From NCBI GenBank assembly GCA_026129135.1, contig JAHCIQ010000002.1, positions 434,001 to 498,000 of the forward strand: 64,000 nt of DNA, written 5' to 3'. This DNA is from Cyanobacteria bacterium TGS_CYA1. Its GTDB lineage: Bacteria > Cyanobacteriota > Vampirovibrionia > Obscuribacterales > Obscuribacteraceae. Both the position numbers and the translations under genes were made by a program. The notes under the pieces are model-generated. The model was not told where the DNA came from and made no database searches. It was given only the letters and a program-made list of their open reading frames with translations. Positions 1-64,000 of this stretch are shown here, in pieces (the first letter of the stretch is position 1; each line of letters begins with the position of its first letter).

Positions 1-162
1 GGTGGGCGTTTCATTTTGAGATAGTTAGAAAAGTAGCTCAAATTTACTGTTCGCTGAACCAGTGATAGTTTCGAGGCTTAGAGATTTACAGACTTAATTT
101 GCTTAAGCGGCTTCTTTCGGCAACAATCTAGTTAAGACTAATCTTTTGCGAGTCATTACTAT

Positions 163-1599
163 ATGCTTAATTTCCCCATTGAATTGGAGCGTTTTCCGCG
201 TGTCATATCTATCTCGATTTTGGCTGGACTTATGCTTGGATTTCCAATCGGGCTCACATTTAGACAAGCCGATGATCTTGTCGAAGCACCGGCAGAAAGC
301 TTAATTTGCCAAAAACCACTAGTTCAATTTTCTTCTAAAGAAAGTGAATACCTGACTTTAGCAAGGAAGTGGGTTCATGCTTCTCTTGAATGTCCATTCG
401 TTTCGGAGTGCAAAATTGAGCCGACTTATATGGAAGATGTGATGACTGAATCTGCTCAAAAGCAATTCAAGAATTATTTTGGCACAATTGGTCTGGCAGA
501 AAATTGCACCCGGATTTATGCTGTACGCGCTGAAATCTTCGATACCGACCAAAGCAAGACTGGTACCATGCTTCGCGTAGTTCTGAATGCACCGGAATCA
601 CGGCTTCCGGCACATCAAACACTTTTTGAAATTAAGCTCGACAAGATTGGCAGCAAATTGAAAATTGCGGATTTTCACGCCCGACCTAAACACGAAGCGC
701 CGCTGAAAGAGTTTGTGAAACTTGCTCGAGCCAGGGGTCTTGGCGAAATGAAAATAGAGGCAATTCAACTACTTGCTGATACTTCGATATTCTGGTCAGA
801 AGATCAATTGCCAAACTTGAGAAAAGCGATTGAATTGAATCCTAATTTAGTGCTTGCGCATATCAAAAAATCTCGAATTCATGATCTGGAAAATGATAAT
901 CAATCTGCACTCTTAGAGCTTAATGAAATTGTCCGTATTATGCCTGGCTATGCCAATGCTCTTATAGCAAGAGGGGTAACTAAGAGTAAACTCAAGGACA
1001 ACAACGGTGCAATTGCAGATTTCAACTCTGCAATAAAAAATTCACCTAAAAATCCTTGTGCTTATTTTTACAGAGGTCGCGAATTTTTAGAACAATGTCG
1101 ATATGACGAAGCATTAGCTGATTTTTCAAAAGCTGAAAAATTGGATAGAAAAGAAGCTGCATACCCTGGCGAAATCGGAAAAGCTCTTTTCTGGAAAGGT
1201 AAATACAAGGAAGCAATTAAAAAATTCGATCAATGCCTGGAAATAAAAGGTGATTCTATCGGTTATTCATTAAATCCACATTCTTTTGAGGTCTATCTGC
1301 CAGGATTTTTTACTTATACTGATCGATGCATTTATTTCGAAAGAGGGCTCACCTATCATTGGTTAAATGACAGAGCTAAAGCGAAAGCTGATTATCAAAA
1401 GGTATTGCGAACTAATTATTCTCAAGAAATCAAACTGGATGCGATTACTGGATTGGCTCGAATTAGAATTGACAAGGATAATACAGAAAGTATTCTTGCA
1501 GACTTTGACGCTCAAAGCCGAAATTTCAAGGATGCGCCGAACTTCAAAGAGTCAAGAAGTCTGCTCCTGGTAGCTTTGAAGAAAAAGTCTTGCAATTAG
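163..1599 (+). CDS. Membrane-anchored TPR-repeat protein
   Basis: The 478-residue product has a hydrophobic segment at about residues 14-33, which fits a signal anchor, so most of the protein would lie outside the cytoplasm. Residues 60-190 form a domain I do not recognise, with several Cys residues (for example CPFVSECK). Residues 195-460 are tetratricopeptide-like helix pairs, visible as repeated A..DF..AI and G...Y..A patterns, and suggest a protein-binding scaffold. The ATG has only a weak ribosome site. The gene stands alone; the 162 bases before it hold no supported feature, although one frame is open from the left edge to a stop near base 81. No specific role can be assigned. Confidence 0.85.
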   Translation: MLNFPIELERFPRVISISILAGLMLGFPIGLTFRQADDLVEAPAESLICQKPLVQFSSKESEYLTLARKWVHASLECPFVSECKIEPTYMEDVMTESAQKQFKNYFGTIGLAENCTRIYAVRAEIFDTDQSKTGTMLRVVLNAPESRLPAHQTLFEIKLDKIGSKLKIADFHARPKHEAPLKEFVKLARARGLGEMKIEAIQLLADTSIFWSEDQLPNLRKAIELNPNLVLAHIKKSRIHDLENDNQSALLELNEIVRIMPGYANALIARGVTKSKLKDNNGAIADFNSAIKNSPKNPCAYFYRGREFLEQCRYDEALADFSKAEKLDRKEAAYPGEIGKALFWKGKYKEAIKKFDQCLEIKGDSIGYSLNPHSFEVYLPGFFTYTDRCIYFERGLTYHWLNDRAKAKADYQKVLRTNYSQEIKLDAITGLARIRIDKDNTESILADFDAQSRNFKDAPNFKESRSLLLVALKKKSCN

Positions 1600-1720
1600 A
1601 ACGTATATAAGAAAGGTACGCACGGCTCGATGTCGCCTCCAGGCTACATTAAACGGGTAAATGTCGCCCAAGGAGTACTGAATTTAATCTAAATTGGTCA
1701 ATTTTGTCGCTTTTGGAATA

Positions 1721-1747
1721 CATTTTTGAGGAATCACCTCAAAAATG
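1721..1747. promoter_or_regulatory. Perfect 11-bp inverted repeat upstream of the hemerythrin gene
   Basis: CATTTTTGAGG and its exact reverse complement are separated by five bases (AATCA), ending 43 bases before the hemerythrin ATG. A TATAAG hexamer at 1753-1758 could be a -10 element, which would place the palindrome at the -35 region. It is followed by no T-run, so an operator is more likely than a terminator. The cognate regulator is unknown. Confidence 0.5.
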
Positions 1748-1790
1748 AATGCTATAAGTCAGGCATGAACCAAAACGGAGTTTATTCATC

Positions 1791-2315
1791 ATGGTTAAAG
1801 TAAGTCTAGTCAACATATTAATCGCGGACCACCGCAGACTCGAAGGCATGTTCGAGCGTTGTCTCGACAGCCACACCCGTCACGACCAGGAAGAAATGGT
1901 CGACAAAATCATCAAGACTCTGGCGGTACACACACTTATTGAGGAAGACCATGTTTTTCCTCTTTTGAAAGAATTGAATAAAGAAGATGCTCTTGAAGCA
2001 TACGAAGAGCATCACGCTATCAAAGTTTTGGTAGATGAATTGATGAATTGCAAATGTGACCACGAGACCACTCGCGCTAAAGTAAAAGTGTTGGGCGAAA
2101 TTATGGAGCATCATCACGAAGAAGAAGAGAAAAAACTCTTTCCGATGTTGCTCGAATCTGACTTTGATCTTTTCGACATCGGTCGCGAGATGCTCGAACA
2201 CAAAAGCGAGCTTGAACGTCACGTTCATTTTGCAATCAGCGCACTGCATGAAGAAATTCAAGCAGGTCCCTGTGCCACTTCTGGCAAGAGTAAATGTGCA
2301 TTTGCTGCTGCATAA
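1791..2315 (+). CDS. Hemerythrin HHE-domain protein
   Basis: The 174-residue soluble protein has the His/Glu pattern of the bacterial HHE hemerythrin family: DHRRLEGMF near residue 13, VHTLIEEDHVFP near 46, YEEHHAIK near 71 and EHHHEEEEKKLFP near 104. These residues bind a non-haem di-iron centre. Family members sense or buffer O2, NO or iron; the exact ligand here is unknown. The Cys-containing tail (CATSGKSKC) is unusual. A GGAG ribosome site lies ten bases before the ATG. A second hemerythrin in this window (34419-35252) shares the same motif order, so the two are paralogues. An inverted repeat upstream suggests regulation, and a strong terminator follows. Confidence 0.93.
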   Translation: MVKVSLVNILIADHRRLEGMFERCLDSHTRHDQEEMVDKIIKTLAVHTLIEEDHVFPLLKELNKEDALEAYEEHHAIKVLVDELMNCKCDHETTRAKVKVLGEIMEHHHEEEEKKLFPMLLESDFDLFDIGREMLEHKSELERHVHFAISALHEEIQAGPCATSGKSKCAFAAA

Positions 2316-2348
2316 AATTAAAGTTTAAACGGGATGAGCCAAGATGAG

Positions 2349-2380
2349 TCATGAAGGTCTTCGAAAGAAGACCTTTATGA
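2349..2380 (+). terminator. Intrinsic terminator after the hemerythrin gene
   Basis: A 14-bp stem (nine perfect inner pairs AAGGTCTTC/GAAGACCTT plus five outer pairs including one G-T) closes a GAAA tetraloop and is followed by TTTGTATTTT. It lies between the convergent hemerythrin and hydroxylase genes; the T-rich side points to the plus strand. Confidence 0.85.
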
Positions 2381-2388
2381 TTTGTATT

Positions 2389-3060
2389 TTAATAACCTAA
2401 TGCTTTCATCTTTGCAGTATCAATCTCGGTGGCATGCGCATTTGTTCCAAGAATATAGTCAGCAAATGGAAACACGACATTGAAATTCTTATTTTGATAT
2501 TGATGATGAAGATAGTGATGTCTGGCTAGAAATTTATAAACAGGCCAGTGTTTATATGCCCTATCTTCAGGCTTATGCATTTCTAAATGAATTTTGTTCC
2601 AAATCCAATGATGAATGGTCGCAACAACAAGAAATGTAATTGCGCATGGAATTGAGAATATCGCAATGATAAGAGCGATTGGAAACATCTTGATCGGAGC
2701 TTTGTGAACATTCAGACGAATTTCCTTATCCTCGCCTGGCGGGACAGGTTCGTCACAAAACTCTTTGGAATAATGCTGGTGATGATCTAGTGCATGTGAC
2801 TCGTATATGCGCTGAAACGACTTCTTGCGCTTACTGAGCCAATTTCGTCGGTGCATTAACTGACTGTGAATCTGATGCTCGATGAAAGATACCAGTACCA
2901 CCGAGAAAATTACCCAAATACTGAGATCAACCCCAAATTGCGCAAAAGGCACTAGTTCGGATGGAAATTGAGAATAAGACGTGAAATTTATTTGAGAGAG
3001 CAAAATCAGTATCAATGCGGCGCCTGTGACCATCGAGATACTATTGACTGAAACTTGCAT
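2389..3060 (-). CDS. Sterol desaturase / fatty acid hydroxylase superfamily membrane protein
   Basis: The 223-residue protein has hydrophobic segments at about 8-27, 43-62 and 128-150 and the histidine boxes of the membrane di-iron hydroxylase superfamily: EHQIHSQLMH near 61, HALDHHQHY near 88, HHWIWNKIH near 149 and HHYLHHQY near 180. These ligate two irons that use O2 to hydroxylate or desaturate lipid substrates. The substrate here (fatty acid, carotenoid or sterol-like) cannot be told from sequence. It is transcribed divergently from the DUF1269-like gene and ends next to the hemerythrin terminator. Confidence 0.88.
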   Translation of the reverse strand: MQVSVNSISMVTGAALILILLSQINFTSYSQFPSELVPFAQFGVDLSIWVIFSVVLVSFIEHQIHSQLMHRRNWLSKRKKSFQRIYESHALDHHQHYSKEFCDEPVPPGEDKEIRLNVHKAPIKMFPIALIIAIFSIPCAITFLVVATIHHWIWNKIHLEMHKPEDRAYKHWPVYKFLARHHYLHHQYQNKNFNVVFPFADYILGTNAHATEIDTAKMKALGY

Positions 3061-3197
3061 TTAACACCCCTTGGAACATTAAGTCGTATCGACGTTCTGA
3101 TTTTGGAAAAGGTTCCGCAATTACCAGTTACGTAGCCAAGAGTCTATTTCATTCGTTAGATGCTAGCATATATCGACCTGAATTACTGGAGGCTAGC

Positions 3198-3713
3198 ATG
3201 AGCGACTTAATAGTTATTGCTTACGATGACATTCACACTGCAGAAGAGATGAGAATGAAACTCGTCAAAATGCAAAATGAGTATTTGATAGACATGGAAG
3301 ACGCTGTTGTTGCTACCAAAGACAATGACGGCAAAGTGAAACTTCATCAAGCTATCAACCTCACCGCATTTGGTGCGCTGCAAGGAAGCTTGCTTGGCGG
3401 TCTGGTGGGAGTACTTTTGCTAAATCCACTTTTTGGAATGGCAATTGGTGGCGCTGCCGGTGCCCTCTCAGGCGCTACCACCGACCTTGGAATCAATGAC
3501 GATTTCATGAAAGAATTGGCTGCTACACTGAAGAATAACTCTTCGGCTCTGTTCATCCTAGTCAGAAAAGTAACCATGGACAAAGTACTTCCTCAACTGG
3601 AAGGTACTGGCGGCAAAATCATTAAGACATCGCTGCCAAACTTGGATGAAGAAAAACTTCAGTCCACCTTAGACAAGCATCGCATGGAATATTCCAAAAC
3701 GCCTACTGTTTAA
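3198..3713 (+). CDS. DUF1269-like membrane-associated protein
   Basis: The 171-residue protein matches the DUF1269 pattern: an N-terminal alpha/beta half beginning LIVIAYDD and containing DAVVATKDNDGKVKLHQ, then a glycine/alanine-rich hydrophobic hairpin at about 55-92 (GSLLGGLVGVLLL, GGAAGALSG), then a second alpha/beta half containing SSALFILVRKV. The Gly-rich region resembles glycine zippers that insert in membranes. The function of the family is unknown; it is often stress-linked. A GGAGG ribosome site lies seven bases before the ATG. The other glycine-zipper protein of the window is at 62096-62623. Confidence 0.88.
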   Translation: MSDLIVIAYDDIHTAEEMRMKLVKMQNEYLIDMEDAVVATKDNDGKVKLHQAINLTAFGALQGSLLGGLVGVLLLNPLFGMAIGGAAGALSGATTDLGINDDFMKELAATLKNNSSALFILVRKVTMDKVLPQLEGTGGKIIKTSLPNLDEEKLQSTLDKHRMEYSKTPTV

Positions 3714-3725
3714 GCAGATTTCGAC

Positions 3726-4100
3726 CTAAACGGAAGTTTCTTTAAAATGGTCTTGCGCTGTTGAAAATCGATTCGACAGCGCACCACATACAATATCGCA
3801 AAGCTGATATACAGTTGTGTCGGCAATGGAATAAATCACAAAGAGTCCTTGCTTTCGTCGATTCAAAATTCCTTGCTCGGTAAGAAGAGCTAGATGCTTA
3901 CTAATATTTGCCTGCCCCATCGATGTCCGCTCACATAGTTCTTGAACTGAATGTTCGCGCTCCATCAGACACTGAAGTATCTCTAGCCGCGAAGCATCGC
4001 CCATCACTTTAAAACGCGCAGCCACAATTTCTAGCGCTTCTCGCGAAAGCGTTTTAGGTTTTGAACTTTGTATCTTAGACTTTTTATTCACATCTGCCAC
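3726..4100 (-). CDS. ArsR/SmtB-family repressor of the thiol/persulfide operon
   Basis: The 124-residue winged-helix protein carries the ArsR signature: FKVMGDASRLEIL near 30-42, the recognition helix region MGQANISKHLALL near 61-73 and the wing RRKQGLFVIYSI near 81-92. Cysteines are C44, C56, C101 and C105. A Cys in helix 2 plus Cys in the last helix resembles persulfide-sensing SqrR/BigR-type members, though C44 is shifted by one residue from the usual position. A complete arsenic CxC site is absent. It is the last gene of the operon 7518-3726, four bases after the hydrolase gene. The 30-bp palindrome at 7567-7596 is its likely operator. Sensing of persulfide is inference. Confidence 0.88.
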   Translation of the reverse strand: MADVNKKSKIQSSKPKTLSREALEIVAARFKVMGDASRLEILQCLMEREHSVQELCERTSMGQANISKHLALLTEQGILNRRKQGLFVIYSIADTTVYQLCDIVCGALSNRFSTAQDHFKETSV

Positions 4101-4104
4101 CGTT

Positions 4105-5136
4105 CTACCCTTGAGCGTTCAATTTCAATTTCTGCAATTTCATCAACTTCTTACTGGTCAAATCTTTGTCGCCGATAGAACCAATTTCAGAGACTGGCAA
4201 GTTTTCTTTTTCAATTTTTTTGAGCCAAGTCAAAACGTATTCTAACAGCTCCTGACTATAACCCCCCTCTTCCAAAATCAGGTGCTCGCTTTTTGCATCA
4301 ATCAGAAAAACCTTATGATCACTTGGAATTTCGCGATACAATTTTGCAACCGACATAGGCGGAACCAATCTATCATTTAGACCTTGTATGACAAGAATTG
4401 GCTTATTCAGCCGTTTTGCAAAACGATCAGTTTTGGATATAAATTTTAGAAAAGCTCTTGCTTCGCCGAATCCAAGCTTTATTTTGTGGGACGAATCCTG
4501 AAGCAAATGTTCAGTCAAATCGTCATCTCTTGTGGCTTGAGAAACTATTCCTTTGCTTGCCATGCCTGGCTTCTCGCTTGGAAGCAAAAACAATTCGACA
4601 ACTCCTTTAGCAATTGTGCGCTTTAACCTGACAATTTTCCAGGCAGGAGCAGAACAAACTACCGCATCGACTAGCTCAGGACTTTCAACTGCAAGCCTCA
4701 TAGCTAGAGCGCCTCCCATTGATTCTCCGATCACTACTATTTTTCGCTTTGGCTCTTTGTTTCTTACCGATCTAAGTAGACTTTTAACATCTTCGAGAGT
4801 TTGAACACAATCCAATTTTTCTCTCTCTGGCATGGTGCGGTCAGGCCCAAAACCTCTTACATTTATTCCATATCCATCAATTCCAGCATCAGCCAAATCT
4901 TTTGCCAACGGCTTGTAAGCTCTGGCGCACATTCCAAGCCCATGAATACACACCACTATAATGTTTGATGGAGACGCACTTCTCCATTCCAAGATATGTG
5001 TTCCACCAATTACTACACAGGATGGATCTTCTTTGCATTTCAAGCCAATGCTTTGGTTTTCCGCTCCTTCTGCCATGGCATAGCCCGAATGCAAAAATAG
5101 AAGCAGAAGCAAAAATGCTGAAATGAGGGGTCTCAT
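4105..5136 (-). CDS. Secreted alpha/beta hydrolase (lysophospholipase-like)
   Basis: The 343-residue serine hydrolase starts with a signal peptide (residues 1-22, LLLLFLHSGYAMA). The fold's marks are clear: oxyanion HG at 65-66, nucleophile elbow GESMGG with S139, acid D257 in QGLNDRLVPP and base H287 in SEHLILEEGG. It most resembles monoacylglycerol lipase/lysophospholipase-type esterases, but the substrate is not determined. Its ATG overlaps the end of the flavoprotein gene by four bases (ATGA), so translation is probably coupled. Its place inside a rhodanese/CoADR/ArsR operon is unusual and might mean that it hydrolyses a thioester or other sulfur compound; that is speculation. Confidence 0.88.
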   Translation of the reverse strand: MRPLISAFLLLLLFLHSGYAMAEGAENQSIGLKCKEDPSCVVIGGTHILEWRSASPSNIIVVCIHGLGMCARAYKPLAKDLADAGIDGYGINVRGFGPDRTMPEREKLDCVQTLEDVKSLLRSVRNKEPKRKIVVIGESMGGALAMRLAVESPELVDAVVCSAPAWKIVRLKRTIAKGVVELFLLPSEKPGMASKGIVSQATRDDDLTEHLLQDSSHKIKLGFGEARAFLKFISKTDRFAKRLNKPILVIQGLNDRLVPPMSVAKLYREIPSDHKVFLIDAKSEHLILEEGGYSQELLEYVLTWLKKIEKENLPVSEIGSIGDKDLTSKKLMKLQKLKLNAQG

Positions 5137-6890
5137 TTTGTCACCGCTTCTGGTGCCAGGCTAAAAACCGAACCATGCGGCTTCTTAATCTCATTAGCTG
5201 AAAACCAGGTGAGATAACCGCCGGAAAGGCTCCTGACTTTATATCCTAATTGTTTCAACACTCTGAAAGCTAGATAAGAACGCTGCCCGCTCTGACAGTA
5301 GACGACAACATCCTTTTCTTTCGATATTTCGGCAATCCGTCCGCGCAATTCAGATATTGGAATGTGCATACTGCCTTCAATATAACCTCTATCACGCTCT
5401 TTTTTAGTTCGAACGTCGATCACACATGTTCTTTGATCTTTACTGATTTCATCCATTTCATACCAGTGGATCTGCTTATTCAATCCAGCATGGACATTAG
5501 ATCCCGACATTGCCAAAAGATTTATTGGATCCTTGGCAGAACCATATGGCGGCGCGTAAGCAAGCTCAAGGTCAGCTAGTTCGTCGATAGTTAAACCTGC
5601 CTTCATAGCAGTGGCAATCACATCTATTCTTTTATCCACTCCTTGTGCACCAACTATTTGAGCTCCAAGCAAGTGTCCTGTATTAGAATGGAACAACACT
5701 TTCATGTCGAGCCGCTCAGCTCCAGGGAAATAACTTGCATGATCATTTGGATGAACGTAAACCATATCGTATGGAATTTGTGCGTCCTTGAGTGCGCTTT
5801 CATTCAAACCTACAGAGGCTGCAGTAAGGTTGAATACTCTCAAAATAGCAGTCCCCAGCGTACCTTTGTATGATTTGTCAGCTCCAAAAATATTGTCCGC
5901 CACAAGACGACCCTGCCTGTTTGCCGGTCCTCCCAGCGCAATCAATGACATTTTTTTATTTATGGGATTCAAAACTTCAATTGCATCGCCTACTGCCCAA
6001 ACATGTTTAACACTTGTTTGAAGCTTGTCATCGACCTTTATTCCTCCACGCTCGCCAATAGCTAATCCGGCTTTCTTAGCAAGAGTAGTTTCGGGCCTGA
6101 CACCAAGTCCAAGAATAACGAGGTCAGCCGCGATAGGCTCATGATTTGCAGCCTTAACAAAACATGACTTCGGAGCAAAAGAACTTTTGACACTGTCTGG
6201 CTTCAGAAATCCCTCAATAGAAGCTCCTAGCACCAACTTGATACCATTTTCTTTTAATTCTGCATGCACAAGCGCAGCCATCTCTGGATCGACAGGTGCA
6301 AGCACTTGATCTTTGCCATCTATGAGAGTAACTTCTAGTCCTCTTCGTACCAGTTGCTCAGCCATTTCAAGTCCAATAAAGCCACCTCCAGCCACAACAG
6401 CTTTAGACGGTTTATATTCGTCAATCCATTTCTTGATTGACTCGGCATCTTCGACGCTTCGAACAGCGAACAAACCCGGCAAGTCTATTCCCTCTATTTT
6501 GGGTTTGATCGCAGCAGCGCCGACAGCCAGAATCAGCTCGTCATAAGTTTCGCCATAAACTACGCCATGTTTCAAATCTTTGACAGTGACTGTCGTGCTT
6601 GCAGTATCGATGTCTACAACTTCGCTAAATACCCTTACTTCGATATTCAACTTTTGTTCTAGGTCGGTTGGTGTCGCAACTAAAAGCTTGTTGCGCGACT
6701 CAATTTCATCACCAATAAAATAAGGCAGTCCGCAGTTAGCATACGATACGTGCTCGCCGCGCTCAAATACGATGATTCTCGAATTTTCGGAAAGTCTTCG
6801 TGCGCGCGCTGCCGCACTCATTCCCCCGGCGACACCACCTATGATGACAATTTTTTTGAATTCGGACGCGACATTATACTCAGCATTCAT
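5133..6890 (-). CDS. CoA-disulfide reductase-like flavoprotein fused to rhodanese
   Basis: The 585-residue protein has an FAD-binding GGVAGG at 18-23, the single redox cysteine motif YANCGLPY with C53, an NAD(P)H-binding AGGGFIGLE near 166, and the dimerisation domain to about 470. A C-terminal rhodanese domain (about 485-570) contains C532 in VYCQSGQRS. This architecture (CoADR-RHD/NAD(P)H-dependent polysulfide or persulfide reductase) reduces CoA disulfide, CoA persulfide or polysulfides. The rhodanese would hand over or accept sulfane sulfur. It lies downstream of a YgaP-like rhodanese and upstream of a hydrolase and an ArsR gene. The preferred sulfur substrate is not readable from sequence. 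Confidence 0.93.
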   Translation of the reverse strand: MNAEYNVASEFKKIVIIGGVAGGMSAAARARRLSENSRIIVFERGEHVSYANCGLPYFIGDEIESRNKLLVATPTDLEQKLNIEVRVFSEVVDIDTASTTVTVKDLKHGVVYGETYDELILAVGAAAIKPKIEGIDLPGLFAVRSVEDAESIKKWIDEYKPSKAVVAGGGFIGLEMAEQLVRRGLEVTLIDGKDQVLAPVDPEMAALVHAELKENGIKLVLGASIEGFLKPDSVKSSFAPKSCFVKAANHEPIAADLVILGLGVRPETTLAKKAGLAIGERGGIKVDDKLQTSVKHVWAVGDAIEVLNPINKKMSLIALGGPANRQGRLVADNIFGADKSYKGTLGTAILRVFNLTAASVGLNESALKDAQIPYDMVYVHPNDHASYFPGAERLDMKVLFHSNTGHLLGAQIVGAQGVDKRIDVIATAMKAGLTIDELADLELAYAPPYGSAKDPINLLAMSGSNVHAGLNKQIHWYEMDEISKDQRTCVIDVRTKKERDRGYIEGSMHIPISELRGRIAEISKEKDVVVYCQSGQRSYLAFRVLKQLGYKVRSLSGGYLTWFSANEIKKPHGSVFSLAPEAVTK

Positions 6891-6936
6891 TGTGCCTTAA
6901 CCTCGTTTAGTTTGATTCGATTGCCAGAAAGCGGCG

Positions 6937-7518
6937 CTATGGACAACAGCCGCCTTTTGGCTTGTTCGAAGAATCGGAGCTTGAACATTCGCCAGGCAGT
7001 TGATTCCATGGTGCCTTGATCAATAAAAGACCAAGCGCGCATGTACCCGACAGTCCCGCAAATGTTAGTCCTGCACCAAAAAATCCAGGCAGGATCAAAA
7101 ACCAGGGATTGACGAACGCCCCAAGCAGAACCCCAGTCAATACCCCGACTCCAACTATTAACTGTATCTGGCGCTCGATTGGAAGCATTTTCTTGCCTTC
7201 GACCAATTTAAGTCCGGCTTTCTGCCAGGCTAATACGCCGCCAGTCATCACCTTCGGTTCCATTCCTTTGCACATGAGCGCATAAGCCCCACGCTCAGCA
7301 CGCTTGCCAGAACGACAAATCATGACTAAATCTTTGCCTCTGGGAATGTCTTCGAGCCGCCCTTCTAATTCTTGCAGAGGAATATTCAAAGCACCTTCGA
7401 TATGCTCTGATTCGAACTCGATAGGGCTTCTGACATCCAGAAGAGTTGACTGTTCTTTGGCTTGAGCCACTTGCTCAGGCGAAAGGTACTTATATATTGT
7501 TTGTGCTGCTTGCGTCAT
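6937..7518 (-). CDS. YgaP-like membrane rhodanese (rhodanese-DUF2892)
   Basis: The 193-residue protein has an N-terminal rhodanese domain (about 8-105) with the active-site loop ICRSGKRA and catalytic C68. Two membrane segments follow (about 117-135 and 141-160), as in E. coli YgaP. The cytosolic domain would carry persulfide and move sulfane sulfur at the inner membrane. The C-terminal tail is Cys-rich (GECSSSDSSNKPKGGCCP), beyond the usual family end. An AAAGGA ribosome site lies eight bases before the ATG. It is the first gene of a four-gene operon; a 30-bp palindrome lies about 50 bases upstream and is the probable ArsR operator. Confidence 0.92.
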   Translation of the reverse strand: MTQAAQTIYKYLSPEQVAQAKEQSTLLDVRSPIEFESEHIEGALNIPLQELEGRLEDIPRGKDLVMICRSGKRAERGAYALMCKGMEPKVMTGGVLAWQKAGLKLVEGKKMLPIERQIQLIVGVGVLTGVLLGAFVNPWFLILPGFFGAGLTFAGLSGTCALGLLLIKAPWNQLPGECSSSDSSNKPKGGCCP

Positions 7519-7566
7519 GGCGTGTCCTTTAAAATCCTTAGAACCGTGGATTGGAATCTAACTATT

Positions 7567-7596
7567 TAACTATATCACCAATTGGTTATATAGTTA
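7567..7596. promoter_or_regulatory. 30-bp near-perfect palindrome, likely ArsR operator
   Basis: Arms of 15 bases match with a single mismatch around the AATT centre: TAACTATATCACCAA faces TTGGTTATATAGTTA. It lies 49-78 bases before the start of the YgaP-like gene, where a repressor would block the promoter. The same operon ends in an ArsR-family gene, whose proteins bind such long AT-rich palindromes as dimers. No clear -35/-10 pair could be assigned. Confidence 0.7.
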
Positions 7597-7660
7597 TTCA
7601 TTCTTAAGGATGATTCTCATGATTCGAGGTTGAAACATGGGCCGGCTTGCCAATGAGTTT

Positions 7661-7797
7661 CCAAAATATGCATTCAATGGCACCTGCCAGAGATAATCTT
7701 TCAAAATATGCATTCAGTGGCACCTGCCAGAGATAATCTTTCAAAATATGCATTCAGTGGCATAAAAATCGATGAAAAATATGAACTCAGTGGCATA
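7661..7797. repeat. 40-bp tandem repeat, 2 full and 2 degraded copies
   Basis: Copies at 7661-7700 and 7701-7740 differ at two bases. A third copy keeps only the first 22 bases (7741-7762). A fourth, diverged piece (7774-7797) keeps ATATG..CTCAGTGGCA. The shared core is ATATGCATTCAGTGGCA. The rest of the 7519-7835 gap holds only the palindrome. Multiple short direct repeats of this sort occur at ends of IS21-like elements, but no transposase remnant is visible, so the origin is open. A CRISPR is excluded because there are no spacers. Confidence 0.75.
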
Positions 7798-7835
7798 TTT
7801 TGACCAAACCGATTTAAATTCACTCGTTCGCAAAA

Positions 7836-8798
7836 TCAGTCTTGCAGTCGCGATTCAAATTGCTCTACTGCAGCCGGCTTGGGCACAGAGTTGTACTCTT
7901 TGCCGGTCACTTTCTTGAATATCACTCGCGCGCCATCTCTATCTATTGGTGGAAGCGCAATCTCGTTCATTGAATTCAAGTTGCCTGAGATATAACACTT
8001 ACGCAACAGATATTGTCTGTCTCCAAAGAGCTTTATCATTTGAACGGCTGATTTATTTTCGGGATTCTTAGTGGCCGCACAGGCAAAAGCATTAGTCAGC
8101 CAAATTGGCACTTGCGCAAGCACCACCAAAGCCAATCCTGTAAGCAAGCCAGCTATGCGAAGCTTTCCATGCCCTTTTAAAATCGGATAGAAAACGGTAA
8201 GCAAACTGAATAGTCTGAGCGTGCCAATGAATGCAAAAAGCGCTGAGTAAGCCATCCAAGCCATTCCAGAAAGAAGTGCTATAGGCATAAGAAAGTACAT
8301 TGGAAGACTAGCAATCGCGAAAAGAATAGATATTCCAAGCGCCATTCCATTTAGAAAATTTACTGTTTTTGGCTCTATATCTACTTTCTGAAAAAGAAGT
8401 CCCGCACAGAATAAGTTCAACACAGGTCCAAGAATAAGCACAATAAAATGAAATGGAGTTGGCACCAAATCAATAAATGAGGAAGCACAGTAATGAGTCA
8501 GGCTCTCAAACAAAATAGTAACTACTGGAATAATTATTGTAATTAGCATGAGAGCTACGAATGCACAAGCACCGTTCCCCTTAGCAATTGTCGATCTAAT
8601 TGAACCTGCACCATCAACCTTTTTCCAATCGAAAACAATGAAGCTGACAAACAAAGTGATAGAAAGAATAACGTTTACAATCAAGTTTGCATTAGACAAG
8701 TAGACCCAAGTTCCGCTCATAGAAAATCCGGGGACAAAGGTCAAAAGCGAAATCCCAAACACCGTAAGCGAAATCGCCAAAACTATTAGCGCTTTCAT
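7836..8798 (-). CDS. Polytopic membrane protein of unknown function
   Basis: The 320-residue protein has about eight hydrophobic segments (roughly 3-25, 38-57, 77-100, 115-137, 148-165, 168-186, 190-210 and 217-237) and a C-terminal soluble tail of about 80 residues. I recognise no family. Its start overlaps the end of the TPR gene by four bases, so it is the last gene of the operon running from 12688. The tail contains CAATKNPENKS and could face the outside, next to the exported TPR protein encoded upstream. A joint role with that protein is plausible from the gene order only. Confidence 0.8.
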   Translation of the reverse strand: MKALIVLAISLTVFGISLLTFVPGFSMSGTWVYLSNANLIVNVILSITLFVSFIVFDWKKVDGAGSIRSTIAKGNGACAFVALMLITIIIPVVTILFESLTHYCASSFIDLVPTPFHFIVLILGPVLNLFCAGLLFQKVDIEPKTVNFLNGMALGISILFAIASLPMYFLMPIALLSGMAWMAYSALFAFIGTLRLFSLLTVFYPILKGHGKLRIAGLLTGLALVVLAQVPIWLTNAFACAATKNPENKSAVQMIKLFGDRQYLLRKCYISGNLNSMNEIALPPIDRDGARVIFKKVTGKEYNSVPKPAAVEQFESRLQD

Positions 8799-10525
8799 CT
8801 GATTTCCTTCAATTTGGCGTAGACTTTTTGCGCTTCGTCATATCTTTTGTTTTTATTCAATAGACTTCCGTAACTTTCAACTGCAATCTTGTAATCATCA
8901 TCGTCTGGAATGGGATTTTTAGAGAAGATTTTGAGTGTTTTTTTAAAACATTGCTCTGCAAATTGAGCATCATCACAAAGTGCGGCGGCGCGCCCTGCGT
9001 CTAGATAAGTACTTCCTAAAATCCTATTGTCTGGAGGAAGATTTTTCTCTCTGATATCCAGAGCCGATTTATACAGTTTTATCGCAGCTTTAGCATCGCC
9101 CTGCTCAACTAATTTCCAGCCAGTTTTGGTTAGCGAATCGGCTAACTCAAGACATTTGTGCACATCATAATTATTCTTGACCGCTACATATAGCTTCTTT
9201 ATGCTTGCAGCTTCCGCTTCAGAATCGCTGACCTTATATTTTGCAAGATCTTGATACAAAGGCGTTATTCTAGAGTATGCGATTAATAACTCCTGGGTGT
9301 TTTTATTGTTGAGTTTGGCGATTGGCTCCGAAGCTTCCTCGTAAACACTTAAAGCAGATTTGGTATCGCCTTTTTCAAAATAGTATCTTGTAATCTGTTC
9401 GACACCTCCAAAAGACTGGTCGATAAATCCTTCGGCGAAAAATCCTCTCTTAAAGGCTATTGCTTCAGAGGTCCAGCCACGCTTTTTGAGAGCGTCAAAC
9501 ACCTTTGCAAAATCAGTGCACCTAATAATGCAATCCTTGTTAGCAAATTCGGTGCGAAAACCTTCTGGCAGCACACTGATTAGAAGTGCCTGTTTATTTG
9601 CAGCTAAAGGCACGCTCGCCATGCTTTTGATCCATCTAATTGCGATTGCAATAAGATCCTCAGATGTTCCAGCCTCGCGTGATAGAGTCACAGCTCCACT
9701 CAGTATAAGCTCTCTGCCTTTTTCAAATGCTGACTTGTATTCTTCAGACAGGTAACGACCCGGCTCTTTTAGCAAAAGATTTTCAAGTCCAAGCTCGCTA
9801 GCTTGGGTCCTCAATTGTTTGGGTGCAAAAATAATATCTCTTCGAAAATTTGCCACCACTTTATTGTTATATTCGACGGCTTCATCTTTTCTATCGAGCA
9901 CTAAATTCAATAATCCCATTCGCAAGGTAATTTCAGGGTCTATTTTCTCATGAGAAGTTTTAATTGCTTTATCAGCTTTATTTACGTAGGCGCAGACTTT
10001 AACAAGATTGTCCTTTGTCTTATCAGTCAAAACGCTTTGCTTATCCGCTAGTGCGATAAGCTTTTCTAAATAATTTGATTTGCTTTTTGGATCGCGATTT
10101 TGATCCTTAAGTAAATGGCAGATCGCAATAATATCAAAATACTTCTCTTGCTCTTCGGGCGAAAGAGATTCCAACACACTTTCTAACAATTGCTGACATT
10201 CACCATACTTCTTGTGAGTAAAATAGTCCTCTGCGTATTTTTCGGTAAATTCACGACTCCACTCGAAATTATTGGTCTTAATACGTTTAAGAATAATCTC
10301 TATTCTGTCCTCAACTTTATCAGGATAAACCTCTCTTCTTCCAAACTCAGCAAAACCGCGAATCATAGCCGCACTACGATGAGAACCGCCATGCACTTGA
10401 CTTTGCCCTTCATTTAAAACTTCACGGTGCCCGGGATAATCATGGCATGAAGATTCTTCTGCCAAAACAAATCGTGGCATGGAGAGGCTTATTGCAAGAG
10501 CCATTAGGACGCATAGCGTTTTCAC
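8795..10525 (-). CDS. Exported TPR-repeat protein
   Basis: The 576-residue protein starts with a signal peptide (residues 1-22, ending FVLAEE). Helical repeats of TPR/Sel1-like type fill most of it; the clearest lie at about 455-570, where AKAAIKLYKSALDIREKNL and a repeat of the same spacing are visible. The N-terminal 60 residues contain CHDYPGH and are not repeat-like. It overlaps both neighbours by four bases. Such proteins scaffold complexes at the envelope. Nothing specific can be said about the partner, though the polytopic membrane protein encoded next is a candidate. Confidence 0.85.
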   Translation of the reverse strand: MKTLCVLMALAISLSMPRFVLAEESSCHDYPGHREVLNEGQSQVHGGSHRSAAMIRGFAEFGRREVYPDKVEDRIEIILKRIKTNNFEWSREFTEKYAEDYFTHKKYGECQQLLESVLESLSPEEQEKYFDIIAICHLLKDQNRDPKSKSNYLEKLIALADKQSVLTDKTKDNLVKVCAYVNKADKAIKTSHEKIDPEITLRMGLLNLVLDRKDEAVEYNNKVVANFRRDIIFAPKQLRTQASELGLENLLLKEPGRYLSEEYKSAFEKGRELILSGAVTLSREAGTSEDLIAIAIRWIKSMASVPLAANKQALLISVLPEGFRTEFANKDCIIRCTDFAKVFDALKKRGWTSEAIAFKRGFFAEGFIDQSFGGVEQITRYYFEKGDTKSALSVYEEASEPIAKLNNKNTQELLIAYSRITPLYQDLAKYKVSDSEAEAASIKKLYVAVKNNYDVHKCLELADSLTKTGWKLVEQGDAKAAIKLYKSALDIREKNLPPDNRILGSTYLDAGRAAALCDDAQFAEQCFKKTLKIFSKNPIPDDDDYKIAVESYGSLLNKNKRYDEAQKVYAKLKEIR

Positions 10526-11106
10526 TCTTCCCAGCCTTCGAACGGCACCATCTCGTCCACGGGAAGTTCATCTATTAGACCCGGAATAGCATCGATAGCA
10601 GCTTTCGCTGGTAAGTATTGATCAGCTTGTGGATCGTTAAACAAACCGGAAACTAATTCGGTCAGTACCGCTGCAAATGCATGCGAAATCAATTCCTCGT
10701 TTGCATGATGATAATTTATAGCAAATATCTTCGAATAGCTTTGAAGCAAATCATCGGTGATTTCGTCCTTAATGAATTCGCGACCTGGCGCTTGAGCTTG
10801 CTTGAATAAAAGCTTTTGAACGAAATTAGGTTTTGCTGGATACCTAACTTCTTTCAATTCTTCGGCATAATCGAAGTCTGAAAATGCACATTCAAAGCCA
10901 GTCAAGAATTCCTTTTCACGCGCTTCGGCTGGTCCTACATTCACTAGTTTCATTTTTATGGGCAGATGTCCCATATGAGTTTCATAGTCGGATTTATAAT
11001 CTGGATGAACCTCACATTCCAAGCCGAATTCGAGTAAGCGCTTTGTGACCCGCGCAATCCAATCTTTCGGCAAACCGGATAGATAGACGTTTATATCAAT
11101 GCTCAT
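10522..11106 (-). CDS. Cytoplasmic protein of unknown function
   Basis: The 194-residue acidic protein has no signal peptide and no membrane segment. It starts MSIDINVYLSGLP and looks like a small alpha/beta N-terminal domain (about 1-75) followed by a helical part with NYHHANEELISHAFAA near 131-146 and an acidic end. I recognise no family. It overlaps the upstream gene by 11 bases and the downstream TPR gene by four, so it belongs to the HigA-led operon and is the only clearly cytoplasmic product after the antitoxin. Confidence 0.75.
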   Translation of the reverse strand: MSIDINVYLSGLPKDWIARVTKRLLEFGLECEVHPDYKSDYETHMGHLPIKMKLVNVGPAEAREKEFLTGFECAFSDFDYAEELKEVRYPAKPNFVQKLLFKQAQAPGREFIKDEITDDLLQSYSKIFAINYHHANEELISHAFAAVLTELVSGLFNDPQADQYLPAKAAIDAIPGLIDELPVDEMVPFEGWEE

Positions 11107-11755
11107 AATTCCCTACATAGTATTTGCCGTGCTTTATTCGGATTTGTTCGCGTACAACGTCTAGCGAATCGTAAATCAACGGACCAACCTTTTCGCGACT
11201 TATAGTGTTGATTTTTATTTGAGAACTAAAACTTACACCATAATGAAAGGGTCTATATGCTTCTCTACCGGCATAAAGCAATGGACATTCATCCTTAAAT
11301 GAAGGTACAACTCTATATTTCGTGTTCGATGGCTTTAGAACTGGACGGACAGTTTCAGCAGAATTTAGAACCAAACCCTGGAGACTCGGTTCGACGTAAC
11401 CATCTACCTTTTTATAATGGAGGTATGGAAATTTCTTTAGTTCACTGTCCAACAAATCGATTTCAGACTGAATTTTCGCGATAGCTATTGCATCTTTTTC
11501 AAGTTTTTTATCTTCAAGTTGAATTAGTTTGTCTGTTTTCAATCTGTATAAACTGGAAAGAAGACCCTCTCTATCAGCCAAAGACGTGATCTTTGTCGGA
11601 CCTATAAGATTGATCTTTCTATACAATTTGATTGCGTATCTACTGAACTCAGCCGCCGACAGAGTTTTTACTTCCGCATCAGAAGCCACCATAGCAATCG
11701 TCGATTGCGGAGCGCAAAATAGAACCAATATTGGCACTAAAAAGTTTGTTCTCAT
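11096..11755 (-). CDS. Exported protein with KHGKYYV tail (paralogue 1)
   Basis: The 219-residue protein has a signal peptide (1-21, ending STIAM). Near residue 30 it has KTLSAAEFSRYA and near the end VREQIRIKHGKYYV. Both motifs recur in the neighbouring gene product (11752-12255), so the two genes are diverged tandem duplicates. The copy here carries about 60 extra residues between them (about 130-190, containing a YAGREAYRPFHYG segment). A helical, Lys/Glu-rich region lies at 60-110. No known family is recognised. It overlaps the preceding gene by four bases and the following gene by 11. Confidence 0.78.
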   Translation of the reverse strand: MRTNFLVPILVLFCAPQSTIAMVASDAEVKTLSAAEFSRYAIKLYRKINLIGPTKITSLADREGLLSSLYRLKTDKLIQLEDKKLEKDAIAIAKIQSEIDLLDSELKKFPYLHYKKVDGYVEPSLQGLVLNSAETVRPVLKPSNTKYRVVPSFKDECPLLYAGREAYRPFHYGVSFSSQIKINTISREKVGPLIYDSLDVVREQIRIKHGKYYVGNYEH

Positions 11756-12255
11756 TTCTTCGGCATTGGCGTGACGTAATACTTTCCGTGTTTTTGATTT
11801 ATCTGGTCTCTTACATCTTTGATTGGATCAGCCAAACCTGTCCTTTCGCCCGGCTCGACGCCCTCAAGTTTCGGGAAAGTTCGAATATCTTCGGTCAACG
11901 ATTTCATCTGCGATTGCAGTTCGGATTTCAACGTCTCATCTTTACGAACCTCCGGATCGCACAATCGAGTAAACAGCTTTTTTCTTGCTTCAGTCAACTT
12001 CTTCTTCAGCTCGACTACTTCTTGCGGACCTTTAACTTCAATCAGTCCTTCAAGCTGATATTTTTTGCAAATATCTGCAGCATAAGCACTGAACTGCTCC
12101 AGGCTCAATGTTTTTATCTCGGGCTTTTCTGCGGTCTGAGTGGAAGCATCGTAAACGCTAGTCTGCTCAGTTTTTTCTTGCGCTAAGCAGCACTCATGAG
12201 GTGAAAGAGAAATCACAACTAAACTGACAAAGAATTTCAAGCTTGAGAATTTCAC
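11752..12255 (-). CDS. Exported protein with KHGKYYV tail (paralogue 2)
   Basis: The 167-residue protein begins at a GTG six bases after the antitoxin stop codon. A signal peptide ends near residue 25 (CCLAQE); the CC could allow lipidation or a disulfide. It contains IKTLSLEQFSAYA near 47-60 and VRDQINQKHGKYYV near 147-160, the two motifs shared with the next gene product. A long charged helix (about 80-125) lies between them. It is a compact version of its paralogue. The function is unknown; the conserved tail suggests a binding or processing signal. Confidence 0.78.
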   Translation of the reverse strand: MKFSSLKFFVSLVVISLSPHECCLAQEKTEQTSVYDASTQTAEKPEIKTLSLEQFSAYAADICKKYQLEGLIEVKGPQEVVELKKKLTEARKKLFTRLCDPEVRKDETLKSELQSQMKSLTEDIRTFPKLEGVEPGERTGLADPIKDVRDQINQKHGKYYVTPMPKK

Positions 12256-12261
12256 TTAACG

Positions 12262-12570
12262 CTATCCACGAACCAATTCACGCGCTTCCTTGAAAATTTC
12301 ATCTTTCCGCCCTGAATATTCCATCATACCAATTTCATAAGCTGACTGAAGATTAAGCCAAAATTCTACTGAAATATTGAAGACTCTACTCAATCTAAAT
12401 GCAGTATCGGCTGTGATACCACGTTCACCTTTAAGTATGGACGTGACGCGGGTCAAAGGAATTCCCATGTGCAGTGCAAGTTTTGTCGCGCTAAGCGTTA
12501 ATGGCTCCATAAATTCGGATAAAAGAATTTCGCCTGGATGAATTGGAGGAAGTTTATCGCCCTCTTTCAT
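12262..12570 (-). CDS. higA: HigA-family antitoxin (XRE helix-turn-helix)
   Basis: The protein is 102 residues from the ATG at 12570, one base after the stop of the HigB remnant; an earlier in-frame ATG at 12597 would add nine residues inside that remnant. It carries the family marks HPGEILLSEFMEPLTLS, a helix-turn-helix (LALHMGIPLTRVTSILKGER) and the C-terminal NISVEFWLNLQSAYEI. HigA proteins neutralise the RelE-like nuclease HigB and repress their own promoter. Here the toxin is broken, so the antitoxin may persist as a plain repressor of the operon that follows. A palindrome overlapping a -35 element lies upstream. Confidence 0.92.
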   Translation of the reverse strand: MKEGDKLPPIHPGEILLSEFMEPLTLSATKLALHMGIPLTRVTSILKGERGITADTAFRLSRVFNISVEFWLNLQSAYEIGMMEYSGRKDEIFKEARELVRG

Positions 12571-12571
12571 G

Positions 12572-12688
12572 TTAGTGGTAGTCCGTGATTTCGACATCTA
12601 TGAATTCTTCTCCATCTAATTTAAAACATATCCGAAATTGGTGTCTCGAATGCTCTTGATCATACAAGCATCGTAATATGCTGAGCAT
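12572..12688 (-). pseudogene. higB: HigB toxin remnant, C-terminal part only
   Basis: A 38-codon frame ends in HQFRICFKL, then DVEITDYH and TAA. This is the unmistakable C-terminus of RelE-like HigB toxins, which normally have about 90-110 residues. The frame opens at an ATG whose upstream context contains an in-frame TGA three codons earlier. Only 79 bases separate it from the next gene, so the catalytic N-terminal two thirds are missing. The TAA lies one base before the antitoxin ATG, as in intact higBA operons. Whether the short peptide is made is unknown; its main role may be to keep translation coupled to higA. Confidence 0.85.
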
Positions 12689-12704
12689 GTTACGTCAAAC
12701 GTAA
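12670..12704 (-). promoter_or_regulatory. higA promoter with palindromic operator
   Basis: On the minus strand TTGACG (12693-12698) and TACGAT (12670-12675) are separated by exactly 17 bases. The palindrome TTACGT-CAA-ACGTAA (12690-12704, six-base arms, perfect) covers the -35 hexamer. HigA proteins repress their own promoters through short palindromes of this kind. The promoter would start transcription inside the toxin remnant and read the antitoxin and the five genes behind it. Confidence 0.65.
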
Positions 12705-12767
12705 GTTTCGACTGTCCGGGTCTGCGCTATATCCAAAGGTAGCGCATTTAAATTATGAGGTAAAAGC

Positions 12768-14486
12768 ATGCGATATCACGCCCTGGCACTCGATTATGAC
12801 GGTACATTGGCTCATAACGGCAAAGTTGCTCCAGAGTACGTCGAGGCACTCAAAAAAGTAAAAGCGTCTGGACGCAAACTTTTGCTCGTAACCGGGCGCA
12901 TATTGGACGATTTGAAAGAAGTTTTCCCCGAGCATGAGCTTTTCGACCGCATCGTGGCGGAAAACGGCGGTTTAATGTACACGCCCGAGACCAAAGAAGA
13001 GAAAATACTTGGTGAGGTACCTCCCCCGGAGTTTTACGAGTGCCTATTGAAAGCCGGGGTGGATAATCTGTCGCAGGGGCGCTGCATTGTTGCCACTTGG
13101 GAGCCGCACGAAACGACTGTGCTCGATACTATCAAGAACATGGGTCTAGCCCTTAATATCATCTTTAACAAAGGCGCAGTCATGGTTTTACCTTCGGGTA
13201 TTAATAAGGCCTCTGGGCTAATGGCAGCACTTGATGATTTGAAGTTGTCTCCACATAGCGTGGTATCATGCGGCGATGCGGAGAATGATCACGCTTTTCT
13301 TGCTGCTTCTGAATGTGCGATTGCTACTGAAAACGCCATCGATACTCTGAAAGAACGTGCCGATTATGTAACCAAGAAAGATCACGGCGCAGGTGTCTGC
13401 GAAATTATAGACATGCTTGTAGAGTCGGATTTAATCCAGTTAGAACCTAAGCTCAAGCGCCACAATTTAATAATTGGCCAGACCCCAGACGGCAAAGACG
13501 TAGAAATAGTGCCCTATTCCACATCGGTTCTGGTGTGCGGTCCATCGGGCTCTGGGAAATCGACTACTGTCAAATCGCTATTGGAGCGCTTTGTCGAATC
13601 CAAATATCAATATAGCTTGATCGATCCAGAAGGCGATTACGAGCAGCAAAGCAATGCGCTCGTACTGGGAAATCCAGAGCGAGCTACTCCGATAGACGAA
13701 TTTATGCATGCACTTGAGAGTCCAGCAAATAACGTTGTTGTCAATTTACTTGGCGTTCCGCTTGCTGACAGACCTACATACTGCTCGCAGGTCTTGCCTG
13801 CTATTCGAAAGCTGCGATCGACTTATGGCAGACCGCACTGGACTGTTATAGACGAAGTTCATCACCTGATGCCGACAGAGTGGGAGCGCAATTCAGAACT
13901 CGGCAAAGCGTTGCTGCATGGTCTGGTACTGGTTACGGTGCATCCGGATCAAGTGGCACCATCTGTAATACGCGAGATGGATGTGGTAATTGTTATTGGC
14001 GAAGACCCGCACAAAACGTTCGAGAATGTGTGCAAAGCAACAGGCGACAAAATGCCTAAGGTTCGCAACTATGATAAAGACCTCGCCAATTCATTAATCT
14101 GGTACAGAAACGAGGACGAAGCTCCGATTGCCTGCAAAATCATTCCGCCTACAGAGGAGCACCATAGACATATTCGCAAATATGCAGAAGGCGATCTGGG
14201 TGATGACCGCAGCTTCTACTTCAAAGGACCTGACGGCAAATTGAATTTAAAAGCGCAAAATCTGGTCATTTTCTCGCAGATGGCTGAAGGTGTCGACGAT
14301 GATACTTGGACGTATCATTTGCGCCGAAACGAATATTCCAAATGGTTTGGCACATATGTCAAAGACGATACGCTTGCAGAAATTGCTCGCGAAGTCGAAG
14401 ACGCAAAGGGTCTCGACCCCAAAGAAAGTAGAAAGCGCATTCAAAAGGCTATCGAAGAGCGTTACAGCGCTCCTGTAAAAACATAA
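12768..14486 (+). CDS. HAD hydrolase - HerA-like ATPase fusion
   Basis: The 572-residue protein joins two enzymes. Residues 1-215 are a Cof-type HAD phosphatase: DYDGT at 9-13, VTGR at 41-44, K147 and GDAEND at 169-174. Residues 235-450 are a HerA/FtsK-type ATPase with Walker A GPSGSGKS at 258-265 and Walker B WTVIDE at 358-363. The last 100 residues are charged and contain WTYHLRRNEYSKWF, a segment seen near the end of this fusion type. HerA ATPases pump DNA or act as hexameric motors; the HAD part would dephosphorylate a small molecule, perhaps a sugar phosphate. A GAGG ribosome site precedes the ATG. It converges with the hybrid kinase gene. Confidence 0.88.
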   Translation: MRYHALALDYDGTLAHNGKVAPEYVEALKKVKASGRKLLLVTGRILDDLKEVFPEHELFDRIVAENGGLMYTPETKEEKILGEVPPPEFYECLLKAGVDNLSQGRCIVATWEPHETTVLDTIKNMGLALNIIFNKGAVMVLPSGINKASGLMAALDDLKLSPHSVVSCGDAENDHAFLAASECAIATENAIDTLKERADYVTKKDHGAGVCEIIDMLVESDLIQLEPKLKRHNLIIGQTPDGKDVEIVPYSTSVLVCGPSGSGKSTTVKSLLERFVESKYQYSLIDPEGDYEQQSNALVLGNPERATPIDEFMHALESPANNVVVNLLGVPLADRPTYCSQVLPAIRKLRSTYGRPHWTVIDEVHHLMPTEWERNSELGKALLHGLVLVTVHPDQVAPSVIREMDVVIVIGEDPHKTFENVCKATGDKMPKVRNYDKDLANSLIWYRNEDEAPIACKIIPPTEEHHRHIRKYAEGDLGDDRSFYFKGPDGKLNLKAQNLVIFSQMAEGVDDDTWTYHLRRNEYSKWFGTYVKDDTLAEIAREVEDAKGLDPKESRKRIQKAIEERYSAPVKT

Positions 14487-14487
14487 A

Positions 14488-17001
14488 TCAGACTGTCTGC
14501 GATTGCAGCATTGCCTTTTTGGCGCGGTCGAAACCAGACTCTACTTCGGTAAATAGCTTGTAGACTGGCGCCCACTGGTCTTGAATAGCACTCTTTTCAA
14601 TTGCCGCGCACAATCTTTGCAACAAAATGGCACCCACGGAGCCGCTTGCGCCTTTTAATTCATGGGCCACTTTTATGACGCGATCTTTTTCTCTGTTGGA
14701 AACTGCTATGCGAAGCGCTTCTACAAGACCTTCAGAAGATTCTATATAAGTAGCAAGAACATCTTGAGCGTCAGCTTCAGTTAGTGATTCGCGCAAAACT
14801 GCTCTGTCGAAATCAGGACCCGTTATTGGTGACCCCACAGGCGGTGTGGTTATATCCTGACGGTCTCCGGGAAAACGCATTTCCTGACGAGTCATGCGCC
14901 CGTCGAAAGAGTTGTCACCTGAGCCATTTTGCGATGTTTCTAGTTCTTCGTCTGCTTCGGTTACAGACCAGAAATCCATTTTTTCTCTGAGTTTGTCAAT
15001 TGTAAGTGGTTTGCTCAAATAATCGTCCATTCCAACTTCCAAGCAGCGCTCGCGGTCGCCTGCCATGGCTTGTGCGGTAAGACCAATAATGGGAATACGT
15101 TTGCCACTAAGCGCCTCTGCCTGTCTGATTTTGGATACGGCTTCAAAGCCGTCCATTTTGGGCATCTGACAGTCCATCAATACAACAATGTAATCGCCAA
15201 GCAAAGCCTCTTCTACAGCAGCTTTGCCAGTGCCTACAACAAATGCGTCGTAGCCAAGTTCTTTCAATTGAAGCACAGTTACTTTCTGATTGACCAGATT
15301 ATCTTCGGCAACAAGAACAAGCCCCTTGCTCTCGCCATCCATCGCCTCAGCCATGGGCTTGTACGAAGGCAACACATCAAATTCTTCGATAGGTTCGGGC
15401 TCGAATTTCTTATTAACGTCTATTCGTGATTCACCGCGCAAAACGCCAGATATGCATTCAAGCAGGTTATTTCGTTTTACTGGCTTGGTCAAATAGGCTG
15501 AAAAACCACCCTGCACAGCTAATTCACCAAGACCTCTTTTATCGTGCGCAGTGAGCAATATAAGCTTGGTGTCACGCAGAACATCGTCGTCTTTAATTCG
15601 TTTTGCAAGTGTCAACCCATCTGAATCTGACAAAACGAAATCTATTACGACAAGGTCATATCGCTCATTAGTCTGAGCCTTGTCTTTGAGCAATTTCAGC
15701 GCTTCTTTTGCATCATTTGCAGTGTCGCAATGTACGTCGCAGTAAGTAAGATAAGATTTCAAAATACGGCATGAAGAATCAAGATCGTCTACAACTAGAA
15801 TTCGTCCTTTGCCTTCGACGTCGAAACAACCGAGTTCCTTTTCTTTGGTGGTGGCAACTGAAATAGGCAGGTCGAAAGAAAAGGTCGAGCCCATTCCATA
15901 TTTGCTTTCTACTTGAATATTACCGCCCATAAGTTCGACCAGACGCTTGGAAATTGAAAGTCCAAGACCTGTTCCGCCAAACTGCCTATCGAGCCCACCT
16001 TCCACTTGAGTAAAGGGCTGGAAGAGACGTCCGATCATGTCTGGTTTGATACCAATACCGGTATCTTTTACCATGAAGCGCAATCTGAGCGAATCGTCTT
16101 CTTTGGTGCCAGAAATTGCCTCTACCCAGATTTCGATTTCGCCATGAGGAGTGAATTTAAGAGCATTGCCAAGCAAATTAATTAAAATTTGGCGCAAGCG
16201 TAAAGTATCGCCAAAGAAATAACGCGGTAGGTCGGACGAAACATAAGTCATGAGCGAAATGCCCTTCTTCTGCGCGTCTTTAGCAAATAGACTGGCTGCG
16301 CCTTCGACCAAATTGAGCAATTCGAACTCGACAATTTCAAGATTGAGCTTGCCAGCTTCGATTTTGGACAGGTCCAAAATATCGTTAATGATTGTAAGCA
16401 GCGCTTGCGACGATTCTAAAATAATGCTTGCATACTCGCTTTGTTCTTTGTCTAGTGGCGAGCGCAACAAAAGCTCGGACATACCGATGATTGCACTCAT
16501 CGGGGTGCGAATCTCGTGACTCATATTGGCCAGGAATTCGCTTTTGAGCCTGTTTGATTGAATCAACTCGCTCGACTGAAAAGCAAGCAGTTCCGATTGT
16601 TCTTTTAATTGCTGTGACTGTCTGAACAAATCGGCAAAAACACTTACTTTGGATTTTAAAATTTCCGAGTTGAATGGCTTGAAAATATAATCGACCGCAC
16701 CAAGAGAATAGCCCTGAAAAGTATCGATTTCATCTTTTGCTTTTGCTGTCAAAAATATAATTGGCGTGTGCTTTGAACGCGGGCGCGAGCGGATGAGCTT
16801 GGCCGTCTCAAACCCGTCCAAATCAGGCATATGAACGTCTAGCAAAATCACGGCTGCGTCGTTATCGAGCAGCCAGCGCAGACATTCATCGCCTGAGTTG
16901 GCACGAATAAGATTTTGCCCCAACTCTTCAAGCGCAACTTCTACAGCAGCCAGGTTTTCCGGCTGGTCATCTACCATAAGAATGTTGATCTTGTTTTCCA
17001 T
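14488..17001 (-). CDS. Soluble hybrid histidine kinase (REC-HK-REC-REC-HPt)
   Basis: The 837-residue protein has, in order, a receiver (1-125, phospho-acceptor D55), a HisKA domain with H162 in [10 protein letters not shown], a HATPase domain (about 270-390, with VKDTGIGI and GTGLGLSI), two further receivers (about 400-520 and 560-680) and an HPt domain (about 740-830) with [10 protein letters not shown]. There is no membrane segment, so the input comes through the N-terminal receiver or a partner. It lies 21 bases downstream of the giant poly-HAMP kinase on the same strand, which makes a shared phosphorelay likely. No dedicated DNA-binding output is encoded beside it. Confidence 0.93.
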
Positions 17002-17022
17002 CAGTTGGTCTTTCGCTCTAGG

Positions 17023-20000
17023 TTATTGCTTATAGAGCCAAACTCTAAGCAGTGATACCAGTTGGTCCGAGTCAATTGGCTTGGCGATATATTCAGACGC
17101 TCCCGCTTCCAGACATTTATCGCGGTCGCCTTTCATAGCTTTGGCCGTGAGTGCAATTATAGGCATATTGGCAAATTTTTCCATCTGCCTTATGTGTTGC
17201 ATCGCCTCGTAACCATCCATTTCGGGCATCATGATATCCATCAAGATAACTTCAATGTCTTCGGTATTCTTGAGCTTCTCGATTCCAACCTTACCATTTT
17301 CGGCGTGGAGAACTTCCATATGCTGAGCTTCGAGGATACTTGCAAGGGCGAAGATATTACGCACATCGTCGTCTATTACAAGCACCTTTCTGCCCGCAAG
17401 CAATGGGTCGAACTCATTTGCTTTTTCAAGCAGCTCTTTAGTCGGCTGGGGCAGTCTTTCTGCAGAGCGGTGCAAGAAGAGTGTAGTTTCCGCTACCAGT
17501 CGCTCGGGTGAGCGAACGTCTGTGACGATAACCGAATCGCGAGCATATTCCGATAGTTTCTTCTCTTCGTCAGCGTCTGGCTTTTGATTAGAATAAACGA
17601 TTATCGGTATGTCTCTCATCGAGGCATCCAGCTTCATTTTTTGAATGAGTTCGGTACCTTTCATATCGCCTATGTTCAGGTCTAGCACGGCACAGTCAAA
17701 TTTGGAGTTGCGAAGCGCTTCAAGTGCTGCTTCGCCGTTTTCGACCAGCGTGGTTTGAACATCACCGTTTCCGATGAATTCGACCATGTTTTTGCCTTGC
17801 TCGAGGTCGGTCTCGACAATGAGCAGTTGTTTCATTGGTCTATCGATGAATTCTTTGATATCAACTATAGATGTAGTGATTTGCTCTTTCGATACTGGTT
17901 TTTCCAGATACTCGATAGCACCCTGTCTTAAACCACGCCATCTTTGCGATTCGATTGATACCACCTGGACTGGAATATGTTTGGTTTTGTTGTCGTGCTT
18001 GAGTCTATCAAGAACGCTCCAACCATCAATATCTGGAAGGTTCAAATCGAGCGAGATCAAATCGGGCAGGAAGCGCTTAGCCATTGCCAGACCAACTTCA
18101 CCACGAGTCGCAATCAAACCTTTCAACTCGCGATCGCGAGCGACGTCGAGCATGACGCTAGCAAAATGAATGTCGTCTTCGATGATGAGGATGACTCTAT
18201 CACCAGGTTTGACATTTTCTCTATCGTCTTTGATACGAGGCTCGATGAGCATCGACGATTCTTGATTCGAATTTCCTCCCAAATGCCCCTGCTCCGAATG
18301 CCCAGCAGTGAGCGAAAACTCGCTTGTCGAAGGCTTGAAGCTGTGCTGAACCATGTCGTCCATGTGACTGCGATAACGATCCGAGAACGTATTTGCTTGA
18401 GCTTTGTTGTAGCGCTCAGGCAGATACAAGATGAACGTACTTCCTTTCTCTGGGGCGCTAATTAATTTGATTTCGCCACCAAGAGCTTCAGCCAATTCTC
18501 GGCTGATAGCAAGTCCAAGTCCGGTCCCGCCGTAGCGCCTAGATGTCGTTCCGTCTGCTTGCTGGAATGCTTCGAAGATTATCTTCTGGCTTTCTTGCGG
18601 TATACCGATACCGGTATCGGTTACAGTAAAGGACAACACTTTATCGGCATGACTCAGAATCTTATGATCCATAGTCCAGCCTTCGGTGGCTACGCTTATA
18701 TCTAACGTAATCGAGCCATGCTCAGTAAACTTGAACGCGTTAGACAACAGATTTTTCAAGACCTGTTCCAAACGCTTCAAATCTGTGTGCATGACGTTTG
18801 GCAGTTCTTCCGATTGAAGAATCTTGAATTCGAGTCCTTTCGATTCTGCCACCTGACGGAAGCTGCGCTCGATGTCGTCGTGGATGTCGAGGAAAGTGGC
18901 ATCCGAAAGTTCGAGCGTCATCTTTCCAGATTCGATCTTGGACAAATCGAGGATATCATTGATCAAGTTCAAGAGATCCACACCAGCTGCGTGCACCATG
19001 GTGGCATATTCGACTTCTTTGTGGTCGAGGTTTTTATGCGGGTTGGATGCAAGCGACTTGGATAGAATTAAAAGCGAGTTGAGCGGTGTACGCAATTCGT
19101 GCGACATGTTAGCCAAGAATTCTGATTTGTACTTGGATGTAAGTTCAAGCTGCAAGGCTTTCTCTTCCAGGTTGAATCTTGCTTGTTCGATTTCTTTGTT
19201 CTTTTTCTCGACCTCTTTGTTTTGCAAAGCAAGTTGTCTTGCCTTTTCTTCCAGAGCGTCGTTTGTTTTCTGCAAGTGCTCTTGTTGTTCTTGCAAGAGT
19301 TTTTCCGATTCTTGCAGAGTCTTGGCTTGCATTTCGAGCTGCTTGTTTGTAGCAGTCAATTCTTCCTGCTGGCTCTGAAGTTCCATAGCCAGTTTCTGAG
19401 ACTGTTTGAGCAAGTTCTCTGTTCTCATGTTCGCTTCGATAGTGTTTATAACGATACCGATAGACTCCATGAGCTGGTCTAAGAACGCCAGGTGCGTTTC
19501 GCTGAATGTATGGAACGATGCAAGTTCGATTACCGCCTTGACCTCAGTCTCGAACAATACAGGCAGAACGATGATGTTTAGCGGTGTTCCTTCACCCAGT
19601 CCAGACGATACCTTAATATAGTCGGATGGAACGTTGGTTACCCAGATACGTTTTTTCTCGAGCGCGCACTGTCCGACTAATCCTTCACGCAGCCTGAACT
19701 TGGTGGACAAATGCTTGCGTTCTTCGTAAGCGTAACTGCCAAGCAGTGTGAATTGAATCACACCGTCTTCGTTTATTTCTCCGTTATAAAAGACACCGTG
19801 CTGAGCATTAACCAGTGGAGCCAGTTCTGATAGCACCAATTGCGCCACCGTGAGCAAATCACGCTGACCTTGCAACATACGTGTGAATCGGGCAAGGTTT
19901 GTCTTGAGCCAGTCTTGCTCGGTGTTTTTGAGTGTCGTATCTTTGAGGTTTCGAATCATCTCGTTGATGTTATCTTTGAGCGATGCAACCTCTCCTTGCG

Positions 20001-23000
20001 CTTCTACCGCGATAGACCGGGTCAAGTCACCCTTAGTAACAGCCGTTGCTACCTCGGCGATAGCACGTACCTGTGTGGTCAAGTTGGCAGCAAGCTGGTT
20101 AACGTTGTCGGTCAAATCTTTCCAGGTACCGGCAGCGCCAGGTACTTTCGCCTGTCCTCCAAGTTTTCCTTCGACCCCTACTTCGCGAGCTACAGTGGTT
20201 ACTTGATCAGCGAATGTCGCAAGCGTGTCGATCATCTCGTTGATGGTATCGGCAAGAGCCGCGATTTCACCCTTAGCAGCAAGAACCAGTTTTCGCTTCA
20301 AGTCGCCGTTTGCAACCGCGGTTACAACCGCAGCTATTCCACGTACCTGTTCTGTCAGGTTGCCCGCCATGTAGTTAACGTTATTGGTCAAATCTTCCCA
20401 GGTTCCCGACACACCTTTTACTTCAGCCTGTCCACCCAGTTTTCCTTCGGTTCCAACTTCGCGAGCTACACGTGTTACCTCAGATGCAAATGACGAAAGC
20501 TGATCCACCATCGTATTAATCGTGTTCTTGAGCTCTGAGATTTCGCCTTTGACGTCTACAGTGATTTTCTTAGAAAGATCACCTTTCGCTACAGCGGTCG
20601 TCACGTCTGCGATGTTTCGCACCTGGTCTGTAAGGTTTGATGCCATCGAGTTTACGTTATCCGTCAAGTCTTTCCAAGTACCTGACACACCCCGCACAAT
20701 CGCTTGTCCACCAAGCTTACCTTCGGTTCCCACCTCACGAGCTACACGTGTAACTTCGGCTGCAAACGACGACAACTGGTCCACCATCGTATTGATAGTT
20801 TCTTTCAACTCCAGAATTTCTCCACGCACATCAACTGTAATGTGCTTAGATAAATCACCGTTTGCAACAGCGGTCGTAACCTCGGCGATGTTTCGCACCT
20901 GGGCTGTGAGGTTAGATGCCATCGAGTTTACGTTGTCAGTCAAATCTTTCCAGGTTCCAGAAACACCTTTAACTTGCGCCTGTCCACCCAGTTTTCCTTC
21001 AGTCCCTACCTCTCTTGCAACACGCGTTACCTCTGATGCAAATGACGAAAGCTGGTCAACCATCGTATTAATCGTGTTCTTGAGCTCCAGAATTTCACCC
21101 TTTACGTCTACTGTGATTTTCTTAGAAAGATCCCCGTTTGCAACAGCCGTCGTAACGTCTGCGATGTTTCGCACCTGAGACGTTAAGTTAGACGCCATGT
21201 AGTTTACAGAGTCGGTCAAGTCTTTCCAGGTACCTGCAACGCCACGTACGTCGGCTTGCCCACCAAGGCGCCCTTCTGTTCCTACCTCTCTTGCAACACG
21301 CGTAACCTCTGCTGCAAATGACGATAACTGATCCACCATCGTGTTGATTGTGTTCTTCAGCTCAGAGATTTCGCCTTTAACGTCTACAGTGATTTTCTTG
21401 GACAGGTCACCTTTAGCTACAGCGGTCGTAACCTCGGCGATATTTCGCACCTGGTTTGTAAGGTTGGAAGCCATAGAGTTTACGTTATCGGTCAAATCTT
21501 TCCAGGTACCAGAAACACCCGACACCTCGGCTTGTCCACCCAGTCGTCCTTCTGTTCCTACCTCACGAGCTACACGTGTAACCTCTGCAGCGAATGACGA
21601 CAGCTGGTCCACCATGGTATTAACTGTATTCTTCAGCTCTAGAATTTCACCCTTAACGTCTACAGTAATTTTCTTGGACAAGTCGCCTTTTGCTACAGCC
21701 GTTGTAACTTCAGCGATGTTTCGCACCTGGGCTGTAAGGTTACCTGCCATGTAGTTAACTGAATCGGTCAAATCTTTCCAGGTACCGGACACACCTTTAA
21801 CCTGCGCCTGTCCACCTAGTTTTCCTTCGGTTCCTACCTCTCTTGCAACACGCGTTACCTCGTCTGCAAAGGATGAGAGCTGGTCAACCATCGTGTTGAT
21901 TGTGTTTTTAAGTTCGAGAATTTCGCCTTTTACGTCTACCGTGATTTTCTTACCAAGGTCGCCGTTTGCAACAGCCGTGGTCACGTCCGCGATGTTTCGC
22001 ACTTGAGCTGTCAGATTGCCTGCCATGTAATTAACAGAATCGGTCAAGTCTTTCCAGGTACCAGAAACTCCCTTAACTTGCGCCTGTCCGCCCAGTTTTC
22101 CTTCGGTCCCTACCTCTCTTGCAACACGCGTCACCTCGGACGCAAAAGATGAAAGCTGGTCAACCATCGTGTTAATCGTGTTTTTAAGTTCTAGAATTTC
22201 GCCTTTAACATCTACTGTAATTTTTCTTGAAAGGTCGCCATTAGCTACAGCAGTCGTGACGTTTGCGATGTTTCGCACCTGAGCTGTCAGGTTACCTGCC
22301 ATGTAATTTACAGAGTCGGTCAAATCTTTCCAGGTACCGGCAACACCTTTGACTCGCGCTTGTCCACCCAGTTTTCCTTCGGTTCCTACCTCTCTTGCAA
22401 CACGTGTTACCTCCGAGGCAAATGAGCCAAGCTGGTCGACCATTGTATTGATTGTGTTTTTAAGTTCAAGAATTTCGCCTTTTACATCTACTGTGATTTT
22501 CTTTGATAAGTCTCCGTTTGCAACAGCTGTCGTAACGTCGGCGATGTTTCGCACCTGGTTTGTAAGGTTAGATGCCATCGAGTTCACGTTGTCGGTCAAA
22601 TCTTTCCAGGTACCAGAAACACCTTTTACAAGCGCCTGACCACCGAGTTTTCCTTCAGTTCCTACTTCTCTTGCTACACGCGTTACCTCTGAGGCGAACG
22701 AACCAAGCTGGTCCACCATCGTGTTGATGGTGTTTTTAAGTTCGAGAATTTCACCTTTAACATCTACAGTGATTTTTTTAGACAAATCCCCTTTTGCTAC
22801 AGCAGTGGTAACTTCAGCAATGTTACGCACCTGCGCTGTGAGGTTGCCTGCCATATAGTTCACTGAGTCGGTCAAATCCTTCCAGGTGCCAGACACACCT
22901 TTTACAAGAGCTTGACCGCCAAGCTTACCTTCGGTTCCTACTTCTCTTGCAACGCGTGTAACCTCTGAGGCGAAAGAGCCAAGCTGGTCGACCATCGTGT

Positions 23001-23466
23001 TGATTGTTTTGGCAAGACGCAAAAACTCACCTTTTAGCGGTGAGCCTTCAACTTCCAGAGCCATTCGTTGGGAGAGGTCCCCGCGGGCTACAGCACCGAT
23101 AACTCGCCCTACCTCAGCTGTTGGTCGGACCAAATCGCTTACGAGGTCGTTAACCGATGTAATCGCTTTCGACCACGACCCTGAAGCATCGCCCATCGTG
23201 GCGCGTTGTCCAATCTTACCTTCTTTACCTACAGACTGACTTATTCGAGCCAACTCGTTTGTGAGGCGTTCGTTCAGCTCGATTACGTCGTTGAATGCAC
23301 GGGCAAGCTCACCATTGACCCCCGTCTGATCTAGCGGTAGCCTGTGCGAGAAATCACCTTTTCGCATAACTCTCAACGCTTTTAAAAGCTGCTGAGCATC
23401 GACTGAATCTGCGCTTTTAGACCTGCCGGTTTCGGCACCCTTGCGAGATTTTGCTGCCGTTGTCAT
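17023..23466 (-). CDS. Giant poly-HAMP hybrid histidine kinase
   Basis: The 2147-residue cytoplasmic protein starts at the ATG at 23466, seven bases after GAGG; a GTG four codons earlier is less likely. About 13 HAMP-type units of roughly 92 residues fill residues 25-1190; units 3-11 are almost identical ([40 protein letters not shown]). A GAF domain (about 1210-1360), a Gln/Glu-rich coiled coil (1365-1445), HisKA with H in NMSHELRTP near 1459, HATPase (about 1570-1690) and three receivers (about 1760, 1880 and 2025 onward) follow. The layout is that of group III Nik1-type kinases, which react to osmotic or envelope stress through HAMP arrays. There is no membrane segment. Confidence 0.93.
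19960..23200 (-). repeat. Tandem 276-bp coding repeats of the poly-HAMP array
   Basis: Nine to eleven consecutive units of about 276 bases encode near-identical 92-residue blocks. Copies differ mainly at third codon positions, which suggests protein-level selection rather than only recent duplication. Variable sites fall at the same places in each unit (residue after GGQA; SFAS/SFAA/SFAD; NYMAG/NSMAS). Short-read assemblies may miscount the units. Confidence 0.85.
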
Positions 23467-23752
23467 TGTTTGCCTCACTTGTGCTGAATTGATCTGGTTT
23501 GATTTAGTCTGATTTGGTTTAGTTTGGTCAGAATCGAGTTTGACTTAGTAAGCGGTTGAAGTTGTAAGTAATTCCACGGTCAATTTGCTGCTTTTTAGCA
23601 CAAAGAACTACTAGCGATGCCGTCTGCTCATATTTTTAACAGAGGTTCTTTCTTGATATCTATATCCGTCGTAAGAGTTTAAGGAAAACGCCTAAAACTC
23701 AGATATAACCTTAATTTTTATCATAGTTGCAAGTGGAATAGGGCTTGAAAAA

Positions 23753-24493
23753 TCAGATTTTCTCGACAATCAAATATTGCATGATGCGTCTTTGAGTGAA
23801 ACCACATGCGGTGTAACTTTTAATAGCCGAAGTATTGCTTGCAAGCACATGCAAAAATGGAATTTCGCCACGAGATTCTATGCCCAGACTAGCTTGATGT
23901 ACGAGCGCCTTTGCATAGCCTCTACCCTGAAAATCAGGATGAGTACAGACTCCGCTCACTTCGGTAAGTATACAATTTTCATTCGGCAAAGTCGTTTGCA
24001 TACTCATTCGTTGCCCGGTCATGGCTACCAACCTATCACCATTCTTGATACCATAAAATTTTCCAAACTGAATGGTTCGACTGGTAAAAGGGCCTGGCCG
24101 GGTTAGATCGGCCAGAGTCTGCATCTGCTCTATGTCTTTGTTTTCAAGTTCGATTATTGGCTCAACACAAATAGACGAAAATTCAACCGGTGGCATTTGT
24201 CGAATCATCTGAGCAGTATCGAATTGCATGACCACTTTCAACTCAGGCGGAAGAACTGGCGCCACTGGCACGCAAAGACCGATTCGTCTTTTAGATTCAA
24301 GCATCGAGCAAAAACTTGAAATTGCTTCTGGCTTGAAGTTTTTCAGTCCGGCCATGGGTAACATATCGCGCGGATACAGTCTGACAAGATTCAAATCGTC
24401 GCACGAAGCCAGACTGTGATGCCTGGTACTAAGTGCATTCCAGATTGGATTGTCTAAAACTTCTAGATTTGAATTATGTTGTTCGTTAACCAT
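23753..24493 (-). CDS. GNAT-family N-acetyltransferase
   Basis: The 246-residue protein has an acetyl-CoA binding GNAT core at about 125-245, with VCTHPDFQGRGYAKALV (motif A, Q/RGxGYA) and the following helix, and ends with FTQRRIMQYLIVEK. The N-terminal half (1-120) resembles FR47-like acetyltransferases, which often have a diverged second GNAT fold. The substrate is unknown. The ATG at 24493 overlaps the stop codon of the TPR gene by eight bases; a TTG seven codons earlier is a weaker alternative. The pair is probably one operon. Confidence 0.88.
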   Translation of the reverse strand: MVNEQHNSNLEVLDNPIWNALSTRHHSLASCDDLNLVRLYPRDMLPMAGLKNFKPEAISSFCSMLESKRRIGLCVPVAPVLPPELKVVMQFDTAQMIRQMPPVEFSSICVEPIIELENKDIEQMQTLADLTRPGPFTSRTIQFGKFYGIKNGDRLVAMTGQRMSMQTTLPNENCILTEVSGVCTHPDFQGRGYAKALVHQASLGIESRGEIPFLHVLASNTSAIKSYTACGFTQRRIMQYLIVEKI

Positions 24494-25778
24494 TAAATCC
24501 AAGAACTGATGCAAGCTCTTCGTCTTTCTTCGCTTTGTCCATTTGATTCAAACCAACATAAGCTTTGCTTCGCAAATAATAGACCTGAGCATTTTGGTCG
24601 TCTAGCTTAATTGCCTCGCTCAGCGTCTCAAGAGCGTTTTCATAATCGTGACTACCTATGTAAGCAAGTCCCGATGCAATTTTGGCGCCACTGTATTTAG
24701 GTGCAAGTTTGATAGCAGCTTTTGCTTCGATCTGGGCCGAATCGAATTGCCCCATCATCGAATATGCATTTGCTTTACCTACGAGCGCTTTGTGATCAGA
24801 GGCGTCCATTCGGGCAAGTTCAGTAAAATCTTTAAGCGCCAGTTCGCCATTCTCCATGGTCAATGCTAGCGTTGCTCGCGCATATAAAGCGTCTTTGAAG
24901 CCTGGATCATGATTGAGACATTGATTGAGCAATTCGATTGCATGCTCGTAATCACGCTCTTTCATTAAGCCAGATGCAATCTCCAACAAAGAATTAGCTT
25001 CGGTCAAATCTTCTATTACAATCAATTCCTTGACAGAAGCAGCATCGAGCTCGTCTTTGCTTGCTTTGCGAAACTTGATTGTTTTCTCGTCCATCTGCAT
25101 GGTGTCATCTGGTTTGATGCCAATTTCATTTTGACCAAGATAATCGAAAACATTTTCCATGGTAGAAAGTGCTTCTTTTTCTTCTGCATCAGATCTGGCA
25201 TAAACTCCAAAATCGCTGTAACCGTAGAATTCGCTTCCACTCGTGGTCAAAAATAATTTGCTGTTCAGGCTGGACTTTCTGATGCCAGTATAAATGTCGA
25301 ACCAATCGAGTTTGGTGAAAATGCCCTCCGCTAGCTCATTCACACAAGACATAGGCATCGAGGTTCGCCCAATTGGATTGAGCATGGCTGTGGCACCCTG
25401 TGCCTTCAGTGCATAGGCGGTAAAAGTCAAAAGCATCATTTGTAGAATAGGCGGTGCACCACCAGTTTTATAATTGATTTGTCTTGCATTATCGAAACTG
25501 GCATCAAGACTTTTCATTTCATCGCTGTACAAAGAGACTTTACAGAGATCAGCAATCAGAGCCTCGCTTAAGTCCTCAGGCTCGCTCATTTCAACTATCT
25601 GTCCGCCGATATCTATAGTAGTAGTGCCCTGGTCATTGGTCGAAACCCGAACAGAGCGGATGCTGTTATTTTGATGCAGACTACTCAAATCTTGCTCTAG
25701 CTTAACTGTATCTACAGGTTCGGCATTATTGAAGAGCAAAAATAAGCGGGCAACGGCTTGTGTCTTTATTGAATTCAT
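24486..25778 (-). CDS. DUF4261-like domain fused to TPR repeats
   Basis: The 430-residue cytoplasmic protein starts at the ATG at 25778, which has GGAG seven bases before it; an ATG eight codons earlier has no such site. Residues 1-235 form a domain that recalls DUF4261 (pattern ALKAQGATAMLNP, then LDWFDIYTGIR and YGYSDFGVYA); this assignment is tentative. Residues 250-425 are TPRs with good consensus (DYEHAIELLNQCLNHDPGF, DYENALETLSEAIKLD). It is followed by the acetyltransferase gene with an eight-base overlap. A scaffold role is likely. Confidence 0.8.
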   Translation of the reverse strand: MNSIKTQAVARLFLLFNNAEPVDTVKLEQDLSSLHQNNSIRSVRVSTNDQGTTTIDIGGQIVEMSEPEDLSEALIADLCKVSLYSDEMKSLDASFDNARQINYKTGGAPPILQMMLLTFTAYALKAQGATAMLNPIGRTSMPMSCVNELAEGIFTKLDWFDIYTGIRKSSLNSKLFLTTSGSEFYGYSDFGVYARSDAEEKEALSTMENVFDYLGQNEIGIKPDDTMQMDEKTIKFRKASKDELDAASVKELIVIEDLTEANSLLEIASGLMKERDYEHAIELLNQCLNHDPGFKDALYARATLALTMENGELALKDFTELARMDASDHKALVGKANAYSMMGQFDSAQIEAKAAIKLAPKYSGAKIASGLAYIGSHDYENALETLSEAIKLDDQNAQVYYLRSKAYVGLNQMDKAKKDEELASVLGFNG

Positions 25779-25898
25779 CTTTAACTCCATTGGTCCAAGC
25801 ATTATAATCTAACGCCGGTTTAATCCGTTCATACGTGTTTCCACCATCGTCATTTGGCGCCCTTGAGGCTACGATGAAATCACAGGCAAACGGGAGAA

Positions 25899-26507
25899 AT
25901 GTCCATGGCTAATATTCAGCCCAATTCGAATGTCCCTCACCCAGAGAGGAATTTCGGTGTTTCTAGTAAAAGAAGGGCTGACGATTTCCAGGCAATGCCC
26001 TGGGCCACTCAACATGTCAGTTTTTCCAAGGTTGGACTGACTGGCGTAGCACTCAATCGACTGCTTGAGCTGGTGAATAAATTTTCAACTACGTTTTCGC
26101 ATCAAGAACGCGATCGCATTGTCCTGCAAAAAGCGCTGGAAACAGTTCTGGACCGGCGAAAAAGCGTGCGAGACCTGGCGCTGATGCTCTTTGGCGGCGA
26201 TGACGAAATGTCGTATCAGGTACATTTTGCTTTCGAACAAGCACTGAGATCTGCCGGAATACTGGCAATAACAGAAACAGAAAAGGTAGAACCCGGCTCG
26301 TTTTCGATGTCTTTTATCGTAAAAGGCACAGGAATCAGAATAACCAATTTCGATAAAACCACAAGTGGTGCACTACGAACAAGATTTGACGAAATAAAGG
26401 AAGGCATCGTGCAGGACGAAATCCTGATGGGTGATACTGCTTTTGCCCCTATTAAAGCGGCTCTTCGCAAATTTTTGAATCCAGATTCGAACAAGCTGAT
26501 GCTTTAA
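25899..26507 (+). CDS. Protein of unknown function
   Basis: The 202-residue protein has no signal peptide or membrane segment. The centre is helical (about 50-115, with FSTTFSHQERDRIVLQKALE), followed by a beta-rich part containing SFSMSFIVKGTGIRITNF near 135-152 and a helical end. I recognise no family. GGAG stands close to the ATG (four bases), and a second in-frame ATG two codons later has ten-base spacing. It is transcribed divergently from the DUF4261-like/TPR gene. A small exported TPR gene follows 84 bases later. Confidence 0.75.
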   Translation: MSMANIQPNSNVPHPERNFGVSSKRRADDFQAMPWATQHVSFSKVGLTGVALNRLLELVNKFSTTFSHQERDRIVLQKALETVLDRRKSVRDLALMLFGGDDEMSYQVHFAFEQALRSAGILAITETEKVEPGSFSMSFIVKGTGIRITNFDKTTSGALRTRFDEIKEGIVQDEILMGDTAFAPIKAALRKFLNPDSNKLML

Positions 26508-26591
26508 AAACGCGCCAGATATTAGAATTTTCATTTTTTTTTCCAGGCTGCCGGCCTTATTCTGGTAGTCAAGAATGGCGAGGTTGAGATA

Positions 26592-27230
26592 ATGAGCATA
26601 AGACTTAGGAATCTCTGTTTTTCCGTAGGCGTTACAGCACTTGCCCTTATACCGGCAGCAATTGCGGCCGGCGTCTGCGAAGCGATGGAATATTACAAGA
26701 AAAAAGACTATATCCACGCAAACAAATTATTCGAAAAAGCCAGCGTCGAAAATCCAAGAGACTGGAAAGCACACTATTATCAAGGCAATTGTCTACTGGC
26801 GCTTGGAAGATATAGCTCGGCTGTTTATCATTACGAGCTTGCAGCTTCGATGACACGAAATCCGCACGAAGTGCACCTCTGTCAAATGGCTGCTTACAAA
26901 GCCGAGTCCACCGGTCTAAAATCGCGCGTGGCCATGACTAATATGCGTCAGGTCGCTCAGTCATCGCAACTAGACAGAGAATCGCGTATCGAGCGACACA
27001 AACAACAAGTTATGCATCAAGCAGACAATCAAGCTAAAGCAATCAAAGCAAAAGCAGAAGCGACAATTAATTCGGAGCGTGCTAATTCGCAAGCAATCTG
27101 GCGTGGCTCAGATGGAGTGATGAGGCCAGATATTACACTTGATCGACTGCATCAAATCAATGGCGAAGCCGAGAGTCAAATTCAAAACGTCAAAGATCAA
27201 GCTCAAAACACTGTCAACAACATAAACTAA
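26592..27230 (+). CDS. Small exported TPR protein (paralogue of 29981-30616)
   Basis: The 212-residue protein has a signal peptide (1-25, ending IAAGVC). Two TPR units occupy about 27-100 (YYKKKDYIHANKLFEKAS, HYYQGNCLLALGRYSSAVYH). A long charged helix at about 125-170 is rich in Lys, Ala and Gln, and residues 170-212 include the sequence WRGSDGVMRP. The gene at 29981 encodes the same order of segments (see there), so both derive from one duplication. A GAGG ribosome site precedes the ATG. The role is unknown; an envelope-associated adaptor is plausible. Confidence 0.82.
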   Translation: MSIRLRNLCFSVGVTALALIPAAIAAGVCEAMEYYKKKDYIHANKLFEKASVENPRDWKAHYYQGNCLLALGRYSSAVYHYELAASMTRNPHEVHLCQMAAYKAESTGLKSRVAMTNMRQVAQSSQLDRESRIERHKQQVMHQADNQAKAIKAKAEATINSERANSQAIWRGSDGVMRPDITLDRLHQINGEAESQIQNVKDQAQNTVNNIN

Positions 27231-27249
27231 GACTGAACTAGAACCAAAA

Positions 27250-28149
27250 CTATTTCGCCTTTTGTAATTCGAGCATTTTGTGGACGTTCTGGCGTTCTTC
27301 TTTAGCCAAGGCATTTTCAGGCTCGAGCTTAAGAGCTTTATCCAAATCTGTTTCAGCTTCTTTCCATTCTTCTATTTTTGTGTGAGTTAAAGCTCTTAGC
27401 CTCAGAGCATTTACAGTCTCTTCTTTATTTATTGATTTTGAAAAATATTCGATTGCCTGGTCGTACAAACTGTCTTGAAGTGCTAGTCTTCCAAGTTCGC
27501 AATATGCTTGTGCGCATTCAAACTGCGCAAGACCTGCTTTATAGTCGATTATAGCCAGGTCTTTTTGTTTTTGTCTTATGAAATAGTCTGCTCGATTATG
27601 CAAAGCCAGTTCTTTTTTTGCAGGTTCAATCGATTTTTCTATAGCCATTTTCAAATCGCTCTCGGCACCCTGAAGATTACCTAGATATTCGAGCACGAGC
27701 GCCCTTTGATAAAGAGCGTCAGAGTCTATTTCGATTTTAAGAGCATCATCGAGCGCTCCAAGTGCTGTTTCGTGATCATTCAATTCGAGATAGCAAAGGG
27801 CTTCTTGATAGTAAATATCAGCTAAAAGTTTATGCTCACAAGCAAATCCTTTAAAAGTCCATAGAAGTGGAAAGCGCTGAGTAATATCGAGAGCCTTTGA
27901 AAGCTCATTTAAAGCCGGTTTGTACTCTTTTTTCTGACGTAAAACGCTTGCTGCAGCCAAAAATATTCGTGGATCGTTTCGCAAAAAAACATTTTTCTTT
28001 GATTTTTCAAGGCAAGCAAGCGCTTCGTCTAGCTTCGATTGCAAAACTAAATTTTCAACTTGCTTTTCAGGGTTTATCAATGCCAGGTAAATGGAAAAAA
28101 ATACTGGCAAAAGAGCGGTTGAAATGAATAACAATCTGAACATCGACAT
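27250..28149 (-). CDS. Membrane-anchored TPR protein
   Basis: About 299 residues from the ATG chosen at 28149, which puts the hydrophobic anchor (FRLLFISTALLPVFFSIYLA) right at the N-terminus; in-frame ATGs at 28167 and 28209 would lengthen it. No start has a clear ribosome site. TPRs fill nearly all of the rest, with matches such as DHETALGALDDALKI and LYDQAIEYFSKSINKEE. The gene is convergent with the small TPR gene before it and its 5' end overlaps the start of the plus-strand gene at 28124, so the two promoters lie inside each other's coding sequence. Confidence 0.8.
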   Translation of the reverse strand: MSMFRLLFISTALLPVFFSIYLALINPEKQVENLVLQSKLDEALACLEKSKKNVFLRNDPRIFLAAASVLRQKKEYKPALNELSKALDITQRFPLLWTFKGFACEHKLLADIYYQEALCYLELNDHETALGALDDALKIEIDSDALYQRALVLEYLGNLQGAESDLKMAIEKSIEPAKKELALHNRADYFIRQKQKDLAIIDYKAGLAQFECAQAYCELGRLALQDSLYDQAIEYFSKSINKEETVNALRLRALTHTKIEEWKEAETDLDKALKLEPENALAKEERQNVHKMLELQKAK

Positions 28150-28600
28150 TTTTGGTTGGCTCTGCATTTTTATTGCTGGTCTAGGGTTAATCTTCCCTTT
28201 TAGTGTCATTGGTGCAGCAAATCTAATTTTTATAAGTCTTGGAATTACCTATATTTGCTATTTTGTCTGGCGCGAAGCTTGGATTCAAGCAGATCCACCA
28301 AAATTAAAAGAAGCTCGCAAAAATTGGCTGTATGCAAATAAGTCCAGAGAAATCGAAGAAAAAAAATTTCAACATAAAAGCGACGCAAAATGTTATATCG
28401 TCACAAGCGCCAATGGTATCACATTCAATGCTTCTAACAGAGAGCTTATCATTGCCTGGAGTGAAGTAATTGAAATTAGATCGGTGCGAATCTTAGGGCA
28501 AGACCTGCATACAGTCTACACTTTGAAGGCAAAATATAATTTCGACCAGACCTATAATGACCATCTAGAGCTGGCCGAAATGATCAAGAAGCAAATTTAG
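28124..28600 (+). CDS. Small membrane protein with PH-like C-terminal domain
   Basis: The 158-residue protein starts at an ATG within a dense overlap with the divergent TPR gene; an in-frame ATG 11 codons earlier is possible. Two hydrophobic segments (about 8-25 and 28-48) are followed by a charged linker and a beta-rich domain (about 78-158: ITFNASNRELIIAWSEVIEI, HTVYTLKAKYNF). This layout resembles bacterial PH-like/YcxB-type membrane proteins, with the domain on the cytoplasmic side; the family call is tentative. It overlaps the tail of the following minus-strand gene by four bases. Confidence 0.7.
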   Translation: MNNNLNIDIFGWLCIFIAGLGLIFPFSVIGAANLIFISLGITYICYFVWREAWIQADPPKLKEARKNWLYANKSREIEEKKFQHKSDAKCYIVTSANGITFNASNRELIIAWSEVIEIRSVRILGQDLHTVYTLKAKYNFDQTYNDHLELAEMIKKQI

Positions 28601-28839
28601 TGCGCGCCGGGCATCATCATTTTTACGCAGTCGAGATGATTGGTTAAAACCGTCATTATATCTTCGGCTGTTTCTTTTACAAGAAAAGGTTCTTGCCTCG
28701 TACCCTGAACAAACACGCAAGCTCCATTGGCGTAACCAGTTACGACGTTGGCTTTGACCGCGGCAATATAACTGTAATTGATATATAAAGCTACACCCTG
28801 GTGATCGTGCAAAGTTAGATAAATCTGTCTTTCGCTCAT
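28597..28839 (-). CDS. Small beta-rich protein, FlbD-like pattern
   Basis: The 80-residue protein has an AGAGG ribosome site five bases before its ATG, which favours this frame over an overlapping one. The pattern VALYINYSYIAAVKA, then FVQGTRQEPFLVKETAEDIM, is that of small FlbD-like or YlzI-type proteins (a beta hairpin that reads an argument and a VKE(S/T).E motif). FlbD-like proteins are otherwise flagellar; no flagellar gene is nearby. The product ends in MMMPGAH. It stands alone, downstream of the rhodanese terminator. Confidence 0.7.
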   Translation of the reverse strand: MSERQIYLTLHDHQGVALYINYSYIAAVKANVVTGYANGACVFVQGTRQEPFLVKETAEDIMTVLTNHLDCVKMMMPGAH

Positions 28840-28892
28840 AAAGCCTCTGCAAAAGTTGAAAGCCGACTTGAATCACGCGCTATTTTAGCAAA

Positions 28893-28927
28893 ATGAAAGA
28901 GAGAGCATTTCTACTCTCTCTTTTCAT
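28893..28927 (-). terminator. Intrinsic terminator after the rhodanese gene
   Basis: ATGAAAGAGAGAG and CTCTCTCTTTTCAT form a 13-bp stem with one bulged base around an eight-base loop. On the minus strand it is followed by TTTTGC, 38 bases after the rhodanese stop codon. The stem also opposes read-through in the other direction. Confidence 0.75.
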
Positions 28928-28964
28928 CAGTCGGGTCAGCGAATGAAACTAATCAAGCGCTAGC

Positions 28965-29381
28965 TTAGCTGCAAGCCGATGTTCCGCAAGAACCAGCTTC
29001 TTTCTTGCCTTCGACAGGAAGATTAGCTGCTTGATAGTCGTTGAAACCACCAATGAGTTCTTTGACAGGAAATCCTTTTTTTGCGAGCAACAAAGCTGCT
29101 TTTGTAGCGAGGTGGCAGGTGATGTTGTAGCAGAGCACCACTGTGGTTTTATCTTTACTCAACTGACTTTGATCGCGTTCTAAATCTTCTATCGAAATAT
29201 TGATTGAACCCGGAATATGACCTTTAGCATAAATTTCGGGCGTGCGCAGGTCGACTACTGTAATAGGTTCTTTGGCTTCAAGTGCATACTTGAGACCTAT
29301 GGGTCCAATTTCAAAAGCCAGTTTGCGCTCGAAGTGCTCGACAGCTAGAGCGGATTCTTTGGATAAGGTTTGAGTCGTCAT
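28965..29381 (-). CDS. Single-domain rhodanese with Cys-rich tail
   Basis: The 138-residue protein starts at the ATG at 29381, which has AAGGAG eight bases before it. It is a rhodanese fold (VDLRTPEIYAKGHIPGSINI near 44-63) with the active-site cysteine in VVLCYNITCHLAT, where a second Cys lies five residues on. The end carries SCGTSACS, a CxxxxC pair of unknown use. Such proteins move sulfane sulfur between thiols. It is transcribed divergently from an HxlR regulator with N-terminal cysteines, through a region full of GTATC boxes, so it is probably induced by thiol stress. Confidence 0.9.
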   Translation of the reverse strand: MTTQTLSKESALAVEHFERKLAFEIGPIGLKYALEAKEPITVVDLRTPEIYAKGHIPGSINISIEDLERDQSQLSKDKTTVVLCYNITCHLATKAALLLAKKGFPVKELIGGFNDYQAANLPVEGKKEAGSCGTSACS

Positions 29382-29418
29382 CGTTGGTCTCCTTGTTGTT
29401 TGCAAGTTTCATGCTCAC

Positions 29419-29448
29419 AGTATAAAATTGAGCAGTATCAATTCGCAA
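29419..29448 (-). promoter_or_regulatory. Rhodanese promoter with GATAC box in spacer
   Basis: On the minus strand, TTGCGA (29443-29448) and TATACT (29419-29424) are 18 bases apart. A GATAC sequence (29435-29439 on the plus strand as GTATC) lies in the spacer, where a bound repressor would stop RNA polymerase. The same pentamer recurs in the HxlR operator region. Confidence 0.55.
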
Positions 29449-29469
29449 GTAGACACCGCATTGTGCTGT

Positions 29470-29526
29470 AGTATCCCAAACGTTATGCAGTATCCACTTA
29501 CATCGATAGTATCCATATTGATACTA
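29470..29526 (+). promoter_or_regulatory. Phased AGTATCC boxes and TAGTATC inverted repeat
   Basis: AGTATCC occurs at 29470, 29489 and 29508, exactly 19 bases apart. The last one also forms a perfect inverted repeat TAGTATC-N6-GATACTA (29507-29526). Together with GTATC at 29435 this makes four same-orientation boxes and one inverted copy between the two divergent genes. HxlR-family dimers bind such palindromic GTATC-type elements. Confidence 0.65.
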
Positions 29527-29549
29527 ATGAAATAGAGAGGAATCCCAAT

Positions 29550-29942
29550 ATGTCATGCCGCAATCAATTAGAATGTCCCATTTTGTCCACAATCGCCATG
29601 ATTTCGGACAAGTGGAAAGTCGTCATTATATATAAGCTCAAAGGCGGCACAATGCGCTTCAACGAATTGATGCGCGCCTTGCAAGGCGTAACCCAAAAAG
29701 TGCTTACCAGTCAGCTCAGACAACTCGAAGAAGATGGACTGGTATCTCGCAAAATCTATGCCGAAGTGCCACCGCGGGTGGAGTATTCGCTTACTCCTCT
29801 TGGTGAATCACTCACGCCTGTTTTAGAGCAGCTTGAGCAATGGGCCAAAGAACATTCTGACGAATTACTCAACGCACGTGTAAAAGCCATTCAAAAGGTG
29901 AGCGGCGAAAAAACAGAAAAGACAGAGACGGTCGAAATCTAA
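29550..29942 (+). CDS. HxlR-family transcription regulator
   Basis: The 130-residue protein has the family start (C..QLECPI) with C3 and C9, the winged-helix core (KWKVVIIYKLKGGTMRFNEL, LQGVTQKVLTSQLRQLEEDG, PRVEYSLTPLG) and a C-terminal dimerisation helix. HxlR/YodB-type members sense electrophiles, hypochlorite or disulfide stress through the N-terminal Cys. The AGAGGA ribosome site is eight bases before the ATG. It is divergent from the rhodanese and followed at 38 bases by an exported TPR gene that may share its transcript. Confidence 0.92.
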   Translation: MSCRNQLECPILSTIAMISDKWKVVIIYKLKGGTMRFNELMRALQGVTQKVLTSQLRQLEEDGLVSRKIYAEVPPRVEYSLTPLGESLTPVLEQLEQWAKEHSDELLNARVKAIQKVSGEKTEKTETVEI

Positions 29943-29980
29943 AGGTCTTGTGCTATGAGTCTTGTAGGAGACTAACAGCT

Positions 29981-30616
29981 ATGAGACTCAATCAATCGAT
30001 ATTTCTAAGCCTTTGCCTGAGTGCTTTCATAAGTGCCAGCCCGGCACTAGCTAACGATTTGAGCAACGGAATCAGTTTTTATAAAGCCAAAGACTATCTC
30101 ATGGCTTCAAAACTGCTCGAGAAAGCAACAATAAAGTCCCCACGCAACTGGCGTGCGCACTACTATCTAGCCAATGCACAAATGGCGCTTGGCCGTTTCA
30201 ACACTGCCACATATCATTACGAACTGGCTCGCGATCTTACAACAAATAGAAATATTCAAAGAAGCGCAGGACAAGCCATCGTCCGCATGGAAAACTTGCG
30301 TATAAATTCGAACATAGCTTCAGTAAGCAGAGAACACAACCAGGCCAGTCCCTCCATAGATCACCAGGCAGAGCTGAATGATCATAAACATCGTATCCTG
30401 GCTGAAGCTGAAGCTCGAGCCAAAGGAATTGAAGCAGCGGCCGAACGCCAGATCAAAGCCGAGAAGGAAAACTCCAACTGGAGAGCGCTTACACCAAACG
30501 GCGAAATGGTGATGTCGATTCCCTGGCAGCGCGAACAAGATATTCGTCAAGAAGCTGCGGCGACGGCTGCTCAAATCAGACGCACAGCTCAAAGAAGCGC
30601 CGATAACGTCTACTAA
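29981..30616 (+). CDS. Small exported TPR protein (paralogue of 26592-27230)
   Basis: The 211-residue protein starts at the ATG at 29981, which has GGAG about ten bases before it. A signal peptide (1-24, ending PALAND) precedes two TPRs (FYKAKDYLMASKLLEKAT, HYYLANAQMALGRFNTATYH), a long Ala/Glu/Lys helix (about 125-165) and a short end with WRALTPNGEMVM. The order and motifs match the product of 26592-27230, although the flanking genes are unrelated. It follows the HxlR gene by 38 bases. The function is unknown. Confidence 0.82.
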   Translation: MRLNQSIFLSLCLSAFISASPALANDLSNGISFYKAKDYLMASKLLEKATIKSPRNWRAHYYLANAQMALGRFNTATYHYELARDLTTNRNIQRSAGQAIVRMENLRINSNIASVSREHNQASPSIDHQAELNDHKHRILAEAEARAKGIEAAAERQIKAEKENSNWRALTPNGEMVMSIPWQREQDIRQEAAATAAQIRRTAQRSADNVY

Positions 30617-30672
30617 GCCTTTTTGCAATTTACTGCTAAACTGTAAGCTCACAGTTTTGGAGATAAATCTGG

Positions 30673-31410
30673 ATGAAAAGAGTTTCGCTTGCGCTGGCTG
30701 CCAGCTTATTGGTTATGAGCAGTTTGACTATTAGTTCCGGGTTCGATTCGGCTTTGGCTGAAGATAAGCCTGCAAGCGACGAAAAAACAACTTCAGCTCC
30801 AATTATTGCTCCAAGCTCCGAAGCCTGCCTAGAGCGCGTACGCACCATGGCTGAATCTTTTCCAAAAATGGCAGAAGCCGGTAAAGAAGCCGTTCGTACC
30901 ATGATTCCAGATCCAGATGAATTTGCCAAAAAGCTTCCAACCATCGAAGATGTTTTGAAAAATAAAGACGCAATGAATTTGAAAAATTATGGTGGACTGT
31001 CTGAAGCTTTCTTATTCAAAGGTGACGAAGAAAAAGCTGAAAAACTGTTGAAGTCAGTTGCAGATGGCGCCAAAGAAATTCTTCCTGAAAACGACAATTT
31101 CCTGGCAGCAGTCAAAGGCGATTTTGGCCTTGCTTATTACCTGAATAACAAATACGACAAAGCAGAGACTTATCTCGGCGATGCAGTTGCTCAGCTGGAA
31201 AAGCACTACCAGCCTCAACTGGCTAATAATCTAGTAGCCTCATATTTGTGTATGACTATAATAAAAGACAAACAAGGTAAGACCGAAGAAGCCAAAGGAT
31301 TTGCCAAAAAGTTGGTTGTGCTGGCGCTCAAACTGAAACAGGAACAACCATTGCCAGTTCCAGCAGAAAAAGAAACTGCCAAAGAAAATCCAGAGAAAAA
31401 GACTCAGTAA
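30673..31410 (+). CDS. Exported TPR-like protein
   Basis: The 245-residue protein has a signal peptide (1-31, ending DSALAED) and then a linker rich in Thr, Ala and Pro. Helical repeats lie at about 95-215 (GLSEAFLFKGDEEKAEKLLK, LAYYLNNKYDKAETYLGDAV), consistent with two or three TPRs. The last 20 residues are charged and disordered (KETAKENPEKKTQ). GGAG lies about eleven bases before the ATG. It follows the previous TPR gene by 56 bases on the same strand. A periplasmic adaptor role is plausible; no specific partner is visible. Confidence 0.8.
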   Translation: MKRVSLALAASLLVMSSLTISSGFDSALAEDKPASDEKTTSAPIIAPSSEACLERVRTMAESFPKMAEAGKEAVRTMIPDPDEFAKKLPTIEDVLKNKDAMNLKNYGGLSEAFLFKGDEEKAEKLLKSVADGAKEILPENDNFLAAVKGDFGLAYYLNNKYDKAETYLGDAVAQLEKHYQPQLANNLVASYLCMTIIKDKQGKTEEAKGFAKKLVVLALKLKQEQPLPVPAEKETAKENPEKKTQ

Positions 31411-31438
31411 GGCTCTATAAGTCCTGATTCTTTAGAAA

Positions 31439-32623
31439 TTAAAACCAACGAAACGGTTTAATTGCATTGGATATTGCAGCATCACGCGATTTGATGCTGT
31501 CACGGAGCGCTTGAGCCTGATTCATCAAGGCGAATCCTATACTGCCACCGGTTCTGGTGGCAGCATGAAGCGTGGCTGCAAGTTCGTTCAACTCGTTAAT
31601 CTGAAGGCGCGTGCCAATCTCGCTAAGAGATTTATACAAAGGCGTATTGTGCTCGCGCACCGCCTCTAATGCCACAGACAATTCTTTGCACAAAAGCGGA
31701 CATGCGCCCGCATTGTGCATCACAATCTCGTTTATAGCGTGTAACCATGGCGTTCCAGCCTGCAAGTACATGATCAGCAAATCAAGAAACTTTGGCAATT
31801 CATCTCTTACTCTAGCGCCTTGCATTTTGTTTTTGATCTGATCGCCTATACTTACTTCTTGTGCAGCTGGTGAGCCTATTTGCGTTTTTTTCAATAAAGG
31901 GCTGTCCGATTGATGAGCTTGAGCGAATCGCCAGGATTCCATCGATCTGTTGGTCTGACTCAAACGTGCTTTATAAAGCTGAACAAGTGAGTTATGTTCC
32001 TGACTAGAAGTTACAAATTCGCGCTCAAAAATGTCGATAAGCATAGACAGCACCTTGTCTACGACTTCTAACTGCCCTTGCTCCCAGGCGATATCCAGTC
32101 TGGCTCGCAAATCAGTAAATCCAAGCCAGTTTCTGTCCGGATCGAGTTCTTTGTACGCAGGCATTACAATCTGATTCAATCTAACCACCTCAGCGCGATT
32201 AAGTTCGAAAACTCTTATGCCAAGCATGGCTGTATAAACCTGGACCACTTCAGGATGATTGTCTGGATAATAAAGTTGTCTTATTTCCAGCGCCTGCTCC
32301 AGATAAGGAAATGCGCGTGCGTATTCGCCAATGTAACTGCATCCAAGACCTGCAAGATAAGCCGAAAGACTAAGCTGAGTCGATTGCGGACCCCAGTACT
32401 CCTCATCACACGCTACCGCCTCAGAAGCACATTTAGCGACCTTTTGATAATCGCGCTTGCTGTTATTTACGAGAGCCAACCCGCGTAAAGCCTCGCCCTG
32501 CATTGAAATATCGCCTTCGGAACGTGCAAGTTTTAAGGCTTCCACATACGATTTTCCCGCCATCCCCGACAGATTACGGGCTAAGGCGAATTCGGCTTCG
32601 CGGATGAATTTCTCAGAGGTCAC
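31439..32623 (-). CDS. TPR repeats fused to a soluble T2SS-F/TadC-like domain
   Basis: The 394-residue cytoplasmic protein starts at a GTG with AAAGGA seven bases before it; an ATG nine codons upstream has no site. TPR helices fill about 1-230. The last 125 residues resemble the helical cytoplasmic domain of type II secretion GspF/TadC proteins (RDELPKFLDLLIMYLQAGTP, then LSVALEAVREHNTPLYKSLS and ATRTGGSIGFALMNQAQALR). The membrane segments normally next to that domain are absent. TadE/TadG-like genes are found at 45830-50791, so a role in pilus-type machinery is possible but not shown. Confidence 0.8.
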   Translation of the reverse strand: MTSEKFIREAEFALARNLSGMAGKSYVEALKLARSEGDISMQGEALRGLALVNNSKRDYQKVAKCASEAVACDEEYWGPQSTQLSLSAYLAGLGCSYIGEYARAFPYLEQALEIRQLYYPDNHPEVVQVYTAMLGIRVFELNRAEVVRLNQIVMPAYKELDPDRNWLGFTDLRARLDIAWEQGQLEVVDKVLSMLIDIFEREFVTSSQEHNSLVQLYKARLSQTNRSMESWRFAQAHQSDSPLLKKTQIGSPAAQEVSIGDQIKNKMQGARVRDELPKFLDLLIMYLQAGTPWLHAINEIVMHNAGACPLLCKELSVALEAVREHNTPLYKSLSEIGTRLQINELNELAATLHAATRTGGSIGFALMNQAQALRDSIKSRDAAISNAIKPFRWF

Positions 32624-32729
32624 GGTTGGTCCTTTTTCCTTGAATATCATTTTACCCAGGAACCAAAAGCATTAGTATGCGTCCACTCTGGCGACAATAT
32701 TTACCAAAGATAGAAAAAGGATGCTTAAT

Positions 32730-32960
32730 ATGGACGAAAAAGATAAATTGGCGTCATCTGGAGGCGGACGTAAAGCCGGCGTAGACGATCAAACCAAAGA
32801 CAAATACAAGAGCGAATCGGTGCACGAAGGTGCAAAACAAACTAACGATCGCGGTACTCAAAACCTTGGAGACTCAGAAGACCAGGGCTATGAAGAAAAT
32901 TTCTCAGACGACAAAGAAGATAAAGCTGGTTCGCCAGAATCGGGAATGGGCGGAAGCTAG
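32730..32960 (+). CDS. Small disordered hydrophilic protein
   Basis: The 76-residue protein starts at the ATG at 32730, eight bases after AAGGA. It has almost no hydrophobic residues and is rich in Asp, Glu, Lys, Gly and Ser (DEKDKLASSGGGRKAG, SEDQGYEENFSDDKED). Such composition is typical of intrinsically disordered stress or desiccation-type proteins, though no family motif is present. It stands alone; the next plus-strand candidate begins 22 bases later. Confidence 0.65.
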   Translation: MDEKDKLASSGGGRKAGVDDQTKDKYKSESVHEGAKQTNDRGTQNLGDSEDQGYEENFSDDKEDKAGSPESGMGGS

Positions 32961-32981
32961 ATTTCTATTTGAAAGCTAAGC

Positions 32982-33185
32982 TTGCGTTCAATCAATGAAA
33001 AAGAAATGCTCTTTGATACTTTTGGCACAGGCAACGATACAGACATCTTCTGGGATGATCAAATTCTAGCTAAAATCCCACAAAAAATAGAAGGTGCCTT
33101 TTTCAGAGCTATTCTGCAAAAAGGAAAATTGCGCCCTTTATCTAACGATGAAATGAGAAAAAGGGATCGACTTTCCTTTTTATGA
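32982..33185 (+). CDS. Doubtful small protein
   Basis: A 67-residue frame starts at TTG; an in-frame ATG at 33006 would leave 59 residues (FDTFGTGNDTDIFWDDQILA and a charged end). Its composition is protein-like and it lies on the same strand as the disordered protein gene. There is no clear ribosome site, no signal peptide and no family match, so it remains uncertain whether it is translated. Confidence 0.35.
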   Translation: MRSINEKEMLFDTFGTGNDTDIFWDDQILAKIPQKIEGAFFRAILQKGKLRPLSNDEMRKRDRLSFL

Positions 33186-33272
33186 AATCAGCATCAAAAA
33201 GAGACTGTCGATTATGGTGAGAAAAGCGCCCACATTTAGGTATAAAGCTGATTAAATTTCGCTACGCGCGAA

Positions 33273-34346
33273 TCAGAATTCAGCAAGTTTAAATCCTGGC
33301 TCTGAGTTGCTTATGGTCATTAGGTCTGGCAACACATAGGTCTGCATGTCCAGTTCTCTTGAAAGCTCGATATAACGGTCTAAAAACTCCGTTTTGCTTC
33401 TGAAAGTCTGTTTTTCAATATCAAAAAAGCCAATGAATCGTCCTTGAAAAAAGCCTGCCCAGGCTGCTCCAATCTCTGATTGGAAATAGACAAGTCCGGT
33501 TCTGGAAGTGCCAAATTTAAACCAATCGAGTATGGTTTTTACGTACCCATCGTCTTTCTTGTCGAGATGCCAGGAATCAAATTCTCCAAAAAATGGAGCA
33601 CTCATAGCGAGCAAGATTTCGCGTTGCAAGTGAAAAACTTGTACAACAGCATCTTCGACAACAAGATTTTCTAGAATATTTGCGATACTTCCCTCTGTAC
33701 CGCGGTCGAAATTGTCGCTGGCCGATCTGTATTCAGCTCCTGTACATCTTCCACCCATCATAATCAGATAACCTCGCGCCAACAGTTGCTTTGAAGAAAA
33801 CTTCACGCATCCGTTGAAATTCGGCTCGCTAATTTGACTTATGAATCGACGAACATTCGTTTCTTCAAAATCTATTTGAGCGTATCCTGTGCCAAAGCTC
33901 ATAGGCAAACTGTCGGATCTTCGTTTGTACGAAAAGCGAGATTTATCAATGTTCTCGCTATGAAATCTGCGCAAAATAGGTTTGCCGTCGACATAATTTA
34001 CTTGATCGTATCTACTTAAAATAAATATCGGTGTGCCTGAATTGGTGAATTCTTTGAATATTACAACGAGCAAGATGTTTATCTGAAAGACCTTATTTGT
34101 TTTGAGTACTGCTTCAACATCGGTATTTCTAATTTTCACTCTGTATCCATCAATAACTGGAGCCAGGGTTCTTACAACCATTCTCTGTCCGTATTTCAAA
34201 TTGGGGCTTTTCTTGTGGCTATCGTCGTCTTCGCCTTCGGAAAAATAACCAATAGCAGTTTTGCGCGGAGGGCGTCCTGACCCGCCGCGATCTACTTCTG
34301 GCTGAAGCTTTGGCTTGTTCGATTTGGATGAATCATCATCGCTCAT
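33273..34346 (-). CDS. Cytoplasmic protein of unknown function, PATAN-like features
   Basis: The 357-residue protein begins with 45 disordered residues rich in Ser, Lys and Asp. Then comes a beta-rich region (about 50-125) and a central part containing FNGCVKFSSKQLLARGYLIM and GGRCTGAEYRSA near 175-205, followed by a helical stretch NILENLVVEDAVVQVFHLQ. The order 'induces a surface, reports a G-R', then low-GY helices recalls PATAN/DUF4388 domains of cyanobacterial response regulators; this is a weak resemblance only. The gene lies downstream of the histone-like hemerythrin gene, separated by that gene's terminator. Confidence 0.7.
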   Translation of the reverse strand: MSDDDSSKSNKPKLQPEVDRGGSGRPPRKTAIGYFSEGEDDDSHKKSPNLKYGQRMVVRTLAPVIDGYRVKIRNTDVEAVLKTNKVFQINILLVVIFKEFTNSGTPIFILSRYDQVNYVDGKPILRRFHSENIDKSRFSYKRRSDSLPMSFGTGYAQIDFEETNVRRFISQISEPNFNGCVKFSSKQLLARGYLIMMGGRCTGAEYRSASDNFDRGTEGSIANILENLVVEDAVVQVFHLQREILLAMSAPFFGEFDSWHLDKKDDGYVKTILDWFKFGTSRTGLVYFQSEIGAAWAGFFQGRFIGFFDIEKQTFRSKTEFLDRYIELSRELDMQTYVLPDLMTISNSEPGFKLAEF

Positions 34347-34366
34347 TCAAACACTATAGAAGAAAA

Positions 34367-34390
34367 GAGCAGCAAAATAAATTGCTGCTC
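34367..34390 (-). terminator. Intrinsic terminator after the hemerythrin-tail gene
   Basis: A perfect nine-base stem (GAGCAGCAA/TTGCTGCTC) with a six-base loop is followed on the minus strand by TTTTCTTCT. It lies 29 bases after the stop codon of 34419-35252 and 21 bases before the next gene. Confidence 0.8.
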
Positions 34391-34418
34391 TTGTGTTCCA
34401 AATTTGTTGAATTTGTCC

Positions 34419-35252
34419 TTAACTGGCCTTTTTCAAGCGTGAGCCAGACTTGGCGCGTTTTGAAGTCTTACTTGCCGAGGCTTTTTTGGCTTGAGGCTTT
34501 TTGGCTTGCACTGCCTTTTTGGAAGGTGCTTTTTTAGCCGGTGCCTTTTTAGCTGGTGCTTTTTTAGCCGATGCTTTTTTAGCTGCTGCTTTTTTGGCGG
34601 GCGCCTTCTTAGCTACGACTTTGGCTTTTTTAGCCGATTTAGGCAGTGGCTTCTTCGCTTTAGAATTTGAATCTTCGTTCATCAAACGAGTTTTTTCTTT
34701 GGCGATTTTCTGTCCAAGCTCGTCCATATCTGCGCCACTTCTCTCGATAATCTGAAAGATTCCATTTTCTTCTTCTTTGACGTGGTGCTTAACTATTTCA
34801 GAGAGCACTTTCACTTTAGACTTGAGATTTGGCTCCGAGCCGTTTGCTTGAGCCAGTTCTTCAAGAACCAGCTTCACTACATGGTGCTCTTCGTTGGCTT
34901 CGCCATTCTTTTCCTTGTCTTCTTTTGCAAGAATTGGATAAAGAAGCTTTTCTTCTACGCGTGTGTGGACGTCTAGTTCTTTGATGATTTGTTGAATCAG
35001 TTGATATTTTTGATTGGTGGTCCGGCTCGACTCGAAGTCTTTAAATAACTCTTCGACTTTGCGATGGTCCTGTTTGAGCAGCCAGATAGCAATGCCAGGT
35101 TTTTCGCCGGTGAAAATTTCTTTGATAGCTTCTACCAGATTGAGTTTAGGCTCTTCTGGCTTGTCTTGCTTTTCGGCGTTCTCTGTATGTTCTTCGCTTT
35201 TGTCGTTCTTTTCGTCTTCTAAATCGACTGATTTATCTTTATTTTCTTCCAT
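34419..35252 (-). CDS. Hemerythrin HHE domain with histone-H1-like tail
   Basis: The 277-residue protein has three parts. Residues 1-38 are acidic and disordered. Residues 40-190 are an HHE hemerythrin (DHRKVEELF, VHTRVEEKLLYP, NEEHHVVK, KHHVKEEENGIFQ), paralogous to 1791-2315. Residues 200-277 are a Lys/Ala tail with repeats of APAKKA and KKAP, as in histone H1 and bacterial HctB/HupB-type DNA-binding tails. The tail would hold the di-iron domain on DNA or RNA, possibly to bind O2, NO or iron near the nucleoid; that is inference. Its own terminator follows. The small gene 35290-35487 precedes it by 37 bases and may be co-transcribed. Confidence 0.88.
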   Translation of the reverse strand: MEENKDKSVDLEDEKNDKSEEHTENAEKQDKPEEPKLNLVEAIKEIFTGEKPGIAIWLLKQDHRKVEELFKDFESSRTTNQKYQLIQQIIKELDVHTRVEEKLLYPILAKEDKEKNGEANEEHHVVKLVLEELAQANGSEPNLKSKVKVLSEIVKHHVKEEENGIFQIIERSGADMDELGQKIAKEKTRLMNEDSNSKAKKPLPKSAKKAKVVAKKAPAKKAAAKKASAKKAPAKKAPAKKAPSKKAVQAKKPQAKKASASKTSKRAKSGSRLKKAS

Positions 35253-35289
35253 AAAACAACCTCCTAAGTCGCCAATCTAACAAGCCAAT

Positions 35290-35487
35290 CTAACTTGATG
35301 GATTGACTTTCTTGCCGTTGCTGTCCACGTGTCTTTTACGCTTGCCGTATTCGTCCGTCTTGGACAAAGACTCGTCGTTGCTCGGGTTATCGCTGGTATT
35401 ACCGGCGGGACTATAATTTGCAATTATCTCTTTTGCAGTTTCGACTCTTTCGTCTTCGCTGCTTTCTTTTTCTTTATTACTCATCAC
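35290..35487 (-). CDS. Small hydrophilic protein
   Basis: The 65-residue protein (64 from the second Met) is rich in Ser, Asn, Glu and Lys with no hydrophobic core (NYSPAGNTSDNPSNDES, KTDEYGKRKRHVDSNGKK). GGAG lies about ten bases before the second ATG. It is 37 bases upstream of the histone-tailed hemerythrin gene on the same strand, and its disordered nature resembles the protein at 32730-32960. No function can be assigned. Confidence 0.6.
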   Translation of the reverse strand: MMSNKEKESSEDERVETAKEIIANYSPAGNTSDNPSNDESLSKTDEYGKRKRHVDSNGKKVNPSS

Positions 35488-35663
35488 TGACCAACTCCGT
35501 ATGGAAGCCTATATAAGATTGCATAGCACGAGAAGCCTTGAATTCATAAAATATTTTGACTAAAATCCATCACGCCAAAGCGCCAGGGAGTAAGCGATTC
35601 AGCGCCAAAGTCCGTAAAATCACTACATTTATTTGATCAGCATTGTTTTTCAAATTTGGCTTG

Positions 35664-37148
35664 ATGAGCGAGAATAGTATTTGCATCCAAGAGCGCCATA
35701 TGGACACAAGAAAAGAATCGCTACCAGCTGAAATAGATTTGATTCATCGCCAGCTTTTGCACGAACAAAAGCGCTACCAGGAGCTGTTTGATTCAGCGCC
35801 AGATGGCTATATTTTGACCAATGCCACAGGCGACATTACCAGGTGCAACGAAGCCGCAGCATCTATGCTTGATGCTCCTCGCGATCATTTAGTTGGGGAG
35901 TCGTTGATTTCATTTATAGCTCTTGAAGATCGGCTTATCATCAAGGAAAGTATAGATGCTTGTATCAAGGGCGAAGGAACGCAGCGTTTCGAAGTACAAT
36001 TTCAAACGGGGAAGGAAGCGCGTCTCCATGCTTTTGTCACCCTTAACTGTCCAGGTCTTTCTGATACTGACACAAACGAGCTTCACTGGCGCATTCAAGA
36101 TATCAGCATTCGCATCACAGCCGAAGAAAAACATTCGCAGTTAAAGGCGCTGGTTGAGCTATCAAGCGATGCCGTTGTGGAAACGACTGCAAATGGAGTG
36201 ATTTCGGGCTGGAATGAAGGTGCCGAATTTTTGTTCGGATTCAATCAAGACGAGATGATAGGTAAATCGCTTTTGACCCTGGTTCAAGTTGAGGTTAAAA
36301 ACGAGCTGTTCGACTTCTTCAACAAGCGCAAAAGAAACGAGTTAGAACTCGATTTTCCGGTTGTGACCAAAGATTTCATAAACAAACACGTCAAAATGAA
36401 AGTCACGTCGGTCAAGGATAGGAAAGGAAAAATTTCTAACTGTTCCGCTTTTTTTCGCGACATCACAGCCGAAATTCAGAACGAAAAGGACATGCGGGCT
36501 TATTTGACAAGGCTTGTAGACATTCAAGAAAAAGAGCGCGCGCGTATCGCCCAGGAGTTGCATGACGGCACCGGGCAGCATTTAGCAGCTGTTGGACTGG
36601 CCCTTGGCGCCATCATAAACAATTATGACCAAACTATTTCTATAGGAAAAAAACTCGAAAATCTCCAGGCAATGCTTACAGAGCTTGGTAAAGAAATACA
36701 TAATGTTGCCTGGGAATTGCGCCCACCCTCTCTCGACAAGCATGGGTTAGTGCCCGCACTCAAGCACTACACGGAGATTTGGGCTAATAGAACTGGCATA
36801 CATGTCGAGTTTTTGGCTACTGGAGTTGAATCTGTCCGGGCGTCATCGACAGTAGAAACTGCGCTATTTAGAATAGTTCAGGAGTCATTCACCAATATTG
36901 CCAAACACGCTAATGCCAGCAAAGTTAATGTCATTCTTCAACAACACAAAAATGAGATTCACTTGGTAGTAGAAGACAATGGGGAGGGATTTCATAATGA
37001 AAACGACCGGGAAAGCTCTGGACAAAGCATGGGTTTATCCGGTATGAAAGAGAGGGCCAATCTGGCGGGAGGTAACTTCCAAATAGAGTCCAGTCATGGC
37101 CACGGCACTGCGATATTCGTTCGCGTACCCTTTGAGAAAAGAGATTGA
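35664..37148 (+). CDS. PAS-PAS sensor histidine kinase (NarL-type partner)
   Basis: The 494-residue soluble kinase contains two PAS domains (about 40-150 and 160-280; SAPDGYILTN, DAVVETTANGVISGWNEGAE), a HisKA_3 domain with the acceptor His in AQELHDGTGQHLAA near 299 and a HATPase domain (about 390-490) ending GMKERANLAGG. It autophosphorylates and passes phosphate to the receiver encoded four bases downstream. Starts at 35643 (TTG), 35664 (ATG) and 35700 (ATG, with AAGAG eight bases before) are all possible. No membrane segment exists, so the PAS domains sense a cytoplasmic signal, perhaps redox or a ligand. Confidence 0.92.
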   Translation: MSENSICIQERHMDTRKESLPAEIDLIHRQLLHEQKRYQELFDSAPDGYILTNATGDITRCNEAAASMLDAPRDHLVGESLISFIALEDRLIIKESIDACIKGEGTQRFEVQFQTGKEARLHAFVTLNCPGLSDTDTNELHWRIQDISIRITAEEKHSQLKALVELSSDAVVETTANGVISGWNEGAEFLFGFNQDEMIGKSLLTLVQVEVKNELFDFFNKRKRNELELDFPVVTKDFINKHVKMKVTSVKDRKGKISNCSAFFRDITAEIQNEKDMRAYLTRLVDIQEKERARIAQELHDGTGQHLAAVGLALGAIINNYDQTISIGKKLENLQAMLTELGKEIHNVAWELRPPSLDKHGLVPALKHYTEIWANRTGIHVEFLATGVESVRASSTVETALFRIVQESFTNIAKHANASKVNVILQQHKNEIHLVVEDNGEGFHNENDRESSGQSMGLSGMKERANLAGGNFQIESSHGHGTAIFVRVPFEKRD

Positions 37149-37152
37149 AAAA

Positions 37153-37806
37153 ATGATCAAAGTATTTTTAGCTGATGACCACGAAGTTTTGAGAGACGGA
37201 TTAAAAGCTCTCATTCAAAACACCGAAAATTTGGAAGTTATTGGCGAAGCTGCCGATGGTAACACCACCGTTCAAATGGTAGAGCAACTGCGACCCGATG
37301 TTGTTGTCATGGATATTTCAATGCCAGGCTGCAACGGGTTTGGTGCTTTTGAACAAATCAAAAAATCTACGCCTGAAACTAAAGTTGTATTTCTTACTGC
37401 GCATGAAGATCCTTCTTTCGTCCATCAATTCGTCAAAGCAGGTGCAGCGGGTTATATTCTCAAACGCTCAGCATCGCAAGAATTGATTAAGGCCCTATTC
37501 GCCATTCAAGATTCGGTCTATATTGACCCAGCCATCACAGGTCAGCTTCTGGTGCAAATGCGCAGCGACCTTGATACAGGCAGCGAACCATCTGTCAAAC
37601 TGAGTGCACGCGAGCGCAAAGTGCTCGAGATGGTGGCTCAAGGTTTCAGCAACAAAGAAATTGCAAATACTCTATCGTTGAGTGTGCGCACGGTTGAAAC
37701 TTATAAAGCCAGATCAATGACCAAGCTTGGTTTTACAAGTCGCTCGGAAATTGTACGTTATGCCCTCAAACAAGGCTGGTTAGCGCAAGAGCCAAGCCTG
37801 GTCTAA
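37153..37806 (+). CDS. NarL/LuxR-family response regulator
   Basis: The 217-residue protein starts at the ATG four bases after the kinase stop codon; an in-frame ATG 57 bases upstream lies inside the kinase gene and is not used. The receiver (1-120) has DDHEVLRDG and the phospho-acceptor in VVVMDISMP. The LuxR-type helix-turn-helix (about 148-210) has LSARERKVLEMVAQG and SNKEIANTLSLSVRTVETYK. Target genes are not visible. It is the output of the kinase at 35664-37148. Confidence 0.95.
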   Translation: MIKVFLADDHEVLRDGLKALIQNTENLEVIGEAADGNTTVQMVEQLRPDVVVMDISMPGCNGFGAFEQIKKSTPETKVVFLTAHEDPSFVHQFVKAGAAGYILKRSASQELIKALFAIQDSVYIDPAITGQLLVQMRSDLDTGSEPSVKLSARERKVLEMVAQGFSNKEIANTLSLSVRTVETYKARSMTKLGFTSRSEIVRYALKQGWLAQEPSLV

Positions 37807-37824
37807 ATCCAATCCAATCAAAAT

Positions 37825-38361
37825 CTAGGCAGTATATTCGGCTTGATAAATTCCGATTCTGTCTGCAATTGCATAGATAAAATCCATTGCGACATCATAA
37901 GCAGTGCCATTGGCTGAGATTGCAAGTCCGTTGCCACAAATGGTTTTGTCCTTGTGCATGTCGTCGAAGACTGGCATTCTTCCTATTTGAGATTTGCAAA
38001 CGACGCTGGCTCCAGAACCGGATGCGCCAACAACGCGGTGGTGCATAAATGCATCACCGATAAAATCTATTGCTAGCGAGTCATTCGCCAGTTTAAGCGC
38101 AGCGCCATCTCCGGCTGGAATGAAAATTGCATCGAAATCTTGAGGACGAACAAGAGAGATAGTTCGATCTGCTCGCAAAACCTCTCCTTCTTCGCTTTTT
38201 ATGAGTCCGGCGTTCGAAGATACAATAATTGGCTTTGCACCGTTTTCTATAAGTAAATCAAGGATGATATCTAAATCTTTAGTTGAATAACCATCAGCAA
38301 GCAAGATAGCTACTCTAGGCGAACTTTGTCTAAACAAAACCGAATTTATAGAATCTGGCAC
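37825..38361 (-). CDS. Orphan DJ-1/PfpI-like domain resembling catalase HPII C-terminus
   Basis: The 178-residue protein starts at a GTG with AAGGAG nine bases before it. The fold is DJ-1/PfpI (RVAILLADGYSTKDLDIIL, AIFIPAGDGAA), and the elbow is GASGSGASVV, where the nucleophilic Cys of active DJ-1 proteins is missing. This Ser/Gly elbow is typical of the C-terminal domain of large-subunit (HPII/KatE) catalases. No catalase core is present here, so it is a free-standing copy of that domain. Its role is unknown; structural or chaperone-like activity is possible. Confidence 0.8.
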   Translation of the reverse strand: MPDSINSVLFRQSSPRVAILLADGYSTKDLDIILDLLIENGAKPIIVSSNAGLIKSEEGEVLRADRTISLVRPQDFDAIFIPAGDGAALKLANDSLAIDFIGDAFMHHRVVGASGSGASVVCKSQIGRMPVFDDMHKDKTICGNGLAISANGTAYDVAMDFIYAIADRIGIYQAEYTA

Positions 38362-38530
38362 GAATTCAATCTCCTTTTTGGAGCACAACAATTATTTTGG
38401 CAATACTGAAATAGTAGGCTCAAAAAGATTTAAACTCTGTCAGGAGCGAACGTCTGATTTTGTCCGCGCAAATACCGACCCTTGTAAACAGGCACCGATT
38501 CGGTTTTTCAATACTTTAGGCTTGAAAAAT

Positions 38531-38740
38531 TTATTCGATTACTTCTCGATTTGTTTCATTACTTCCAAGGCGAGGATTAGACGAACCTTTTGCATCAGGA
38601 GCTACGATATCGCCAGTGCGACCCATATTCATTTTCTGTCCTGCAAATTGATTGTCTTGATGACTGTTGTTTATGTAAATGGCTCCGACAATGACCAGAG
38701 CTGAAACAAACAAAATAATGGTGGTTACCTGGTTTCTCAT
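38531..38740 (-). CDS. Small membrane protein
   Basis: The 69-residue protein starts at the ATG at 38740, six to seven bases after AGGTG; a GTG three codons earlier is possible. One hydrophobic segment spans about residues 5-24 (TTIILFVSALVIVGAIYI). The rest is hydrophilic, with NMGRTGDIVAPDAKGSS, and would lie outside. It lies between the DJ-1-like gene and the kinase gene on the same strand, but about 110-170 bases separate it from each. No family is recognised. Confidence 0.65.
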   Translation of the reverse strand: MRNQVTTIILFVSALVIVGAIYINNSHQDNQFAGQKMNMGRTGDIVAPDAKGSSNPRLGSNETNREVIE

Positions 38741-38850
38741 ACAAAACACCTGCTAATAATACGTTTTAGGCTGCGTATAAAGACATAGCCCATAAAATTG
38801 TTTGTGGTGCCACTACAAAATGAAGTCGATGACCAAGATTAAGACTCAGA

Positions 38851-40917
38851 CTAAGTGTTCACAGTACAGTCTCTTCCCCAGCGCGCCTTATAATCGATTT
38901 TGAATTTTTCAATTGCTTCTTTTGGCAACGCCAGACAGTCTTTTACATCAATCAGATTAAGAAACGGCATAGTGGTAATTTGAGCAAGGTCGTCACCAGT
39001 GATATTTGTTTTGCTCAAGTTCAAGACATTAAGCTGTTTTATCTTAGAGAGATAAACAACACCTTTGCCGCTAATATTCTGATTCTCAGTTAGATGAAAC
39101 ACTATGAGCGATTTTGATCGCTCTAGATTCTTCAAACCTTCTAATTCGACTTCGCACTTGAACAATGAAATTGTATTCAATTCTTTGAGTTCGCTCAAAG
39201 CTCTCAATTGCTCGCTTCCAAGCACTGAGCGCATGATATTGACCTGCACGATTTTTTTCTTGGCTAACGATCGTATAGACTCTGGATCAATCCATTTTAT
39301 GTCGGCAAAATCCATGCGCTGCAGCTTAGGAAACCCCATCAATAGCGAACCGAGGTCACCCTGAACTCTGAACTTACCAAGTTCCAGCGTTTGCAGATTC
39401 CTGCTTTTTCCAATTGCCTTTATGCAATCGATGGTCAGACTTTTTCCTCTAAAACTCAGATGAGTACATCTGTCTAAATGTTTGATACTGGCGATACCTT
39501 GATTGGTAATTTGGTCTGAATGCAGTTCAAGAGCATTGAATTTTCTAGCATCAGAAATATATGCAAGTCCTTTGTCAGTCAGAAAATCGGAGTAAAGGCT
39601 CAAATTAGAGAGGTCTTTCATTTGAGCTATGTATTTCATATTTTCATCAGTTAGCTCGACCTGCTGCATTCGTAGCTGTCTGAGTCCCGAATCAACGATA
39701 TACTTCAGTCCGCTGCCATTCACTTGCGAGCCATCAAAACTGAGTTTGTAAAACTTCTGGCCTTTTAGTAATTTGATATCAGCGTCTGTAACAGACGGAA
39801 CGGCGCGCTTTGCCAAATTGCCAAACTTTGAGTCAGGTACAAATAGATTGCTTCGATTGCTTTTCTCATCGAAGAATTCATCTGCAGCTAGATTCAACCC
39901 TGTTTTCTCGCTCACTCTGCTTTCAGGCAACACTTTTCTAGTTTGAATATCTCTATTTATGAATGTGGCAGATAGTAGAACCATAACTAGAACAAAACTA
40001 ATAGAACCTGCTAATAGTATTTTCTTGCCTGCCGATTTTTCTTGCTCAATAGAACTTGAATCATCCGGACTCTGTTTTTCTGCAACCGGATTCAATACCT
40101 CATCTTGAATTTTTTCAAGCTGTTTTAAGATTTCAGTGAAACTGAGAGGTCTTTGCGCAGACTCTTTATTCAAACATTGTGCGAGAAGCTCGCTCAAAGA
40201 TTCAGGAAAATTGCCGACAGAAGATAATCTTGGCGCTTCCTTATTTTTGTGCTCTGAAAATGTTTCGACTACAGAATTAGTTTTGAATGGTGGCTCACCT
40301 GTCAAAATTTCAAAAAGCATGCAACCAAAACTGTAGATGTCACTTGCAGCTCCTGTTTCTTCGCCTTTAATTTGCTCAGGACTCATATAGAGCGGGCTTC
40401 CGACAATTACCCCTTTCTGCGTTATCTCACCACTTTGAGTCTCATCCTTGGCTACACCAAAATCTAATAGTTTCACAAAAACTTGGCTTGAATCTTTTAG
40501 AAGCAAAACATTTGCAGGTTTCAAATCGCGATGAATAACGCCATACTGGTGAGCATAGGCTAACGCGCCGGATACTTGAATAGCGATTTCAAGCGCGCGA
40601 GAAAGCTCTAGCGCCCCTTCATCTTTCAGTATATCGCCAAGATCTCTGCCTTCAAGATATTCCATCACCATATATGGTGAGCCATCTTCAGTCTGACCAA
40701 AATTGTCTATCCTGCAAATATGCGGATGATTTAGTTTCCCGGCAGACATTGCTTCGCGCTGGAGTCTTGCGGCTTTGGCTCCATCTGAATTTCGTTGCAA
40801 AACTTTGATTGCAAATGATTTTTTCAAAAGTGGGTCGAATACTTTATAAACTGTACCGACACCGCCAGCGCCAATCGTGGCAATAATTTCATAGCGCTCG
40901 GCGATTAATTCGGGCAT
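38851..40917 (-). CDS. Ser/Thr protein kinase with extracytoplasmic leucine-rich repeats
   Basis: The 688-residue protein has a Hanks-type kinase domain (about 8-265): G-loop GAGGVGTV at 17-24, K38, HRDLKPAN with D131 and DFG at 152-154, so it should be active. One membrane segment follows (about 300-320). The outer part (about 380-685) has leucine-rich repeats (MKDLSNLSLYSDFLTDKGLA, LNVLNLSKTNITGDDLAQI). It resembles receptor kinases that bind ligands through the repeats. The ATG directly follows the TAG of the HerA-like ATPase gene, so the two are one operon and the kinase probably controls or senses the ATPase. Confidence 0.92.
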   Translation of the reverse strand: MPELIAERYEIIATIGAGGVGTVYKVFDPLLKKSFAIKVLQRNSDGAKAARLQREAMSAGKLNHPHICRIDNFGQTEDGSPYMVMEYLEGRDLGDILKDEGALELSRALEIAIQVSGALAYAHQYGVIHRDLKPANVLLLKDSSQVFVKLLDFGVAKDETQSGEITQKGVIVGSPLYMSPEQIKGEETGAASDIYSFGCMLFEILTGEPPFKTNSVVETFSEHKNKEAPRLSSVGNFPESLSELLAQCLNKESAQRPLSFTEILKQLEKIQDEVLNPVAEKQSPDDSSSIEQEKSAGKKILLAGSISFVLVMVLLSATFINRDIQTRKVLPESRVSEKTGLNLAADEFFDEKSNRSNLFVPDSKFGNLAKRAVPSVTDADIKLLKGQKFYKLSFDGSQVNGSGLKYIVDSGLRQLRMQQVELTDENMKYIAQMKDLSNLSLYSDFLTDKGLAYISDARKFNALELHSDQITNQGIASIKHLDRCTHLSFRGKSLTIDCIKAIGKSRNLQTLELGKFRVQGDLGSLLMGFPKLQRMDFADIKWIDPESIRSLAKKKIVQVNIMRSVLGSEQLRALSELKELNTISLFKCEVELEGLKNLERSKSLIVFHLTENQNISGKGVVYLSKIKQLNVLNLSKTNITGDDLAQITTMPFLNLIDVKDCLALPKEAIEKFKIDYKARWGRDCTVNT

Positions 40918-42858
40918 CTAGGTCCCGCTTTCCTCTTGCTCTTCCATAATTTGACGAGTTTTGTTGAGCAGTATAGTCTGGCTATCTACCGAAAGATTTT
41001 GCGCCATGAATAAGTGCACGGCAAGACAATAAGATATCTCCAGATCTGTTTGCCCTACCAGCCGGTCGTTCAACACACGACAAAAGTAGGCTGCATTTTC
41101 AGACGGTGCAGCCGCTTCTGAGTTGATAGCGGTATTAAAATCAAAAGTCACTCCCGAATCGCTTGTAAGCTCGTTTACTTCGAACCTGTAAGCACATTTT
41201 GCCTGACACGGACCGCACGTAGGATAAGGTCCCTGGTCGCGCTCGCTCATTTTCAAAAATGAATTGCGCCAGGCTTGAATCTCGTACAAAGAAAGTTTGG
41301 GTGTTTTCTTGCCTGGATTAAAAGCCATTTTGAGCAATTTGAGCCAGCGTTTTTCGAGCTTGCGAACTTCTTCGTGTGGCCAGAAATTATCTTCGCCCTT
41401 GCGCTGCAAATAGCGATGAGTAGCTATTACAAGGGCTCTCCAGGTCAATTCGGAGAGATCGCCCAGATTAGAGCGTCCGCCCAATATGCGCTGCACTTCT
41501 CGAATAATTTGCGATCTAAAATGAACCAGCTGCATGTAATCTTTGCTGAAAGAGAGCATGAATCTATTGTATAAGTTGCGAAAACTCTTATGATTCGCCA
41601 CAAGAAGAGTGTATTCATCGTCGATATAAACACTGTCACGTTTGCTTTGATTGAATTTTTTCATAGCGTTTTGAAGCTGTTCATCAGCATCTTCAAGACT
41701 CGAACCATTGGTCTCGCGCCGCAAGAAATTATGACCGAACTGACATCGCTCAAGATCAGACATACTTTCAGAAAGAATCACGGCTTTTCCAAGAGCGAGA
41801 CTGGTAATTTCTTTCTTTTGAATATCGCTTAAGAAGCCCGCTCCCAGAACCGCGTTTAAATCTTCACTGCGAGTAAGGCGATGAATTATTTTGACACCGG
41901 TATTGCTCAAAATATCGCCATGCAAGGATGCCGGTATCTGCGATGAGAATACGACACCTTCGCCGTAAGAGCCAATTTCAGAAAGTATATTCTTGAAAAA
42001 TGTGTTGATTTTGGCCTGAGAATCGAACAGTCTGTGGGCGTCGTCAATAAGCAAAAGATGTTTCAATTGCTGAGCACTACCGCGTTTTTTAGCAAAATGA
42101 CAAAGACTCAAAACAATAGAACCAAGACAGAAGGCGCGCTCTGCCTCATCTGCGATTTCTTGCAATTCGATAATAACTGGCTCGCTAAAAAGAACATGCG
42201 GTGGAATTCTTGTTCCGGCAAGATAAATAAGCGAATTGGTGCCGGTCACAAGACTGCCGATAATAGATTCAAGCGCGCCCTGCACATCGGTGGCTACGCT
42301 ATCAGAAAAGGTCATTTTGCGAGCAGTAGATTCGATAGATTCGTACAAATCCTGCATATTAGGATAAATATCGCCAAGTTCGTCTTTGATTGAATCGTAC
42401 TCGCGCAGATTTTCATTCAAAGTCAAATCCCAGCCTTTCAATCTATATAGATCTACCAGTGCCTGTTTCAACACTTCGGGCATAGGAGTATACATATCGA
42501 AAGCGGCAGCAAATAAGGATACGAGCGCATCTATGTGAGCCTGGACTCTAACCCCTTCAGGAACTTCGAAAGGATTGATTTTCAAAGGTGAAGCACCTGG
42601 ATTGCCCAGAGTATAAATGCGCCCACGATCTTTTAGGACCGGATTGTTCAAGACGAAATGTCTGTATTCAGACTTGACTGGTTCGATTACAAGAAAAGGA
42701 ATTTTACTCTGGCTCAGTTGATTGATTAAGGCAAAACAAGTATTGGTCTTGCCACTACCTGTGACACCGCCAATCAAAGCGTGTCTTGTCAGTTTATTGA
42801 AATCGATATTAAAGGCAACTTGCCTTGTAAGAGCTGTTTTCTTTTTGGCTTGTGGCAT
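40918..42858 (-). CDS. HerA/FtsK-like ATPase
   Basis: The 646-residue protein has a RecA-like motor: Walker A GGVTGSGKT at 30-38, a TLGNP segment near 86 and Walker B LLLIDDAHRLF near 268-278, in the HerA/DUF87 family. The C-terminal part contains helices and a cysteine cluster CGPCQAKC near 551, likely a zinc site. HerA-type motors translocate DNA, often with a nuclease partner in repair or anti-phage defence; no NurA, SIR2 or other nuclease gene is adjacent. The Ser/Thr kinase gene directly follows. The gene is divergent from the TetR at 43017. Confidence 0.88.
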   Translation of the reverse strand: MPQAKKKTALTRQVAFNIDFNKLTRHALIGGVTGSGKTNTCFALINQLSQSKIPFLVIEPVKSEYRHFVLNNPVLKDRGRIYTLGNPGASPLKINPFEVPEGVRVQAHIDALVSLFAAAFDMYTPMPEVLKQALVDLYRLKGWDLTLNENLREYDSIKDELGDIYPNMQDLYESIESTARKMTFSDSVATDVQGALESIIGSLVTGTNSLIYLAGTRIPPHVLFSEPVIIELQEIADEAERAFCLGSIVLSLCHFAKKRGSAQQLKHLLLIDDAHRLFDSQAKINTFFKNILSEIGSYGEGVVFSSQIPASLHGDILSNTGVKIIHRLTRSEDLNAVLGAGFLSDIQKKEITSLALGKAVILSESMSDLERCQFGHNFLRRETNGSSLEDADEQLQNAMKKFNQSKRDSVYIDDEYTLLVANHKSFRNLYNRFMLSFSKDYMQLVHFRSQIIREVQRILGGRSNLGDLSELTWRALVIATHRYLQRKGEDNFWPHEEVRKLEKRWLKLLKMAFNPGKKTPKLSLYEIQAWRNSFLKMSERDQGPYPTCGPCQAKCAYRFEVNELTSDSGVTFDFNTAINSEAAAPSENAAYFCRVLNDRLVGQTDLEISYCLAVHLFMAQNLSVDSQTILLNKTRQIMEEQEESGT

Positions 42859-42989
42859 CCATTTGTCCCAAATTCCCTGATTATTTATTCCCCAAAGCAG
42901 TCTAAACTCTGAGCTATCCAGAACTCAAAAGCTCGAAAGCCCCATAAAATGGGAGGGTTGCTTTTTAGTCCCAGATTAGATACCATGCA

Positions 42990-43005
42990 TACCAACTAGT
43001 CGGTA
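42990..43005 (+). promoter_or_regulatory. TetR-type operator before the TetR/VOC genes
   Basis: TACCAACTAGTCGGTA is a 16-base imperfect palindrome with 14 of 16 positions symmetrical, 11 bases before the TetR start codon. It probably serves autoregulation. Its sequence differs from the TAGACC-type sites at 51430, 54691 and 56826, so it likely serves this TetR and not the NemR-like one. Confidence 0.6.
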
Positions 43006-43016
43006 CGCTATAAACA

Positions 43017-43625
43017 ATGAAAGCAAAATCTGAGTCCGCCGAAAAAACCAGACAAAATTTGTTGGCTGCAGCCACCAATGTCATTCGTACTAAAGGGTAC
43101 ACTGCAACCACCGTAGATGACTTGTGTTCTTATGCCGGCGTGACCAAAGGAGGTTTTTTCCATCATTTCAAAAGCAAAGAAGACCTCGCCATTCAAGCCA
43201 CCGACTATTTTGCCAAAATGGCTCAAGGTCTCTTTACTGGTGCTGAATACAACAAGCTTCAAGATCCGCTCGAAAGATTGCTTGGTTACATAGATCTGCG
43301 CAAAAACATTTTGCAAGGCGAAATCTATGAATACACCTGTCTTTTAGGCACTCTAGTCCAGGAGACCTATAACACGAGCCCATCAATACGAGCTGCCTGT
43401 CGCAAACACATGGACGAGCACATAGACGAAATAACCAAACTTGTAAGCGAGGCAAAAGAAGCTCACTGTCCCGATGCAAGCTTCAGTGCAAAAAGCGTCG
43501 CAGCATTCACTCAATCTGTTTTGCAAGGATCATTCATTCTGGCAAAAGCTCAGGATTCGCCGCTTGTTGCATGCGAATCGGTAGAACATCTAAAAAATTA
43601 TATCAACAGTTTATTTATTAAATGA
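43017..43625 (+). CDS. TetR-family regulator
   Basis: The 202-residue protein has the TetR helix-turn-helix (ATTVDDLCSYAGVTKGGFFHHFKSK at about 30-54) and a ligand-binding C-terminal helical domain with several Cys (CLLGTL, CRKHMDEH). Members repress nearby genes until a ligand binds. It lies 24 bases before the VOC-family gene, with a palindrome just upstream of its own start. The inducer is unknown; the downstream glyoxalase-like gene suggests an electrophile. Confidence 0.93.
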   Translation: MKAKSESAEKTRQNLLAAATNVIRTKGYTATTVDDLCSYAGVTKGGFFHHFKSKEDLAIQATDYFAKMAQGLFTGAEYNKLQDPLERLLGYIDLRKNILQGEIYEYTCLLGTLVQETYNTSPSIRAACRKHMDEHIDEITKLVSEAKEAHCPDASFSAKSVAAFTQSVLQGSFILAKAQDSPLVACESVEHLKNYINSLFIK

Positions 43626-43648
43626 CAACACTCAAAAAGGAGAACGAA

Positions 43649-44134
43649 ATGGTAGACGCAATTCCTCAAGGATTCAGCACAATCACACCTCACATCATCA
43701 TCAAAAATGCCACCAAAGCTATTGAATTTTACAAAAAAGCTTTTGGTGCCGAAGTTGTGAGCGTCATGAATACACCTGATGGCCGCATTATGCACGCAGA
43801 CATAAAAATTGGAAATTCGCACCTGTTCTTGTGCGATGAATTTCCAGAATCTGGATGCGGTGGCGCAAGCCCACAAACACTCGGTCAGGCTCACGCTGTC
43901 ATTCATTTATACGTACAGGATTGTGACCAAGCTTTCGAGAAAGCTATTTCTGCAGGGGCTAAAGAAACCATGAAGCCATGGGATTCTTTCTGGGGCGACC
44001 GTTACGCAAAAGTGGAAGATCCATTTGGTCAACCATGGAGTATCGCTACTCACGTAAAAGATTTGACCGAAAAAGAAATTCAAGAAGGTGCCAAAGCATG
44101 TATGCAACAAGCAGCTGCTGCTGGCGCTAAATAA
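43649..44134 (+). CDS. VOC-family (glyoxalase-like) protein, PhnB-type
   Basis: The 161-residue protein starts at the ATG at 43649, which has AAGGAG seven bases before it; an ATG that overlaps the TetR stop has none. The pattern TPHIIIKNATKAIEFYKKAFG, FLCDEF, PWDSFWGDRYAKVEDPFG is that of PhnB/glyoxalase-fold proteins with two beta-alpha-beta-beta-beta units. They act on electrophiles, antibiotics or small carbonyls, or bind drugs. The end (AKACMQQAAAAGAK) is the family's usual tail. It is in one operon with the TetR gene, and a strong terminator follows. Confidence 0.9.
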   Translation: MVDAIPQGFSTITPHIIIKNATKAIEFYKKAFGAEVVSVMNTPDGRIMHADIKIGNSHLFLCDEFPESGCGGASPQTLGQAHAVIHLYVQDCDQAFEKAISAGAKETMKPWDSFWGDRYAKVEDPFGQPWSIATHVKDLTEKEIQEGAKACMQQAAAAGAK

Positions 44135-44157
44135 ATCCTATTCAAAATCAATAAACG

Positions 44158-44185
44158 AAAGCCCGCTAGAAATATAGCGGGCTTT
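44158..44185 (+). terminator. Intrinsic terminator after the VOC gene
   Basis: A perfect 11-base stem (AAAGCCCGCTA/TAGCGGGCTTT) with a six-base loop is followed by GCTTTTT. It ends the TetR/VOC operon and lies opposite the small gene 44191-44421. Confidence 0.88.
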
Positions 44186-44190
44186 GCTTT

Positions 44191-44421
44191 TTATTCTTGC
44201 GCAAACTCGTCTTTGTTGTCTTGAGATTCGTTAGTAACTTCGAAATTGCGATTTCTTGTGCGACGATCGCGACTTCTAGCTGCACGAATCTTTCGACGCA
44301 AATGTTTGACCTCTTCCAAAATCTGCTCTGCTGCTTCGATTTGCCCGTTCATCAGAAATGAGTTTGCTATCCATTCCAGTTCCCTTATTATTTCTGGATT
44401 GGGTAATTGCTTCTTTTTCAT
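44191..44421 (-). CDS. Small charged helical protein
   Basis: The 76-residue protein has AGG about eight bases before its ATG. Residues 5-45 form an amphipathic helix (EIIRELEWIANSFLMNG, AEQILEEVKHLRRKI) and the end is basic (RAARSRDRRTRNRN) and then acidic. The basic stretch could bind nucleic acid. It follows the di-haem oxidoreductase gene by 50 bases, but that gene reads the other way into... it is on the same strand upstream of that gene. No family match. Confidence 0.65.
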   Translation of the reverse strand: MKKKQLPNPEIIRELEWIANSFLMNGQIEAAEQILEEVKHLRRKIRAARSRDRRTRNRNFEVTNESQDNKDEFAQE

Positions 44422-44470
44422 TGCACTTACCTTTTCATTCCCTGATTAATTCCTAGCAAAAAACAAAAAA

Positions 44471-45826
44471 TCAGAGCGATTTTAAAAAGGCAAGCAGGGC
44501 ATCATGGTCTTCTTTAGAGAGCTTACGCCATTCATCACGCACTGATTCGGACTGTCCGCCGTGCATGTCAATTGCCTGGTCTATATTTTTAGCTCTGCCA
44601 TCATGCATAAAATATCGCCTGCGAGAAAGCCCCCACAGTGGAGCGGACCTCCACTCTCCACCTCGCGCACCTTCTTGAGGCATTCCATCAGCTAAATCAG
44701 GACCCATTTGGTGAACGAGAAAATCAGAATAAGGATGAAAGACCTTGTTTGACAACGCTTCACACTCTATATATCTGATCTTCGGAAGTGGACTTTCTGG
44801 ATCTGGCAGTTTCACTTTGGACACTGTTTTTGCATCTGGTAAGTGACAGACGTCGCAACGCAATTGATGGAAAATTTCATCTCCTCGCTTCACTTGTGGG
44901 GTGATTGGACCGCGCGGAGGTGGTGCCAGTGTTGACTGGAAATATGTAAGAGCAAGCAATATCTTACCGTTATCGTTAGGTGTAGGCGGTAAAACACGCT
45001 GTGCTTTGAACGGCAATTGTCCCAGATATGTTGGAGTGTTTTCGGTATGTTGAAGATAACTTGTAATCCCCATTTCAATGTTCATGGCTTGAGCACTGAA
45101 GCTGAGCAAGCTTATTTGTTGACATTTCCATCCAAAGCGTGCGGCGCGTGGTAGTTCGTTAAATCGATCTATAGCCGAGATTGGGCGACCAGCCAGTTCT
45201 GGATGCTCTTGCACTTCATTCAAAGCATTATTGATGATGTCACCATCGGCGATATTATCAATTAAACCCGCACCCCAGATGATTTGAGCATGGCGATTTG
45301 ATTGCAATTCTGCATCAATAGGAATTTGTTCGAAATCGATCTGGACATCGCTTGGATAAAGCTTCGGAAATTCGGTGGTGACCGAACGTCTTTGCAATGA
45401 TGGTCCCCCTTGGGTCAGGAAGAAATCGACATCACGTTTTCCAAGAGTAGCGATAACTTCTTTGAGTGGCTTTTTAGCAACTTCGGAAGTCGGCACGCGA
45501 CGGGCGAAATTCATGATACTGGTACTCGAAAGGTCTCGCCCTTCGCCGCCAATTTCATCTGGATCTCCATGACAAGCAGCGCAACTTCTCTCGTTAAACA
45601 GAGGTCCCAGTCCTTCTTGAGGAGTAAATTTCTTCTCAAAAAATGCTTTGGACAAAAAGAATTTTCTGTTCTGCTCTGGTGTCAGACCAATGATCGGTCC
45701 CCCGAAATCACCTTCATCTGCTGGTCTGGTTGCATTGTTTAGAAGCCAGACCACTGCATAGGCAGCGAATCCGACAACTAAACAATAGACAACGAATCGA
45801 TACTTAAAAAATGTGTAGAACGACAT
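44471..45826 (-). CDS. Di-haem oxidoreductase (DHOR/DUF1111), membrane-anchored
   Basis: The 451-residue protein has an N-terminal membrane segment (about 10-30) and two c-type haem motifs: CAACH at 82-86 and CDVCH near 324-328. The end APLWGLSRRRYFMHDGRAKN is characteristic of the DUF1111/DHOR family of putative peroxidases or thiol oxidoreductases, in which the motif places a ligand for the second haem. It would act outside the cytoplasmic membrane and receive electrons from a cytochrome. The TadG-like gene lies three bases upstream, so the two may be transcribed together; no other haem gene is next to it. Confidence 0.92.
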   Translation of the reverse strand: MSFYTFFKYRFVVYCLVVGFAAYAVVWLLNNATRPADEGDFGGPIIGLTPEQNRKFFLSKAFFEKKFTPQEGLGPLFNERSCAACHGDPDEIGGEGRDLSSTSIMNFARRVPTSEVAKKPLKEVIATLGKRDVDFFLTQGGPSLQRRSVTTEFPKLYPSDVQIDFEQIPIDAELQSNRHAQIIWGAGLIDNIADGDIINNALNEVQEHPELAGRPISAIDRFNELPRAARFGWKCQQISLLSFSAQAMNIEMGITSYLQHTENTPTYLGQLPFKAQRVLPPTPNDNGKILLALTYFQSTLAPPPRGPITPQVKRGDEIFHQLRCDVCHLPDAKTVSKVKLPDPESPLPKIRYIECEALSNKVFHPYSDFLVHQMGPDLADGMPQEGARGGEWRSAPLWGLSRRRYFMHDGRAKNIDQAIDMHGGQSESVRDEWRKLSKEDHDALLAFLKSL

Positions 45827-45829
45827 TTT

Positions 45830-48673
45830 CTAGTGCGATTGTGGTGGGGGTGGAGGCACTGGAGGAACCCGAGGCGACGGTACCGGGGGCAAACCAGGAG
45901 GCGCTGGTGGTATTTCAACTGGAGGAAATGGTGGCACTATAAGCAGCGGCGACGTAATCTGGAATCGCACTGCTTCATTTCGACAAGCTTGTTGACTTTT
46001 GTCTAGATCATGATCAGCAAGAGAACAGTCAAGCATATTTCCTTCTTGATCTGGATTTCTTACGTCAGCACCACTCTGGTTGCGAACATTGTTTTGACCC
46101 ATGACAGACCAGACTATCACTAATCTGTTATCTACTGGATCAGGCTCCGCATAGATGTTCAAGGATTGATATTGCAACTGGTCCTCGAGCAGTGAGCTTA
46201 TACCTGTGACCTGAGAGAAGTTATTCTTACTTGCAGGGTCCATAAGACGAGCCCAATTGTTGAATCCACCTACAGCGTCAATGTTTTGCACAGTGACTGG
46301 TTTGATTGGCACAGGAACCTCATCTCCAATACTGAGCAAAATCACGCCGCCGCCTTCACCTTTAGAAGCATCACCCTGAGTAGTCAGTTTGAAGTTTCTA
46401 GATTGACTGGTCGGTATAACACTTTCCGGACAATTGGACATCGCAACGCCGCTCAAATTCTTGACGAAGAAAGGCGAACCTAGCCAATCTTCATCACCTC
46501 CGGCCTTTTTGTTTTGTCCGGTGGCAGCGGGTCCAGTGCCTACTATCTCAGAAACGGTAGCAGCACGACCTGGAGGGAAGAAATCGTTATTTCCAGCTAT
46601 GTGATAATACAACGGTTCAATTTTGTCGACACCTAAAGCGGTGACTGCAAGCAGATTATTGATTATCGCAAGTCCAAGATTAATAGCGCGAACACCAGAC
46701 GAATAGGCAATCAATCCACGATTATATTTTCTCGTCGGTTCTTGCATCTCTGCTACTTTTGCTCTGCGCTTGTTCTCCCAATCGTTCCATGTCTGCTGAA
46801 GCGATTGATATTCAGCCATATTGCCAGCGTTAATAGCATCTTGCATCTGGTCCGAAATTTCATTCTGTTTGTCTACGATCGCGTCAATTTCAGCAACAAT
46901 TTTGGCGATGATATCAGCTTGCTCTTTAGCCACCTGACCGCCAGCAACAGCGGTATCGCGTCCAAGCTGCATCATTTTAATCAGGTCTTCTCTGAAATCG
47001 AGCAATTCAGAAATTGGATTACCATCGGTTGTTGTTGGTCTATCATCTTTACCTTTGCCATGCGCCATCGTATGAGGCGGCGCCCATGCTAGCTGCTGAG
47101 GAACAGTTGCTTGCATTCTAAAGACCATGGCCTGGTCCAAGTAGATGTTACGAGTGCCATCGTTGAAATTGTTCAAGGAACGCGGATCGTTTCCTGCGGT
47201 CATGGCCTGGTCACTATTGGGCACCAGAGCAAAAATTCCTCCAAAAACATTACAAGCCGGGTTCGTATTTTCAGCCGCATATGCTTTTTGCATCAGGTCG
47301 AAATTATAGGAAATGACCTGATCTTTAATCAGTTCGTTTCCACGCAATTTTGTGTGCATCGCGTTATAAACTGCATCCACGTTGGGTCGCAGACTTTCGT
47401 TTCGCAGCCAATCATAAACGAAGAAGGCCAGTGCCACACTGGGATTGTCGGCTTTACGTCCTGCGACATCCGAGCGAGCAATTGAGCCACTGCCTGGAAA
47501 TGGTCCTTTTTTAGAAGTAAAATAATGACCGTTTCCTTTCCATCCACTCGTACCGGGCGAAGAGCTCGAACCAGCATCAGCTGGAAGCATGGATGAATTC
47601 ATCAAGCTCAATATGGTATCGAATTTGACACCATTGTCCTGAGCTGGAACACCTTGAGGAAACTCGAGTCGGAATATACCTGCAGTCGGTGTAATTCTTC
47701 TGTTGCCAGCACACGCGCAAGCAATCTCTTTTTTGATTTCGGTTGGCTTAGAAGTAACATTCTTCCCATCCCCGCCGGCAATAGCGCGCACCTTCTCTTT
47801 GACTGTCACGCGCACGGTGGTAGGGAATACTATCGGAGCGCCAGTCGTAATAGATTCAGTACTTGCAGGCGTAAAACTTGCCCTGTCAATCAAAGCTACG
47901 GTTTCACCTACTTGCGAAAATACAAATTTAGTGTCGCTTCCGCTGACCGGAACTGGAATATTGGAACGATAAAAAGTCTGCTGTCCCATACCTTGATTCA
48001 CTGTTGCAGCGTTAGTGGTGAGATTGACTTCTGCACGAGACAAAGGACTCGGAACGGGAATATTTGTAACGCCAGCACTATTTGTACGACCTACCTCGAT
48101 AGTGATATCTGCTGCGGTAACTGGTTCTACGCTTGCGGGTCTCAAACCACTAGAGTTGTATGCGTCTGCGGCAACTTGCGCAAGATTGACAGTCCTTGTG
48201 ACCCCGCTAGCGTCTTCATATTTAATGATGCCATTGGCATTGGCCGAACACAGGAGATTGTTCAGACGTCTTGTCGCATTTCCAAGTAGTTTGGAATCGT
48301 CTTTTACCAGAAATTCCATTGTTGTGTTGTTCAGTCTGCGAGCAATAATGAGATCAAGCCGGCAACGTGCCATCACAGTGTTGATACCGTAAACCGGGCG
48401 CCCGGCAAGACCAAGATTAGAATAGTCATCAACCACGCCTATTCTGCCAAGACCCGGGTCATCAATGGTAACTTTGCCGATTTCTTTAGCTACTGCTAGC
48501 ACTGACGCGTCTACAGCCGTCTGCGCTTGCTTTTGATGCGAAGTCATCTGCATAAAGATTATGAAGATTAGCCCTGCAAGTAAGATGACACCCAGAAATA
48601 CTGCTATGGGAATCACGAGACTTCCACGCTTAGACCTCTGCGACATGATAGCTGCCACGCTCTTACTCTTCAT
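45830..48673 (-). CDS. TadG-like pilus assembly protein with Pro-rich tail
   Basis: The 947-residue protein starts at the ATG at 48673, nine bases after AGAGG; a GTG 21 codons earlier lacks a site. A membrane segment (about 18-40) is followed by SHQKQAQTAVDASVLAVAKE, the TadE/TadG-type start. The long extracytoplasmic part (about 60-900) has no clear domain. The last 40 residues are proline-rich (PPVPSPRVPPVPPPPPQ). The gene lies three bases upstream of the di-haem oxidoreductase gene and is divergent from the TadE-like operon at 48875. It could be the pilus-associated surface protein of that operon. Confidence 0.85.
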   Translation of the reverse strand: MKSKSVAAIMSQRSKRGSLVIPIAVFLGVILLAGLIFIIFMQMTSHQKQAQTAVDASVLAVAKEIGKVTIDDPGLGRIGVVDDYSNLGLAGRPVYGINTVMARCRLDLIIARRLNNTTMEFLVKDDSKLLGNATRRLNNLLCSANANGIIKYEDASGVTRTVNLAQVAADAYNSSGLRPASVEPVTAADITIEVGRTNSAGVTNIPVPSPLSRAEVNLTTNAATVNQGMGQQTFYRSNIPVPVSGSDTKFVFSQVGETVALIDRASFTPASTESITTGAPIVFPTTVRVTVKEKVRAIAGGDGKNVTSKPTEIKKEIACACAGNRRITPTAGIFRLEFPQGVPAQDNGVKFDTILSLMNSSMLPADAGSSSSPGTSGWKGNGHYFTSKKGPFPGSGSIARSDVAGRKADNPSVALAFFVYDWLRNESLRPNVDAVYNAMHTKLRGNELIKDQVISYNFDLMQKAYAAENTNPACNVFGGIFALVPNSDQAMTAGNDPRSLNNFNDGTRNIYLDQAMVFRMQATVPQQLAWAPPHTMAHGKGKDDRPTTTDGNPISELLDFREDLIKMMQLGRDTAVAGGQVAKEQADIIAKIVAEIDAIVDKQNEISDQMQDAINAGNMAEYQSLQQTWNDWENKRRAKVAEMQEPTRKYNRGLIAYSSGVRAINLGLAIINNLLAVTALGVDKIEPLYYHIAGNNDFFPPGRAATVSEIVGTGPAATGQNKKAGGDEDWLGSPFFVKNLSGVAMSNCPESVIPTSQSRNFKLTTQGDASKGEGGGVILLSIGDEVPVPIKPVTVQNIDAVGGFNNWARLMDPASKNNFSQVTGISSLLEDQLQYQSLNIYAEPDPVDNRLVIVWSVMGQNNVRNQSGADVRNPDQEGNMLDCSLADHDLDKSQQACRNEAVRFQITSPLLIVPPFPPVEIPPAPPGLPPVPSPRVPPVPPPPPQSH

Positions 48674-48874
48674 AAGTGCTAACCTCTGTGTATGTTGGCG
48701 GTAGGTCTTGTCGATAAGCGAATATTCACTGGACACAAACCTTAACCATGCTTAATAATATTTTATAACCCCTCATATTGTGAAGGACTAAATCCAACAA
48801 TCTTATCTAAATAAGATTAATTGTCCCAAAGCTCCAATAGATATATTGGATATTCAAGGAGAAAAACGCAGGCA

Positions 48875-49321
48875 ATGAATCAATCTTCGCTCAAAGCACT
48901 GGCAATCGTTCTCGCTTTTTCAACTATTAACCCCGCTGGGGCTTTGGCTCAAGACAAGCCCGCCAATCTTCAAGATTTAAAAAAATATGACTCAAAAACA
49001 GCGACTAAATATTGGAAATTAGGCAAAGACTTTGAGTTAAGAGGATTTACCGAACAAGCAATTCAAAATTATGCACAAGCTGGTTTGCGCACATTACAGG
49101 GCGGAAAATCCAATCCTCAAGCTGTGAGTCTGGCTGATTCGCTCATATCCAAATTCCAGAGCCTTGAAGCAAGTGCTTTTATGAAGGGTGATTCTCGCGT
49201 CGCAACAATGGCAAGCAAAGAAAAATTGAAAATGATCGAATTTGTAGATGGCAAAGAAAGTCAGCGCTACAAAGACTGCTTGAAGACGCAAGGTCTTTAC
49301 GAACAAACAAAAAAACAATGA
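48875..49321 (+). CDS. Exported TPR-like protein of a TadE operon
   Basis: The 148-residue protein starts at the ATG at 48875, about 12 bases after AAGGAG. A signal peptide (1-24, ending GALAQD) precedes a helical region with one TPR-like unit (KYWKLGKDFELRGFTEQAIQ near 43-62). The end KTQGLYEQTKKQ is charged. The stop codon overlaps the start of the next gene by four bases. With three membrane proteins downstream it forms a four-gene operon divergent from the TadG-like gene. Confidence 0.78.
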   Translation: MNQSSLKALAIVLAFSTINPAGALAQDKPANLQDLKKYDSKTATKYWKLGKDFELRGFTEQAIQNYAQAGLRTLQGGKSNPQAVSLADSLISKFQSLEASAFMKGDSRVATMASKEKLKMIEFVDGKESQRYKDCLKTQGLYEQTKKQ

Positions 49322-49860
49322 ACGGTTTCGTATCCAATTTCAAACAGAATCCAATAAAGAGCTTGAATAAAGTCGCGCTGAGTTTATCTGCTGGCGCTTT
49401 TCTATCGCTTTGTCTCTTGAGTTATGGCTCAATCCTTTTTATATGGCAAACTAGCGATCCCGGATGCGTATGTTACAGTCAGAGAATTTACATGTCGCGC
49501 GGTCGCTTTGAAAACATGCGACAGCTGTTTGATACAGCATTTTTCATACTGGCTCCGATACTGAGTTTTTTATTTTTCAAACTAAGTGAAAAGCTTTCCT
49601 TACCCCTTCGCAAATCCTTTTTAATCGCGCTTTTAACTAGCACTATCGCCTTGCTTTCAGCTCGCGCAATCTTCAACGAAGACATTCCTCAAAACTACTA
49701 TCAATTTATAATGGTCGGCAAAATAATGGCTTATCATTATGGCGAATTCGCTCGAATTTTCGTCCAGCCAATGTTTTCATGGGCATTTATAGGGTCCTTA
49801 CTTGTTTTTGTTTTGACCTTCATCACATCGCTCTTATTGATGAGGAAAAGCTCGCCATGA
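49318..49860 (+). CDS. Membrane protein with four transmembrane segments
   Basis: The 180-residue protein has hydrophobic segments at about 22-47, 70-88, 93-112 and 146-168. A conserved CVCYSQRI near 60 lies between the first two. No family is recognised. It overlaps the upstream and downstream genes by four bases each. In Tad loci, proteins like TadV or CpaA fit such a place, but neither active site is seen here. Confidence 0.75.
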   Translation: MNGFVSNFKQNPIKSLNKVALSLSAGAFLSLCLLSYGSILFIWQTSDPGCVCYSQRIYMSRGRFENMRQLFDTAFFILAPILSFLFFKLSEKLSLPLRKSFLIALLTSTIALLSARAIFNEDIPQNYYQFIMVGKIMAYHYGEFARIFVQPMFSWAFIGSLLVFVLTFITSLLLMRKSSP

Positions 49861-50318
49861 AGCGCAACAGACAAGGACAACAAATTGCCGAATTCGGGCC
49901 GGCGCTCATGATTGCGATTCCATTACTTGCAATTATGCTTTCATGCTTAAGTTTCGGAGCCGGAGTAGGTGCACTTGCTTTAGGAGCTCAGCATGCAGCA
50001 AGAGAAGCCGCAGCAACCGGAACCTATACACTAGCCCAACAAAGAGTAAACGAAAATCTGACTACTTTGAGCGGCCCGCTCGGGCAATTTGGTGGGATTC
50101 AAAACGGTAAGCTTCTTCTTGTAGTTGAAGAATCACCTACAGGCGAAACTAATTTCACTGTTCATACAAGAGGTGGTTCTATCGATCCGGCTAACAAAGT
50201 ATACCGGTACAAAGTACGAGGTGAATGTGAAATCAAACCATTATTCTGGTGGGTTAGTATTCCGACTGTCTATGAAGCAACAGGCATAGTCGAGCATCCT
50301 GAGGGACTGGGAGTATGA
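49857..50318 (+). CDS. TadE-like pseudopilin
   Basis: The 153-residue protein starts at the ATG at 49857, overlapping the upstream stop (ATGA). It has the TadE pattern: GQQIAEFGPALMIAIPLLAIM (Glu-containing start of a membrane segment) at about 8-28, then an alpha-helical region and a beta-rich end. TadE proteins are minor pilins of the Flp/Tad pilus. It is followed by a second TadE-like gene with a four-base overlap. Confidence 0.82.
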   Translation: MKRNRQGQQIAEFGPALMIAIPLLAIMLSCLSFGAGVGALALGAQHAAREAAATGTYTLAQQRVNENLTTLSGPLGQFGGIQNGKLLLVVEESPTGETNFTVHTRGGSIDPANKVYRYKVRGECEIKPLFWWVSIPTVYEATGIVEHPEGLGV

Positions 50319-50791
50319 TGTACACCAGAAAAAAGATTGGCTCAGTATCTGCTGAAATCATAATTTGCTTCATCGCTTTGATTCCGATTTTCTTTCTTAT
50401 TTTTGATTTGATAATCGTTTATGCCGGATATCAAACCAATCAAACCTTTTCGCGAGACGCCGCTCGTGCAGCGTCGCTTCTCCTGCCTCCTAAACAAGGC
50501 AAGCAGACCGAGGGCCCACTTTTTTTGCGGGCATCTCAAATATGCGCAAATGGCAGAAACATGGTCAAAGGCTATTTGAGTGGACCTATCCTGGAAAACG
50601 TAGAAGTGATGAATTTCACTCCACCAGGCCCTTTTGGTGGCACATATAGTGGCACAGTCACGGTCCGCACCACTCTGCAGGTCAAAGTACCAGCTGCCAT
50701 TCCCGGACTTATTCCAGAAATTGTAACCGTTAAAGGAGTAAGCACCTTTCCACTCACCGGAGTTGTGCAATCGACAGTGCAGGTGAACTAA
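50315..50791 (+). CDS. TadE-like pseudopilin
   Basis: The 158-residue protein has a membrane segment with the TadE pattern (SVSAEIIICFIALIPIFFLIF, about 10-30, with Glu14), followed by YAGYQTNQTFSRDAARAASL and a beta-rich part. It is the last gene of the four-gene operon. Together with 49857-50318 it gives two minor pilins, and no TadA, TadB/C or Flp gene is next to them. Such small sets may supply surface structures built with machinery encoded elsewhere. Confidence 0.82.
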   Translation: MMYTRKKIGSVSAEIIICFIALIPIFFLIFDLIIVYAGYQTNQTFSRDAARAASLLLPPKQGKQTEGPLFLRASQICANGRNMVKGYLSGPILENVEVMNFTPPGPFGGTYSGTVTVRTTLQVKVPAAIPGLIPEIVTVKGVSTFPLTGVVQSTVQVN

Positions 50792-50803
50792 ATATTTCTG
50801 CAA

Positions 50804-51376
50804 TCAGTCGCGACCAACTCCAAGTCCGTCTGCAACCCTGTTTATATAGTTAAACCAGGATGCAATCAAATTTATTTGTAATATAGCTTTGTCGTCGAAT
50901 CCAACTTTGCGCAATGAAATGATGTCTTCGTTTGTGATTTGAGCAGGTTTAACAGTTAACTTCTCGACATACTCAAGCATTACCTTTTCTTCCGTGGTAA
51001 TGTCAGCCGATCGAAAATCTTTCTTTATTGCATTTGCAAGTGACTCATCCAGAGTCACGCGGCGCAGGAACTCCGCATGCGAAGTCACTCAGTAAAAACA
51101 ATCATTGAGCGCAGAGACAGTTGCCGCGATCATTTCGTGCTGTCGTCTCTTCAAGGGCAAATCGGGGCTCATCAGAGCGCCAAATGTGGAAAAGGCATGA
51201 TTCAAAGCTTCTGGTATGAGACTATGAGAACTCACTATAGCGGCAGCCTGACCTTCTTTTTCAACAAGTTCAGCAACAGGAGTTGCATACTCTATGGGAT
51301 ATAACTGGCGCGATGCTTCCATCGCTTCGGCCACTTTTGGATCGTCTTGGGGTCCAACGGTTTTAATCCAGGTCAT
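50804..51376 (-). CDS. CMD/AhpD-like peroxidase-related protein, probable selenoprotein (CxxU)
   Basis: Read through one in-frame TGA, the frame gives a 190-residue protein, the normal size of the family (peroxidase-related, carboxymuconolactone-decarboxylase fold). The family redox motif CxxC stands at residues 93-96 and here reads C-F-Y-TGA, so the TGA replaces the second Cys. Both halves fit the family without a break: YPIEYATPVAEL and REMI-like QHEMIAATVSALNDC before it, VTSHAEFLRRVT and WFNYINRVADGLG after it. GAGG lies five bases before the ATG. Hairpins downstream of the TGA could act as SECIS elements. It is divergent from an RND pump under a TetR operator. No selABD or tRNA-Sec gene is in the window. 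Confidence 0.8.
51056..51079 (-). promoter_or_regulatory. Candidate bacterial SECIS hairpin after the in-frame TGA
   Basis: Nine bases after the TGA (51089-51091), a seven-pair stem (CAUGCGG with CCGCGUG, one G-U pair) closes a ten-base loop that starts AG. The loop begins 16 bases after the TGA, within the distance usual for bacterial SECIS elements, and has a G among its first two bases. An alternative perfect seven-pair hairpin lies at 51040-51058 with loop UGGAU starting 37 bases after the TGA. Only folding and experiment can decide. Confidence 0.5.
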
Positions 51377-51420
51377 AAAAGCCTCAAATAAGTGTCTTCC
51401 AATTTTATATTTTTTCCTTG

Positions 51421-51449
51421 TTGACAGATTAGACTGACCGGTCTATTCT
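51421..51449 (+). promoter_or_regulatory. RND pump promoter with TetR operator in the spacer
   Basis: TTGACA (51421-51426) and TATTCT (51444-51449) are exactly 17 bases apart. The operator TAGACTGACCGGTCTA (51430-51445) fills the spacer. The same layout recurs at 54682-54710. It lies 102 bases before the pump ATG and about 45 bases before the divergent selenoprotein gene, so it may affect both. Confidence 0.75.
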
Positions 51450-51551
51450 AGTAGAACAAAGAAATAAGCGCAGACAAAGAGCAAGGCTTGCTTTTGGTCA
51501 TGCTCACTTTCTGCGTCTAATTGCCAGTTTGCTGGTTTGTGGGGAATTTTT

Positions 51552-54500
51552 ATGTGGATAGTCAAACTGGCGCTCAAACGCCCGTATACGATTGCCGTGA
51601 TGGCGATTCTCATTTTGCTTATGGGAATCACTTCTATTAAAAATACCGCTGTCGACATTTTTCCCGACATCAATATTCCGGTCATTAGCATTATCTGGAC
51701 TTATAACGGACTGCCTGCCGAAGAATTCGAACGCCGCCTCACCATATATAGTGAATATTCTCTTTCTGCAAACGTAAAAGATGTCAGATCAATCGAGTCG
51801 CAAACTCTCGATGGAGTCGGAGTAATTAGACTTTATTTCCACCCCGGCGCCAATGTCGAATCGGCAATGGCTCAAGCAACAGCCGTATCACAAGCTATTT
51901 TGCGTCGCATGCCTCAAGGAGTCCAGCCACCAATTATTTTGCGTTACACCGCATCGAGCGTACCGATTATTCAACTTTCATTGTCCAGTCAAAATCTTTC
52001 TGAAGCACAACTTTACGACTATGGCATCTTTCGTATAAGACAGGCCCTGGCAGTAGTGCAGGGCACGACCCTGCCTGCTCCATTTGGTGGCAAAGTGCGC
52101 CAGATAATGATTGACATAGACCCCGTAGCGCTCCAATCCAAGGGGCTTTCGCCCCAGGACGTAAACAACGCTATCAATGCCCAGAATTTAGCTGCACCAT
52201 CTGGAAAAGCCAAAGTTGGCAGCACAGATTATCGAGTTTTGATGAATAACACACCTGAAGTAGTGGAGGCAATAAATGATATACCTGTTAAAACAATCAA
52301 TGGAAAAGTGGTTTTCGTCCACGATGTGGCGCATGTTCGCGATGGTTTTGCCGTCCAACAAAATATGGTGCATGCAGATGGTGCCCGTTCGGTCCTCGTC
52401 ACCATACTCAAAAACGGTAATGTATCGACGATAGACATCGTCAATAAAATCAAGGAGCTGGTGCCCACTCTCCAGGCAGCAGCTCCTGCGGGAATGAAAA
52501 TCAAAGAACTTTTTGACCAGAGTATTTTCGTCAAAGCAGCAGTCAATAACGTTATAGAAGAAGGACTGATAGCCTCATGTTTGACTGGGACAATGATCCT
52601 TTTGTTTCTTGGAAGCTGGCGAAGTACTACGATTGTGCTTGTATCTATTCCGTTATCTATTCTGACCTCAATAACAATATTGAGTGCCATGGGCATGTCG
52701 CTCAATATCATGACTCTTGGCGGACTTGCGCTTGCTATCGGAATACTCGTAGACGATGCTACTGTCGAAATAGAAAACATCCATCGCAATTTGCATATGG
52801 GCAAAGACCTGGAGACAGCCATTCTCAATGGTGCCGAACAAATTGCCGTACCTACATTCGTTGCGACCCTGGCAATTTGTATAGTATTTATTCCAGTGGT
52901 ACTACTTGAAGGACCAGCTCGATACCTTTTCGTTCCATTCGCTCTGGCTGTCGTATTTGCTGTGGGTGCGTCTTATTTCTTGTCGCGAACACTAGTTCCT
53001 GTAATGGTCAAATATATGCTTGCCGCCGAATTGAATCAGACTAGAGTAGGCAAAAATCTGTTTCACAAAATTCACGACTGGTTTATATTCAGATTTGAAA
53101 AATTACGCTTGCTCTATGTGCACAATTTAGACCGTGCCTTGATTTCGCACAAAAGCACAATTGTACTTGGGTTGTTTGTTTTGTTGAGTGGATTTTTGAT
53201 CCTGCCATTTGTAGGAAGAGATTTTTTCCCGGCAGTGGATGCCGGCCAATTTCGTCTTCATCTCAAAGCCCCAAGCGGAACCAGAATAGAAGAAACAGAA
53301 AATATATTTGCTCGGGTCGAAGACAAAATCAAAGAAATAATTCCAGAAGATGAAGTGGCTTTGATCATAGACAACATAGGTGTTCCGGCTGAAACTTTCA
53401 ACCTCGCCTTTGGTGACAGTGCCACTATCGGAACAGCTGACGGAGAAATCCTTGTTTCGCTAAAGCATCACAAAAAGCATTCGACTTTTCACTATATGAA
53501 AAAAATGCGCGAAGAATTACCCAAATCTTTTCCCGATTGCACCTTTTATTTCCAGCCTTCAGACATAGTCAATCAAATATTGAGTTTTGGTCTGCCAGCA
53601 CCAATTGATGTACGCATAACGGGATACAACAAAATAGAAAATCTAGAAACTGCTCGCCAGATAATGGATGATATGCAGAAAATCCGCGGAATAGCAGACG
53701 TACATTTGCATCAAGAAGTAGATGCACCACAATTAAAACTCGACGTGGACAGAACTCGTGCAGCTCAATACGGTCTTTCGCAGCGCGATGTGGCAAACGA
53801 CGTACTGGTTTCGCTCAGCTCCAATACTGCTGTGACACCAAATTATTGGGTCGATCCCATGAGTGGCATTCAATATTTTTTAGCAGTGCAAACTCCCCAA
53901 CATCTGGTAAGCACAATAAATAATATTTTGCAGACTCCGCTCAGCACCAAAACACCAGATGGAAAACCAGAATTGCTCGGCAACGTCGCAAGCATTAAAC
54001 GCACAACCGGATATGGTGTCATAAACCATTTCAATATCCAGCCCGTCTTCGACATTTATGCAAGTGTGCAATCGCGCGACCTTGGCGGCGTTTCGCAAGA
54101 CGTGCAGGCTGTGCTTGAAAAATACAAATCGAAAATGAAACCAGGCAATCAAATAATATTACGTGGCGTAGTCGAATCGATGGACAGTGCCTTTTTGAAA
54201 CTGGGTATCGGCTTTGTGGCAGCAGTAGTCTTCGTTTACTTACTGATGGTCATAAACTTTCAAAGCTGGACCGACCCGCTAATCATTATATGTGCGCTTC
54301 CCGGAGCCGTCGCTGGAATTATCTGGATCTTGTTCTTGACCTCGACTACATTTAGCGTACCCTCACTGATGGGAGCAATTATGAGCGTGGGAGTGGCCAC
54401 GGCAAACAGTATATTGATGGTTGTTTTTGCCAAAGAGCGCATGCAAGAAGGCAAAGACTCTCACCAGGCAGCGCTCGACGCTGCAAGCACAAGATTCAGA

Positions 54501-54740
54501 CCGGTTTTGATGACCGCCCTTGCTATGGTGGTAGGCATGATTCCCATGTCTCTTGGACTTGGTGAGGGCGGAGAACAAAATGCTCCACTTGGAAGAGCCG
54601 TAATAGGCGGTCTTTCAATGGCAACTCTCTATACTCTCTTTTTTGTGCCGGCCATATTCAAAATAGTCCACAGGAGGGGGGTTGACAAATTAGACCGACC
54701 AGTCTATTCTGGGAATATCGAAGCGGGGTCCAAGCAATGA
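51552..54740 (+). CDS. RND-family efflux pump, inner-membrane permease
   Basis: The 1062-residue protein starts at the ATG at 51552, six bases after GGGGA; a TTG five codons earlier is less likely. It has the AcrB-like pattern: a first membrane segment, VDIFPDINIPVI, two large periplasmic loops and twelve membrane segments, with the proton-relay aspartates in GILVDDATVEIENI near 402-408. A conserved end motif VVGMIPMSLGLGEGGEQN is present. Substrates are unknown; the regulator suggests electrophiles or phenolics. The adaptor gene follows with a four-base overlap and has its own promoter inside this gene. Confidence 0.93.
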   Translation: MWIVKLALKRPYTIAVMAILILLMGITSIKNTAVDIFPDINIPVISIIWTYNGLPAEEFERRLTIYSEYSLSANVKDVRSIESQTLDGVGVIRLYFHPGANVESAMAQATAVSQAILRRMPQGVQPPIILRYTASSVPIIQLSLSSQNLSEAQLYDYGIFRIRQALAVVQGTTLPAPFGGKVRQIMIDIDPVALQSKGLSPQDVNNAINAQNLAAPSGKAKVGSTDYRVLMNNTPEVVEAINDIPVKTINGKVVFVHDVAHVRDGFAVQQNMVHADGARSVLVTILKNGNVSTIDIVNKIKELVPTLQAAAPAGMKIKELFDQSIFVKAAVNNVIEEGLIASCLTGTMILLFLGSWRSTTIVLVSIPLSILTSITILSAMGMSLNIMTLGGLALAIGILVDDATVEIENIHRNLHMGKDLETAILNGAEQIAVPTFVATLAICIVFIPVVLLEGPARYLFVPFALAVVFAVGASYFLSRTLVPVMVKYMLAAELNQTRVGKNLFHKIHDWFIFRFEKLRLLYVHNLDRALISHKSTIVLGLFVLLSGFLILPFVGRDFFPAVDAGQFRLHLKAPSGTRIEETENIFARVEDKIKEIIPEDEVALIIDNIGVPAETFNLAFGDSATIGTADGEILVSLKHHKKHSTFHYMKKMREELPKSFPDCTFYFQPSDIVNQILSFGLPAPIDVRITGYNKIENLETARQIMDDMQKIRGIADVHLHQEVDAPQLKLDVDRTRAAQYGLSQRDVANDVLVSLSSNTAVTPNYWVDPMSGIQYFLAVQTPQHLVSTINNILQTPLSTKTPDGKPELLGNVASIKRTTGYGVINHFNIQPVFDIYASVQSRDLGGVSQDVQAVLEKYKSKMKPGNQIILRGVVESMDSAFLKLGIGFVAAVVFVYLLMVINFQSWTDPLIIICALPGAVAGIIWILFLTSTTFSVPSLMGAIMSVGVATANSILMVVFAKERMQEGKDSHQAALDAASTRFRPVLMTALAMVVGMIPMSLGLGEGGEQNAPLGRAVIGGLSMATLYTLFFVPAIFKIVHRRGVDKLDRPVYSGNIEAGSKQ
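54682..54710 (+). promoter_or_regulatory. Adaptor-gene promoter with TetR operator in the spacer
   Basis: TTGACA (54682-54687), a 17-base spacer and TATTCT (54705-54710), with the operator TAGACCGACCAGTCTA (54691-54706) inside. Hexamers and spacing are identical to the pump promoter. It lies in the last 60 bases of the pump gene, so the adaptor can also be made without the pump. Confidence 0.72.
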
Positions 54741-56086
54741 ATTCGCCTTTAAAACTAACAAAACTTCTAAGCGTTTCAGGAATCACAATGAGTGTTCTCC
54801 TGCCCCTTGGAGTGATACCACGCATAATGCAAGCTCAAGAACTCGACACTAAAGAAAAGACTCTCGCTCAAAATCTGCCAAGCGTGACTGTGAGCAAGTC
54901 TCAGCTAAGTCCTGAGCAAAGGCAATTCAGCTTGCCAGGTAACATAGAAGCAATTTTAGAAACGCCAATTTATGCAAGATCAAATGGTTACGTGCGCTCG
55001 CGCCTGGTAGACATTGGCGATGAAGTAAGTGCCAATCAGCTTATTGCCGAAATCGAAACACCAGAAATCGACGAGAGCAATCGCGAAGCTAAAGCCGAAG
55101 TGCTTACAAGCCAGGCACTTAAAGCTCAGAACGAAGCACAGCAAGCCAAAGCTAGCGCCGATTTGCAACAAATGAAAGCACAGTTAGCGCAAATGAAAGC
55201 ATCTCTTTCAGAAGCTCAGGCAAACGAAATGTTCGCAAAAACGACCTATTCGCGCTACAAACGCCTCGGCGACGAAGGTGCTGTTTCTTCGCTTGATGTT
55301 GACGAAAAAGAAACCAGATTCAAAACTGCTACTGCAACAAGACTCGCAGCCGAAGAGCGTATCAGTGCAACAATATCGCAAATAACTGCAGCAGAAGCCA
55401 ATTTAAATGCACAAATGGCTAATGTCAGAGTAAGCGTTGCAAACATCGAAGCAGCACGTGCACGCGAGAGCCGATCACACGAAGAGCAATCTTTCCAAAA
55501 GGTTTTGAGCCCCTTTCAAGGCATAATTACCGAGCGTAATATCGAGCAAGGCGGACTTGTAACTTCGGGCAGTGATTCTTCAAGACAGCCTCTTTATCGC
55601 ATTGCACGAGTGGATGTTGTCAAAGTTTTTGTCGACGTTCCACAGTTCGCTATAAACGGAATTAAGCAAGGAGTGCCCGTAAACGTGTCTGTTAAGGAAT
55701 TTCCTTCACGTGTATTTCAAGGCAAAGTAGCAAGAACCTCTGTAGCACTCGATCCCGCTACTAGAACTTTGCGCACCGAAATACATATCGCAAATAATGA
55801 TCGTGCGCTTGCTCCTGGAATGTATTCAGATGTCCAGTTTGCTGTGTCACGTGGCGAAAGACCGATATTAGTGCCGACAAGTGCAGTTTTATCAGGTTCT
55901 GAAGGTCCTCACGTTTTATTGGTTGACCGCTCAAAACGCATACACCATCAGTCTGTAAACCTGGGAGATGACCTGGGAAACGAAATTGAAATCACAAAAG
56001 GCTTGAAAGCAGGGGAATCTATCGTAGTTAATCCTCAAGATTCCTTGAAAACAGGCACTCTGGTAGCAACGTCCGAACTAAAGTAA
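54737..56086 (+). CDS. RND periplasmic adaptor (membrane fusion protein)
   Basis: The 449-residue protein starts within the pump stop codon (ATGA). A hydrophobic signal (about 12-32) is followed by the barrel-sandwich start LETPIYARSNGYVRSRLVDI near 74-93, a long coiled-coil hairpin (about 110-255) and the second barrel-sandwich half SPFQGIITERNIEQGG near 255-270. It links the RND permease to an outer-membrane channel. No TolC-type gene is seen in the window. It has its own TetR-controlled promoter. Confidence 0.92.
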   Translation: MNSPLKLTKLLSVSGITMSVLLPLGVIPRIMQAQELDTKEKTLAQNLPSVTVSKSQLSPEQRQFSLPGNIEAILETPIYARSNGYVRSRLVDIGDEVSANQLIAEIETPEIDESNREAKAEVLTSQALKAQNEAQQAKASADLQQMKAQLAQMKASLSEAQANEMFAKTTYSRYKRLGDEGAVSSLDVDEKETRFKTATATRLAAEERISATISQITAAEANLNAQMANVRVSVANIEAARARESRSHEEQSFQKVLSPFQGIITERNIEQGGLVTSGSDSSRQPLYRIARVDVVKVFVDVPQFAINGIKQGVPVNVSVKEFPSRVFQGKVARTSVALDPATRTLRTEIHIANNDRALAPGMYSDVQFAVSRGERPILVPTSAVLSGSEGPHVLLVDRSKRIHHQSVNLGDDLGNEIEITKGLKAGESIVVNPQDSLKTGTLVATSELK

Positions 56087-56100
56087 TTGACAAAACGAAA

Positions 56101-56120
56101 TCTCTAATCCAGTCTATAAT
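56101..56120 (+). promoter_or_regulatory. Half-site of the TetR operator at the regulator promoter
   Basis: The right half CCAGTCTA, identical to that of the adaptor operator, runs into TATAAT (56115-56120). The left half does not match, and TTGACA at 56087 is 22 bases from the -10, too far for a standard promoter. Partial autoregulation is possible. Confidence 0.4.
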
Positions 56121-56135
56121 TAGGAAGATAAGAAA

Positions 56136-56756
56136 ATGGAGCTCACAACAGAAACTATGGGCAGCAAAACAGCTACCAAACAAGACACACGAGTCGCACT
56201 GCTCGAAGTCGGCATGGACATAATGCTTGAGAAAGGTTATTCCAACACCGGGATTCAAGAGATTTTGAGCGCGCTCAATGTTCCCAAAGGCTCCTTCTAT
56301 CATTATTTCGATAGCAAAGAAAACTATGCAGTCGAGATCATTCGTCACTTCGACGACTGCTATACAACCCAGCTCAATGGCACAATAGGCAATAAAGAAT
56401 TGAGTCCACTCAAACGTTTGCGGACATATGCCAACGAAGCTCGCAACAAACTAAACGACCAAGCCTGTCGAAAAGGTTGTCTCATCGGCAATCTGAGCCA
56501 GGAAATGTCGGACCAGAGCGAAGTCTTGCGTAAAGAGCTTTCGATTGTTCTAGCCAAACGTCTCGACTTATTCGCCAAATGTATCGAAGAAGGACAAAAG
56601 GCAGGCGAAATCAAAACCAATCATTCAGCCGCCGAGTTAGCCGACTTATTCATGAGCGCATTGTCTGGAGCCGTAATGATGGCTAAGACTTTGAAGAAGA
56701 TTGAGCCGCTCGATATTTTCATCAACATCATGATTGATGATCTGATTAAAGCCTAA
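56136..56756 (+). CDS. NemR-like TetR-family regulator
   Basis: The 206-residue protein has a TetR DNA-binding domain with VPKGSFYHYFDSKENYAVEI near 50-69 and a C-terminal domain containing CRKGCLIGNLSQEMSDQSE near 109-127. The Cys-containing GCL..LS.E..D.SE motif matches the NemR/AcuR subgroup, in which Cys residues react with electrophiles, chloramines or acrylate. The likely operators (consensus TAGACC..CC.GTCTA) stand at 51430, 54691 and 56826. AGGA precedes the ATG. It lies 49 bases after the adaptor gene and would shut off the pump in the absence of stress. Confidence 0.92.
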   Translation: MELTTETMGSKTATKQDTRVALLEVGMDIMLEKGYSNTGIQEILSALNVPKGSFYHYFDSKENYAVEIIRHFDDCYTTQLNGTIGNKELSPLKRLRTYANEARNKLNDQACRKGCLIGNLSQEMSDQSEVLRKELSIVLAKRLDLFAKCIEEGQKAGEIKTNHSAAELADLFMSALSGAVMMAKTLKKIEPLDIFINIMIDDLIKA

Positions 56757-56825
56757 AGATTTCCATTTTGAAAAGAAAAACACAAAGCAAATAGTCTTTG
56801 CTCGCCCTACCTGCACACTACTTAC

Positions 56826-56840
56826 TGACCGACCGGTCTA
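56826..56840 (+). promoter_or_regulatory. TetR operator before the LRV gene
   Basis: TGACCGACCGGTCTA is the same sequence as the pump-locus operators except at its left edge. It lies 30 bases before the ATG of the LRV-repeat gene. No TTGACA/TATTCT pair is found here; TATAAA at 56851-56856 may be the -10. Confidence 0.6.
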
Positions 56841-56869
56841 CTAACCGGATTATAAAAGGAGAAAACGCC

Positions 56870-57298
56870 ATGAACTTGTTGAACGAACGCCAACAAAAAT
56901 ATTTGCGGGCTGGAAACTACAAGACCGCCCCGGGAGAACTTCGCAAACTCTCGCACTCACAAGACGTCTGCATCCGCTCGCGTGTGGCCGAAAACTCAAA
57001 CACCCCTCTTGGAACGCTCTTTGAGTTATCGAACGACGAAAGCATCGAAGTCAGAGTCGCTCTAACCTATAACCACAATTTGCCGCTCATGTTGCAATCG
57101 GCATTGGCTAGCGACCACAACCCAGATGTTCGCTACGCCATGGCTGAAAATTTCAATCTACCTTGCGAAATTCTTGCAATTCTTGCAGAAGACGAAAATC
57201 CCTACGTTATGCAAAGGGCCAAATTATCCATAGCTATGTCTTGCGTGCGCAAAGCAACCGACAACCAAAATCACACCCCCGACATTTTGGCTGCCTAG
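56870..57298 (+). CDS. Leucine-rich-repeat-variant (LRV) protein
   Basis: The 142-residue protein starts at the ATG at 56870, eight bases after AAGGAG. It consists of LRV/HEAT-like helix pairs, each about 24 residues: CIRSRVAENSNTPLGTL, EVRVALTYNHNLPLML, DVRYAMAENFNLPCEI and YVMQRAKLSIAM. Its Cys cluster for an Fe-S site is missing, so it is a plain repeat protein. Its TetR operator makes it part of the electrophile-stress regulon, where it may protect or bind damaged protein; this role is inference. Confidence 0.85.
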   Translation: MNLLNERQQKYLRAGNYKTAPGELRKLSHSQDVCIRSRVAENSNTPLGTLFELSNDESIEVRVALTYNHNLPLMLQSALASDHNPDVRYAMAENFNLPCEILAILAEDENPYVMQRAKLSIAMSCVRKATDNQNHTPDILAA

Positions 57299-57369
57299 GC
57301 TTTACCCGCTAGTCTCATAGTCACAGATAGGAGAGAATCTTAGTTAGCTAGGATTCTCCTGTGACTTTA

Positions 57370-59553
57370 ATGAGCAAATTTGGGTTGAAACTAAAGGCAA
57401 AAATTTTCTGCGCAAATCTTCTTTGCTTTTTTTTCCTGTTTCAAAATTGTCCTTACGCCAGATCGAGCGAACAGAAAAAAGAGATTATTGATTTGAACAA
57501 TCAAGCTGTTAATCTCTTGAATCGTGGCTTTCTCAAAGAAGCACACAATCTTCTCACAAAGGTTTTGGAGCAGGATCCGAATTATTTTCTGGCAAGAGGA
57601 AACATGTCTTGCATTTACATAAATTGGAGCGAAAAACAGTGGCAAAAAGGTGACTTTCAAAAAGCGCTTCGCTACGCAGAAATCGCTCAGTTTTATGCGC
57701 CCTTCTCTCAGACTGCATTCAATCAAGGAAATAAATGTATTAAAAAACTCAAGTTGAATCCCAATTCTATTGAAGACCGAATTGTTCTAGCTAATCTTGC
57801 AATTGCACGTAATGCTCCAAGAGAATTTTCAGCTGAGTTTAACGAAGCATGCTTATTACAATGCCAATGCCTTTATCCAGAAAATCCAGGATCAGAAGAG
57901 AATTATTACAAACAATGTGCTTTAGAACTCAAATCTATTATCGAAAAAAGACTAAGAACTAACCACTTTGAACGACCATTTCATTTTCTATGCAATCTTG
58001 AGGTCTATCAGAATGGCAAAATACTTCGGACAAATCCGCCAGGTTCATATGGCAGGCCTGACGAAAAGATCAAAAATACATTGCTTGATCATATTGTGGC
58101 TGACTGGAGCCTATATCGAAACGATAAGTGTAAGAATTTCGAATTGAAAATAATTCACAGCGAGCAATATGACGACGTAACCGTCACTCCCCAAACGGCG
58201 GCAGAAACTGATCTTACATGTTCGGAAAATGACGATGATGCAACTGATTCGAATAGTCTAGCTGATGCTGACGATAATACCGATCCAGGCAAAACAGTCG
58301 AAGAAAGAAGTATTCGCTTGAACAACGAAGGAGTGACACTACTTAATCAAAATAGGTACGCTGAAGCTTTTGAAGTATTCAAGGCGTGTTTAAGGCTTAA
58401 TACTTCAAACGAACTTCACCGCTCGAATTATTCAATTGCATTAAATAATTATGGTCTGTCTATGCAAAAGAGACCTGAAATTGCGTTGCAACTCTTTGAA
58501 AAAGCACTATTCCTCGATATGGAAAATATCACAACTCAACATAATGCCGACGGTATCCTTAGAATGATGAACCTGAATCCAAAATCAATTTTCACCCGAT
58601 TAGATTTGGGTAGTAAAGCTTTGGCGAGAAATGATCTGGAAGCAGCAGTGGTGGAATTTTTGATTGCATCAAGATTAACGCCTCCAAAACCAGCAGAGGA
58701 ACCAGTTCTAAGCGATCCCTGGACAATGAACAATAAAGCGGTAGATTGTTTGAACCGCGATGATTTGGAGCAAGCAATCAACATCCTGAACAAAGCTTTC
58801 GCCAACAATTTGGACTATCCTCTAATAGCGCAAAATTTGCGCATAGCAATGACAAGAAAAGCACTACTGCTTTACCAGAAAGGCCAAAAAGAAGATGCAC
58901 TGAAAGTGTATCGAAAAATGAGCGAACTCAAGCTCAGTGACGATTTTGCTTACAGAAAAATGATTTCGTTAAAAAAGGAATTAAATCAAAAATTTGAATC
59001 AGATAACTATAGCGAATATATGACGATAATCCAGAAGAGGATTAAAAAGTTCTGGCGCCCTGTAACTGCTGAAAAAAGCTACAGGGTAGTTCTGAGCTTT
59101 GATGTCTCTCCCAATGGCAAAGTGAGCAAGATCAAGGTTGAAAAACCTACAGTCGACACACAAAGCGTGCCAGCAATTGAAGCTATTAAAAACGCATCTC
59201 CATTTCCCGAATTATCGAAAAAAGTTTCTATACAATTTACTTTTGACTATAATGTCCATGACAATAGAAAAAAGATTTCAACCGAGCAAAAGCGCTCTGG
59301 GTTAACAATCAACTATAAGTGGAGCGTGGCAAAACAAAAGGAAGTTGATAAATATCAATCTTTGCTGGCTGAAAAACTATTGTCCGATCAAAATTCAGCT
59401 GAGCTAATTAACTTGCGATTAAGACTGGTTCGAGCGATGTTCGAAAATGGCCAGGACGAGTTGGCAGAATACTTATTAGAAGATGCTTGCGCTGCACATC
59501 CCCAAAATACCCTTCTTGAAGAGGAACTGAGAAAACATAAAAAACCCAGATAA
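57370..59553 (+). CDS. TPR protein with TonB-C-like domains, membrane-associated
   Basis: The 727-residue protein has an N-terminal hydrophobic stretch (about 9-28) that may be a signal peptide. TPRs lie at about 35-130 and 310-530 (REFSAEFNEACLLQCQ and ALAADVVEFLIASRL-type spacing). Between them a domain near 200-265 has FLCNLEVYQNGKILRTNPPG. A second region near 555-640 has VLSFDVSPNGKVSKIKVEKP, the TonB C-terminal/energy-transducing pattern. It could link envelope partners. The chosen start has no clear ribosome site; a hairpin (57329-57360) lies just upstream. Confidence 0.82.
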   Translation: MSKFGLKLKAKIFCANLLCFFFLFQNCPYARSSEQKKEIIDLNNQAVNLLNRGFLKEAHNLLTKVLEQDPNYFLARGNMSCIYINWSEKQWQKGDFQKALRYAEIAQFYAPFSQTAFNQGNKCIKKLKLNPNSIEDRIVLANLAIARNAPREFSAEFNEACLLQCQCLYPENPGSEENYYKQCALELKSIIEKRLRTNHFERPFHFLCNLEVYQNGKILRTNPPGSYGRPDEKIKNTLLDHIVADWSLYRNDKCKNFELKIIHSEQYDDVTVTPQTAAETDLTCSENDDDATDSNSLADADDNTDPGKTVEERSIRLNNEGVTLLNQNRYAEAFEVFKACLRLNTSNELHRSNYSIALNNYGLSMQKRPEIALQLFEKALFLDMENITTQHNADGILRMMNLNPKSIFTRLDLGSKALARNDLEAAVVEFLIASRLTPPKPAEEPVLSDPWTMNNKAVDCLNRDDLEQAINILNKAFANNLDYPLIAQNLRIAMTRKALLLYQKGQKEDALKVYRKMSELKLSDDFAYRKMISLKKELNQKFESDNYSEYMTIIQKRIKKFWRPVTAEKSYRVVLSFDVSPNGKVSKIKVEKPTVDTQSVPAIEAIKNASPFPELSKKVSIQFTFDYNVHDNRKKISTEQKRSGLTINYKWSVAKQKEVDKYQSLLAEKLLSDQNSAELINLRLRLVRAMFENGQDELAEYLLEDACAAHPQNTLLEEELRKHKKPR

Positions 59554-59580
59554 AATGACGTACACTTGGCGAGTCTAATT

Positions 59581-60174
59581 ATGACAAAAACAATTGAAAT
59601 CGTAGTGTTCGACGGCTTTGACGACATGGACGTTTTTGGCGTGCTAGAAGCCTTACGCATCGCATCGTTTCAAGTTCAATTGAAATCTATTCGCGATCAA
59701 GATTTTGTTACCACCGCATCTGGTGTCAGGATAATTCCTGCGGGAACGATAAATCTCGAAGAGCCTCCAGATGTTTTGATAGTTCCTGGCGGGCAATGGC
59801 TAAGCACAGTGGCGGGAGCTTCAGTAGAAGCCAATCGCGGTGACATTTTAGAACTGGTTTGCAAATTCAACAAAATGAAAGATACTGTTATCGCGTCTGT
59901 TTGTACTGGCTCACTCATTCTTGGACGTGCGGGCTTACTGGACAACCGACCTGCAACTACTAATCAAAAGTTTTTCGATATTTTGAGCAGCATGAAAGCC
60001 ATTGCCACCCATGCGCGCGTGGTTGACGATGGAGACATTGTCACTGCCGGCGGCATAACCGCAAGCCTCGATTTGGGACTATGGTTAGTTCAGCGATTTT
60101 GCGGGGCAGAAAAAGCTTTAGAGGTTTCAAAAGAACTCGAATTCGAAATGAGGGGACCAATTTGTTCTCGATAA
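59581..60174 (+). CDS. DJ-1/PfpI-family protein
   Basis: The 197-residue protein starts at the ATG at 59581. The elbow VCTGSLILGRAGLLDN near 108-123 carries the active Cys, and PDVLIVPGG near 61 is the family's second mark. It resembles isonitrile-hydratase/transcription-factor-type members (AraC N-terminal domains), without a DNA-binding domain. The substrate is unknown; DJ-1 relatives repair or hydrolyse carbonyls. The start of the next gene lies inside it, 13 bases before the stop. Confidence 0.9.
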   Translation: MTKTIEIVVFDGFDDMDVFGVLEALRIASFQVQLKSIRDQDFVTTASGVRIIPAGTINLEEPPDVLIVPGGQWLSTVAGASVEANRGDILELVCKFNKMKDTVIASVCTGSLILGRAGLLDNRPATTNQKFFDILSSMKAIATHARVVDDGDIVTAGGITASLDLGLWLVQRFCGAEKALEVSKELEFEMRGPICSR

Positions 60175-60836
60175 AATCGGCGAAATTATCCATCGTTTCA
60201 TTCTTGATGCTGCTTAGTATCGCGTTCACCGTTGATTCAGCTGATGCCACTCCTAAGACCGCCACAAATGCAAAAGCCCCCGCAGCAAAAGGCTTTCCCG
60301 TGTTCTGGCCTCCCCGCGAGGGTTATTACTATCCCAATTTGACTCTGTCAAATTACGACGGCAAGAAAGTTACTCTTTCAAATCTCAAAGGCAAAGTTCT
60401 TCTTATAGAACCTGTCGGAATGTCCTGTCCCGGGTGTCAGGCGTTTGCGGGGGCGGGCAAGAACGGAATTGGCGGATTGGGTGGAGTCGTGCCGCAAATT
60501 GGCATGCAATCGGTAGATGAGCTTATTAGTCAGCAAGGATTGTCGCCCCATGATCCAAGAATCGTGGTAGTGCAAGTTCTTTTTTATAACTTTTCTATGC
60601 AGGCACCATCGCTCAAAGACGCTCAACTCTGGGCTAAGCATTTTCATCTAGAAAATAAACCAAATCGACTGATACTGGTTGGCACAAACAACTTCATCAA
60701 CAACGCGACTTATAACATGATTCCTGGATTTCAATTAGTCGATAAAGGCTTTGTACTGCGCTCTGACGCTACTGGTCACAACCCAAAACATGATATATGG
60801 ACAGATCTTTTTCCGATGATCAAAAAGCTAATTTAA
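60162..60836 (+). CDS. Secreted thioredoxin-like protein (CPGC)
   Basis: The 224-residue protein starts at a TTG with AGGGGA six bases before it, inside the 3' end of the DJ-1 gene; this gives a classic signal peptide (SIVSFLMLLSIAFTVDSADA). The start ATG 81 bases earlier would give a non-secretory, basic N-terminus. The domain is thioredoxin-like with LIEPVGMSCPGCQAFAG, the redox pair CPGC, as in SCO/TlpA-type proteins; the His of SCO copper sites is not obvious. It is probably a periplasmic thiol reductase or peroxidase-like protein. It is convergent with the DUF1963 gene (four-base overlap). Confidence 0.88.
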   Translation: MFSIKSAKLSIVSFLMLLSIAFTVDSADATPKTATNAKAPAAKGFPVFWPPREGYYYPNLTLSNYDGKKVTLSNLKGKVLLIEPVGMSCPGCQAFAGAGKNGIGGLGGVVPQIGMQSVDELISQQGLSPHDPRIVVVQVLFYNFSMQAPSLKDAQLWAKHFHLENKPNRLILVGTNNFINNATYNMIPGFQLVDKGFVLRSDATGHNPKHDIWTDLFPMIKKLI

Positions 60837-61684
60837 TAACATTGAAAAATCATCCATGCTTTATCAAATTCGAGCGCTTCTAAATCAGCTTCTCTTATCC
60901 AAAAATAAATTCTTCCTACGTCTCCCCACATCCAGCCAGGATTTTCGTCAGAATCGATTTGCAAAAGCAATTTCCAGTCTTTGATTCCAGGTTGCAGTTC
61001 TTTTGCTTTCTCGGAACCATATCCAGTTCCATCACCACAATAAATTCCATTAGTCACAAGCTGACATTCTTCTTCCATTTCATTTTGAATAACAATGGGA
61101 TTTCCAAACATTTGGTGCTCTAGAGCATCTTCTGAAATCTGATGAATCAAATTCATAATATCTTCAGTGTCTTCATCATCAGTTTCAACACCATACAAAC
61201 TATTTTTTACGGTCCAGGCTTCGCTGAATGTTAAACTGCACGCAAAAGTTTCTTCCATAGTAATTGGAGGAATGCGTCTTTGAAGTGAATCAACTGGACC
61301 AGGATAATAGAATATGCGACTAGAACCTTTATCTTTTGGATCGAATCCCCAGGGACCATCTTCAATTACATAGAAAAAATAGAGCATACCTTTTGGAGGC
61401 AAATGCTTGTTCGCTTCGAATTTAGCTATATCGTTAAGATTGATTTGCGCTATAAAATCAAGATGATGCAATTCGTTGCTTTCACTGTTTTTCCAGACAG
61501 GCCACTCAAACGACTCGGGAACGTCTGCTACGACGCCTCCCATCCTTGAAGAACCCAGAGGCATGTCTTGAATATCGCATTGTTTAGTAGCAATGCTTAT
61601 TGTAGGCAAAAGACTATCTAGCAAAAACTGCTTACATTGAAAAGAACTATTTTCGATTAAATCTACAGCTTGATCGTAGTTCAC
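60833..61684 (-). CDS. DUF1963 (YwqG-like) protein
   Basis: The 283-residue cytoplasmic protein starts at a GTG. It has the YwqG pattern: SRMGGVVADVPESFEWPV near 43-60, LDFIAQINLNDIAK near 74-87, MLYFFYVIEDGPWGFD near 99-114 and the end WMWGDVGRIYFWIREADLE. The fold is known from structures but no activity is established. It lies 12 bases downstream of the small zinc-ribbon gene on the same strand. Confidence 0.9.
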   Translation of the reverse strand: MNYDQAVDLIENSSFQCKQFLLDSLLPTISIATKQCDIQDMPLGSSRMGGVVADVPESFEWPVWKNSESNELHHLDFIAQINLNDIAKFEANKHLPPKGMLYFFYVIEDGPWGFDPKDKGSSRIFYYPGPVDSLQRRIPPITMEETFACSLTFSEAWTVKNSLYGVETDDEDTEDIMNLIHQISEDALEHQMFGNPIVIQNEMEEECQLVTNGIYCGDGTGYGSEKAKELQPGIKDWKLLLQIDSDENPGWMWGDVGRIYFWIREADLEALEFDKAWMIFQCY

Positions 61685-61696
61685 TCTTAAATAAAC

Positions 61697-61930
61697 CTAT
61701 TCGTCGATGTAGTTATCCCAGTACTCGGTGCGCTCTTTCCAATCGCAGCCATCGTTATTGCAAATAAGTGTGACGCGCGATGAGTGCGAGTCGATTTCCT
61801 GCACATTGAATCCATCGCGAACAGCATCGATAGTCTCAGCGTATTTTTCGAATTTTTGTACTGGCTTTTTGCACTTAGGGCAGATCATTTTTTTGTTGGC
61901 GACCGCCTCTTGTATTCTCGAAAGTGACAT
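61697..61930 (-). CDS. Small zinc-ribbon protein
   Basis: The 77-residue protein has two Cys pairs, CPKC near 17-20 and CNNDGCDW near 57-64, in the spacing of a zinc ribbon. GAGG lies six bases before the ATG. Between the pairs a charged segment (KYAETIDAVRDGFNVQEIDS) is expected to form the ribbon's body. Nucleic-acid or protein binding is likely. It shares a transcript with the DUF1963 gene. Confidence 0.78.
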   Translation of the reverse strand: MSLSRIQEAVANKKMICPKCKKPVQKFEKYAETIDAVRDGFNVQEIDSHSSRVTLICNNDGCDWKERTEYWDNYIDE

Positions 61931-62013
61931 GATTACCTCAAATGCGCATGGTACTGGCAGGATCTTACTAGAATTGAGCCCGTCATGATCTCTTGGCTTC
62001 TTAAATGCAAATA

Positions 62014-62041
62014 GAAAGAAGCACCTTTCGATGCTTCTTTC
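62014..62041 (-). terminator. Intrinsic terminator after the glycine-zipper stress gene
   Basis: A perfect ten-base stem (GAAAGAAGCA/TGCTTCTTTC) with an eight-base loop is followed on the minus strand by TATTTGCATTT. It lies 55 bases after the stop codon of the stress-protein gene. A six-base hairpin at 62046-62063 precedes it. Confidence 0.65.
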
Positions 62042-62095
62042 CGGGGTCTCATCTGCATGAGATCTCTATGCTTACACCTCGGACAGTGTTAGCAA

Positions 62096-62623
62096 TTATT
62101 GTTTGCCCTTCACGGACTCTTCGCCGCTGCGAGCAATATCTTTTGCGCCGTTGCCTTTCATGACTTGTTCGGCACGTTTAGCTTGTTCGCCATCTTCTGT
62201 GTGAACAGAAATCAAAATGTTTCCAGCGTTCAGTTTGCCTTCATATTGTTTGGCTTCGAATTCGGGCATACCCAAACCGATTAGTCCGCCTGTGACACCA
62301 CCAGCGGATCCACCTATAGCAGAACCAGCTAATGCTGCCATGATAGGACCAGCTGCAATAAAAGGACCAGCGCCTGGAATGGCGAGAGCGCCGATACCAG
62401 CCATCCAACCCAGAGCACCACCGGCAATGGCTCCAGCTGCAGCACCAGTAGCGGTGCCTTCAGGAGCTTTGCTGTGTTTTTCGTAACCACTGTCTCTGAC
62501 GCCTGTTTTGTCGGCCATCAAGACGGACATATCTGAATCTGTGAAACCGCTCATTCTAAGAGCATCAACGATATTACGAGCTTGAACTTCGTCTGTAGCA
62601 ATGCACATTACTGCTTGTTTCAT
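62096..62623 (-). CDS. Glycine-zipper stress protein (YflT/GspM-like)
   Basis: The 175-residue protein starts at the ATG at 62623, about 12 bases after GGAG; an upstream frame adds only a non-conserved, basic stretch. Residues 1-40 are a soluble alpha/beta piece (VMCIATDEVQARNIVDAL). A Gly/Ala-rich region at about 58-120 (GTATGAAAGAIAGGALG, SAIGGSAGGVTGGLIG) is a glycine zipper with two membrane-type helices. Then comes ILISVHTEDGEQAKRAEQVM and a charged end. General stress proteins of the 17M type show this plan. It acts at the membrane; the role is unknown. Confidence 0.85.
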   Translation of the reverse strand: MKQAVMCIATDEVQARNIVDALRMSGFTDSDMSVLMADKTGVRDSGYEKHSKAPEGTATGAAAGAIAGGALGWMAGIGALAIPGAGPFIAAGPIMAALAGSAIGGSAGGVTGGLIGLGMPEFEAKQYEGKLNAGNILISVHTEDGEQAKRAEQVMKGNGAKDIARSGEESVKGKQ

Positions 62624-62834
62624 TTTTATTAGTACTCCTAGTACAAAAAAGAGGAAAACACGCATTCTTTCGCTCAGCCAACTCAGAGTGCGGTTTGTAT
62701 GCTTCTTGTGTAGCACGGCATTTTTCAGGCAATGCCGAATTCAAATGTCAAGCAAAACAAGGCAAACAGGCTGTGAGACTCGTTTTGGCGCTGCGGCAAT
62801 CACCTACAGAACAGTAGTGAATCAACGAGATAAT

Positions 62835-63524
62835 TTACTCCTTTTCCATACGAGAGTTCACTGTAACTCGCTGCTGACTTTTGATCTCATAAAGCAAGTC
62901 TTCACAGTTGCTGGCCATCTCAAGGTTGCCGTTGTTTAAGTAAGCACATCTTAATTGCTCTAGAAGATCCAATTCAAACGTCCTTTTAAAGTAGGCTTCG
63001 TTCAAAGAAACCTTCAACGCAGCATCATTAGTCAGACGAATTCCCTCGTCCAATACGGAATAGTAAGTCGATACCAGTACATCTCCACCTAACCCACCAC
63101 CAACTTCGCCTGATTGACCGTAACGTGGGTCAACCGGAACACTTGGGATAACCTTGATCTCGGCAATATCATTGGTTTTAAAATATGCCTGACTTGCAAA
63201 AATAGAAATGATAAATGCGTAAAAGGCAGAAACTGCATAGACCACTTTTCTGTATTGAGCCCTCACGGGACGCAAAAATTTTGGGCACTCATCGGTAGTG
63301 ATGGTGCCGTCCTGACGCAGAAAAAACTTGACGCACTTTCTGTCGCCACTATGGCTGGACAATAAAATCGCTTCAGCTTCTTTTTTGGACATGTCCGAAA
63401 TGTTGTAGACCTTTTTGTCGCATTGTTTGCACAAGCGCTCACGCTCGCCTCCTTCCATGGTCTCCCAGAGCACTGGGCAGGGAAACGAGAGCATGAGCGA
63501 ATCAAGTGGATTATCCTTTTTCAT
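62835..63524 (-). CDS. Cys-motif membrane protein
   Basis: The 229-residue protein has an N-terminal zinc-type motif: FPCPVLWETM near 14-23, RLCKQCDKKVYNISDM near 30-45, DRKCVKFF near 61-68 and TTDECPKF near 76-83. This order (CP.W..M, C..C...V.D, C..F, CP) occurs at the start of many proteins in bacteria with large genomes; its role is unknown. One membrane segment follows at about 94-112. The outer part has SVPVDPRYGQSGEVGGG and a helical end. It stands alone. Confidence 0.8.
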   Translation of the reverse strand: MKKDNPLDSLMLSFPCPVLWETMEGGERERLCKQCDKKVYNISDMSKKEAEAILLSSHSGDRKCVKFFLRQDGTITTDECPKFLRPVRAQYRKVVYAVSAFYAFIISIFASQAYFKTNDIAEIKVIPSVPVDPRYGQSGEVGGGLGGDVLVSTYYSVLDEGIRLTNDAALKVSLNEAYFKRTFELDLLEQLRCAYLNNGNLEMASNCEDLLYEIKSQQRVTVNSRMEKE

Positions 63525-63626
63525 AATCCGATTTTATTTAAAACACACCGATCGATGAACGGGAGAACCACTAATTATTCTGACGAACACTAGGTATTTC
63601 TCTCACTAAAAGCAGTAAGAATCCAG

Positions 63627-64000
63627 TTATTTAGTAGCGGGTGAATCTAATTTTTCAACTTTGACACGTTTTGGTGCAGTTTTATTCAAATACGCTAACT
63701 CTTTTTCTCTCTCGGCAGTTAGTTTCTTTTGGTCTTCGACAAATACAAACGATTCGTTGAGCAGGTTCATTTTGGCGACGTGAGCCTTGAGTAATCGATT
63801 ATCTTTCGCCAAAATCTCATCTATTTTGACCAGCAGCTTGTTGTAATTTTCTTGTGTCATCTCGAAAGGAATGACGCGACTTCTTAATAAGTAGTATTCA
63901 TCCAGTAGTAACATCAAATTGTCCGGATTTAGTCTGCGAGCATTTTTAAGCGCAGTTTCAGCACAGTCAAACATGTAATCACGGTCAGTTCGTGGCAGTT
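63627..64000 (-). CDS. C-terminal end of a larger gene, partial at window edge
   Basis: At least 123 residues are visible; the frame stays open up to the right edge (the bases before the ATG at 63974 read LPRTDRDY), so the true start lies outside. The part has helical TPR-like spacing (MFDCAETALKNARRLNPDNL, LLDEYYLLRSRVIPF) and a charged end with KLTAEREKELAYLNK. It probably belongs to another TPR protein. Confidence 0.7.
   Translation of the reverse strand, partial: LPRTDRDYMFDCAETALKNARRLNPDNLMLLLDEYYLLRSRVIPFEMTQENYNKLLVKIDEILAKDNRLLKAHVAKMNLLNESFVFVEDQKKLTAEREKELAYLNKTAPKRVKVEKLDSPATK

Follow-up and report, generated by a model that had tools for sequence, protein, structure and literature searches.

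The window, i.e. the whole stretch of 64,000 nucleotides analysed here, contains on its minus strand a coding sequence (51376-50804) of 190 codons plus the final stop, and its sole interruption is an in-frame TGA at codon 96 (51091-51089). Two open reading frames, 51376-51089 and 51088-50804, abut here in the same frame, and its translation agrees with the sequence-only reading that had joined them as a single frame broken by this TGA alone. The gene starts with an ATG at 51376 that has an SD-like GAGG upstream, and its true stop is likewise a TGA (50806-50804). Around the internal TGA the translation reads NDCFY*VTSHAEFLRR, and the complete product of 190 residues would run from MTWIK via NDCFY-U-VTSHAEFLRR to GVGRD. 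Divergent from this gene lies an operon on the plus strand (51552-56756) that encodes an RND efflux permease (ACR_tran, 51552-54740), an RND periplasmic adaptor (TIGR01730, 54737-56086) and a TetR-family regulator (56136-56756). On the other flank of the locus Tad/TadE-like pilus genes are located (49779-50791 and 45830-48736).

With the TGA read as cysteine the whole protein scores 120.1 bits against TIGR01926 (cut-off 81.8) and 28.6 bits against Pfam CMD (cut-off 23). It is a member of the AhpD-like “peroxidase-related” family TIGR01926/COG2128 and the only representative of TIGR01926 found in its own genome. The match spans residues 39-187 and thus covers both halves, both of which had already been credited with family features, and the same model is matched by all 37 aligned relatives. 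A score of 74.3 bits against NF041238 (AhpD_rel_CFYUT) stays under the equivalog cut-off of 175. The catalytic pattern of AhpD is kept as E81-x11-C93-x2-U96-x3-H100. In AhpD the relay is formed by Glu118, Cys130, Cys133 and His137 and in PA0269 by Glu36, Cys48, Cys51 and His55 (PMC3141380), and the spacing of both is reproduced by E81, C93, U96 and H100. Among the 37 aligned sequences H80, E81, position 96 (selenocysteine counted as cysteine) and H100 are invariant, and C93 is present in more than 90%. Residue 96 corresponds to cysteine in the Cys-type members of the family including the solved homologues, so that the TGA indeed stands in place of the second active-site cysteine (C93-F-Y-U96), as had been proposed together with a check of this very position. 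The AlphaFold model of the selenoprotein shows an all-helical fold (mean pLDDT 90, pTM 0.89), and the best solved structures retrieved with Foldseek are the cysteine proteins 6k40, 3c1l, 2pfx and 2oyo.

The selenocysteine predicted at the second position of this CxxC-type motif would, by analogy with AhpD, form a selenol/thiol active site with C93, E81 and H100. Such a site might reduce peroxide or another small oxidant, and the oxidised enzyme may be resolved through a selenenylsulphide between C93 and Sec96. From the same analogy we infer a peroxidase activity of the selenoprotein. It is possible, if rather doubtful, that the selenocysteine is correctly assigned and the reaction is a different one, namely a disulphide or adaptor function like that of AhpD for AhpC or a reductive dehalogenation as in Bmp8; this concerns only the reaction and is compatible with the assignment as selenoprotein. 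AhpD is both adaptor and peroxidase, with weak peroxidase activity in PA0269 (PMC3141380), the structurally similar Bmp8 debrominase is found among the fold matches (6ohi/6ohj), and the solved relatives from TIGR01926 are named uncharacterized or putative. Against a different reaction speaks that the E/C/C(U)/H relay known from AhpD proteins with peroxidase activity is intact. In addition, the gene is followed in three relatives (L092, L095, L097) by one whose product looks OsmC-like from its sequence, OsmC being a family with hydroperoxide reductases.

The fold also bears on the question whether the TGA is a real stop, so that the functional product would be the N-terminal 95 residues only or two separately started polypeptides, the second one from the GTG at 51088. 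Gene finders would call two open reading frames here, but termination at this codon would split the active-site helix (H94-108) of a single predicted fold and part C93 from H100, and in nearly all relatives the break would likewise coincide precisely with the redox residue. We regard a real stop as very improbable. If the internal TGA is read as selenocysteine, gene finders wrongly split one selenoprotein gene into two.

The relatives were sampled from two sources, with 80 loci from a scan of a genome collection and the remainder from a search of 53 genomes of Obscuribacterales. The codon aligned with residue 96 is TGA in 94 of 95 loci and TGC in one; with duplicates removed, TGA is found in 87 of 88 distinct homologues. 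These TGA genes originate from Obscuribacterales, Acidobacteriota and Armatimonadota and from single records labelled Chloroflexota, Gemmatimonadota, KSB1 and Betaproteobacteria, where labels of metagenome-assembled genomes may be wrong; one “Chloroflexi” record, for instance, encodes exactly the same protein as a record from Obscuribacterales. This distribution effectively refutes a pseudogene or a sequencing error, i.e. a dead gene in which the cysteine codon TGC or TGT was mutated or misread to TGA. Although TGA is just one base away from both cysteine codons and the assembly is incomplete, the same TGA recurs in independent genomes of several phyla, both halves of the protein are under constraint and the machinery for selenocysteine is present. 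Such a loss is hardly credible, and the judgement that a pseudogene is unlikely is upheld by the identical codon in the homologues. In the subfamily tree the deep branches are poorly separated, and vertical descent and transfer are not told apart. No homologue was found in phages, and matches on plasmids reach in no case at least 60% identity, those listed being at about 29-37%. Across the relatives no generally conserved gene neighbourhood of the selenoprotein gene was found; the putative OsmC-like gene of the three relatives mentioned above is located directly downstream.

The genome that carries the selenoprotein gene (4.26 Mb, 91% complete) encodes all four components whose presence had been named as a check of the assignment. 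The tRNA-Sec scores 75.5 bits (cut-off 47) and has a TCA anticodon according to ARAGORN, SelA scores 451 bits, SelB 307 bits summed over one frame (cut-off 242) and SelD 354 bits (cut-off 125), and their genes lie on other contigs, distant from the selenoprotein locus. An alternative genetic code, with UGA read as tryptophan or another ordinary residue genome-wide, has a practically negligible probability: nothing was found in its favour, several neighbouring genes as well as the selenoprotein gene itself terminate at TGA, a bona fide tRNA-Sec occurs together with SelA, SelB and SelD, and the residue aligned in the cysteine homologues is cysteine and not tryptophan. Within the order SelA is present in 14 of 14 genomes with the TGA form versus 38 of 53 overall (P = 0.004, which is indicative as the genomes are related). 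The sole TGC exception (L103) reads THYC, with the first cysteine lost, and belongs to genome G026, where a second copy (L137) reads CSYC. This genome thus has cysteine forms only; SelA is absent from it, and neither SelB nor tRNA-Sec reaches the cut-off. The two copies possibly reflect a change from selenocysteine to cysteine with loss of the machinery.

A hairpin just past codon 96 would allow SelB and the selenocysteinyl-tRNA to decode the UGA as selenocysteine, and a candidate of this kind is predicted at 51079-51056 on the minus strand, 10-33 nt after the TGA (CAUGCGG-AGUUCCUGCG-CCGCGUG). Like bacterial SECIS elements it follows the UGA directly and has a conserved G at or close to a small apical loop; this G, 16 nt after the UGA, is invariant. 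In most relatives the hairpin is found 11-27 nt past the TGA; in the window gene and in other clades it occupies a similar place in a different pairing register, so that position is conserved and register is not. The codons of the HAEFLR stretch that follows the TGA are nearly invariant (GCA GAG TTT CTG CGT). A101 is encoded by GCA in 74 of 79 sequences versus 12% elsewhere in the same genes and R105 by CGT in 76 of 87 versus 11%. As judged from codon usage, this near-invariance exceeds the needs of the protein and apparently shapes a SECIS-like hairpin. The hairpins of the relatives have a mean energy of -8.96 kcal/mol, far below the -4.87 +/- 0.28 kcal/mol of their synonymous shuffles. When only the window gene is recoded synonymously after the codon usage of its neighbours, P is 0.005-0.03 for stretches of 30-45 nt; with the pooled codon usage of the relatives as background it is 0.11 for 30 nt. 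Against dinucleotide shuffles the window hairpin is not clearly better (z = -1.24), and base-pair covariation is modest to weak with 2 compensatory cells, partly because the pairing register shifts among clades. The case for a SECIS element therefore rests on the relatives. A covariance model of the hairpin, run over the own genome, matched the selenoprotein locus alone, so that it yields no further selenoproteins and is specific for this gene; an Rfam scan of the window gave no matches. From the recurrent codon, the machinery and the hairpin taken together, the apparent stop is almost certainly read as selenocysteine, which would yield one intact AhpD-like redox enzyme.

The sequence-only reading had placed the gene beside a TetR-regulated pump. 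This holds for the divergent position to the RND permease and for a candidate TetR (AcuR)-type operator in the shared region, and it needs correction insofar as the TetR gene itself comes last in the pump operon, about 4.8 kb from the selenoprotein gene. The regulator is AcuR-like (NF051457 175.9 bits, under the cut-off of 247; TetR_C_13). Between the divergent genes a candidate operator palindrome, TAGAC-n6-GTCTA, is found at 51430-51445 (TAGACTGACCGGTCTA), 53 bp from the ATG of the selenoprotein gene and overlapping the -10 element of a sigma-70-like promoter predicted for the pump operon (TTGACA-17-TATTCT, 51421-51449, plus strand; 1 found and 0.5 expected by chance). In Rhodobacter sphaeroides the AcuR operator is TAATAGAC-n6-GTCTATTA and overlaps a promoter (PMC3017554). 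An operator of LmrA/YxaF type was the first idea, and the AcuR literature fits the palindrome better. The degenerate palindrome occurs exactly in three places of the genome, besides 51430 at 54691-54706 within the 3' end of the RND permease gene and on another contig (L133, 1501-1516) about 60 bp upstream of a gene for a short-chain dehydrogenase (SDR); as the pattern was defined from the 51430 site after this had been seen, independent evidence comes from the other two copies only. In L118 (1444-2681), from a further Obscuribacterales genome, a TetR gene and a Cys-type CMD gene are transcribed away from each other, and the region between them holds two TAGAC-n6-GTCTA palindromes, which supports a link of this kind. 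None of the other loci compared showed the pump next to the selenoprotein gene. As this context is not conserved in relatives, the regulatory reading rests mainly on the window locus and L118. The AcuR-type palindrome between the divergent genes makes joint control plausible, and the most likely mode of regulation is that electrophile or xenobiotic stress derepresses the pump and the selenoenzyme together, albeit one that we put forward with considerable reserve.

What emerges is an AhpD-like subclade from Obscuribacterales, Acidobacteriota and Armatimonadota in which selenocysteine is nearly fixed and which in this lineage, as we tentatively suggest, has joined an RND pump in a regulon under an AcuR-type TetR protein. 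If this were true, selenoenzyme and efflux pump would represent a single unit of electrophile defence, and the AcuR-like operator provides a testable idea of when the selenoprotein is expressed. In the window as in many soil bacteria, automatic annotation would yield a pseudogene or a pair of fragments, and a widespread selenium-dependent enzyme would thus be missed. Since the subclade nearly always has selenocysteine and the cysteine form occurs in G026, a genome of the same order that lacks the machinery, it lends itself to the question why this residue is retained in bacteria.

Compared with AcuR of R. sphaeroides, the window resembles the known system in the AcuR-type TetR regulator and in the type of operator over a promoter (predicted in the window). 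It differs in that the regulator is below the equivalog cut-off, that neither acuI nor dddL was noticed in its vicinity and that the presumed targets are the pump, the SDR enzyme encoded elsewhere and possibly the selenoprotein. The Cys-type TIGR01926 proteins 6k40 (AhpD from Deinococcus radiodurans) and 3c1l (Mlr4105) have the active site of the selenoprotein and also its fold, with a TM of about 0.7-0.8, but those are CxxC proteins with 28-34% identity whereas the window protein has CxxU. The model NF041238, which corresponds to “hypothetical protein 1” from the Sargasso Sea, has in common with it the CFYU motif (according to the model name) and a related AhpD domain; this model is 357 positions long, whereas the window protein comprises 190 residues with CFYUV and stays well below the cut-off.

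The closest comparison is with the AhpD-like CxxU selenoproteins of COG2128/TIGR01926, which have been on record since 2005, with 27 such COG2128 sequences from the Sargasso Sea (PMC1088965), 299 from the GOS data (PMC2398784) and an entry for TIGR01926 CxxU in a 2026 review (PMC13188914). The remark that Sec-containing AhpD-like proteins were reported in other bacteria is thus confirmed by the literature, and the window gene adds to a known selenoprotein family. Our search of a partial literature collection gave no paper joining Obscuribacter and selenocysteine. The family itself is thus not what is new here. With the Sargasso and GOS sequences (COG2128 YciW/TIGR01926) the window member shares the family model, CxxU with selenocysteine in second position and a SECIS-like hairpin after the UGA. 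It differs from them in its occurrence in Obscuribacterales, in a subclade with Acidobacteriota and Armatimonadota where selenocysteine is nearly universal, and in being transcribed divergently from an RND pump operon whose last gene encodes an AcuR-like TetR regulator.
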